Shown here in pieces: positions 1 to 35,372 of a DNA stretch of 35,372 nucleotides. Below the pieces are notes generated by a model. The model did not search any database, was not told the origin of the DNA, and worked only from the letters and a program-made list of their open reading frames with translations. Position 1 is the first letter of the stretch. Every line of letters starts with the position of its first letter. The position numbers were made by a program, and so were the translations under genes. The DNA comes from Peptoniphilus timonensis JC401 (GTDB lineage Bacteria; Bacillota; Clostridia; Tissierellales; Peptoniphilaceae): the NCBI RefSeq assembly GCF_000312025.1, contig NZ_HE978593.1, forward strand, positions 113,307 to 148,678. The letters run 5' to 3'.

Positions 1-742
1 AGATTATGTAGATTTTGCAAAGAATCTTTCTACTGCCAAAGCAGGTCTTCAAAATGAAAGAAGAATTCGTGCTGCCATTGCATCAGCAGAATATGTCGTT
101 GTTAAAAGTGAAGTTTCAACTGATGAAATAAATGATTCTCTTGAAGAATTGCAAAAGTCTATTGAAGTCATAAGACTTCCATATATGGCAGGCATATCAA
201 AGGATAAATTCGCTCCAAATCAAAAAATAACAAGGGCAGAAGCTGCTTCTGTTTTAAAAAGAATAATCGACGACAAGGCCATTGCCAATGACAAGTCCTC
301 TTTTAGAGATTTAAAAGAAGGTCAATGGTTTTACGACAATATTGTATTTATTGAAAAAGAAGGATTAATTTCTGGTTATAAAGATGGAACTTTTAAACCA
401 AACAATCCAATGACTAGGGCACAATTTGCCAGCATGATGGCAAATTATCTAAAGCTCAATGAAGGCAACAATCCAATAGATTTTAAGGATGTAAAAGAAA
501 ATTATTGGGCAAAAGATGCAATAAATACTCTTTCTAGCCATGGAATTATGGTTGGAAAATCTAAAAATGAATTTAAACCAAATGAAAATATAACAAGGGC
601 AGAAGCTGCCACAATATTTAATAAAGTGTTAGATAGAAAGATAAATAAATCTTTCTTAGATAAATATTCAAAGAACCCATTTAAAGATTTAAAGAGAAAT
701 CACTGGGCTTATTATCAAGTTATAGAAATTACTGCTAAGTAA
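1..742 (+). CDS. S-layer homology (SLH) domain protein, C-terminal part
   Basis: The reading frame is open from base 2, so the gene begins upstream of the window and only about 246 C-terminal residues are visible. The first 55 or so residues are charged and helical, like the repeats that precede SLH domains in clostridial surface proteins. Three SLH units follow. Each ends in a TRAEAA/TRAQFA-type motif (ITRAEAASVLKRI, MTRAQFASMMANY, ITRAEAATIFNKV), and two are introduced by FRDLKEGQWFYD and FKDVKENYWAKD. The last residues repeat the FKDLKRNHWAYY pattern. SLH domains bind secondary cell-wall polymers, so the product should be anchored on the cell surface; the function of its missing N-terminal part cannot be seen. 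gltX starts 17 bases downstream, so the two may share a transcript. Confidence 0.9.
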   Translation, partial: DYVDFAKNLSTAKAGLQNERRIRAAIASAEYVVVKSEVSTDEINDSLEELQKSIEVIRLPYMAGISKDKFAPNQKITRAEAASVLKRIIDDKAIANDKSSFRDLKEGQWFYDNIVFIEKEGLISGYKDGTFKPNNPMTRAQFASMMANYLKLNEGNNPIDFKDVKENYWAKDAINTLSSHGIMVGKSKNEFKPNENITRAEAATIFNKVLDRKINKSFLDKYSKNPFKDLKRNHWAYYQVIEITAK

Positions 743-759
743 ATAGAAAGGAAGAAGAA

Positions 760-2235
760 ATGTCAGATATTAAAGTAAGATTTGCACCATCACCAACAGG
801 ATACCTACACATTGGAGGTTTGAGAACAGCTCTATACAATTACTTGTTTGCAAAGAAAAATGATGGCAAATTTGTTTTGAGAATTGAAGATACAGATAGA
901 ACTAGATATGTTGAAGGTGCCATAGAAAACTTAATTGAATCCCTTGAATGGGCAGGAATAACTCATGACGAAGGTGTCGTTGTAAAAGATGGAAAGCTAA
1001 CTGAAGTAGGCGAATGTGGACCATATATCCAATCAGAAAGACTAGACATATACAAAAAATATGTAGACCAATTAATCGGAGATGGTCACGCTTATTACTG
1101 CTTCTGTTCCAAGGAAAGATTAGATAATCTTCGTGAAGAACAAAGAATTAAGGGGAAAGTTCCTAAATACGACGGACTTTGCCGTGGAATTCCTCTTGAA
1201 GAAGCAAAGAAGAGAGTTGCAGCAGGAGAAGATTATGTTGTAAGACTAAAGCTTCCTAAGAACAAGGACATCACTTTTAACGACGCAGTTCGTGGCAAAG
1301 TTACAATAAATACAGATGAAATTGACGATCAAGTATTAATGAAATCAGATGGATTCCCAACTTATCACATGGCTGTAATTGTCGATGACCACTTAATGGG
1401 CATAACTCACATTGTAAGGGGAGAAGAATGGCTTCCATCAACTCCAAAACACGTTTATCTTTACGAATGTCTTGGTTGGGAAGCTCCAGAATTTGTTCAC
1501 CTTCCAACAGTTTTAAATAAGGACAGGAAAAAACTTTCAAAAAGACAAGGAGATGTCTCAGTAGAAGACTTTAGAAAAAGAGGATATCTACCTGAAGGAA
1601 TTGTAAATTATCTTGCTCTTGTGGGTTGGTCACCAGAAGATGGAGAAGAAATTATGAATTTAGATGAATTAGTGGAAAAATTCTCCTTTGATAGAGTTGG
1701 AAAATCTGGTGGAATATTTGACACAGATAAATTAAACTGGGTTAACTCTCACTACATGAAATCTTATGACTTAGAAAAACTTTCAGAACTTTCAATACCA
1801 TTTGTGACTGAATCAGGACTATTGAGTGAAGAAGAAATTAAGGATAACTTTGAATGGTACAAGATTTTAATTGACACAGTAAGAGAAGCTTGCGACAAGT
1901 TAGAAGACATTCCTAAGCACATTGACTTCTTATTTGGCGATATTGAAATCACAGAAGATGCCGCAAAAGAAGAATTAGGGCAAGAACATGTAAAGGGGCT
2001 ACTTGAATCCTTTATTAAAATTGTAGAATCTCATGATGAAATAGATATGGAAACTGCCAAGGGACTAATGAAAGAAGTTCAAAAAGATTCTGGAGTAAAA
2101 GGAAAAAAACTTTACATGCCAGTGAGGGCAGCAATCTCAGGAAATGTTCACGGACCAGAAATGCAAAACATTCTTTATCTTTTAGGAAAAGATAAATTAA
2201 TTGAAAGAGCAGAAAAAATTAAAAATTCACTTTAA
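760..2235 (+). CDS. gltX: Glutamyl-tRNA synthetase (GluRS)
   Basis: This cytoplasmic class I aminoacyl-tRNA synthetase charges tRNA-Glu (or also tRNA-Gln if the organism uses the amidotransferase route). The 491 residues are full length for bacterial GluRS. The N-terminus has the APSPTGYLHIGG signature, with the HIGH-like element at residues 17-20. The KMSKS-like loop is KLSKRQ at about 258-263. CFC at 114-116 with a later Y-x-x-L-C near 141 resembles the zinc-binding insertion of E. coli-type enzymes. A purine-rich ribosome binding site (AAAGGAAG) precedes the ATG. The gene follows the SLH gene by 17 bases and is closed by a hairpin at 2275-2304. Confidence 0.97.
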   Translation: MSDIKVRFAPSPTGYLHIGGLRTALYNYLFAKKNDGKFVLRIEDTDRTRYVEGAIENLIESLEWAGITHDEGVVVKDGKLTEVGECGPYIQSERLDIYKKYVDQLIGDGHAYYCFCSKERLDNLREEQRIKGKVPKYDGLCRGIPLEEAKKRVAAGEDYVVRLKLPKNKDITFNDAVRGKVTINTDEIDDQVLMKSDGFPTYHMAVIVDDHLMGITHIVRGEEWLPSTPKHVYLYECLGWEAPEFVHLPTVLNKDRKKLSKRQGDVSVEDFRKRGYLPEGIVNYLALVGWSPEDGEEIMNLDELVEKFSFDRVGKSGGIFDTDKLNWVNSHYMKSYDLEKLSELSIPFVTESGLLSEEEIKDNFEWYKILIDTVREACDKLEDIPKHIDFLFGDIEITEDAAKEELGQEHVKGLLESFIKIVESHDEIDMETAKGLMKEVQKDSGVKGKKLYMPVRAAISGNVHGPEMQNILYLLGKDKLIERAEKIKNSL

Positions 2236-2274
2236 TTTAAATGGTATAAAATTAAATAAATAATGTATAAAAAT

Positions 2275-2304
2275 AAGAGGGGAGATAAGTAAATCTTCCC
2301 TCTT
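2275..2304 (+). terminator. Intrinsic-type hairpin after gltX
   Basis: A 12-bp stem (AAGAGGGGAGAT with ATCTTCCCTCTT, one G-U pair) closes a 6-base loop. The following T tract is short and mixed. It lies between converging genes and probably stops transcription from gltX. Confidence 0.65.
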
Positions 2305-2332
2305 TAAATTTGCCATAAAAACAAAACTAAAA

Positions 2333-2623
2333 CTATTCTTTAAAAGAACTACACAATTTAGAAACTTCAACAATAATAAGTATTCCAATAATTATGGAAA
2401 TTATTTGTGTGGTTAAAATTATAATATGGAATAAGCTAAAAATAGAAAATCTAAAATTGTAAAATATACTTAATTCTTTTGCACTAATACCAAGATAATT
2501 TATTAATATATACCAATCAGGAAAAATTGAAAACTTTTTATAGATTAATCCAAAACTATTTACAAATAACAAGTAATAGAAAAATAAAAATCCGATTTTA
2601 ATTATTTTGTTTTTTTTAATCAT
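2333..2623 (-). CDS. Small two-helix membrane protein, function unknown
   Basis: I do not recognise this 96-residue product. It has two clearly hydrophobic stretches, around residues 7-27 and 65-87, separated by a polar, aromatic-rich loop, so it is probably a membrane protein with two spans. The start is well supported: AAGAGGTG lies 9 bases upstream of the ATG at 2623. It sits 47 bases downstream of the deacetylase gene on the same strand and may be co-transcribed with it. No catalytic motif is visible. Confidence 0.65.
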   Translation of the reverse strand: MIKKNKIIKIGFLFFYYLLFVNSFGLIYKKFSIFPDWYILINYLGISAKELSIFYNFRFSIFSLFHIIILTTQIISIIIGILIIVEVSKLCSSFKE

Positions 2624-2670
2624 TTGAAATCACACCTCTTATTTTTATTGATTTCTTGAGAAAATTTGAA

Positions 2671-3678
2671 TTATTTTAAAATTCCAAACTCATAGCCTCT
2701 GTCCCTAAAGTATTTTATAACTTCTGAAAGGGAGTCAGCTGTTAATTGTTTGTTTCTTGCGTCGTGGGCTAGGACAACGGCAATCTTTGTGTTTTTATTT
2801 TTGTTAAGACTGTGATCAAGATATGCAATTTGTCCTTCAGTAGTAGTTGGTCTTACAGATTTTTTTCTCAGCATCTCCAACAAGACAGTTCCAGTCAATC
2901 CAATTAATATCTCTTGATTCTAGGAAGGAATTGGAAGCTTCTGTGTTGTTCCAAGACATTTCTCCACCAGGATATCTAAAAACTTTAGAGTGAAAATCTT
3001 CGCCTAAAATGTTTTGAAGTCTTTCGTTGGTCTTTTCTATTTCTCCATAAACTCTTTCTGCGTTTACATATCTACCTGGGTAAATATATTCGTAATCGTG
3101 GGAGAAAGAGTGAGTTGCAATTGAATTTCCATTTGCAAGAATTTCTCTAACACGACCCGCAGTCTTATCTCCAATAGATTTGCCAACTAAAAAGAAAGTG
3201 GCACGAGCATTTTCTTTTTTTAGGGTATCCAAAATTTGTGGAGTAATGAGATTATTTGGTCCATCATCAAAAGTTAAGAATACAATTTTTTTCTCGCCCT
3301 TGTAGTTGTTGTGGCGAGTGTATTCTCTTATTTTTTTTGCATCATAGGCGTATTTGTCAACTTTTTTCAAGTGGTTTGAACCTTTTACAATGAATTCATC
3401 TTCCATTTTAGTGATTTTGTCTAGGGCAACATTGGAAATGTATTCTTTGTCGTAGAAAATAGTTTTTGGTCTATCTTTATAAATTTCATTTGTGTAGTAC
3501 CACATAAGAGCAGGGGAAACCTCGTCTTTTGGTTTCTTTATTGCAGAAAAGATCTTAGAAAATATAAAAATTATTATTATTGCAAAAATTGTAATAGATA
3601 TTATTTGTCTTTTTCTCTTTTTCCTTCTGGCTCTTTGTCTTCTTATTTTTTTCTTCTTTCATAGTCTGATTGGGTCAT
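2671..3678 (-). CDS. Membrane-anchored polysaccharide (CE4) deacetylase, two apparent frameshifts
   Basis: The product is likely an extracellular peptidoglycan or surface-glycan N-deacetylase. CE4 motifs are visible in order: TFDDGP (metal-binding aspartates), THSFSH (metal-binding histidines), RYPGG, WIDWN and a late HDA. The rebuilt protein of about 335 residues starts at the ATG at 3678 with a short basic cytoplasmic tail (IRRQRARR...), then a signal anchor (SITIFAIIIIFIFSKIF), then the catalytic domain outside the cell. Two indels break it as written. One is in an A7 run (3646-3652), where an extra base would join MTQSDYERRKK to the basic tail. The other is in an A7 run (2860-2866), where the frame must change after GDAEKK to continue as SVRPTTTEGQ. 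The ribosome binding site GGGAGG lies inside the terminator stem of the upstream gene. Confidence 0.85.
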
Positions 3679-3715
3679 AAAAAACCTCCCACTGACAATA
3701 TACATCAGTGGGAGG
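3679..3715 (-). terminator. Rho-independent terminator of the YcdB-like gene
   Basis: On the minus strand a perfect 11-bp stem (CCTCCCACTGA with TCAGTGGGAGG) is followed by six T residues. The T tract directly abuts the ATG of the deacetylase gene, and the 3' arm of the stem contains that gene's GGGAGG ribosome binding site. Confidence 0.9.
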
Positions 3716-3742
3716 TAAGATGCAATTACAAAAGAATTACAA

Positions 3743-5746
3743 TTACTTTATTGAGTTGTATATAATGTATAAAACGTCTTCAAGACTTGGTTCTTTATCA
3801 GGATTTACTTCATCATCTATATAAGAAAAGCCCTTTGCAATGATGTAATATTTTTCATAATCTTTTAAATCTTTTTGGTTTTTAAATAAATCTTCTTTAA
3901 AAATATTTTTTGCTTGTGTAAATTTTTCAAGATCATTATTAATAACTAAGGATTTTATGACATCTTTTTCTGTAATATTTTTATTTTTTAAATTTGCATA
4001 ATCAATGCCAAATCTTGATTTATAATAAGGATCTTTTCCATAATCCTCTGCAATTAGAGAATAGAAATCTTTGTAAGTTACTTTGTCGGATAAATTTTTT
4101 CCAATTAATCCAATTCCCATTTCCTTTAGAGAATTTAAAGCTTCCTTATTTTTTGCTTGATCAAAGTCTTTGTAATTAATTTGTTCTTTGAAATTAACTA
4201 TTTCACCAAAGGAGTCTCTCAAAATTTTATCTTTTCCAATTATAGGTTCAATATTTTTAATTGTTCCATATAAAAGCCTTGGACCATTTTCAGAAATTTC
4301 ATATTTCAAGCCAAAGTTTTTAGAATTTAGATAAATTTTATTTGCTTCTTCCTTTGTCATTTTAAGATCTTCAGCTTTTGAAAAATCCTCTTCAGAAAAT
4401 TGTCTGTCATAAGATGTCACGACTTTTTCATCATTTACAAAAATTCTAAGACCTTCATCTATTACAGGAATATTATTTACATATCTAGGGAAGAAAATAT
4501 TTGTACCTAGTTCTGATTTTTCAACTTCGATTTTTTCAAAATTCAATTCACTTTTGTCGCCATATTTTTCAAGAAAGTTCTTTGCTATTTTTATAGCTTC
4601 ATCTTCACTTAGCTTATTCTTATAATCTTTTTTATCAGACCAAATGTCTAGATTTATTAAGTTTAAATCTTTTGCATTTAAAACAATTTGACCAGAATTT
4701 TTTGACTTTTCAAGAGCCATCCTATAGTAATAATTATCGTCATCAGAGTAAAGTGAAATATTTTCTATTTTATAATCTTTTCCGACAATTTCATAAGCCT
4801 TCTTCTTGGCATCTTTTTTTGATGCAAGATCTTTAAGTCCATCAATTTTTTTAATTTCTGTTTCAGTTAGACTTGCAGTATCCATTGCCTTTGCTTCTTC
4901 AGCTTTTGCATAAGGCATAAAGTTTAAATCTGTCTTTTCTTTAACAATTTCGCCAGTTTTTGCGTCAATATCAGCTACTTTTGTGTGATAAACTTTTTTG
5001 ACACTTTCATCTCTTTCGTTGACTTTATAAGAGAGAATTAGGGGAGATTTTCCCAAAAATATTTTTTCTGCTTCTTCCAAACTTAATTTATTATCCTTTT
5101 TAAAATCAGTATCCTTTAAAAAAGAATAGGCATAGGGATTTGCAGCTAGAGAATTTATATCTCGGACTTCACCAGATCGCGAATCAATACTTACAATTAT
5201 AAGAGTATCGGCAAGAGGAATTTCATTTATAACTCTTTGATAACTTATATTTATGTCCTTACTTCCTTTTAAAACAGAATAATCAGATAAGACATATTTT
5301 TTGTCAAAATCTTCTATCACTTGTTTTAATAGTTTTTCAGCGGTTTTTTGTGCTTCATCTTTGGATATAGTTTTTTTATCTCTTTCTTCTTCATTTGTCC
5401 ATTTTGAATATGAAAGAAATTCTCCGTCACTGTTAAAAGAAATATCAATTCCACCAAGCTCATCATCATGCCAACTATACATTTCAACATATTTTCCTTT
5501 GACAAGCTTATTTAAATATTTAATTCCAGTGTCGCTACTAATTGGTTCTTTTGAAATGGTAAAAGATTTATAATCTCCTGTGATATTAAATATTTTTTTA
5601 ATTTTTTCAACTTTTTCCTTTTCCTTTGCAGTAACTTCCACAGAAGTAGCATCATCATTCATAATATTATTACTTTTTTCACTTGCAAAAGCAGGAGATA
5701 AAAGCAATAAAGCCGAAGTGGCAATAATTAAATTTTTATATTTCAT
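3743..5746 (-). CDS. Secreted YcdB/YcdC (PepSY-like) repeat protein
   Basis: The 667-residue product starts with a typical signal peptide (KNLIIATSALLLLSPAFA), with likely cleavage after AFA, so it is exported. The body holds repeated alpha/beta units of the YcdB/YcdC and PepSY kind: helices such as KDEAQKTAEKLLKQ, LSLEEAEKIFLGK and LSEDEAIKIAKNFLEKYG each lead into strand-rich segments. The last 130 residues resemble degenerate SLH repeats (LKEMGIGLIGKNLSDKVTYKDF), which suggests surface retention. I chose the ATG at 5746 because AAGGAGC precedes it; the longer upstream reading is not signal-peptide-like. The molecular role of the family is not well defined. The gene ends at a strong terminator (3679-3715). 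Confidence 0.8.
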   Translation of the reverse strand: MKYKNLIIATSALLLLSPAFASEKSNNIMNDDATSVEVTAKEKEKVEKIKKIFNITGDYKSFTISKEPISSDTGIKYLNKLVKGKYVEMYSWHDDELGGIDISFNSDGEFLSYSKWTNEEERDKKTISKDEAQKTAEKLLKQVIEDFDKKYVLSDYSVLKGSKDINISYQRVINEIPLADTLIIVSIDSRSGEVRDINSLAANPYAYSFLKDTDFKKDNKLSLEEAEKIFLGKSPLILSYKVNERDESVKKVYHTKVADIDAKTGEIVKEKTDLNFMPYAKAEEAKAMDTASLTETEIKKIDGLKDLASKKDAKKKAYEIVGKDYKIENISLYSDDDNYYYRMALEKSKNSGQIVLNAKDLNLINLDIWSDKKDYKNKLSEDEAIKIAKNFLEKYGDKSELNFEKIEVEKSELGTNIFFPRYVNNIPVIDEGLRIFVNDEKVVTSYDRQFSEEDFSKAEDLKMTKEEANKIYLNSKNFGLKYEISENGPRLLYGTIKNIEPIIGKDKILRDSFGEIVNFKEQINYKDFDQAKNKEALNSLKEMGIGLIGKNLSDKVTYKDFYSLIAEDYGKDPYYKSRFGIDYANLKNKNITEKDVIKSLVINNDLEKFTQAKNIFKEDLFKNQKDLKDYEKYYIIAKGFSYIDDEVNPDKEPSLEDVLYIIYNSIK

Positions 5747-5774
5747 AATAAGCTCCTTTAAATTAAATTTATGT

Positions 5775-5803
5775 AAAAAAAGAAGAGGCATTGCTACCCC
5801 TTC
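5775..5803 (-). terminator. Rho-independent terminator after the DUF1858 gene
   Basis: Read on the minus strand, a 7-bp stem (GAAGGGG with CCTCTTC, one G-U pair) with an 8-base loop is followed by seven T residues. It separates the DUF1858 gene from the YcdB-like gene. Confidence 0.8.
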
Positions 5804-5817
5804 AAAATTAGCTTAAA

Positions 5818-6027
5818 TTAAGCTTCTGCTTCTTCCTTGCTATCTTTATTTAGTGCAGCTACAAGCATATTTGGATCTATACCATGAACCATTGCAGCTT
5901 CTTCTAGAGATTCCATTTGAGAAGAAGGACACATTATACATCCCATTCCAAAACTCATAAGAGTGCCAATTGATTCAGGTTTTTTTGAAAGAACTTCTCC
6001 TATTAACATATCTTTTGTAATTTCCAT
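5818..6027 (-). CDS. DUF1858 redox-disulfide domain protein
   Basis: This small protein of 69 residues matches the DUF1858 (hybrid-cluster-protein-associated disulfide) family. Features seen are the N-terminal MEITKDMLIGEVL pattern and the C-x-x-C pair in FGMGCIMCPSSQ, followed by the helical tail LEEAAMVHGID. Family members are thought to be small redox or sulfur-relay proteins; no hybrid-cluster protein gene is visible here. The ATG at 6027 is placed 8 bases after GGAGG; a GTG at 6036 would overlap that site. It lies 32 bases after the stalk-domain gene and probably shares its transcript. An exact 15-base palindrome (5810-5824) overlaps its stop codon. Confidence 0.85.
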   Translation of the reverse strand: MEITKDMLIGEVLSKKPESIGTLMSFGMGCIMCPSSQMESLEEAAMVHGIDPNMLVAALNKDSKEEAEA

Positions 6028-6059
6028 TTTTAACACCTCCGTAATTTATATACCCAAAA

Positions 6060-6968
6060 TTATTTATATTTAAAAGATGAGTATTTAATAAAATTATCTT
6101 TATTATTTGTTCCTAAACTAATTTCAAATTCTTCTGTAGAATCAAAGCCCTTTGAAGTCAAAGTTTTTGCAACTTCAAATTTTCCTTCATAAGGAAAGAC
6201 TTCAGTTTTTTCAGCTTGTTTTATTTGTATATAGGGTTTGTAAGTGAATTTTCCATTATATTTAGTAGATTTTGGCAATACTTCAACAATATTTTCTGAT
6301 TTGACATAAGTTGATTCTGCAATAAGTTGTCCTTCATTTGTTGTTGCAAGTACGTCGTTTTTAATATTATCAAGAAATTGTGAAATGTCAAGAATAGGAT
6401 TCTTTAAAATGTAGAGTTCCTTGTTTTCATAATCTGCTGCGTAGTCCACAATTTTTACGTCTACTTGATTTTTTACAAGAGAAAGACCTGGTATTGATTT
6501 GGAAGACAATAAAACTGAATTATTTTCTTCATCAAAATTAACATCAAAACCAATTGTTCTTCCTAGTTCTCTAAGTTGAAAATAATTGTAACCATCAATT
6601 GTGTAAACTTTAAAAGAATGTCTAACACCATTTACAAAAACATTGTGAGATGATTTTTTCACTTCACTCTTACTATCTTTTAGTGGCACTAAATCTTCAT
6701 CAGTCTTTTTATAATCAGACTTACTTGTTATCATTACAGCAGATCTGTCATTGTCATAAGAAACATTAAATTCTGCATCTTTTCCATCTAAAAGTGCTGC
6801 AATATCTCTTAACTTAAAATAGTTGTTGTCATTAATGTTATATCCCTTAACTCCAGTGTCATTTCCATCTAAAACTACACTTTGGCTAGAAACTTTTGCA
6901 TTTGCAAAAACATTTACACTTGTAAATAAAACAAGTGATGAAAGTGCAATACCTATTATTTTTTTCAT
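6060..6968 (-). CDS. Secreted stalk-domain (copper amine oxidase N-terminal-like) protein
   Basis: The 302-residue product begins with a signal peptide (KKIIGIALSSLVLFTSVNVFA). Two repeats typical of the copper-amine-oxidase N-terminal 'stalk' family follow: NYFKLRDIAALLDGKDAEF and NYFQLRELGRTIGFDVNF, each preceded by a strand with a Tyr-Asn-Ile/Asp turn. The C-terminal 130 residues are not recognised. Despite the family name there is no oxidase domain; such stalk domains occur in many exported clostridial proteins and the role is unknown. AGGAGG stands before the ATG. The promoter at 6990-7018 fits it. Confidence 0.85.
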   Translation of the reverse strand: MKKIIGIALSSLVLFTSVNVFANAKVSSQSVVLDGNDTGVKGYNINDNNYFKLRDIAALLDGKDAEFNVSYDNDRSAVMITSKSDYKKTDEDLVPLKDSKSEVKKSSHNVFVNGVRHSFKVYTIDGYNYFQLRELGRTIGFDVNFDEENNSVLLSSKSIPGLSLVKNQVDVKIVDYAADYENKELYILKNPILDISQFLDNIKNDVLATTNEGQLIAESTYVKSENIVEVLPKSTKYNGKFTYKPYIQIKQAEKTEVFPYEGKFEVAKTLTSKGFDSTEEFEISLGTNNKDNFIKYSSFKYK

Positions 6969-6989
6969 AATATGACCTCCTATGACTAT

Positions 6990-7018
6990 ATTGTATTTAA
7001 AAATATAGCCCTCGACAA
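6990..7018 (-). promoter_or_regulatory. Sigma-A promoter for the stalk-domain gene
   Basis: On the minus strand TTGTCG (7018-7013), a 17-base spacer and TACAAT (6995-6990) precede the stalk gene. Its -35 element overlaps the -35 of the divergent promoter. Confidence 0.65.
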
Positions 7019-7040
7019 GCCCAAATATTTAACCTATAAT
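7012..7040 (+). promoter_or_regulatory. Sigma-A promoter for the AEC transporter gene
   Basis: TCGACA (7012-7017), a 17-base spacer and a perfect TATAAT (7035-7040) stand just before the ATG at 7057, which would leave a leader of only about 10 bases. Confidence 0.7.
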
Positions 7041-7056
7041 TTAATATGGTGATTTT

Positions 7057-8010
7057 ATGGAAAACTTACTTATGGGTTTTAATATTGTATCTCCCGTTTT
7101 TATAGTTTTGCTCCTTGGTTATTTTGCAAAACAAAAAGGATACATAGATAGCAACTTTGTTGATAAGGGCACTTGGATAGTCTTTTACATGGCATTGCCC
7201 TTTAAATTATTTTATGACATAAAAAATGCAAGGATAGAGTCTCTGCATCCAAAGTACGTTCTCTACATTGTATTAGGAGTTATTTTTATAATAATAATTG
7301 CACTATTAATTGCAAAAGCCTTGAGGATTGAGGACAAGAAAAAGTTATCGGCCTTTGTCCACTGTGCTTATAGGTCAAATTTTGTATGTGTTGGATTTCC
7401 AATCTTAGATATAATTTACAATGGTACATCTTCAATGGAGCATATGATAGTAATAATTGCCTTTGGTCTTACACTTTATAATATTTCTGCAATTGTACTT
7501 CTCACTTATTATAGTGAGGCAGAAGATAAAAGTATTTCTGTAAAAGACATATTTATAAAAATAATAAAAAATCCAATGATTGTGGGTGTAGTTTTTGGAG
7601 CGATTTTTAACTTCCTTAATATTCCAGTATACCAAGGAGTGGACGAGGCTATAGAAATGGTAGCAAAAATTTTAAATCCTATGTCACTTATTTTAATTGG
7701 AGCAAGCCTTAACTTTGAGAGTTCTAAGAGCGACTTCAAGCTTATGTTTATATCAGCTTTTATAAAAACTGTTTTAGCACCACTTATATTGATACCAATT
7801 GGCGTAAAGCTTGGTTTTACAAATATGGAATTGGGAATAGCTTATGTATTTTGGGCAACACCTTGTGCCGCAAGTTGTTTTATATTTACAAAGCAAATGA
7901 AGTCTGATTATGAATTTGCCTCAAAAGTAATAACCCTAAGTTTTATTATGAGTGTAATTACTTATCCAGTGGGCATATCTCTTATGAATTATTTTAACTT
8001 ATTGCACTAA
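7057..8010 (+). CDS. AEC-family permease (auxin-efflux-carrier fold)
   Basis: This 317-residue polytopic membrane protein has about ten hydrophobic spans in two halves. Support for the AEC family is the start FNIVSPVFIVLLLGYFAKQK, the VCVGFPIL segment (broken helix of the first half), MSLILIGASL near residue 210, and the closing ATPCAASCFIFTKQM helix. AEC proteins export or exchange small organic anions (malate, amino acids and others); the substrate cannot be read from sequence. The ATG at 7057 has only a weak ribosome binding site (ATGGTGAT); the ATG at 7072 is an alternative. It shares a divergent promoter region with the stalk gene and runs into the metK promoter at its 3' end. Confidence 0.88.
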   Translation: MENLLMGFNIVSPVFIVLLLGYFAKQKGYIDSNFVDKGTWIVFYMALPFKLFYDIKNARIESLHPKYVLYIVLGVIFIIIIALLIAKALRIEDKKKLSAFVHCAYRSNFVCVGFPILDIIYNGTSSMEHMIVIIAFGLTLYNISAIVLLTYYSEAEDKSISVKDIFIKIIKNPMIVGVVFGAIFNFLNIPVYQGVDEAIEMVAKILNPMSLILIGASLNFESSKSDFKLMFISAFIKTVLAPLILIPIGVKLGFTNMELGIAYVFWATPCAASCFIFTKQMKSDYEFASKVITLSFIMSVITYPVGISLMNYFNLLH

Positions 8011-8030
8011 TATTATTTAAGTGTTATAAT
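8002..8030 (+). promoter_or_regulatory. Sigma-A promoter of the metK transcript
   Basis: TTGCAC (8002-8007), 17 bases, TATAAT (8025-8030). The -35 lies inside the last codons of the AEC gene. Initiation near 8037 would leave about 20 bases before the SAM riboswitch. A second TATAAT at 8051-8056 has no good -35. Confidence 0.65.
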
Positions 8031-8057
8031 CAAAATTACAAATAAAAATTATAATAC

Positions 8058-8148
8058 CTTATTGAGAGTGGTGGAGTGAATGGGCACTGTGAAACCCGGC
8101 AACCTAGTTGGTGCTAAATCCCACAGATTTTTATCTGGAAGATGAGGT
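8058..8148 (+). promoter_or_regulatory. SAM-I riboswitch (S box)
   Basis: The conserved S-box blocks are visible in order: CCTTATTGAGAG with GGTGGAG, CTGTGAAACCCGGCAACC, GGTGCTAAATCCCACAG, and GAAGATGAGG at the end. The P1 helix pairs CCTTAT (8058-8063) with ATGAGG (8143-8148), with one G-U. TGAGG (8144-8148) can instead pair with CCTCA (8158-8162) of the terminator, giving the antiterminator. When S-adenosylmethionine is bound, P1 forms and transcription should stop before metK. Confidence 0.95.
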
Positions 8149-8156
8149 TTAATGGT

Positions 8157-8184
8157 CCTCACTTTTTGCGTGAGGATTTTTTTA
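8157..8184 (+). terminator. SAM-riboswitch expression-platform terminator
   Basis: A 7-bp stem TCCTCAC/GTGAGGA with a 7-base loop is followed by seven T residues. The 5' arm overlaps the antiterminator partner of the riboswitch. Confidence 0.92.
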
Positions 8185-8274
8185 TGGATTGAAAATTTAA
8201 TAAACTTTATAAATAAAAAAATAATAAATTCATACATTAAATCTAGGTATTTAAAATGGAGGAAGGAAAGAAAA

Positions 8275-9447
8275 ATGAAAAAATGGCAATTTAGTTCAGA
8301 GTCCGTTACAGAAGGACATCCTGACAAAGTTTGCGACCAAATATCTGATGCAATCTTAGATAAGATTTTGGCAGAAGATAAAAATGCAAGAGTGGCTTGC
8401 GAAACTATGGCATCCACTGGAATGATAGTTATAACTGGAGAAATATCAACAGAAACTTATGTTGATTTTGAAAAAACAGCAAGAGAAGTATTAGAGGATA
8501 TTGGATACAACAGAGCAAAATTTGGTTTTGACGGAAGAACTTGTGCAGTTTTATCTGCAATAAAAGAACAATCTTCTGATATAGCTATGGGCGTTGACAG
8601 ATTTAAGGAAGAAGGAGTAGATGAACTTGACTCCTTTGGAGCAGGAGACCAAGGAATTATGTTTGGTTTTGCCTGCAATGAAACAGAAGAATTAATGCCA
8701 CTTCCTATTTCACTTGCTCACAAACTTTCAAGACGACTTACTCAAGTGAGAAAAGATGGAACTCTTGATTATTTAAGACCAGATGGAAAAACTCAAGTTA
8801 CAGTAGAATATGAAGAAGATAAACCTGTAAGACTTAAAAATGTTGTAGTTTCATCACAACATGCTCCAGATGTTTCCATGGAAAAAATCAGAGAAGACAT
8901 CATTAGAGAAGTTGTTGAAAAAGTTGTGCCAGAAGATTTAATTGATGCCGATACAGAATTTTTCATAAATCCAACTGGAAGATTTGTAATTGGTGGACCA
9001 ATGGCAGATGCAGGACTTACTGGTAGAAAAATTATAGTTGACACTTACGGCGGATTTGGAAGACATGGAGGAGGAGCTTTTTCAGGAAAAGATCCAACTA
9101 AGGTTGATAGATCTGGAGCATATTATGCAAGATACATTGCAAAAAATCTTGTTGCAGCAGGGCTTGCTGACAAGGTAGAAATTGGACTTGCCTATGCAAT
9201 TGGTATTGCTAGACCAACTTCAGTTTACGTAGAAACTTTTGGCACTGGAAAACTATCTGATGAAGAAATCGAAAAAATTATTATGGAAAACTTCGACATG
9301 AGACCAGCTGCTATTATTAGGGATCTTGATTTATTAAGACCAATTTATAGACAAACTGCTTCTTACGGTCACTTTGGTAGAAATGACTTGGACCTTCCTT
9401 GGGAAAAAACAGATAGGGCAGAAGAACTTAAAAAATATTTAAAATAA
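8275..9447 (+). CDS. metK: S-adenosylmethionine synthetase
   Basis: The cytoplasmic enzyme makes S-adenosylmethionine from methionine and ATP. The 390 residues are the normal length. Signatures are GHPDK at 14-18, [10 protein letters not shown] from 122 and the P-loop-like [16 protein letters not shown] from 265. The open frame extends upstream to 8152 but that part runs through the riboswitch terminator tail; the true start is the ATG at 8275, preceded by GGAGGAAGG. Expression is governed by the SAM riboswitch and its terminator, a feedback loop by its own product. There is no adjacent methionine gene. Confidence 0.98.
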
Positions 9448-9510
9448 AAATTAATAGATTTTCTTGTGTTAAAAAATAAATTTAGGGTAACAAATAAATA
9501 GTGCTAAAAA

Positions 9511-9525
9511 ATACTAACTTAGTAT
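9511..9525. promoter_or_regulatory. Perfect palindrome upstream of the racemase gene (possible operator)
   Basis: ATACTAA-C-TTAGTAT is an exact 7-bp inverted repeat around one base. It lies just before a possible -10 (TATACT, 9528-9533) of the racemase gene, in the position of a repressor site. No regulator gene is adjacent. Confidence 0.35.
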
Positions 9526-9573
9526 GGTATACTTATATGGTAGATTTATTTTAGAGTCGAGAAGAGGATGATT

Positions 9574-10530
9574 ATGAAGAAAAGTTTTAATTATTTTAGA
9601 GCAAACCCTTGTGGAAATATAACAGGTTTTGTAGTAGCGCCAGTTTATCCAGGATATAGAAAAGCCTACACAGACTGTATAATGGAACAAATAGATAAAG
9701 ACGTTGAGCAAGTTGGATTTATTTCTCCTGCATATGAAGGTGCACCACTAAGAATGGACATGATGGGTGGAGAATTTTGTGCCAACGCAACAAGAGCTTA
9801 TGGACTTTATTCTGCAGGATTTTATGACACAGATGGACTTGTTGATATAGAAGTTTATGTAAGTGGTCACGAAGGAACTACAGATGTAATTGCAGATGTG
9901 AAAAATCAAAAAGCTTACGTTGCTCTAGATGCTCCACTTGATAAAAAAAGTGTAGAAATTGACGGCAAAGATTACACTCTTATTAAATTACATGGAATTA
10001 GCCACTTAATTGTTGAAGCGAAAGAAGACAAAGAATTCGTAGATAAGGCACTTGAAATTCTTAAAAAAGACTATAAGGATGAAGCTTACGGTGTAATTTT
10101 CTTTGATAAAGAAAAATTAGAAATGATTCCTTATGTTTATGTAGAAGGTTCAGAAACTTTATTTAGAGAAGGATCTTGTGGATCAGGAACTGTTGCAGTT
10201 GTCGATTATCTTGAAGACGACATTGAAAAGTTAGATGAAGATTACAAGATTTCTATAAAAAACCCAGCAGGAGAACTTGAAGTTTTTGTTTATGAATTTG
10301 AAGACGGCAAAAAATTCTGTGTTGGTGGAAAAGTTGAACTTTCTGAAGTTGAAAAGAAATCCATAGAAATTCCTAAGGAAGTTGCCTTAGAAGTCATTGC
10401 TGAACACGACAAAATCGTTGAAGAAAGAAAAAAAGAAATGGCTAAAGAAGAAGCTGAAAAGCCAGTTGATGAAAGTGAATTAACTGACGAAGAGCTTAAA
10501 ATAATGAGAGAAAAATTTGGATTTGATTAA
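9574..10530 (+). CDS. DapF-fold amino-acid racemase/epimerase (histidine-racemase-like?)
   Basis: The 318-residue product has the two-cysteine active-site layout of the cofactor-independent diaminopimelate epimerase family. The first cysteine is in MGGEFCANATRAYG near residue 68, and the second in REGSCGSGTVAV near 205. DapF proper has a CGNG-type first site, so the GGEFCANA form fits the relatives that act on other amino acids, such as the histidine racemases CntK and the Fusobacterium enzyme (known of the family). The substrate is an inference only. A charged, Glu/Lys-rich tail of about 50 residues is unusual. The start at 9574 is chosen because GAAGAGG lies 6 bases upstream; the ATG at 9568 is too close to it. 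The gene stands alone and ends at a strong terminator. Confidence 0.8.
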   Translation: MKKSFNYFRANPCGNITGFVVAPVYPGYRKAYTDCIMEQIDKDVEQVGFISPAYEGAPLRMDMMGGEFCANATRAYGLYSAGFYDTDGLVDIEVYVSGHEGTTDVIADVKNQKAYVALDAPLDKKSVEIDGKDYTLIKLHGISHLIVEAKEDKEFVDKALEILKKDYKDEAYGVIFFDKEKLEMIPYVYVEGSETLFREGSCGSGTVAVVDYLEDDIEKLDEDYKISIKNPAGELEVFVYEFEDGKKFCVGGKVELSEVEKKSIEIPKEVALEVIAEHDKIVEERKKEMAKEEAEKPVDESELTDEELKIMREKFGFD

Positions 10531-10549
10531 TTAAATGATTATTAAAATT

Positions 10550-10571
10550 GAGGGGGCAACCCCTCTTTTTT
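10550..10571 (+). terminator. Rho-independent terminator of the racemase gene
   Basis: GAGGGG/CCCCTC stem with a GCAA tetraloop followed by six T residues. Confidence 0.92.
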
Positions 10572-10634
10572 GTTTTTAAAATAAAATAAAAAAATTTTAG
10601 AATTTATGTGTATAATGTTAGAAGGTGATCGAAA

Positions 10635-11552
10635 ATGATAAATGTTGTTGGACTTGGTTCCACTTCTTCTAGAGATTTAACTCTGGAAGCAGTAAAAATT
10701 ATGAAAAATGGAAATAAAAATTTTTTAAGAACTGATAGGCATGAGTCCCTTTCATTTTTTAAAGAAAATAATATATCCTATGAATCTTTCGACTATTTAT
10801 ACGATAAAATGGAAAGCTTTGACGAAGTTTACAAGAAGATTGTAGAAATATTATTAGAAAAGTCAAAAAGTGAAGATATAAATTATTTTGTGCCAGGAAC
10901 TCCCTTAGTTGCTGAAAAAACTGTAAAACTCTTGCTTGAAAGTAAGAGTGAAATAAATATAGTTAATGGAATTTCTTTTATAGAACCAGTTCTTGCAGCT
11001 GTTGGACGAGATGCAGTAGATGGTCTATTATTTTTAGATTCAGATGCAAATATTTTTGATTTTGACACAAGACGTGACACTTTAATTACTCAAGTTTATA
11101 ACAAGAGAATAGCATCAGATTTATCTTTATCCCTTCAAGAAGTTTATAAAGAAGAGGATTTGGCATATGTCATAACCAATGCTGGTCTTGATGATGAAAA
11201 AGTAAGAAAAGTTGAAATTTATAAATTGCCAAGATTTGATGACTACAACCATCAATCTTGTATTTACATTCCAAGAACAGATGGAAAAAATATGCCACTT
11301 ATTTTTGATAAACTTTCAAATATTTTGGATGAAAAAGATATTTATCTAGATGAGGAAAATTTTGTAAAGATAAAAGATTTAATTATAGAAAAATCACAAG
11401 ACTTATCTATGGACTATGAAAGCGAAAATGATCTTTTGATTTTATCTTTTATCTTGCTATTCTTAAAAGATAGAGATGGTTTAGTTGATTTTCGTCAAAT
11501 CTATGAGGAAATATACAAAAAATTGGATAAAATAGCGATTTTTTTAAAATAA
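10635..11552 (+). CDS. YabN-like tetrapyrrole-methylase-domain protein with a degenerate MazG part
   Basis: Residues 1 to about 215 resemble the SAM-dependent tetrapyrrole methylase fold as found at the N-terminus of YabN: INVVGLGSTSSRDLTLEAV at the start, then YFVPGTPLVAEKTVKLLL and GISFIEPVLAAVGRD. In Bacillus and Clostridium this domain is fused to a MazG nucleotide pyrophosphohydrolase. Here the C-terminal 85 residues are shorter and lack the usual tryptophan-aspartate and paired-glutamate motifs, although ESENDLLILSF still recalls the MazG core. Activity of that half is doubtful. Position next to hup, rqcP and divIC matches yabN. AAGGTGAT precedes the ATG, and a TATAAT at 10611-10616 may be its -10. 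Confidence 0.75.
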   Translation: MINVVGLGSTSSRDLTLEAVKIMKNGNKNFLRTDRHESLSFFKENNISYESFDYLYDKMESFDEVYKKIVEILLEKSKSEDINYFVPGTPLVAEKTVKLLLESKSEINIVNGISFIEPVLAAVGRDAVDGLLFLDSDANIFDFDTRRDTLITQVYNKRIASDLSLSLQEVYKEEDLAYVITNAGLDDEKVRKVEIYKLPRFDDYNHQSCIYIPRTDGKNMPLIFDKLSNILDEKDIYLDEENFVKIKDLIIEKSQDLSMDYESENDLLILSFILLFLKDRDGLVDFRQIYEEIYKKLDKIAIFLK

Positions 11553-11573
11553 ATGTAGAAAATAAAGCTGACA

Positions 11574-11604
11574 TAGGTTATAATTGTAACAGTCTTAGGT
11601 TATA
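11574..11604 (+). promoter_or_regulatory. Tandem direct repeat in the hup leader/promoter region
   Basis: TAGGTTATA occurs exactly twice (11574-11582 and 11596-11604), 22 bases apart, about two helical turns. The first copy contains TATAAT (11579-11584), a probable -10 for hup without a good -35. It may be a regulator site or a duplicated promoter. Confidence 0.35.
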
Positions 11605-11692
11605 GCTAAGTTTTCCTAGTGAAATCACAAGGGCAAATTAGTTTTTAAACCAAGAAAAAAGAATAAAGAAAATTCTTCAAGGAGGATATAAA

Positions 11693-11971
11693 ATGAACAA
11701 ATCAGAATTAGTAGCAAGTATTGCTGAAAAATCAGGTCTTACTAAAAAAGACGCTGAACAAGCTTTAAACGGATTTATTTCTTCAGTTCAAGAAGCTCTT
11801 GCAGATGGAGAAAAAGTTCAATTAGTTGGATTCGGAACTTTCGAAGTTAGACAAAGAAAAGCTAGAGAAGGAAGAAACCCTAGAAATCCAGAAGAAGTTA
11901 TTAAGATTCCTGCATCTAAAGCACCAGTTTTCAGATCAGGTAAAGCTCTTAAAGAAGCTGTTAATAAGTAA
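11693..11971 (+). CDS. hup: HU-family nucleoid protein
   Basis: The 92-residue histone-like DNA-bending protein works as a dimer on the nucleoid. Features seen are MNKSELVASIAEKSGLTKKD at the start, GFGTFEVRQRKAREGRNP (the strand and arm bearing the family's RNP turn) and PVFRSGKALKEAV at the end. AAGGAGG lies before the ATG. Its placement between yabN-like and rqcP genes is the usual Firmicute order. It has its own leader of about 100 bases and a terminator directly after it, so it can be expressed at high level apart from its neighbours. Confidence 0.97.
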   Translation: MNKSELVASIAEKSGLTKKDAEQALNGFISSVQEALADGEKVQLVGFGTFEVRQRKAREGRNPRNPEEVIKIPASKAPVFRSGKALKEAVNK

Positions 11972-11977
11972 GAAAAG

Positions 11978-12000
11978 AGAAGGCAAGGCCTTCTTTTTTT
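11978..12000 (+). terminator. Rho-independent terminator of hup
   Basis: GAAGGC/GCCTTC stem with an AAG loop and a run of seven T residues. Confidence 0.92.
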
Positions 12001-12022
12001 ATGCTCAAATTTCTTCAAAGTA

Positions 12023-12051
12023 TTGAAATTTTCTTATTTATTTGATATATT
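12023..12051 (+). promoter_or_regulatory. Candidate sigma-A promoter for rqcP-divIC-S1
   Basis: TTGAAA (12023-12028), 17 bases, TATATT (12046-12051). Initiation near 12058 would give a leader of about 10 bases before the ATG at 12069. Confidence 0.55.
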
Positions 12052-12068
12052 CTTTAGTGGAGAGAATT

Positions 12069-12311
12069 ATGAGATTAGATAAATTTTTAAAAAATTCAAG
12101 ACTTATAAAAAGAAGAACTGTTGCCAAAGAAGCCTGTGAAAAAGGACTTGTCAAAATTAATGACAAGATTGCAAAACCATCAGACTCTGTAAATGTTGAT
12201 GATATTTTGACTTTGAAACTTGGAGAAAGAGAAGTCAGTGTCAAGGTTAAGGACATATCTGATGTAAATAGCAAAAAGGATGCAGAGACTCTTTATGAGC
12301 GAATAAATTAG
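12069..12311 (+). CDS. rqcP: RqcP/YabO S4-domain RNA-binding protein
   Basis: The 80-residue S4-domain protein starts MRLDKFLKNSRLIKRRTVAK and continues with ACEKGLVKINDKIAKPSD, the typical S4 helix-turn and strand pattern. In Bacillus RqcP (YabO) binds stalled 50S subunits with RqcH and supports alanine-tail synthesis in ribosome quality control (known of the family). The open frame extends upstream to 12042, but the ATG at 12069 with GTGGAGAG before it matches the family start. The gene is between hup and divIC as in Bacillus, but the sporulation genes yabP and yabQ that follow there are absent. Confidence 0.9.
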   Translation: MRLDKFLKNSRLIKRRTVAKEACEKGLVKINDKIAKPSDSVNVDDILTLKLGEREVSVKVKDISDVNSKKDAETLYERIN

Positions 12312-12347
12312 TTTTAGATAGATTTTGAATTTAATGGGAGAGTTTTT

Positions 12348-12674
12348 ATGAAAGTAAAACAAAGAAGATTTCCTTTGGCACTTGCCCTAATTATTATAGG
12401 AACTGTTCTTTTTGGATCAGTTAAAATAGGCAAGTCCATATCACTTAGAAATCAAAAACTTGAGATTATTTCTGCTAATAATAGAGAAATTTCTAATTTA
12501 AAACTTGAGATTGATAATTTAAATTCAGAACTTGAAAATTCTTCATCTACTGATTTTATTGAAAAGGTAGCAAGAGAAGAGTTAGGCATGGTGAAACCTA
12601 GAGAGGTTATCTATGTTGATAAGAATAAAGATAAGACTGTAAATACTGATATAAATACTGATAAGGGTATTTAA
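12348..12674 (+). CDS. divIC: Septum formation initiator (DivIC/FtsB-like)
   Basis: The 108-residue bitopic membrane protein has a short basic cytoplasmic start (MKVKQRRF), one span (PLALALIIIGTVLFGSVKIG), a coiled coil (NREISNLKLEIDNLNSELEN) and then the family's motif VAREELGMVKPREVIYV. DivIC/FtsB links FtsL and DivIB/FtsQ in the divisome. Its Lys/Asp/Thr-rich tail repeats NTDINTD. GGGAGAG precedes the ATG. It lies 36 bases after rqcP and 20 before the S1 gene, so the three form an operon. Confidence 0.92.
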   Translation: MKVKQRRFPLALALIIIGTVLFGSVKIGKSISLRNQKLEIISANNREISNLKLEIDNLNSELENSSSTDFIEKVAREELGMVKPREVIYVDKNKDKTVNTDINTDKGI

Positions 12675-12694
12675 ATAAAATTTAGGAGGAAGTT

Positions 12695-13072
12695 ATGGAT
12701 TTATCGCCAGGCGATATAGTTGAAGGTGTAGTTACTAAGGTTGCAAAATTTGGTGCCTTTGTTGACTTAGAAGATGGCAAAAGTGGTCTAGTACATATTT
12801 CTGAAATTGCAGATACTTTTGTAAAAGACATTAATAACCACGTTAAAGAAGGTGACGAGGTTAAGGTCAAGGTTCTTAGCATAGATGAAAAAGGTAAAAT
12901 TGCTCTATCTATGAAGGATGCAGTTGAGAAAAAAGAAGAGCCTCAAGATGAAAAAGTTGATGAGAGATTTGAAGATTTATTGAGCAAGTTCCTAAAGGAA
13001 AGCAATACAAAGCTTGATGAAGCTAGAGCAAGATATAATCAAAAGACAAAGAAGAAAAATTCTAGAAATTAG
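12695..13072 (+). CDS. S1-domain RNA-binding protein (YabR-like)
   Basis: The 125-residue protein has one S1 RNA-binding domain in residues 1-70: SPGDIVEGVVTKVAKFGAFV, then GLVHISEIA, VKEGDEVKVKVLSID and GKIALSMKD. A charged, lysine-rich tail ends in KKKNSRN. It matches Bacillus YabR in size, domain and position after divIC; the role is probably in translation or RNA handling. AGGAGG lies before the ATG. The operon appears to end at the hairpin at 13074-13112. Confidence 0.92.
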   Translation: MDLSPGDIVEGVVTKVAKFGAFVDLEDGKSGLVHISEIADTFVKDINNHVKEGDEVKVKVLSIDEKGKIALSMKDAVEKKEEPQDEKVDERFEDLLSKFLKESNTKLDEARARYNQKTKKKNSRN

Positions 13073-13073
13073 T

Positions 13074-13112
13074 AAGTGGTGACTATCTTTTGATAGTTCT
13101 ACCACTTTTTTT
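13074..13112 (+). terminator. Rho-independent terminator after the S1 gene
   Basis: A two-part stem (AAGTGGT/ACCACTT outside, ACTATC/GATAGT inside, with small bulges) is followed by seven T residues. It ends only 8 bases before the tilS start codon. Confidence 0.85.
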
Positions 13113-13120
13113 ATTTAGTT

Positions 13121-14456
13121 ATGGATAAGTTATTTTACGAAAATTTAAAAAAATTAAATATAATAAAAAAGTCTGATAAACTCACTCTTGCTGTATCTGG
13201 TGGGGCTGATTCAATGTATCTCTTTTATAATTTTATGGACCTAAGAGAGGATTGGAATCTTGATATTGTAGTTTGTCATCTAAATCATGGCATAAGAGAA
13301 ACGGCAAAAAGAGATGAGGACTTTGTCAAAAAAGTTTGCAGCGATTATAAAGTTAAGTGTTTTACTAAAACTGTTAATATGAATGATTATGCAAGAGAAA
13401 ACAAATTATCATCTGAAGAAGCTGGAAGAATTTTGAGATATGAATTTTTTAGGGAAAATTCTAAAGATAGAAAAATTTTAACTGCCCACAATGCCAATGA
13501 TAGAGTTGAAACTGTTCTTTTTAATATAATTAGAGGGACAGGCTTGAGAGGACTTTCTGGAATTTCTGGGGTAAATGAAGATATTTATAGACCTCTTATA
13601 AATATAAAGAGAAGTGAAATTGAAGCTTATCTTCATGAAAATAATTTAAAATATTTCGACGATGAAACAAACTTTGAAGAAATTTATACTAGAAATAAAA
13701 TCAGACTTGGTCTAATTCCTTATTTAGAAAAATTTAATCCAGATATAATAAATTCTATTTTAAGATTGTCTGAAAAATGTGGAAGAAGCAGATAATTTTA
13801 TTGGGAAAATTATAAAAGAAAATTACTATAAATGTCAGGAAGATAATTTTTTAATAGTTAGTGAAATTAAAAGTCTCGACAAATTCTTAGCCTGTGAGTT
13901 GATAAAAAAATACCTTGAAGAAAATTTTTACAAGGAAAATATTTTATCAAGGACAAATATTTTGGGGATCTATGATTTGTGTCTTGGAGAAAGTGGAAGA
14001 GAAATTCATTTAGGAAAGAATATCACTGCCAGGAGGTCCTATGACAAGATTTTTCTTGAAAAAGCTAAAGACAAAAAAGTTATGAAAAATAAGGATCTAA
14101 ATCTGGGAGAAAATATAACAGATTTTGGAGAAATTATTCTAAGAAAAGATGACTTAGAAAGTCCACATGACTCCTTTATAAAAGTCATAGACTGTGATAA
14201 AATTAAAGGTAATCTTTACGTAAGAAAAAGACTTCCAGGAGACAGGTTTAAGGCTCTTGGAATGAAAAATAATAAAAAATTAAAGGACTATTTTATAGAT
14301 AGAAAAGTGGACAGACTTTTAAGAGATGAGATAGGTCTTATATGTGATGATGAGAAAATTATCTATGTAATGGGTATGGATATTTCAGAAGATGTAAAGA
14401 TAGATAAAAATACTTTAAATAAACTCGTTTTGGAGGTTAAGAATGTCAGAAATTAA
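13121..14456 (+). CDS. tilS: tRNA(Ile)-lysidine synthetase, one apparent frameshift
   Basis: TilS converts C34 of the CAU-anticodon tRNA-Ile to lysidine with lysine and ATP, and is normally essential. The PP-loop ATPase motif is AVSGGADS (SGGADS at 26-31), followed by VVCHLNHGIRETAKRDEDF and LTAHNANDRVETVLFNIIRG. The C-terminal domain has RKRLPGDRFKALGMKNNKKL. The frame breaks in the A5 run at 13773-13777: the first frame ends CGRSR, while the next resumes as VEEADNFIGKI. One A fewer restores a protein of about 444 residues. There is no clear ribosome binding site before the ATG at 13121, which lies just after the upstream terminator. The end overlaps hpt by 14 bases. Confidence 0.92.
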
Positions 14457-14985
14457 AGAAGTTCTTTATTCTGAAGAGGAATTAAAAAGTAAGGTTAAAG
14501 AACTTGGTGAAAGAATAACTCATGATTATAAGGACAAAAACTTATTTTTACTTGGAATCTTAAAGGGTTGTGTTCCCTTTATGGCAGATATAATGAGAAG
14601 TATTGACTTAGACCTTGAATATGACTTTATGGATGTTTCAAGCTACCAAGGCACAAGATCCATGGGAGAAGTTAGAATTCTAAAGGACATATCTACTTCT
14701 ATAGTGGGAAAAGATATTTTAATTGTCGAAGATATTATTGACACTGGAATAACTCTTTCTTATTTAACTAAAGTTTTGAAATCAAGAGGAGCAAATTCTA
14801 TAGAAATTGTTACTATGCTTTCTAAACCAAGCAGAAGAAAGGTTGAGCTTCCAGTAAAATACAACGGATATGAAATTGATGACCATTTTGTAATTGGTTA
14901 TGGAATGGACTATGACGAAAGATTTAGAGGTCTTCCTTACATTGGAATTCTAGATGAATCAGTCTATTCTAATAGTGAGGAGTGA
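14443..14985 (+). CDS. hpt: Hypoxanthine phosphoribosyltransferase
   Basis: The 180-residue purine-salvage enzyme makes IMP/GMP from hypoxanthine/guanine and PRPP. The PRPP-binding motif is [17 protein letters not shown] at about 92-108, with [10 protein letters not shown] and [13 protein letters not shown] (flexible loop) before it and [18 protein letters not shown] at the end. GGAGG inside the tilS end provides the ribosome binding site. The order tilS-hpt-ftsH is conserved in Firmicutes, and the overlap with tilS suggests translational coupling. Confidence 0.97.
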
Positions 14986-14990
14986 TATTA

Positions 14991-16941
14991 TTGAATAAAA
15001 AATTTGGAGGAGCGGGATTTTATATAGTACTGATTTTAGTGCTAATTTTATCAATTAGATTTTTTGGTCCGCCTGCAAATGTTGTGGAAGAAAAATCTTT
15101 CACTGAGTTTGTATCAGAACTTGAAAAAGATAATGTAAAAAGTGTAAGTTTGCAAAATGGAGTTGACTCCGTTGCAAGTGTTAAATTAAAAAATGATGAT
15201 TCTTTTAGAACAGTAATTCCACAAGAAGCTTCTGATAGTTTTTATAAAGATTACTTAAAAGAAAAGTCTGATGCTGGAAAGATAAATGTAGTTTCAAGTC
15301 CAACAAAACAAACTTCGTTTTTAGTTGAATGGATACCAACACTACTTATGTTTGGATTTTTGATTTTCTTCTGGTATAAGATGATGCAACAAGCTGGTGG
15401 AGGAGGAAAAATGAACTCCTTTGGCAAGAGCAAGGCAAAATTAATAAACAAAGAAGATGGCAAAAATCTTGTTAAATTTAATGATGTTGCAGGTCTTGAA
15501 GAAGAAAAAGAAGAATTGGGAGAAATTGTAGATTTCTTAAAAAATCCTAAAAAGTTTATTAACATGGGAGCAAGAATACCAAAGGGTGTTCTTTTAGTAG
15601 GCCCTCCAGGAACTGGTAAGACTTACCTTTCAAAGGCAGTTGCTGGAGAAGCTGGAGTACCTTTCTTTATAATGAGTGGGTCTGATTTTGTTGAAATGTT
15701 TGTTGGTGTCGGCGCATCAAGAGTAAGAGATTTATTTGAATCAGCTAAGAAGAACGCACCTTGTATAATTTTCATTGACGAAATTGACGCAGTGGGAAGA
15801 AAAAGAGGAGCTGGACTTGGTGGTGGCCACGATGAAAGAGAACAAACGCTTAACCAACTTCTTGTAGAAATGGATGGTTTTGGAACTAACGAAGGCGTAA
15901 TAGTAATGGCTGCAACAAATAGAGCAGACATACTTGACCCAGCTATATTAAGACCAGGCAGATTTGACAGAACTGTTTATGTTGGAAAGCCAGATGTTCG
16001 TGCTAGAAAGGCAATTCTAGAAATTCATTCAAGAGGCAAAAAACTTGCTGATGATGTAAATCTTGAAGTAATTGCAAAAAGAACTCCAGGTTTTACTCCG
16101 GCAGATCTTGAAAATCTAATGAATGAATCAGCCTTACTTGCAGCAAGACGTGGCGAAAGTGCAATAACAATGGAAGATGTTGATGAGGCATCTATAAAAG
16201 TTCAAGCAGGTCCTGCAAAAAAATCTCGTGTAGTTTCAGAAAAAGAAAGAAAACTTACAGCAGTACACGAATCAGGTCACGCAATTGTATCAAGACTTCT
16301 CCCAGAAGAAGATCCAGTTCACATGATTACAATTATCCCAAGAGGAATGGCTGGAGGATTTACAGCTTATCTTCCTGATGATGAAATTTCCTTTATGACA
16401 AAGAAAAAAGATGGAAGCATCAATAATTTCACTTCTTGGAGGAAGAGTTGCTGAGTCCCTAGTGTTAGATGACATTTCAACTGGTGCATCAAATGACATA
16501 GAAAGGGCAACGAAAATTGCAAGAGCTATGGTGACTCACTATGGTATGAGTGAAAAATTGGGAACAATAAATTATGACTCATCTGAAAATGAAGTTTTCA
16601 TTGGTCGTGACTTAGGTCGTTCAAGAGATTATTCTGAAAGAACTGCAGCTGAAATTGATGACGAAGTTACAAGAATAATAAGCGAAGCCTATGCTAAATG
16701 TAAAAAGCTTTTGAGTGAAAACTTAGACAAGTTGCTTGCTCTATCAGATGCTCTTTTAGAAAAAGAAACAATCTATTCTAAGGACTTCGAAAAAATCTTT
16801 AATGGTGAGAAACTTGATGAAGAATCAATAGATACAAATGACTCAATAAATGAAGAAGATCTTTCAGAAGAAGCAAAAGAACTTATCCATGCTAAGGATA
16901 AAGAAGAAAAAAATGACACAAAAGAATCTTTGGATAATTAA
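14991..16941 (+). CDS. ftsH: ATP-dependent zinc metalloprotease FtsH, one apparent frameshift
   Basis: FtsH is a membrane-anchored hexameric AAA+ protease. Visible in order: first span [17 protein letters not shown], a short outer domain, second span [16 protein letters not shown], Walker A GPPGTGKT, pore loop [15 protein letters not shown], Walker [12 protein letters not shown], second region of homology [11 protein letters not shown], and the zinc site HESGH. The frame breaks in the A6 run at 16404-16409: MTKKKDGSI as read, where [20 protein letters not shown] is expected; one A fewer restores about 649 residues. The tail is acidic. I prefer the TTG at 14991, 8 bases after GAGGAG, over the GTG at 14982 that overlaps the hpt stop. 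Confidence 0.95.
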
Positions 16942-16953
16942 GAATATATGAAT

Positions 16954-16976
16954 AAAAGCTCCTTTAGGGGCTTTTT
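16954..16976 (+). terminator. Rho-independent terminator after ftsH
   Basis: AAAAGCTCC pairs with GGGGCTTTT (one G-U) around a TTTA loop, with five T residues at the end. Confidence 0.85.
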
Positions 16977-16979
16977 CTT

Positions 16980-17008
16980 TTGACTATAAAATATATAATA
17001 GATAATAT
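16980..17008 (+). promoter_or_regulatory. Sigma-A promoter of the two-component operon
   Basis: TTGACT (16980-16985), 17 bases, TAATAT (17003-17008). Initiation near 17015 gives a leader of about 48 bases. Confidence 0.65.
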
Positions 17009-17062
17009 AAAAGCTAAAGATAATTTTTATAATTATGATTTTTATTGATGGTGGAAAAAGGT

Positions 17063-17717
17063 ATGAAAAAAATACTGATAATTGAAGATGACAAAAATTT
17101 AAATAAAGGACTTTCTATAGCCTTAAATAAAGATTATGAGGTTTTCTCTGTAAACACAATTAGTGAAGCTAAAAATTTTATTGATGATGCGGATTTGATT
17201 TTACTTGATATGAACTTACCAGATGGAGATGGGCTTGAAATAATAAAATATACTAGAGAAACTTCATCAATTCCTATTATAGTTTTATCGGCCATAGATC
17301 TAGAAGCATATATCATTTCAGCTATAAATTTAGGGGCAGACGACTATCTAACAAAACCTTTTTTCTTTGGGAATATTAGAGGCAAAGATAAAAAGAGCTT
17401 TTGAAAAAATAGTGTCTAGTGATTTAAATCTTTATAAGAAAGATGGTCTAGACTTTAATTTCAATGAAAATACTTTCTATGTAGATAATAAAAATATAGA
17501 TCTCACAAGAACAGAGACAAAAATTTTATACTACATGATAAAAAACAAGTCTCAAGTTATTACTAAGGAATTACTATTTGATTTTGTTTGGGGAATAGAT
17601 GATGAATTTATTGATCAAAATACATTGAGCGTCAACATTTCTAGAATAAGAAATAAATTAAAGCCCTATGACCCAATAGAAACAGTCTTTGGAGTTGGAT
17701 ATAAATGGAATTTTTAG
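17063..17717 (+). CDS. OmpR-family response regulator, one apparent frameshift
   Basis: The receiver domain has the acidic pair EDD at 8-10, the phosphorylated aspartate D49 in LILLDMNLPDGDG and the conserved lysine in DDYLTKPF (K98). A winged-helix DNA-binding domain follows (LTRTETKILYYMIKNKSQVI, then SVNISRIRNKL and VFGVGYKWNF). The frame breaks in the T6 run at 17359-17364: KPFFFGNIRG as read, where one T fewer gives KPFSLGILEAKIKRA. The repaired product is about 217 residues. The ATG at 17063 is the family start; upstream codons in frame are not conserved. It overlaps the kinase gene by 13 bases. The ABC transporter downstream is the likely target. Confidence 0.92.
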
Positions 17718-18577
17718 TAGGCATTCTAGTAATTGTAATCGGAATTCTTTTATATAAATATATTGTCTTGAGAGGTGAAATGCGTGAACTCTCAGATTAT
17801 ATTGACAAGGCTTTAGATGGAAATTTAGAAATTACAGAATTTGATGAAAAGGAATTATCTAAAATAAAATCAAAGCTCATTAAGTTTTTGTATGCCAGCC
17901 AAGTAAAAGAAGCGAAAATAAATACAGAAAAAAGTAAAACAAAAGATTTAATAGCAGATATATCACACCAAACCAAGACACCCATTACAAACCTTTCTTT
18001 ATACATTAGTCTTTTAGAAGATGATCCGAAAGATGAGTATCTTGAAATTATAAAGTATGAACTTAATAAACTAGAATTTTTAATTCAAAACCTGGTAAAA
18101 TCCTCTAGGCTTGAATCCGATATTATTTCCTTACAAAAACATCAAGCAAATTTAAAAGACATAGTAGAGGATGTTTTGAGAGAATTTAAAGTAATATTAG
18201 ATGAAAAATGTATAAGCATAAATTTAAAAAATGAAGATTTAATTTTCAATTTGGACGAAAGATGGCTTAAAGAAGCTATCCACAATCTAGTAGATAATGC
18301 TATAAAATACTCGCCAAATGGTTCTACAATTAATATTTCAGTTTATAAATCTTACCTAAACTATAATTTAGACATAGAAAATGAGTGCAAAGACTTATCA
18401 GAAGAAACTTTGCCGAAAATATTTGAAAGATTTTATAGAGGAAAAAATTCAGTTTCAAAGGACGGTTTGGGTTTAGGTCTTTTTATAGCCAGAGAAATTA
18501 TAGAAAAACATGGTGGAAATATAAGAGCGTCTTTGGATAATAACAGAATAAAATTTTCAGTAGACTTCCCCTTGTGA
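17705..18577 (+). CDS. Sensor histidine kinase with a single N-terminal membrane span
   Basis: The 290-residue kinase has one predicted span at residues 2-22 (FLVGILVIVIGILLYKYIVL) and no extracellular sensor domain. The phosphorylated histidine is H88 in DISHQTKTPITN. The ATPase domain carries the N box (HNLVDNAIKYSPNG) and the G box (DGLGLGLFIAREI). Kinases without an outer domain next to MacB/Bce-type transporters often read the state of the transporter itself (known for Bce systems; inference here). It overlaps the regulator gene, and its stop codon lies within a terminator stem. Confidence 0.93.
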   Translation: MEFLVGILVIVIGILLYKYIVLRGEMRELSDYIDKALDGNLEITEFDEKELSKIKSKLIKFLYASQVKEAKINTEKSKTKDLIADISHQTKTPITNLSLYISLLEDDPKDEYLEIIKYELNKLEFLIQNLVKSSRLESDIISLQKHQANLKDIVEDVLREFKVILDEKCISINLKNEDLIFNLDERWLKEAIHNLVDNAIKYSPNGSTINISVYKSYLNYNLDIENECKDLSEETLPKIFERFYRGKNSVSKDGLGLGLFIAREIIEKHGGNIRASLDNNRIKFSVDFPL

Positions 18578-18589
18578 GAAGTCTTTTTT
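18562..18589 (+). terminator. Rho-independent terminator overlapping the end of the kinase gene
   Basis: AGACTTC (18562-18568) pairs with GAAGTCT (18578-18584), followed by six T residues. The kinase stop codon (18575-18577) is in the loop. It separates the kinase from the ABC genes, which then need their own promoter. Confidence 0.8.
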
Positions 18590-18644
18590 CTTACAAAACT
18601 GTAAGAAGTCTTGTAAGTACTTTGTAAGATATGAATGTTATATT
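18590..18644 (+). promoter_or_regulatory. Putative response-regulator operator and promoter of the ABC operon
   Basis: GTAAG occurs three times (starting 18601, 18613 and 18624; spacing 12 and 11 bases), the first as half of an inverted repeat CTTACA-AAAC-TGTAAG (18590-18605). These end just before a -10 TATATT (18639-18644) that has no recognisable -35. Helical-turn-spaced direct repeats over a missing -35 are typical of OmpR-type activated promoters. Confidence 0.5.
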
Positions 18645-18665
18645 AAATGTAAAGAGGTGATAGAA

Positions 18666-19344
18666 ATGTTAAAAGTGGAAAACTTAAAAAGATATTATAA
18701 AACAAATGACGTTGAAGTAAGAGCTCTTGACGGAGTATCTTTCGATGTAGAAAAAGGAGAATTTATTTCTATAATCGGAGCATCAGGATCTGGTAAATCA
18801 ACCTTATTACATTTATTAGGGGGACTTGATTATCCTACAAGTGGAAAAGTTTTGATTGATAGTACAGACATTTATGCATTAAAAGATGATGAGAGAACAA
18901 TTTTTAGAAGAAGAAATATCGGTTTTGTCTTTCAAGCATATAATCTTTTGCCCATGCTAAATGTGTATGAGAATATAATTATTCCCTTTGGTCTTGATGG
19001 GGACAAAGTAGATAAGAAATATGTTGATTATGTAATAGATATACTTGAAATAAGTGATACAAAAAAATAAAATGCCAAATGAATTATCAGGTGGACAGCA
19101 ACAAAGGGTTGCTATAGCAAGAGCCTTGGTTACCAAACCATCTTTAATTCTAGCTGACGAACCTACAGGAAATTTAGATTCAAAATCTTCTTCCCAAGTT
19201 GTTTACTTACTAAAAAAGATTAATAAAGAGCTTGGAAATACTATTCTTATGATTACTCACGATGATGCCGTCGCTCAAGCTGCAGAAAAAACTTTAAGGA
19301 TAGAAGATGGAAGGCTGGTGGAAAATAATGAAAGTCAAAAATAA
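18666..19344 (+). CDS. ABC transporter ATPase (MacB/LolD/Bce type), one apparent frameshift
   Basis: The cytoplasmic ATPase has Walker [10 protein letters not shown] at 38-46, Q loop [18 protein letters not shown], signature [15 protein letters not shown], Walker [13 protein letters not shown] and H loop MITHDD. The frame breaks in the A7 run at 19061-19067: ISDTKK-stop as read, while one A fewer continues into [13 protein letters not shown], giving about 225 residues. The start at 18666 follows AGAGGTG. It overlaps the permease gene by 17 bases; the two form one exporter or mechanotransmission complex, probably induced by the upstream two-component system. Confidence 0.93.
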
Positions 19345-21805
19345 AGCTTATATAAGGCGTCTAGCAAAAAATATTTTAAATGCGAATAAAAGCAGGAGAA
19401 ATATTCTCTTATTAGCAATTGCTTTGACTTCTATACTATTTACAAGTCTGTTTTCCGTAGCCTTAGGTTTAGGGAAAAGCATGGAAACCCAAACTATGAA
19501 AACTATTGGAACAATCAGCCATGGCTCTTTTAAAGAACTTTCTGACAAAGACATAAGTATTTTATCCAAGGATAAAGACATAAAGGAATTTTCAATAAGA
19601 GAGAAAGTTGGTATTCTTGATGATGAAAAAATAAGTGCAGAACTATCCTATATAGATAACAATGGATTTGAATGGTCGCTAATAGAAAAAGTTAAAGGGA
19701 AATTTCCTGAAAAAGAAAACCAAGTATTTATAGATATAGCTACTGCTAAAAAATTAGGTTATGAGGGTGAAATTGGAGAAGAGATAGAAGTTTCTTTTAA
19801 AATAGAAAAAGCTTACACAGGAGAGATTATTGAAAAGAAAAGTGAGAAATTTATTATATCTGGAACTTTTCAAAATCCAATTGACTCCAATGTTGGTGTA
19901 GGACAAATCTATTTATCAAAAGCTTATGTAGATAAATTATCCCTTCCAGAAAATAATAAAGATTTGGAAGTAATGCTAAAGAATTCCTTTATGATAAGGG
20001 ATAAACTTTTAAAAATTGCAGAGAGAAATTCTTATAAAGTGGTAGATAATCCTGGGAATTTATCCGAAAAGGAAATAAGGATTGGCCTTAACTTTGCATA
20101 TCTTTTATCTGGTGATTCTAGTTTTGATTTTAAAACATTTCTACCCTTCTTAGCTTTTTTGATTTTGGTAATGGTTGCGGGATATTTGATAATAAATAAT
20201 ATTTTCAAGATATCCGTAAATGAAGACATTAAACTACTGGGACTTTTAAAAACAATTGGAATGACAAAGCCGCAAATCAAAAGGCTTATTCATTTTGAGT
20301 CTTTAGCAGTAGCACTTCCGTCAATAGTAGTTGGAGATTTAGTAGGAATTTCTATTGGAAAAATTATTTTAAATAAAATATTTGCAAATAATGAGATGTT
20401 AACGGATGTAAAATTATCACTAACGGTAATGGTCTTAATTATCTTATTTTCGACAGCCTTTACTTTGCTTACAGTATTTCTATCGGTTATGAGACCTGCA
20501 AGATATGCAGCAAAAGTTTCTCCAATAGATGCCAGCAGATACAATGAAACCACGATAAAAAAGAAATATAAAAGCGAGGATGTTTCTCTAGGTAAGCTTG
20601 CTAGAAGACAAGTCTTTTCCAATAAATTTAGATTTATTTCAATTATTCTATCTATGAGTCTATCCGCTGTTATTTTAAACAGTGTTTTAACTTATACTGG
20701 TAATATTGATCTAGAAAAGGGAATTTCTGATGTCATTACAACAGACTATAATATAGCAAACCCAAAATACTTTAGGTATATGTATTTAGGTAGTGAAGAA
20801 GGAATTGATAAAAATTTTATTGATGAGATAGAAAACTATAAGGGCTTTAAAAGTGGGGGAGCTTTATACTACTATGGTTATGAATACGATTATCCAGATA
20901 TAAAAATAGAAGATAATAAAGTTGCTCCAATATTATTAGGAATAGATGATTATTTAATAAACAAACAAAAATTTATAGATGGAGAATTTGATAAAGACAA
21001 ATGGCAAACAGGAAATTATATAATCATAGGAGAATATGGAAATAAAAAATCTGCATTTAAATCTGGCGATAAAATAAAGATTAATGTCAAAAATAAAGTC
21101 AAAGAAGTCCAAGTTATGGGAAAGATTGAGTATAATTTTTCAAATGGTCTTAGATATTTTCCTGTAATTAAGGAAGATATAAATGACGAATCTAGTCCTA
21201 CTTTAGGTTTGGAATACATTTATATGAAGCCGAATGAGTATAAAGAGCTCACAGGAGATAAGAGTATAATGTCCTATGGATTTGATGTGGAAGATAGCGA
21301 AAATGAAAATTTTGATAAGTTATTAAAAACTTTTGAAAATGAGCCAGACTTTTCCTATGATTCAAGAGACCTTCAGATCAAATCTACAATGGAATCCAAA
21401 AACCTAATAGAATTTGCTGGTTACAGTCTATCTATAGTATTATTCTTAATATCTGTGCTTAACTTTATTAACGTTATTGCTACTGAAATATTAAGAAACA
21501 TGGTGAACTTATCAATCCTTGAAGCAATTGGAATGACAAAGAAAAACATCAGAAAATATTTGGTGAAAAAGAATTTAATTTATTCTTTATGTGGCTTGGT
21601 ATTTTCTTTCATCATTATGCTTCTTGTAGATAAATTTATCTTGATGGATTTTATGGAAGAGACTAATTGGACTTCATATAAATTTGTAATTATACCACTT
21701 ATCATTGTAAATTTTGTAAATATAATTATTGGGATAATATTTACTGGTAGATTCTATGAAAAGCATAGCAAAAATAGTCTTGTAGATAGAATAAGAAGTT
21801 TATAG
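19328..21805 (+). CDS. FtsX-like ABC transporter permease
   Basis: The 825-residue membrane protein has a first span near residue 30 (ILLLAIALTSILFTSLFSVA), a large outer domain, an FtsX-type three-span core (FLAFLILVMVAGYLIINNIF; then two more with KTIGMTKPQIKRL between), a mid-protein span after a second RQVFSNKFRFISIIL start, another outer domain, and a closing three-span FtsX core (EAIGMTKKNIRKYLVKKNL). The doubled layout is that of MacB-like permeases of Gram-positive bacteria that handle peptides or antibiotics; the substrate is unknown. The start at 19328 lies in the end of the ATPase gene after CTGGTGG. Confidence 0.9.
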   Translation: MKVKNKAYIRRLAKNILNANKSRRNILLLAIALTSILFTSLFSVALGLGKSMETQTMKTIGTISHGSFKELSDKDISILSKDKDIKEFSIREKVGILDDEKISAELSYIDNNGFEWSLIEKVKGKFPEKENQVFIDIATAKKLGYEGEIGEEIEVSFKIEKAYTGEIIEKKSEKFIISGTFQNPIDSNVGVGQIYLSKAYVDKLSLPENNKDLEVMLKNSFMIRDKLLKIAERNSYKVVDNPGNLSEKEIRIGLNFAYLLSGDSSFDFKTFLPFLAFLILVMVAGYLIINNIFKISVNEDIKLLGLLKTIGMTKPQIKRLIHFESLAVALPSIVVGDLVGISIGKIILNKIFANNEMLTDVKLSLTVMVLIILFSTAFTLLTVFLSVMRPARYAAKVSPIDASRYNETTIKKKYKSEDVSLGKLARRQVFSNKFRFISIILSMSLSAVILNSVLTYTGNIDLEKGISDVITTDYNIANPKYFRYMYLGSEEGIDKNFIDEIENYKGFKSGGALYYYGYEYDYPDIKIEDNKVAPILLGIDDYLINKQKFIDGEFDKDKWQTGNYIIIGEYGNKKSAFKSGDKIKINVKNKVKEVQVMGKIEYNFSNGLRYFPVIKEDINDESSPTLGLEYIYMKPNEYKELTGDKSIMSYGFDVEDSENENFDKLLKTFENEPDFSYDSRDLQIKSTMESKNLIEFAGYSLSIVLFLISVLNFINVIATEILRNMVNLSILEAIGMTKKNIRKYLVKKNLIYSLCGLVFSFIIMLLVDKFILMDFMEETNWTSYKFVIIPLIIVNFVNIIIGIIFTGRFYEKHSKNSLVDRIRSL

Positions 21806-21885
21806 TAAATATTATATTTTTAAATTATTAAAAGATTTTACTTTAACTTAATTTATGATAGTTTTAAAAATTTATAGAATAATAA

Positions 21886-21922
21886 AAGACCCTCCTTATT
21901 TATTTCTAATAAAGAGGGTCTT
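21886..21922. terminator. Bidirectional terminator between converging ABC permease and PBP genes
   Basis: AAGACCCTC pairs exactly with GAGGGTCTT across a 19-base loop. On the minus strand TTTTATT follows the stem, so it serves the PBP gene best. Confidence 0.75.
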
Positions 21923-21937
21923 ATTCATTAGCTTATT

Positions 21938-24377
21938 TTAATCTTCGTCATTAATTAATGATTTGGAACGAGATTTTTTCTTGCTGTTACCATTGTCATT
22001 GTTGTTGTTTGAAGATTTTTTTCTTCTTTTTGTTGTCGTTGTTATTGTTATTATCATTTTTCTTTGCTCTCTTCTTTGCTTGAGAAGCTCTGTACCAACC
22101 AATTTTATTTGTGTAGTGTGGACTAGTTCCATCGGCGAAGATTTCACGTCTTCCATTTACATATTTTGTGTAAATGCCTTCAGGTTCTTCGAATTCTTTT
22201 CTATCAAGATCTTGGTGAACTGACTTCATAATTTGTTTCCACAAATAAGCTGATTGAGTTGATCCAAAGGCAAGCTTTTGGTTTTTATCGTTACCAATCC
22301 AAACTGAACAAGTGTAGTAAGGAGTGTAACCAATAAACCAAACGTCCTTCCTGCCATTATGCTCGTCAGTTGATGTACCAGTCTTACCAGCAATTTCTTG
22401 ACCAGGGAAGGAAGCATTTCTACCAGTACCGCGTCTAACAACATCTTTTAACATATCAGTTAAGATGTAAGCATTTTGTGGACTAGTTATTTCTTTCTCA
22501 TTAACCTTGTATTCATAAATTGTTTCACCAGTGTTGGATTCAATTTTTGAAACTACATAAGGATTTGCATATTTACCTTCGTTGGCAAGAGTTGTGAAGG
22601 CACCAGCCATTTCAAAGGGACTGATTCCGTAACTCATGCCACCAAGAGTAAGTGGTGAATAATCCATGTCGTTCCATGTTGGGTTTTCATCTTTTTCTAC
22701 TATAGTAGTGATTCCAATAGATTTTAAGGTTTCAATCATTTTATTAATTGATTCTTCGTCGTTATAGACTTTAGAATAAGTTGAATTTTTATTTGCCTTT
22801 GCGTCTTTATCGGCAGATATATCTCTGGCAACTTGGTAGGCACCAACATTTGATGATTGACGAAGAAGATTTCTTATAGTTGTCCAACCTTGATAATAGT
22901 TACCTGCATTTCTAGGTGAGTGACCAAAAAGTCTTTCTGGCATCTTTTGGTCTAGGTAGACATCGCCAGCAGTTGCTCCATTGTTTAAGGCTGTAAGATA
23001 AACGGAAATTGGTTTTATTGATGATCCAGGTTGTCTTGGCACAAGAGCTCTATTTAAAAGTCTTCCACCACTTACATTTCTACCACCAACAAGAGCCTTA
23101 ACTTCGTGAGTTTTTTGGTCAATAATTACTGATGCAACTTGTGGTTGTATAATTCCATTTTTGTCAGTAAAGCCACCATAATAATATTTTGGATTTGACA
23201 CAACTTCTTCTAGAGTTCTTTGCATATTTATATCCATTGGAGTATAAATTTTTAATCCTCCGTTGAAGAGTTTATTTGTGGCTTCTTCTTTTGAATAACC
23301 AGAATCCATTAAGATTTTAAGTGTACTTTTTTGAACTACGTCTGTGTAAAAAGATGAAATTCCACTTTCTTTACGAGATCCTATGCTAATTTGGATTTTT
23401 TCGTTAAGGGCCTTGTCATAATCATCTTGACTTATTAAGTTTTGGTTAAGCATTCTCTTTAAAACAAGTCTTTGTCTTTCTTGAGAAGTTTCATTAAAGA
23501 CTGCTTTAACAGGTACAATTAAATCATTTTTTATTTGAATAAGTTCAAAGTTATCTATTTGACCTAATTCATTTAAATTTTGAGCAATTTCTATAATCCT
23601 ATCGGAGTTGGGCTCTGCATTTTCATTTTTAGGAAGTAAAACAATTTCTATATTACCTAAATCATCGGAATCTTCTATAGCTTGAGTGTTGTAAGGTGTG
23701 TACTTTTCTGGAAGGTTTGTAACTCCAGCTATTAAGGCGCATTCAGCTAAATCAAGTTCGGATACGTCCTTGTTGAAAAAAGTTTTTGCTGCTGCTTGTA
23801 CTCCCACAGTTCCCTTAGAGAAGCCAGCAGAGTTTAAGTAAGCTTCCAATATTTGTTCCTTGGAAAGTTTTTCTTCAATTTGATATGAATAATACACGTC
23901 AGTTATTTTTCTAACAACACTTTTTGAAAAGGACGTGTACAAGTTCTTGGCAAGCTGCATAGTAATAGTTGAAGCACCTTGCTCAAAGGACTTCGTCTTG
24001 ATGTCGTGGACTATTGCTCCAGCAACTCTTTTATAGTCAACTCCACTGTGTTCGAAAAATCTTTCGTCTTCTATTGCCACAATGGCATTTACTAAATTCT
24101 TTGGTATGTCCTCGTAGGGAACGAACTCACTAAATTGATCAGATATAAGTGATTCAACTAGCTTTCCGTCACTTGAATAAATCCTAGAAGTTTCAGATAA
24201 TTGAGATCTATATTCTGATGGATCTATTACAGGGGCTTTTTTAAAAATACCAAGTACAATAGAAGTGACAAGCGTTCCTAAAATAATAATTGCTGCCAAA
24301 ACTATAAGTAAAAGTATTTTTATTATGCTTGAAAGTTTTATCATTCCACGAGGTTTATTGTCTTTATTATCTTTCAT
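21938..24377 (-). CDS. Class A penicillin-binding protein (transglycosylase/transpeptidase)
   Basis: The bifunctional peptidoglycan synthase has a basic cytoplasmic start, a span at about 18-45, a GT51 domain with EDERFFEH at 103-110 and QGASTITMQL at 133-142, and a transpeptidase domain with the serine motif SSIK (452-455), SSN (508-510) and KTGT (665-668). AGGAGG precedes the ATG at 24377. The C-terminus is low complexity, rich in Asn and Lys. As written the frame ends at 21996, in KKKKKIFKQQQ. Removing one A from the A7 run at 22016-22022 instead gives a Ser/Asn/Lys tail ending SLINDED at 21938, directly before the terminator. I prefer that reading (about 812 residues) but both are possible. 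Confidence 0.93.
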
Positions 24378-24396
24378 AATAACCTCCTATCTTGTT

Positions 24397-24405
24397 ATTA
24401 TATCA
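24397..24405 (-). promoter_or_regulatory. Extended -10 promoter of the PBP gene
   Basis: On the minus strand TGATATAAT is a perfect extended -10, about 20 bases before the ATG. No good -35 is seen. Confidence 0.6.
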
Positions 24406-24437
24406 GAATCTTAAGCATATAACTATAAATTTAAATG

Positions 24438-24463
24438 AAAAAATCTCACCTATTAAGCGAGAT
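24438..24463 (-). terminator. Rho-independent terminator of bioY
   Basis: On the minus strand ATCTCGC pairs with GTGAGAT (one G-U), followed by six T residues. Confidence 0.8.
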
Positions 24464-24498
24464 CCTTTATAAATTATTCTATTTATTATGAACTAAAA

Positions 24499-25035
24499 TT
24501 ATTTTATTGCCTTTTGAATTCTTGGGGCAATAATAGCAGCTACAGCAGCCTTTGCCATATCAGGTATAATAAAAGGAATCATTCCCAAGGACAATATTTT
24601 TGATACGTCCATAGAATTTCCCATTACTACATTTAAAATGTAATACATATAAGGAAGTCCAATTGCATAAAATATTACTTCTGCAATAACTAAAACTATC
24701 ATAATTTTTCCAAATTTCTTTTCGCCGTGAGCAAATTTAGATATAAAAATAGCACCTATAATAAAGGCTATTAAAAATCCAAAGCTTGGCTTTAGTACAG
24801 ATTGAAATCCTCCAGTGAAACCTGCAAAAATTGGAATACCAATCAAGCCAAGTAGTACATAGATAAAAACTGCAAGACCAGCATAAAAAGGTGTAAGTAA
24901 AAGTCCTGCCATAAATACAAAAAAGTTTTGGAGTGTAAAGGGAACTGGTCCAATGGGTATTGATATAAAAGCTCCCACAGCTATAAGTGCAACTAAAAGT
25001 GCGATTTTTGTTATGTCTTTTGTTTTAAATTTCAT
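24499..25035 (-). CDS. bioY: Biotin ECF transporter S component BioY
   Basis: The 178-residue membrane protein with about six spans matches BioY. The family pattern is visible in FISIPIGPVPFTLQNFFVFM, then GLLLTPFYAGLAVFIYVLLG, GIPIFAGFTGG and SVLKPSFGFLIAF, ending in AKAAVAAIIAPRIQKA. BioY binds biotin and imports it, alone or with the shared ECF energizing module; no ECF ATPase genes are in the window. TGGAGG precedes the ATG. No biotin-synthesis gene is nearby, which fits a biotin scavenger. The BirA-like operator over its promoter supports the assignment. Confidence 0.95.
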   Translation of the reverse strand: MKFKTKDITKIALLVALIAVGAFISIPIGPVPFTLQNFFVFMAGLLLTPFYAGLAVFIYVLLGLIGIPIFAGFTGGFQSVLKPSFGFLIAFIIGAIFISKFAHGEKKFGKIMIVLVIAEVIFYAIGLPYMYYILNVVMGNSMDVSKILSLGMIPFIIPDMAKAAVAAIIAPRIQKAIK

Positions 25036-25052
25036 TTCTAACCTCCATGGAC

Positions 25053-25081
25053 ATATTACACAATGTTTACCTGTATGTCAA
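25053..25081 (-). promoter_or_regulatory. Sigma-A promoter of bioY
   Basis: On the minus strand a perfect TTGACA (25081-25076), a 17-base spacer and TAATAT (25058-25053). Confidence 0.8.
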
Positions 25082-25091
25082 TAAGGTTAAC
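25065..25091. promoter_or_regulatory. BirA-like operator over the bioY promoter
   Basis: Half-sites GTTTACC (25065-25071) and GGTTAAC (25085-25091) form an imperfect inverted repeat (one mismatch) with 13 bases between, close to the GTTAACC-N14/15-GGTTAAC BirA sites known in Firmicutes. It covers the -35 and spacer of the bioY promoter, as expected of a biotin-dependent repressor site. Confidence 0.6.
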
Positions 25092-25172
25092 CAAATAAAA
25101 TTTATTATTTGTTTTTGTTACTATAAAATTTTTTAAGCAATAAATTTAAGGATTTAAAATAGAAAGATTTAG

Positions 25173-25201
25173 TTGAAAGTGATGATTATAAAATATATAA
25201 T
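25173..25201 (+). promoter_or_regulatory. Sigma-A promoter of coaX
   Basis: TTGAAA (25173-25178), 17 bases, perfect TATAAT (25196-25201). Initiation near 25208 is about 24 bases before the start codon. Confidence 0.75.
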
Positions 25202-25231
25202 AAAAACAATTTGTTAAATAGGGGTGTAAAA

Positions 25232-26014
25232 ATGTTATTAGTAATAGATGTAGGAAATACTTCCATAACTTGGGGCGTTTACAAGGGAGGAGAACTTGTC
25301 AATGATTTTAGGACTTCTACTGTAAAAACTAGGACATCTGATGAATATGGACTTATTTTTATAGAAACTCTTCTTCATGCAAATATTGATCCACAAGATA
25401 TTGAAGATGTAATTATTTCTTCAGTTGTGCCAAACCTAATGCACACTCTTCCTTCTATGATTATAAAGTATTTTAATAAGAGTCCTATGGTTGTAAATAC
25501 AGACCTAGATCTAGGTTTAAATATAAAATATGATAATCCAAAAGAAGTTGGGGCAGATAGAATTGTAAACGCAGTTGGTGCTCTTGAACTTTATGGAGAA
25601 CAATCAATTATAGTTGATATTGGAACTGCTATGACTTTTTGTGTTGTTGACAAGGACAAAAATTATCTTGGTGGACTTATTATGCCAGGGATAGGGATTT
25701 CTGCAGAGGCTCTTTTCATGATGACTTCAAAACTTCCGAAAATAGAAATAATTGCACCAGATAAAGTAATCCAAGCAAATACTGTTGGAGCAATGCAAGC
25801 AGGTCTATATTATGGATACACTGAAATGATAGATGGTATTGTTACAAAACTTCTAAAAGAATTAAATTGGAAGGAAGAAGATACTAATATTATTTCAACT
25901 GGTGGTTTTTCCACAATGCTTACTAAAGATTCAAAATATAATTTTATAATCAATAAGTTTTTAACACTTGAAGGACTTAAAATTATTTTTGAAAAAAATA
26001 ACCAAATAGATTGA
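25232..26014 (+). CDS. coaX: Type III pantothenate kinase
   Basis: CoaX phosphorylates pantothenate in the first step of coenzyme A synthesis. The 260-residue product shows the acetate/sugar kinase-type phosphate motif MLLVIDVGNTSITWGVY at the start, then NPKEVGADRIVNAVGAL and VDIGTAMTFCVVD, and LGGLIMPGIGISAEAL. These are characteristic of type III kinases. The ATG at 25232 follows AGGGGTG; the frame reaches further upstream but without conservation. dusB starts 10 bases after the stop, so both are probably on one transcript. Confidence 0.95.
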   Translation: MLLVIDVGNTSITWGVYKGGELVNDFRTSTVKTRTSDEYGLIFIETLLHANIDPQDIEDVIISSVVPNLMHTLPSMIIKYFNKSPMVVNTDLDLGLNIKYDNPKEVGADRIVNAVGALELYGEQSIIVDIGTAMTFCVVDKDKNYLGGLIMPGIGISAEALFMMTSKLPKIEIIAPDKVIQANTVGAMQAGLYYGYTEMIDGIVTKLLKELNWKEEDTNIISTGGFSTMLTKDSKYNFIINKFLTLEGLKIIFEKNNQID

Positions 26015-26024
26015 GAGTGATTTT

Positions 26025-26954
26025 TTGTTAAAGATTTTAGCACCAATGGCAGGCTATACTGACATAGCCTTTAGAGAAGTGGCAACAGAAAAGGGTGCAG
26101 ATATTACTGTAACAGAAATGGTTTCTGCCATGGCACTTGTCTATGAAAATAAAAAGACCCTTGATCTTTTAGAAATTTCTCCCAAGGAGAAAAAAGTTTC
26201 TGTTCAAATTTTTGGCAGCGACCCTGATGTCATGGGTGAAGCTGCAAGTATTTTAAATGACTATGACTTTTCCTATGTGGACATAAATATGGGATGTCCT
26301 GCACCAAAAATTGTAAAAAATAAAGCTGGATCATATCTATTAAGTGATCCATCTCTTGTCTATGATATTGTAAAATCTGTTGTTAGGAGTTCAAATAAAC
26401 CAGTCTCTGTAAAAGTGAGAAAGGGAATTGGCGGGGTGTCTTCTATGAAAGCCATAAAAAACATTGAGGCAGCAGGAGCAAGCTTTGTCACAGTTCACGG
26501 CAGAACGAGAGAAGAATACTACACTGGTAAAGCCGATTGGGACTATATAAAAGAAGTAAAAGAAAATGTAAAAATCCCAGTAATTGGAAATGGAGACATT
26601 GAAAGTCCAGAAGATGCCATAGAAAAAATAAATTATTCAAAAGTTGACGGCCTTGCAATAGGAAGAGGCGCTGTTGGTAATCCCTATATATTTAATCAGA
26701 TAGAAGAACTTATAAAAATAGGTGATTATTATAGACCAAGTGATAGGGAAAAACTTCTTCTTATGATTGATGAGCTGGAAAGAAAAATAAAGTATAGGGG
26801 AGAAAAACTTGGAATCCTAGAGATGAGAAAAGTTTACGCAAATTACTTTAAGGGTATGAAGAATTCAAAAGAAGTAAGGAATAAGTTAAATATTTTAAAG
26901 GATAAAGAAGAGATAATAAAACTTATAAGAGATTATATAGATAATTTAGATTGA
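26025..26954 (+). CDS. dusB: tRNA-dihydrouridine synthase (DusB-like)
   Basis: This flavoenzyme reduces uridines to dihydrouridine in tRNA. The 309-residue TIM-barrel protein has the opening LAPMAGYTDIAFREV, the active-site cysteine in VDINMGCPAPKIVKNKAGS, the KVRKG and VHGRTREEYYTGKADW motifs, and GNGDIESPEDA with AIGRGAVGNPYIF for FMN phosphate. The start is a TTG at 26025 that follows GAGAGTGA; no in-frame ATG fits the N-terminus. The order coaX-dusB-greA-lysS is a common one in clostridia. Confidence 0.95.
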   Translation: MLKILAPMAGYTDIAFREVATEKGADITVTEMVSAMALVYENKKTLDLLEISPKEKKVSVQIFGSDPDVMGEAASILNDYDFSYVDINMGCPAPKIVKNKAGSYLLSDPSLVYDIVKSVVRSSNKPVSVKVRKGIGGVSSMKAIKNIEAAGASFVTVHGRTREEYYTGKADWDYIKEVKENVKIPVIGNGDIESPEDAIEKINYSKVDGLAIGRGAVGNPYIFNQIEELIKIGDYYRPSDREKLLLMIDELERKIKYRGEKLGILEMRKVYANYFKGMKNSKEVRNKLNILKDKEEIIKLIRDYIDNLD

Positions 26955-27001
26955 TTTTAAAATTTAAAATATAAGTGGAGTTAGTAAGAAGGGAGTTTAT
27001 T

Positions 27002-27262
27002 ATGCATTTTATAGGAAGTATATTGTGGTTTCTTGTCTATTTACTCAATCATGATGAAAAATCTATAGAAAGATTGCCCCTTCTTGCCGCTTTAACTTTA
27101 GCAACATCTTTAATTTTCACATTTTTTTTAAAATTATTTAATATTTTTCGTGCTTATACTGTTGAGGATTTCTGTGCATTTTTGGAGTTGGCTTGTATGT
27201 TTGACAATTTAATTTTTATTTATCAAAATAAAAATAAAGAAAAAGAAAATAAAGTTAAATAG
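27002..27262 (+). CDS. Small membrane protein, function unknown
   Basis: The 86-residue product has two hydrophobic stretches (HFIGSILWFLVYLL near the start and ALTLATSLIFTFFLKLF in the middle) and a lysine/asparagine-rich tail. I do not recognise the family. The start at 27002 follows GGGAG; the frame extends to 26975 without a ribosome binding site. It lies between dusB and greA and ends at a terminator, so it is probably the last gene of the coaX operon. Confidence 0.6.
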   Translation: MHFIGSILWFLVYLLNHDEKSIERLPLLAALTLATSLIFTFFLKLFNIFRAYTVEDFCAFLELACMFDNLIFIYQNKNKEKENKVK

Positions 27263-27267
27263 ATTTC

Positions 27268-27301
27268 AAACTCTGTGAATGAATTTGCAGAGTTTATTTT
27301 A
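27268..27301 (+). terminator. Rho-independent terminator of the coaX-dusB operon
   Basis: AAACTCTG pairs exactly with CAGAGTTT around a 12-base loop, followed by a T-rich ATTTTATT. Confidence 0.8.
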
Positions 27302-27342
27302 TTGTAAAAATTTTTAAAAATTCACTCAAATACTTTAAAATC

Positions 27343-27371
27343 TTGACATTTAGAGAAGTATAAACTATAAT
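27343..27371 (+). promoter_or_regulatory. Consensus sigma-A promoter of greA-lysS
   Basis: A perfect TTGACA (27343-27348), a 17-base spacer and a perfect TATAAT (27366-27371). This is the strongest promoter by consensus in the window. Confidence 0.92.
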
Positions 27372-27395
27372 AGCTTAGATTAAAAGGTTTTGTGA

Positions 27396-27419
27396 AAGGC
27401 GGCTGACGCCTTATTTTTT
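27396..27419 (+). terminator. Leader terminator/attenuator between the promoter and greA
   Basis: AAGGCG pairs with CGCCTT around GCTGA, followed by A and six T residues. It lies inside the 5' leader, so initiation near 27378 would give a short RNA of about 42 bases when termination occurs. The ribosome binding site of greA begins just after it. Confidence 0.8.
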
Positions 27420-27440
27420 ATATATTGAGGAGAGAGAATT

Positions 27441-27914
27441 TTGGAAAAAGATATATTTTTTACACCGGAAGGTCTAGAAAAAATCGAAAATGAAATTGAG
27501 TATTTAAAAACTGTTAGAAGAAAAGAAGTTTCTGAAAGAATTAAGGTAGCTCTAGGTTATGGTGACCTTTCAGAAAACTCTGAGTATGATGAAGCGAAAA
27601 ACGAACAAGCACAAGTTGAAGAGAGAATTGCAAAGCTTGAAATGATGGTTCGTAATGCAAAGATTATAGATGAAAAAGATTTAAATACAGATGTTGTTAA
27701 TGTAGGTTCTAGTGTAAAAGTTAGAGAACTTGACACAATGGAAGAGGACGAATACACAATTGTTGGTTCAGCGGAAGCAGATCCTCTTGAAGGAAAAATT
27801 TCAAATGAATCACCAGTTGGTTCAAAACTTTTAGGCAATCGTGTAGGCGATGTTGTAGAAGTTGAAGTTCCAGACGGAATTATCAAGTACGAAATTTGTG
27901 GAATAACTATTTAG
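27441..27914 (+). CDS. greA: Transcription elongation factor GreA
   Basis: GreA stimulates cleavage of backtracked RNA by RNA polymerase. The 157-residue protein has the N-terminal coiled coil with the acidic tip [15 protein letters not shown] (D42, E45), and the C-terminal FKBP-like domain with [19 protein letters not shown] and [13 protein letters not shown]. The start is a TTG at 27441, 6-7 bases after GAGGAGAGA. lysS follows 10 bases after the stop. Expression is likely limited by the leader terminator. Confidence 0.96.
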
Positions 27915-27924
27915 GAGGCAGTTT

Positions 27925-29832
27925 GTGAAGAAGACAGAAGATGCAAAACTAAATGAAATGCTTTTGTTAAAAAGACAAAAGCTCGATGAATTAAAAAAAG
28001 AAGGAAAAGATCCCTTTGTCAATGAAACATACGATGTAACTGCTCATTCAGTTGATATTAAAGAAGAATTTAATGAAGCTGAAGAAAGAGAAGTTTCTAT
28101 AGCTGGTCGTGTAATGAGCAAAAGACGTCACGGTAAAATTTGTTTCTTAGATGTGAGAGATTCTGTGGGAACAATCCAAGTATTTGCAAGAAAAGATGTC
28201 CTTGAAGATAAATATGAAGAAGTTAAGGGACTTGACATTGGAGATATTATTGGTGTAAAGGGAATTGTATTTAAAACAGAAGCAGGGGAAATCACAGTTC
28301 GTGCAACTGACTTAACTCTACTTTCTAAATCACTACAAATTCTTCCAGAAAAATTCCACGGACTAAAGGATCCAGACCTAAGATACAGACAAAGATATGT
28401 TGATTTAATTGTAAATCCTGAAGTAAAAGACGTATTTATTAAGAGAAATAAAATTATCAAAAAAATTAGAGAATTTTTAGATAATAAAGATTTTCTAGAA
28501 GTTGAAACACCAATCCTTGGTACAGTAGCAGGTGGTGCAAATGCAAGACCTTTCTACACTCATCACAACACTCTTGATATTGACATGCAACTTAGAATTG
28601 CCAATGAATTATTCTTAAAGAGATTAATCGTAGGTGGATTTGACAAAGTTTATGAAATGGGCAAGATGTTTAGAAATGAAGGAATGGATCCAAAACACAA
28701 TCCTGAATTTACAAACATTGAACTTTACCAAGCCTATGCTGACTATGAAGAAATGATGAGAATTACTGAAAATCTTTTCGAATATGTGGCACTTGAAGTT
28801 CTTGGAACTGACACAATTAACTATCAAGGAACAGAAATATGCCTAAAGGCTCCTTGGAAGAGAATTACTATGATTGATGCAGTTAAAAAATATGCTGACG
28901 TAGACTTTAACGAAATTGATTCTGATGAAAAGGCAAGAGAAATTGCAAGAGAAAAGGGACTAGAAGTAAATGACAATGACACATGGGGCAAGCTTCTTTC
29001 AGAAATGTTTGAAGAATTCTGTGAAGAACATCTTGTTGAACCAACTTTTGTAATTGGTCACCCAGTAGAAGTTTCTCCACTAGCAAAGAGAAATCCAAAG
29101 GATCCAAGACTTACACAAAGATTTGAAGCCTTTATAAATACTTGGGAATTTGCAAATGCCTTCTCAGAACTTAACGATCCAATTGACCAAAGAGAAAGAT
29201 TTGAAGCTCAAGTTGCAGAAAAAGAAGCAGGCGACGACGAAGCTCATCCAATGGATTCAGACTTCATAAATGCCATTGAAGTTGGTCTTCCTCCAACAGG
29301 CGGACTTGGAATTGGTGTTGATAGAATGATTGTACTATTAACTGATCAACCAAGCATTAGAGACGTACTATTATTCCCAACAATGAAACCAATTGGTCAA
29401 GAAGTTGCAGAAATGAAAGCTAACAAGGTAGCTGATGATGTGGCAGTTTCAAAAATTGACATGTCAAAAGTAAAAGTTGAACCATTATTTGAAGATATGG
29501 TTGATTTTGATACTTTCTCAAAATCTGACTTTAGAGTTGTAAAAGTTAAGAACTGTGAAGAAGTTCCAAAATCTAAAAAACTTCTTAGATTCACACTTGA
29601 TGATGGAACAGAAAATGAGAGAACAATCCTTTCTGGAATTAAAAATGTTTATGATGCAGAAGATTTAATAGGAAAAACACTTGTAGCGATTACAAACCTT
29701 CCACCAAGAAAGATGATGGGAGTAGAATCATGTGGTATGCTACTATCTGCAGTGTGCGACTATGATGGAGAAGAATTATTAAATCTTATAATGTTAGATG
29801 ACAATATTCCAGCAGGGGCAAAATTATATTAA
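27925..29832 (+). CDS. lysS: Lysyl-tRNA synthetase (class II) with C-terminal tRNA-binding domain
   Basis: The enzyme charges tRNA-Lys. Residues 1 to about 500 are an ordinary class II LysRS: OB-fold anticodon domain ([21 protein letters not shown]), [10 protein letters not shown], motif 1 around FLEVETPIL, motif 2 [20 protein letters not shown] and motif 3 [13 protein letters not shown]. Residues 516-635 are an added domain of the Trbp111/EMAP-II type ([53 protein letters not shown]), the kind usual at the end of MetRS. Most bacterial LysRS end near 490-500 residues, so this fusion is unusual. The start is GTG, after AGGAGGC. A diverged copy of its last 77 bases lies 1193 bases downstream. 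Confidence 0.96.
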
Positions 29833-29840
29833 TAAAAGGA

Positions 29841-29877
29841 AAAGAACTGAGATAAAAAAATTCTCAGTTCTTTTTTT
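29841..29877 (+). terminator. Rho-independent terminator of greA-lysS
   Basis: AAAGAACTGAGA pairs exactly with TCTCAGTTCTTT, with seven T residues closing it. Confidence 0.93.
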
Positions 29878-29898
29878 ATTTCAAAAAAGGAGATTAGT

Positions 29899-30189
29899 AT
29901 GAAAAAATTAGAGCAATTAAGACAAGAGTCAAAAGAAATAAAATCCTAATAGAAGAAGCAACAAGGACAAAAGAAATTAATGATAGGTCGACCCTATGGA
30001 ATAAAGTATAAATGTTGGAAAAATTTTAATGCACAACTAGCAAGACAATTCATAATAGGACTAGCAAAAGAATTATCTTTAAGTGAAAATAAAAAACTAG
30101 TCGAAAGATTTATAAAAGAAAACTTAACATCACAAGGAATGATAGTAGATTATGCAATTCATGATGAGAGTCTAGACAAAAATGGGTAG
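29899..30189 (+). pseudogene. MobA/MobL-type relaxase relic (mobilizable element remnant)
   Basis: Broken pieces in different frames together match a stretch inside MobA/MobL (MOBQ) relaxases. One frame reads EINDRSTLWNKV and then stops at 30009-30011. The next reads NFNAQLARQFIIGLAKELSL, followed by ENKKLVERFIKEN, MIVDYAIHDESLDKNG and a stop. The family's consensus has DR-x-LWN-x-VE, then AQLAREFEIALP-x-ELS, and GM-x-AD-x-AIHD before an NPHAH metal motif, which is lost here. A 16-codon open frame with a good ribosome binding site (ATG at 29899) leads in and then stops. No catalytic parts remain. It sits directly after the lysS terminator. Confidence 0.72.
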
Positions 30190-30303
30190 TAATCTTATAT
30201 AAGTTGAAAGTTTTACTAGGCTAAGAATAAATTTTTTACGAAAATTGTTACTTGTCCTAAAGCTTGGTAAGGTTCTAATTCTAGTGAAAGTGATGGCAAC
30301 AGT

Positions 30304-30876
30304 ATGAAAGAAAAACTCATTATTAAAAAATTAAGAGAAGATCGCAGAAATGAAATCTACACAAATAGAGGAATTAATCCAATATTCCAGCTAAATCCAA
30401 AATCAAAAATTTTGATAATTGGGCAAGCTCCTGGGGAAAAGGTTGAAGAAACTGGTATTTTATTTAATGATAAGAGTGGGGAAAATCTTGTCAAATGGTT
30501 GGGTATATCTGAAGACGTCCTCCATAGTGAAGATTTTTCTATAATTCCAATGGATTTTTATTATCCTGGAAAGGGAAAATCGGGTGACAAGGCTCCTAGA
30601 TCTTTTATTGCAAAAGAATACCATCCACTTTTATTAAATGAATTGAAGGATATAAGGTTAACCATTTTGATAGGAGCCTATGCTCAAAAGTTTTATTTGA
30701 AGGATAAATTTAAGAAAAATTTAACTGAAACAGTAAAATCTTACAAAGAATTTTTGCCAGAATATTTCCCAATAGTCCACCCAAGTCCTCTAAACAACAG
30801 GTGGATAGCAAAAAATCCTTTTTTTAAAGAGGAGGTCTTGCCTGAGTTAAAGAAAATGGTAAAAAAGGTGATATAA
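30304..30876 (+). CDS. Uracil-DNA glycosylase family protein
   Basis: The 190-residue protein matches the uracil-DNA glycosylase superfamily: ILIIGQAPGEKVEETGILFN (active-site loop), SGENLVKWLG, DFYYPGKGKSGDKAPR and the late HPSPLNNRW motif that inserts into DNA. It resembles the family 4/5-like or uncharacterised members rather than classical Ung; exact substrate is unknown. The ribosome binding site is weak. The gene lies between the relaxase relic and the second lysS 3' end, so it may be cargo of the decayed element or a resident gene. Confidence 0.82.
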   Translation: MKEKLIIKKLREDRRNEIYTNRGINPIFQLNPKSKILIIGQAPGEKVEETGILFNDKSGENLVKWLGISEDVLHSEDFSIIPMDFYYPGKGKSGDKAPRSFIAKEYHPLLLNELKDIRLTILIGAYAQKFYLKDKFKKNLTETVKSYKEFLPEYFPIVHPSPLNNRWIAKNPFFKEEVLPELKKMVKKVI

Positions 30877-30947
30877 ATTATGTTTGTAAAAATTTATTGT
30901 ATAACTTTTTTTATGGTAATGGTCATCAACAAGGAGAGAAAATATGA

Positions 30948-31025
30948 AGCGACTATGATGGGGAAGAACTATTAAACTTAGTGATGCTAGAAGACAAAAT
31001 TCCAGCAGGAGCAAAATTATATTAA
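30948..31025 (+). pseudogene. Second, truncated copy of the lysS 3' end
   Basis: From 30949 to 31025 the sequence matches lysS 29756-29832: 66 of 77 bases by hand alignment, no gaps, with most changes synonymous or conservative. It encodes [20 protein letters not shown] and then AKLY-stop, against [20 protein letters not shown] and AKLY-stop in lysS. An in-frame stop stands just upstream, so no gene body remains. A strong terminator follows. It is best read as a gene-end relic left by integration of an element, or as the end of a lost paralog. Confidence 0.85.
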
Positions 31026-31035
31026 AGAACACGAT

Positions 31036-31078
31036 AAAAATTAAACTGGGGTTTGTTATGAATCCCAGTTTAATTTTT
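31036..31078 (+). terminator. Rho-independent terminator after the lysS-end relic
   Basis: A perfect 15-bp stem (AAAAATTAAACTGGG with CCCAGTTTAATTTTT) around a 13-base loop. It may be the original lysS terminator. Confidence 0.88.
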
Positions 31079-31094
31079 ATAATCAACCTATTAA

Positions 31095-31103
31095 TGTTAT
31101 AAT
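31095..31103 (+). promoter_or_regulatory. Extended -10 promoter of the exporter operon
   Basis: TGTTATAAT is a perfect extended -10, about 90 bases before the first start codon. No -35 is evident because the terminator stem occupies that place. Confidence 0.5.
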
Positions 31104-31193
31104 TATTAAAGATGGAAATCGTTTTATACTTTAAACCAATCTTAATAAATCTGATTTTGATTTCAACATTTTGTATTGATTGAGGGGTCTTTG

Positions 31194-33170
31194 ATGAAGA
31201 GAATAAAAATAATAATTTCATTAATTTTAATATTTATAGGAATAATACTTGTTGGAGAATACGGTATAACATACCTTGATAATTTTTCCAATGATATGCC
31301 CAATACTACAATTATTTATCAGCCTGGAATGGATCATGAAAAGATGAAAGAGGAAGTAGAGGAAGCAGCTCGTAAATTTGATGTAGAATTCTTTGTGGTT
31401 AAACAAGATGTCATAAGTACAAACGAGAATAACTTAATTGTTTATAGCTCTAGCCCAAAGGTAGAAAAATATTTATCAGAAGAGAAGGGTATTTACGAAA
31501 GGGAATATACTAGCTTATTTTTTGGAAAAGTGAATCTTTCCTATGACGATTATAAAAATATTTCTTCCTCAGACCTAGAAGTCAACAATAATTATTATCT
31601 GTTTGGAAATAAAGATGATATTAAAAATTTCAAGATATCACTAATCAATAAGTATGCTGGCAATCATCCAAGATTTCCAGAAAAATCCAGAAAATTTGAC
31701 TACACTGTTTATGGACTTTGGACAATAATTTTTGCCATGTGTCTAATATTTACAGCAATTTACGTAAAAACTCGTAAAGAAGATGCCTTTATAAAAATAA
31801 TTTATGGAGAAAATAGGCTTTATTTAATATTTAAAGAAATAATAATAGACCTTATTTCTATTGTAGGCATTGGAATCCTATTTCTACAGCTTTTAAAAGC
31901 TTATACCTATACAGATTTTTATAAAAATGCCTTTTATTTAATGCTTGGTCTATTTGCTCTTATAAATTCTTTGACCTATTTTTCTTTTTATAGATTTGAT
32001 GTAGGAAAAGTCTATAAAGATAATTCTTTTGTGACTATTTCAGCCCTATATTTATTAAAAGTCATAAGCGTAAGTCTTGTTTCTCTTGCCCTTGCTATAA
32101 ATTTCCTTATGATCAAAGAGTCCTTAGACTTTATTTCTGAAGAAGATTTCTTTAAAGCACACAAAGACTACTACTATACAAATTTAGGATATATACCTAG
32201 AGAAAATTATCCGGGAGGAAGTAAAAATGTAATAGAAGATAGTTCTAGAGTAAAAGAAATTTTCTACAAAAAATACTTCAAAGAATTTGATCCTTTAGTG
32301 CTTGTAAATTTTGATAATATAGGCGATAAAGACATGGTCTTAACTAATAGAAATAGCTTAGATTATTTAAAATCTGAGATAAGTTCAATAAAGGATAAAG
32401 AATTTAAAGAAAAATTATACTATTTTATTCCTGAATCAACCAAAGAAAAAAATCAAAAGATTGAGTTACTAGATTTAAGGGTTGAGGATCATCTTGATGA
32501 AAAAGCTGTAAAAAATAAAGAAATAATCTATTATGAAGATAAGGCTAAGATAATTAATGTTGATGATTTATTGCCACTTAATAGTAAAATTAGTAAAAAT
32601 CCTATAGTTATTTTTGATAATAGAGTGCCAGAATTCGTAGAAGAAAATATTGTAGGCAATGCTTTTAGAACTACTTACGATAGGGATATCATGTACAAAA
32701 TAAAAGAAGATAAATTTAATGACTTTATTAAAGAGTATAAACTTGAGTCAGAAATTCATGGAAAGACCAATGTTTATGAAAACTATTTAGATGGTAAATT
32801 AAAGATGAGAAGACTTTTAAAAATGGAAGTCGTTATATCTTTGATATTAATAAGCTTAGAAATTATTATTCTACTTACCCTAACAAAGCTTGAATTTAGG
32901 ATAAATGCTTACAAAATTTCTCTGATGAAGATACTTGGATATAATTTCTGGGAAAGATACAAAAAATTAATTATATTTTCTATTATAGGATCTCTCTTAG
33001 CTATGATTATCTTTATCTTAATAAACCTAAAGTATAGATTAATTCCATTTGCTTATGGAATAGTAATAATAGGTCTTGTTTTTGTTATCGAACAGCTTAT
33101 TATCCATAGAGAAATAAAAAGAATAGAAAATCATAATATAGAACTGGTACTAAAAGGAGAATTTCGATGA
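31194..33170 (+). CDS. DUF1430-like bacteriocin-associated integral membrane protein
   Basis: The 658-residue protein has an N-terminal span (KIIISLILIFIGIILVGEYG), an outer domain, four spans at about 180-310 (for example YGLWTIIFAMCLIFTAIYV and LYLLKVISVSLVSLALAINF), a second outer domain, and three spans at the end (EVVISLILISLEIIILLTL and following). This layout and the partner ATPase match the DUF1430 family found next to lactococcin-972-type bacteriocin exporters. GAGGGG precedes the ATG at 31194. It overlaps the ATPase gene by 4 bases (ATGA), so the two are translationally coupled and form one transporter. No bacteriocin precursor with the known lactococcin-972 pattern is visible beside it. 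Confidence 0.75.
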   Translation: MKRIKIIISLILIFIGIILVGEYGITYLDNFSNDMPNTTIIYQPGMDHEKMKEEVEEAARKFDVEFFVVKQDVISTNENNLIVYSSSPKVEKYLSEEKGIYEREYTSLFFGKVNLSYDDYKNISSSDLEVNNNYYLFGNKDDIKNFKISLINKYAGNHPRFPEKSRKFDYTVYGLWTIIFAMCLIFTAIYVKTRKEDAFIKIIYGENRLYLIFKEIIIDLISIVGIGILFLQLLKAYTYTDFYKNAFYLMLGLFALINSLTYFSFYRFDVGKVYKDNSFVTISALYLLKVISVSLVSLALAINFLMIKESLDFISEEDFFKAHKDYYYTNLGYIPRENYPGGSKNVIEDSSRVKEIFYKKYFKEFDPLVLVNFDNIGDKDMVLTNRNSLDYLKSEISSIKDKEFKEKLYYFIPESTKEKNQKIELLDLRVEDHLDEKAVKNKEIIYYEDKAKIINVDDLLPLNSKISKNPIVIFDNRVPEFVEENIVGNAFRTTYDRDIMYKIKEDKFNDFIKEYKLESEIHGKTNVYENYLDGKLKMRRLLKMEVVISLILISLEIIILLTLTKLEFRINAYKISLMKILGYNFWERYKKLIIFSIIGSLLAMIIFILINLKYRLIPFAYGIVIIGLVFVIEQLIIHREIKRIENHNIELVLKGEFR

Positions 33171-33775
33171 TTGAAATAAAAAATATGAATAAATCCTTTG
33201 GAGACAAGGTGATTTTTAAAGATTTTAACCTAGAAATTAAAGATCAAGAATTTGTAGTATTATCGGGCAAGAGTGGTAGTGGTAAAACGACGCTTTTAAA
33301 TATAATAGGGGGAATTGAAAAAGTAGACTCTGGAGAAGTCCTTGTTGGCAATCAAGATATAACAAAAGAGAAAAATCTACTTGATTATTTTAGATATACT
33401 GTGGGATTTCTATTTCAAAACTTTGCCCTAATTGAAAGAGAGACAGTTTATGAAAACCTAAAACTTGTCAAAAAAAGATGCAGAACAGACATAAGTATAG
33501 AAGAAGCTCTGGAAATGGTGGGACTTTCTGACAAGAAGAATCAAAAAGTCTATACACTTTCTGGAGGAGAACAGCAAAGAGTTGCCTTAGCAAGACTTTT
33601 AATAAAAAAGTGCAAGTTAATATTAGCAGATGAACCGACAGGATCACTTGATAGGGAAAATGCAAATATGGTTATTTCTATTTTAAAAGAATATCAAAAA
33701 ATGGGAAAGACAGTTTGCTTGGTAACTCATGATGATTATATAAAGACTTTAGGAGATAGGGTGGTTAATTTATGA
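33167..33775 (+). CDS. ABC transporter ATPase of the lactococcin-972 export group
   Basis: The 202-residue ATPase has Walker A SGKSGSGKTTLL, Q loop FLFQNFALIERETVYENLKL, signature LSGGEQQRVALARLL, Walker [13 protein letters not shown] and H loop LVTHDD. The run YFRYTVGFLFQNFALIE closely resembles the ATPases annotated as putative bacteriocin export, lactococcin 972 group. It starts within the stop of the DUF1430-like gene and its own stop overlaps the next start (ATGA both times). Energises export or immunity by the membrane partner. Confidence 0.88.
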   Translation: MIEIKNMNKSFGDKVIFKDFNLEIKDQEFVVLSGKSGSGKTTLLNIIGGIEKVDSGEVLVGNQDITKEKNLLDYFRYTVGFLFQNFALIERETVYENLKLVKKRCRTDISIEEALEMVGLSDKKNQKVYTLSGGEQQRVALARLLIKKCKLILADEPTGSLDRENANMVISILKEYQKMGKTVCLVTHDDYIKTLGDRVVNL

Positions 33776-34227
33776 AAAAGAATTTGAAAAAAATAATAAT
33801 AGGGATAGTAGGACTAGCCTTGGCTTATTCTTTGCTATGGTTTGCAAATTCAAAATATGTTTACGCACCCTATACAAAAGAAGTTCCAAAACATGAATCA
33901 GGCTTATATGTTCTTCATGATGAAAAGACAAATTATACTTTCAATGTTAAGTCACCTGGATTCTCATCTTTCACAGGTAATCTAGGAGTTTCAAATAATG
34001 AAGGGTCTGGACTTATAATATGGCCGGGATTTTTTGGTAAAAATTATGAGTATGGTGCAAGGATAAAAGATGGGGATTCCACTTATCAAATAGAACTTGA
34101 TGAAGATATGAATATTATAGGCGAAGATGAAAACTTAAAAGAAGTTTATGAAAAAAATAAAGAGTTAATAGATAATATGTTTGAAGCAGCAGAAAAAGTT
34201 TGGAAAGTAGATTTCTCGGAAAAATAA
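33772..34227 (+). CDS. Membrane-anchored extracytoplasmic protein of the exporter operon, unknown
   Basis: The 151-residue product begins with a signal anchor or uncleaved signal (KKIIIGIVGLALAYSLLWFA) without a lipobox cysteine. The rest is a small, strand-rich domain (SGLYVLHDEKTNYTFNVKS, SGLIIWPGFFGKNYEYGARI) followed by a charged helix (NKELIDNMFEAAEKVWKVDF). I do not recognise a family. Its 4-base overlap with the ATPase gene shows it belongs to the transporter; an accessory or immunity role outside the membrane is possible. It is not a lactococcin-like precursor. A strong terminator follows. Confidence 0.75.
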   Translation: MKKNLKKIIIGIVGLALAYSLLWFANSKYVYAPYTKEVPKHESGLYVLHDEKTNYTFNVKSPGFSSFTGNLGVSNNEGSGLIIWPGFFGKNYEYGARIKDGDSTYQIELDEDMNIIGEDENLKEVYEKNKELIDNMFEAAEKVWKVDFSEK

Positions 34228-34241
34228 AGAAAATACAAAGT

Positions 34242-34277
34242 AGGCGATAGAATTTAAAAACTCTATCGCCTTTTTTT
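34242..34277 (+). terminator. Rho-independent terminator of the exporter operon
   Basis: AGGCGATAGA pairs exactly with TCTATCGCCT, followed by seven T residues. The stem could also stop transcripts of the converging small-peptide genes. Confidence 0.94.
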
Positions 34278-34284
34278 GCTTATT

Positions 34285-34407
34285 TTATTTTTTAAATTGT
34301 TTTAGAAGATTTAATATTTTAACTAATAAAACAATTTTAATCACATGCAAAATCGTATAGGGAATTAGACCAGTTAAGATTTCCATCGTTGCTTCATATT
34401 TTTCCAT
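34285..34407 (-). CDS. Small hydrophobic peptide B (40 residues)
   Basis: This short gene reads MEKYEATMEILTGLIPYTIL, then a hydrophobic stretch with HVIKIVLLVKILNLL and a basic end KQFKK. AAGGAGA stands 8-9 bases before the ATG at 34407, inside the end of peptide A's gene, so translation is probably coupled. One membrane span with a lysine-rich C-terminus resembles small membrane toxins and holin-like peptides (TxpA/BsrG type begin with a similar Tyr-Glu-x-Leu/Met pattern) or leaderless bacteriocins. It shares LT-x-x-x-P and ILN-x-LK with peptide A. Together the two genes fill most of the otherwise empty 34228-34817 region. No homolog can be confirmed by eye. Confidence 0.6.
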   Translation of the reverse strand: MEKYEATMEILTGLIPYTILHVIKIVLLVKILNLLKQFKK

Positions 34408-34411
34408 AAAA

Positions 34412-34534
34412 TCACATCTCCTTAAATATTTCTTTTAATTTATTTAATATTAAAATTAAAAGGATAATCTCAATTATGTTAAGAAGATAATGAGGCTGAA
34501 TTATTGTAAGGAATTTTATTATTTGCATTTTCAT
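34412..34534 (-). CDS. Small hydrophobic peptide A (40 residues)
   Basis: This short gene reads MKMQIIKFLTIIQPHYLLNI, then IEIILLILILNKLK and EIFKEM. A near-perfect GGAGGAG lies 7 bases before the ATG at 34534, one of the best ribosome binding sites in the window. It aligns with peptide B over the last 31 residues (FLT/ILT, P, a span ending in ILN-x-LK, then lysines), so the pair arose by duplication or is two halves of one system. Peptide B begins 4 bases after its stop. A leader of about 100 bases separates it from the promoter at 34645-34653. Function unknown. Confidence 0.62.
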   Translation of the reverse strand: MKMQIIKFLTIIQPHYLLNIIEIILLILILNKLKEIFKEM

Positions 34535-34644
34535 AAGTAAGCTCCTCCATTTTTAAATATATGTAAGTTAAAGTTCATTATTTTTTAGTTTTTAGCTTTA
34601 TTTTTAAATAAATTCATGACATATATGGTTTAATGATTTATCAC

Positions 34645-34653
34645 ATTATATCA
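34645..34653 (-). promoter_or_regulatory. Extended -10 promoter of the small-peptide pair
   Basis: On the minus strand TGATATAAT is a perfect extended -10. It is embedded in GTGAT-ATAAT-GTGAT, a direct repeat that could be a regulator site. The leader to the first start codon would be about 100 bases. Confidence 0.5.
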
Positions 34654-34761
34654 CAAAAAAAAGAAAATAAAGGCAATAAATCTTTTATTATGAATTTTAA
34701 GCTAATTAGCAAGTATAAATATTTATAAAGCTATTCTACTAACTTCAACAAGCTATATTTT

Positions 34762-34770
34762 GTGGTATAA
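34762..34770 (+). promoter_or_regulatory. Extended -10 promoter of pgk
   Basis: TGGTATAAT is a perfect extended -10 about 47 bases before the GTG start of pgk. The -35 is weak. Confidence 0.6.
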
Positions 34771-34817
34771 TTTATGTTGATGAAATTTATTTATGAATCG
34801 AAAATAAGAGGTGTAAT

Positions 34818-35372
34818 GTGAAAAAAACTATTAGAGATTTTGATTTTGATGATAAAACTGCCCTAGTTAGGGTTGACTTTAACGTTCCTCTAAAGGATGG
34901 AAAAGTTACAGGCGATGATAGAATTATAAAGGCTATTCCTACTATTGAGTATTTAATAGAAAATGGTGCAAAAGTTGTTCTTATGAGTCACCTTGGAAGA
35001 CCTAAGGGAGAATACAAGGAAGAATTATCTCTTGAACCAGTTGCGAAAAGAGCTGCTGAACTTTTAAATAAGGATGTTAAATTTATACCTTCAAAAGAAG
35101 TTGTAGATGAAAAAGTTATTGAAGAAGTTAAAAATCTTAAAAAGGGAGAAATTGCTCTTCTTGAAAATTTAAGATTTGTAAAGGGCGAAGAAAAAATGAT
35201 CCTGATTTTGCAAAAAAATTAGCAAGTCTAGGAGATATTTTTGTAAATGATGCCTTTGGAACAGCTCACAGAGCTCACGCATCAAATGTTGGAGTGACAG
35301 AATTTCTACCATCTTGTGCAGGTTTATTAGTTGAAAAAGAAATAAAATATTTTGAAGATGCACTTAAAAATC
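34818..35372 (+). CDS. pgk: Phosphoglycerate kinase, 5' part, one apparent frameshift
   Basis: Pgk transfers phosphate from 1,3-bisphosphoglycerate to ADP in glycolysis. The N-terminal domain is clear: [35 protein letters not shown] and [13 protein letters not shown]. The frame breaks in the A6 run at 35191-35196. As read it gives KMILILQKN and stops, while one A more continues as [20 protein letters not shown] and [14 protein letters not shown], the substrate-binding region, through to the window end. About 185 of the usual 395 residues are present. The start is GTG, after AGAGGTG. Being glycolytic and normally essential in such organisms, it is a strong sign that the indel is a sequence error. 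Confidence 0.95.

Follow-up and report, generated by a model that had tools for sequence, protein, structure and literature searches.

Do the two short reading frames that lie between pgk and a three-gene exporter operon of Peptoniphilus timonensis JC401 encode proteins and, if so, is the exporter their partner or do they form a unit of their own? We approached this question in a stretch of 35,372 nucleotides (hereafter, the window), comparing the frames and their surroundings among 14 Peptoniphilus genomes and in wider collections.

Two coupled paralogous genes

Both frames are on the minus strand, and the layout given in a preliminary description of this DNA (two frames of equal length, strong ribosome-binding sites and a 4-base gap) was recovered in full. 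The first frame, which we call pepA (34534..34412), comprises 123 bases including the stop and specifies 40 residues with one predicted membrane span, in the middle of which stands an invariant glutamate, Glu22; its Shine-Dalgarno sequence, GGAGGAG (34542..34548, minus strand), is read from the sequence. The second, pepB (34407..34285), has the same 123 bases and 40 residues, again with one predicted span, and an invariant lysine, Lys24; its Shine-Dalgarno sequence, AAGGAG (34418..34423, minus strand), sits within the final codons of pepA, and 4 bases (34408-34411) separate the pepA stop from the pepB start. The A-B order and the 4-nt gap are found at all 12 loci that we know of (the window's and 11 others), which lie beside pgk, as here, or at a second site, locus 2. 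The genes are paralogues: a search of the window's own genome with pepA returns pepB (42% identity over 33 residues, E 0.003). The initial view of related, coupled and conserved membrane peptides is thus borne out by this identity, by the coupling geometry and by the occurrence of the pair in 10 of the 14 genus genomes. The exporter operon (plus strand) ends at 34227 and does face the pair, as had been described; the distance from the pepB stop to the terminator hairpin (34271-34242), put at 8 bases, is 13.

The unit appears to have expression signals of its own. Upstream of pepA lies a likely extended -10 element (TGATATAAT, 34645..34653, minus strand), which a consensus promoter scan did not pick up; a -10-like hexamer occupies the same column at 7 of the 9 pgk-type loci, to which the promoter evidence applies (none was identified at locus 2), and in 5 of these 7 it carries the TG extension. 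The pair would then have a leader of about 104 nt. By eye, an upstream frame of about 20 codons, preceded by a ribosome-binding site, is readable in the leader of three relatives and unclear in the rest. Downstream of pepB, a terminator-like hairpin of 13 pairs (34242..34271, minus strand) separates the pair from the facing exporter operon. A scripted search found a clear hairpin beyond pepB at 10 of the 12 loci; those of G012 and G008 are weak by script, with longer-loop or overlapping inverted repeats visible by eye. The hairpin sequence varies among relatives, to the point that the window's differs even from that of its conspecific, and Rfam gave sub-threshold matches only, over the hairpin.

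Single-base details of the window genome (G000) call for care because some frames are broken there: pgk (34818-35222, plus strand) stops near 35200 and is left as a 134-aa frame, through sequencing error or in reality, where the matches in nearly all other genomes are open frames of about 400 aa; the gene next to locus 2 is also broken. Each of the two peptides of the window matches at 98% that of G012 (P. phoceensis), a genome marked as the same species. Elsewhere in the window, a SAM riboswitch lies at 8056-8148 (plus strand).

Constraint on the encoded peptides

Short frames in an AT-rich region could arise by chance, or a conserved RNA element could be misread as coding. Folding of the transcript leans towards the latter (z -2.6, with 2 of 100 shuffles folding as well, the end hairpin included), but the substitutions do not. 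Among eight sequences from the pgk locus (two of them from one MAG, with G008 excluded as too divergent), Nei-Gojobori dN/dS is 0.065 for pepA and 0.147 for pepB over 28 non-independent pairs, and at locus 2 it is 0.138 and 0.090, respectively (3 sequences, 3 pairs). Variable columns of the pgk-type genes concentrate at third codon positions (19 of 27 in pepA, p 9e-5; 23 of 36 in pepB, p 2e-4); the locus-2 counts are 9 of 12 for pepA and 13 of 29 for pepB, the latter not significant (p 0.13). Stops and the 4-nt gap are kept among loci despite divergent flanks. With dN/dS far below 1 and an excess of third-position changes, chance frames or a misread RNA element seem scarcely credible. The comparison that the preliminary description had proposed as decisive, conservation in relatives and codon bias in the substitutions, therefore returned a conserved pair with codon-like changes. 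Judged by these patterns, both pepA and pepB are under purifying selection at the protein level, from which we infer that both frames are translated.

A pair confined to one group of Peptoniphilus

Profile searches placed the tandem pair at its 12 loci in genomes of the P. harei group: P. phoceensis, P. grossensis, P. gorbachii, P. harei (two loci), P. senegalensis, P. vaginalis, P. genitalis, one Peptoniphilus MAG (counted with two contigs carrying the pair, possibly strain variants) and G008, besides the window's own. With each of the two profiles, pepA and pepB, 12 loci scored strongly, in an identical set of 10 genomes, every A with a B and every B with an A; a search with the pepB protein likewise gave matches at E <= 1 in 10 of the 14. 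No pair locus was found in the other four genus genomes (G001, G006, G007 and G009).

Beyond the genus, only weak matches came from the 130 genomes of the family, the 249 of the order and a 391-genome sample of the class (the last searched with the pepA profile only; both profiles were run on the order genomes). Among the candidates scored, eight matches outside the genus reach E <= 0.002 (2e-4 to 2e-3), of which four contain internal stops. Three-frame reading by eye revealed no tandem pair at L135, L138, L076, L059, L091, L095 or L048; the matches in G101, G110, G123 and G109 are listed as short hydrophobic frames alone. Further weak matches lie in G217, G240, G155, G497 and G606, among others. 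No relative was confirmed in viral contigs searched with both peptides, nor found in phage and plasmid records searched with pepA. Full-text searches of one open library returned no paper on such a pair.

Two sites, changing neighbours and the exporter

At the first site (G000, G012, G005, G003, G004, G010, G011 and G008) the pair is divergent from pgk. At the second (G002, G013 and P. harei) it stands between a hemerythrin-linked gene, itself without a Pfam family and adjoining a hemerythrin-domain gene, and rpmF/DUF177/ackA. The names rpmF, DUF177 and ackA, and gltX and lysS below, are assigned by sequence likeness. What follows pepB at the first site changes from genome to genome: in the window it is the exporter operon; P. 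phoceensis has a piece of a phage integrase there and P. gorbachii a tn916-type integrase gene; P. harei has genes for an ABC-2 permease and its ATPase, P. senegalensis a methionine sulfoxide reductase together with DNA methylases, and G008 gltX. Sites without the pair also exist: in G007, gltX adjoins pgk, and at locus 2 of G000, G012 and G007 the whole stretch of leader, pepA, pepB and hairpin is absent. Inspection by eye found no hidden pair beside pgk in six genomes, nor at locus 2 in nine, the G005 stretch being mostly N and not judgeable; the locus-2 anchor gene has no match in G006 and G009. On these gene maps, the two genes form a unit that stands alone and recurs at two intergenic sites unrelated to each other. 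Its patchy presence, its two sites and its variable neighbours are more in keeping with an accessory module than with a core-complex subunit.

Several other features of these surroundings were observed. The stretch between the pair and lysS is variable at L028, L030, L031 and L033, with integrase genes or pieces, an ABC-2 transporter and DNA methylases, as well as a lysS-like 3' fragment adjoining an integrase; this stretch resembles a hot spot of integration. In one MAG contig (C46, at the end of L035), the pair is followed by a hairpin-rich end that resembles an IS200/IS605 terminus. At locus 2 (L126, L127, L133, L032, L037 and L038), a TGTGA-N6-TCACA-type palindrome, with one mismatch in L038, lies beside the hemerythrin-linked gene whether or not the pair is there; it resembles an operator of the CRP/FNR family.

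The exporter next to the pair (31176-34227, plus strand) encodes three proteins: a DUF1430/bact_immun_7tm-like permease and a lactococcin-972-type ATPase, which both score under the NCBIfam cut-offs, and one of 151 aa that belongs to no family (33772-34227). In a co-occurrence test that covered the 664-aa permease and the third gene, each was present in a single genome of the 14, the window's own, against 10 of 14 for the pair. Export by the neighbouring operon, as initially suggested, fails on this count and was rejected as a partnership: since the genes searched occur in only 1 of 14 genomes, the exporter is best seen as a recent neighbour.

This failure weakens the proposal that the pair is a two-peptide leaderless bacteriocin, which would draw on the exporter. 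The passages of PMC10376788 on leaderless bacteriocins give them one to six peptides of 27-70 aa, a high pI and a net positive charge, and a need for transport and immunity genes. Two homologous tandem peptides of about 40 aa with a pI of 9.3-10 recall that description, and transporters do occur around some loci: in P. harei, genes for an ABC-2 permease and an ATPase lie 1.4-3 kb past the pair at pgk, and in P. gorbachii an ABC-type frame is seen by eye about 6 kb past it. One of 10 peptide rows also hits phrog_1625 ('involved in bacteriocin production or immunity'), though the E of 0.11 is not significant. No gene common to the mapped loci, however, looks like a transporter or immunity gene, as judged by eye from maps of nine loci and of the stretch downstream of pepB at 10, and from Pfam searches of 10 chosen neighbours. 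The peptides themselves are strongly hydrophobic (GRAVY 0.3-1.0) with a net charge of only +2 to +5 and no Trp, they have a glutamate in mid-span and they are strongly conserved between species. Thus, pepA and pepB share with bacteriocins of the enterocin DD14 kind a tandem arrangement of homologous, basic peptides, two in number and each about 40 aa long, but they differ in being more hydrophobic, weakly cationic and devoid of Trp and of a common transporter, and we regard a bacteriocin as quite improbable.

No match to a known family

Neither profile, nor its members, has a significant match in Pfam or PDB; the same is true of the two window peptides in NCBIfam and of 10 mixed rows in PHROGs, where the phrog_1625 match was the best. 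With Pfam thresholds relaxed to E 10, 10 pepB rows gave nothing and 3 of 10 pepA rows gave Histidine kinase (best E 0.041). The segment QPHYLLN of pepA (34478-34498, minus strand; QPHYLFN in relatives) is like the H-box of LytS-type histidine kinases. This identity was rejected and the match is taken as chance because the His is not conserved, being Q in P. harei at pgk and N at locus 2.

Could the pair be a type I toxin locus, with one peptide or both acting as a membrane toxin and an antisense RNA restraining the mRNA? TxpA/holin-like and Fst are known type I toxin family models. Both peptides are small and hydrophobic, with one predicted span and a charged C-terminus. Their size, single span and basic C-terminus are as in the membrane type I toxins covered in the relevant part of PMC8309996, and the inferred leader and the presence of two loci in P. 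harei also agree. No Pfam match emerged for the pepB rows and no relevant one for the pepA rows, however, and an antisense promoter, of which the preliminary description had found no clear example either, does not stand out: a plus-strand scan showed no promoter-like site (it is an insensitive scan, which missed the pair's own likely promoter too), and those antisense -10-like hexamers inside the pair that are shared by 4 or more of 9 loci lack a TG and have a -35 matching at most 4 of 6 positions. The Tyr-Glu start of pepB, which had been likened to such toxins, is not conserved, the residues being YE, YQ, YS, YT or HT. In the section of PMC8309996 on Lpt, replacing a proline of the span by Glu suppressed toxicity, an effect that its authors ascribe to the missing proline kink, such that this bears weakly on a span Glu. 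The type I scheme also has no need for two translated paralogues. Toxins of the Fst, Lpt and TxpA/BsrG kind are likewise short peptides with one span and a basic C-terminus, encoded in small units that stand alone; compared with these, pepA-pepB has two paralogues per unit, invariant opposite charges in the spans, no evident antisense RNA and no family match. A type I toxin is in our view unlikely.

Opposite charges in the membrane span

The complementary charges of Glu22 and Lys24 are the most informative feature of the pair, and one absent from the preliminary description. Both residues are invariant at 12 of 12 loci (the 10 rows of each peptide alignment and the loci outside it) and fall in a single column of the joint alignment, in mid-span. 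Both synonymous codons of each occur among the loci, so the constraint is on the residue. Glu22 is the sole charged residue of pepA between positions 14 and 30 (His aside). On helical wheels of the window peptides, an arc of 60 degrees takes in H15, N19 and E22 of A, and one of the same width Y17, H21 and K24 of B. The charges are not matched one to one: in pepB, K/R30 is a further invariant basic position, and the locus-2 pepB also has E21.

Opposite charges at the same position of the span suggest that A and B work as a matched pair, and together with the fixed order, spacing and coupling they point to two chains meant to assemble. Our preferred reading, held tentatively with a probability of roughly 0.35, is that of a two-chain, self-neutralising, membrane-active pair whose helices would be joined through Glu22 and Lys24. 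Translational coupling would probably set a fixed A:B ratio. On its own, each helix would pay a high cost for burying its charge; side by side, with Glu22 in contact with Lys24 and polar neighbours on the same helix faces (N/S19 in A; H/E/Q21 in B), they could form a neutral hetero-oligomer. With less confidence, one chain, or its excess, might perturb the membrane, with the two in balance being tolerated, in which case the two could act like a protein-protein toxin/antitoxin or a holin/antiholin. The features behind the pairing model are: (i), the coupling geometry; (ii), the protein-level selection; (iii), the likely promoter and hairpin of the unit; and (iv), the sites that lack the pair. 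Several points go against it. A Glu or Lys in a span could also serve other partners, homo-oligomers or ions. In the pgk copy of P. harei (L031), pepB starts with ATA in place of ATG and may thus be poorly made beside an intact pepA, although this genome holds a second, complete locus. Lastly, the strong conservation would equally fit a regulator.

That last possibility is a pair of small regulatory membrane proteins that would bind and tune a larger membrane protein encoded elsewhere, probably under stress. AcrZ, KdpF and CydX are small regulatory membrane proteins. Low dN/dS, a likely promoter of its own and independence from a partner gene alongside all suit such a role, and the palindrome of locus 2 lies between the pair and the divergent hemerythrin-linked gene, which hints at regulated expression there. 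The palindrome is absent from the window at up to 1 mismatch; four of the 14 genus genomes yielded no pair and the other genera searched no convincing one, and the pair has no constant neighbour, where a fixed core target predicts a steadier distribution. YohP, AcrZ and KdpF are also below 50 aa, with a single span and an unknown or regulatory role; pepA-pepB differs in being coupled paralogues with complementary charges, patchy in distribution and found at two sites. PMC11539335 and PMC12719787, on small membrane proteins, describe the few that are well studied as regulators and report frequent up-regulation in unfavourable conditions. A regulatory pair is possible, if doubtful; we place the self-neutralising pair just ahead of it because no gene common to the mapped loci looks like a transport or immunity gene and no antisense RNA is evident.

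Implications

Small membrane proteins are numerous, and most of them still lack an explanation; this gene pair is short enough for gene finders to pass over. What it offers is a duplicated pair with opposite charges at one position, with the pair-less sites of sister species as natural controls, and specific pairing of single-span micropeptides can be tested directly with two 40-residue peptides. The most far-reaching version of the self-neutralising pair is speculative, with the odds well against it: paralogues of 40 residues born from gene duplication would act as toxin and antidote, each neutralising the other within the membrane by means of one Glu-Lys bridge, and their genes would form an accessory cassette. 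A toxin/antitoxin or holin/antiholin that works in this way, between membrane proteins, would be of a new kind. Holin/antiholin pairs similarly consist of two related membrane chains, one of which restrains the other; they differ in that no endolysin is seen beside pepA-pepB, no lysis gene having been recognised by eye in the gene maps of the pair loci (integrase genes or pieces lie beyond some). Were the toxin and antidote reading true, such a cassette would be carried by a group of human-associated anaerobes.
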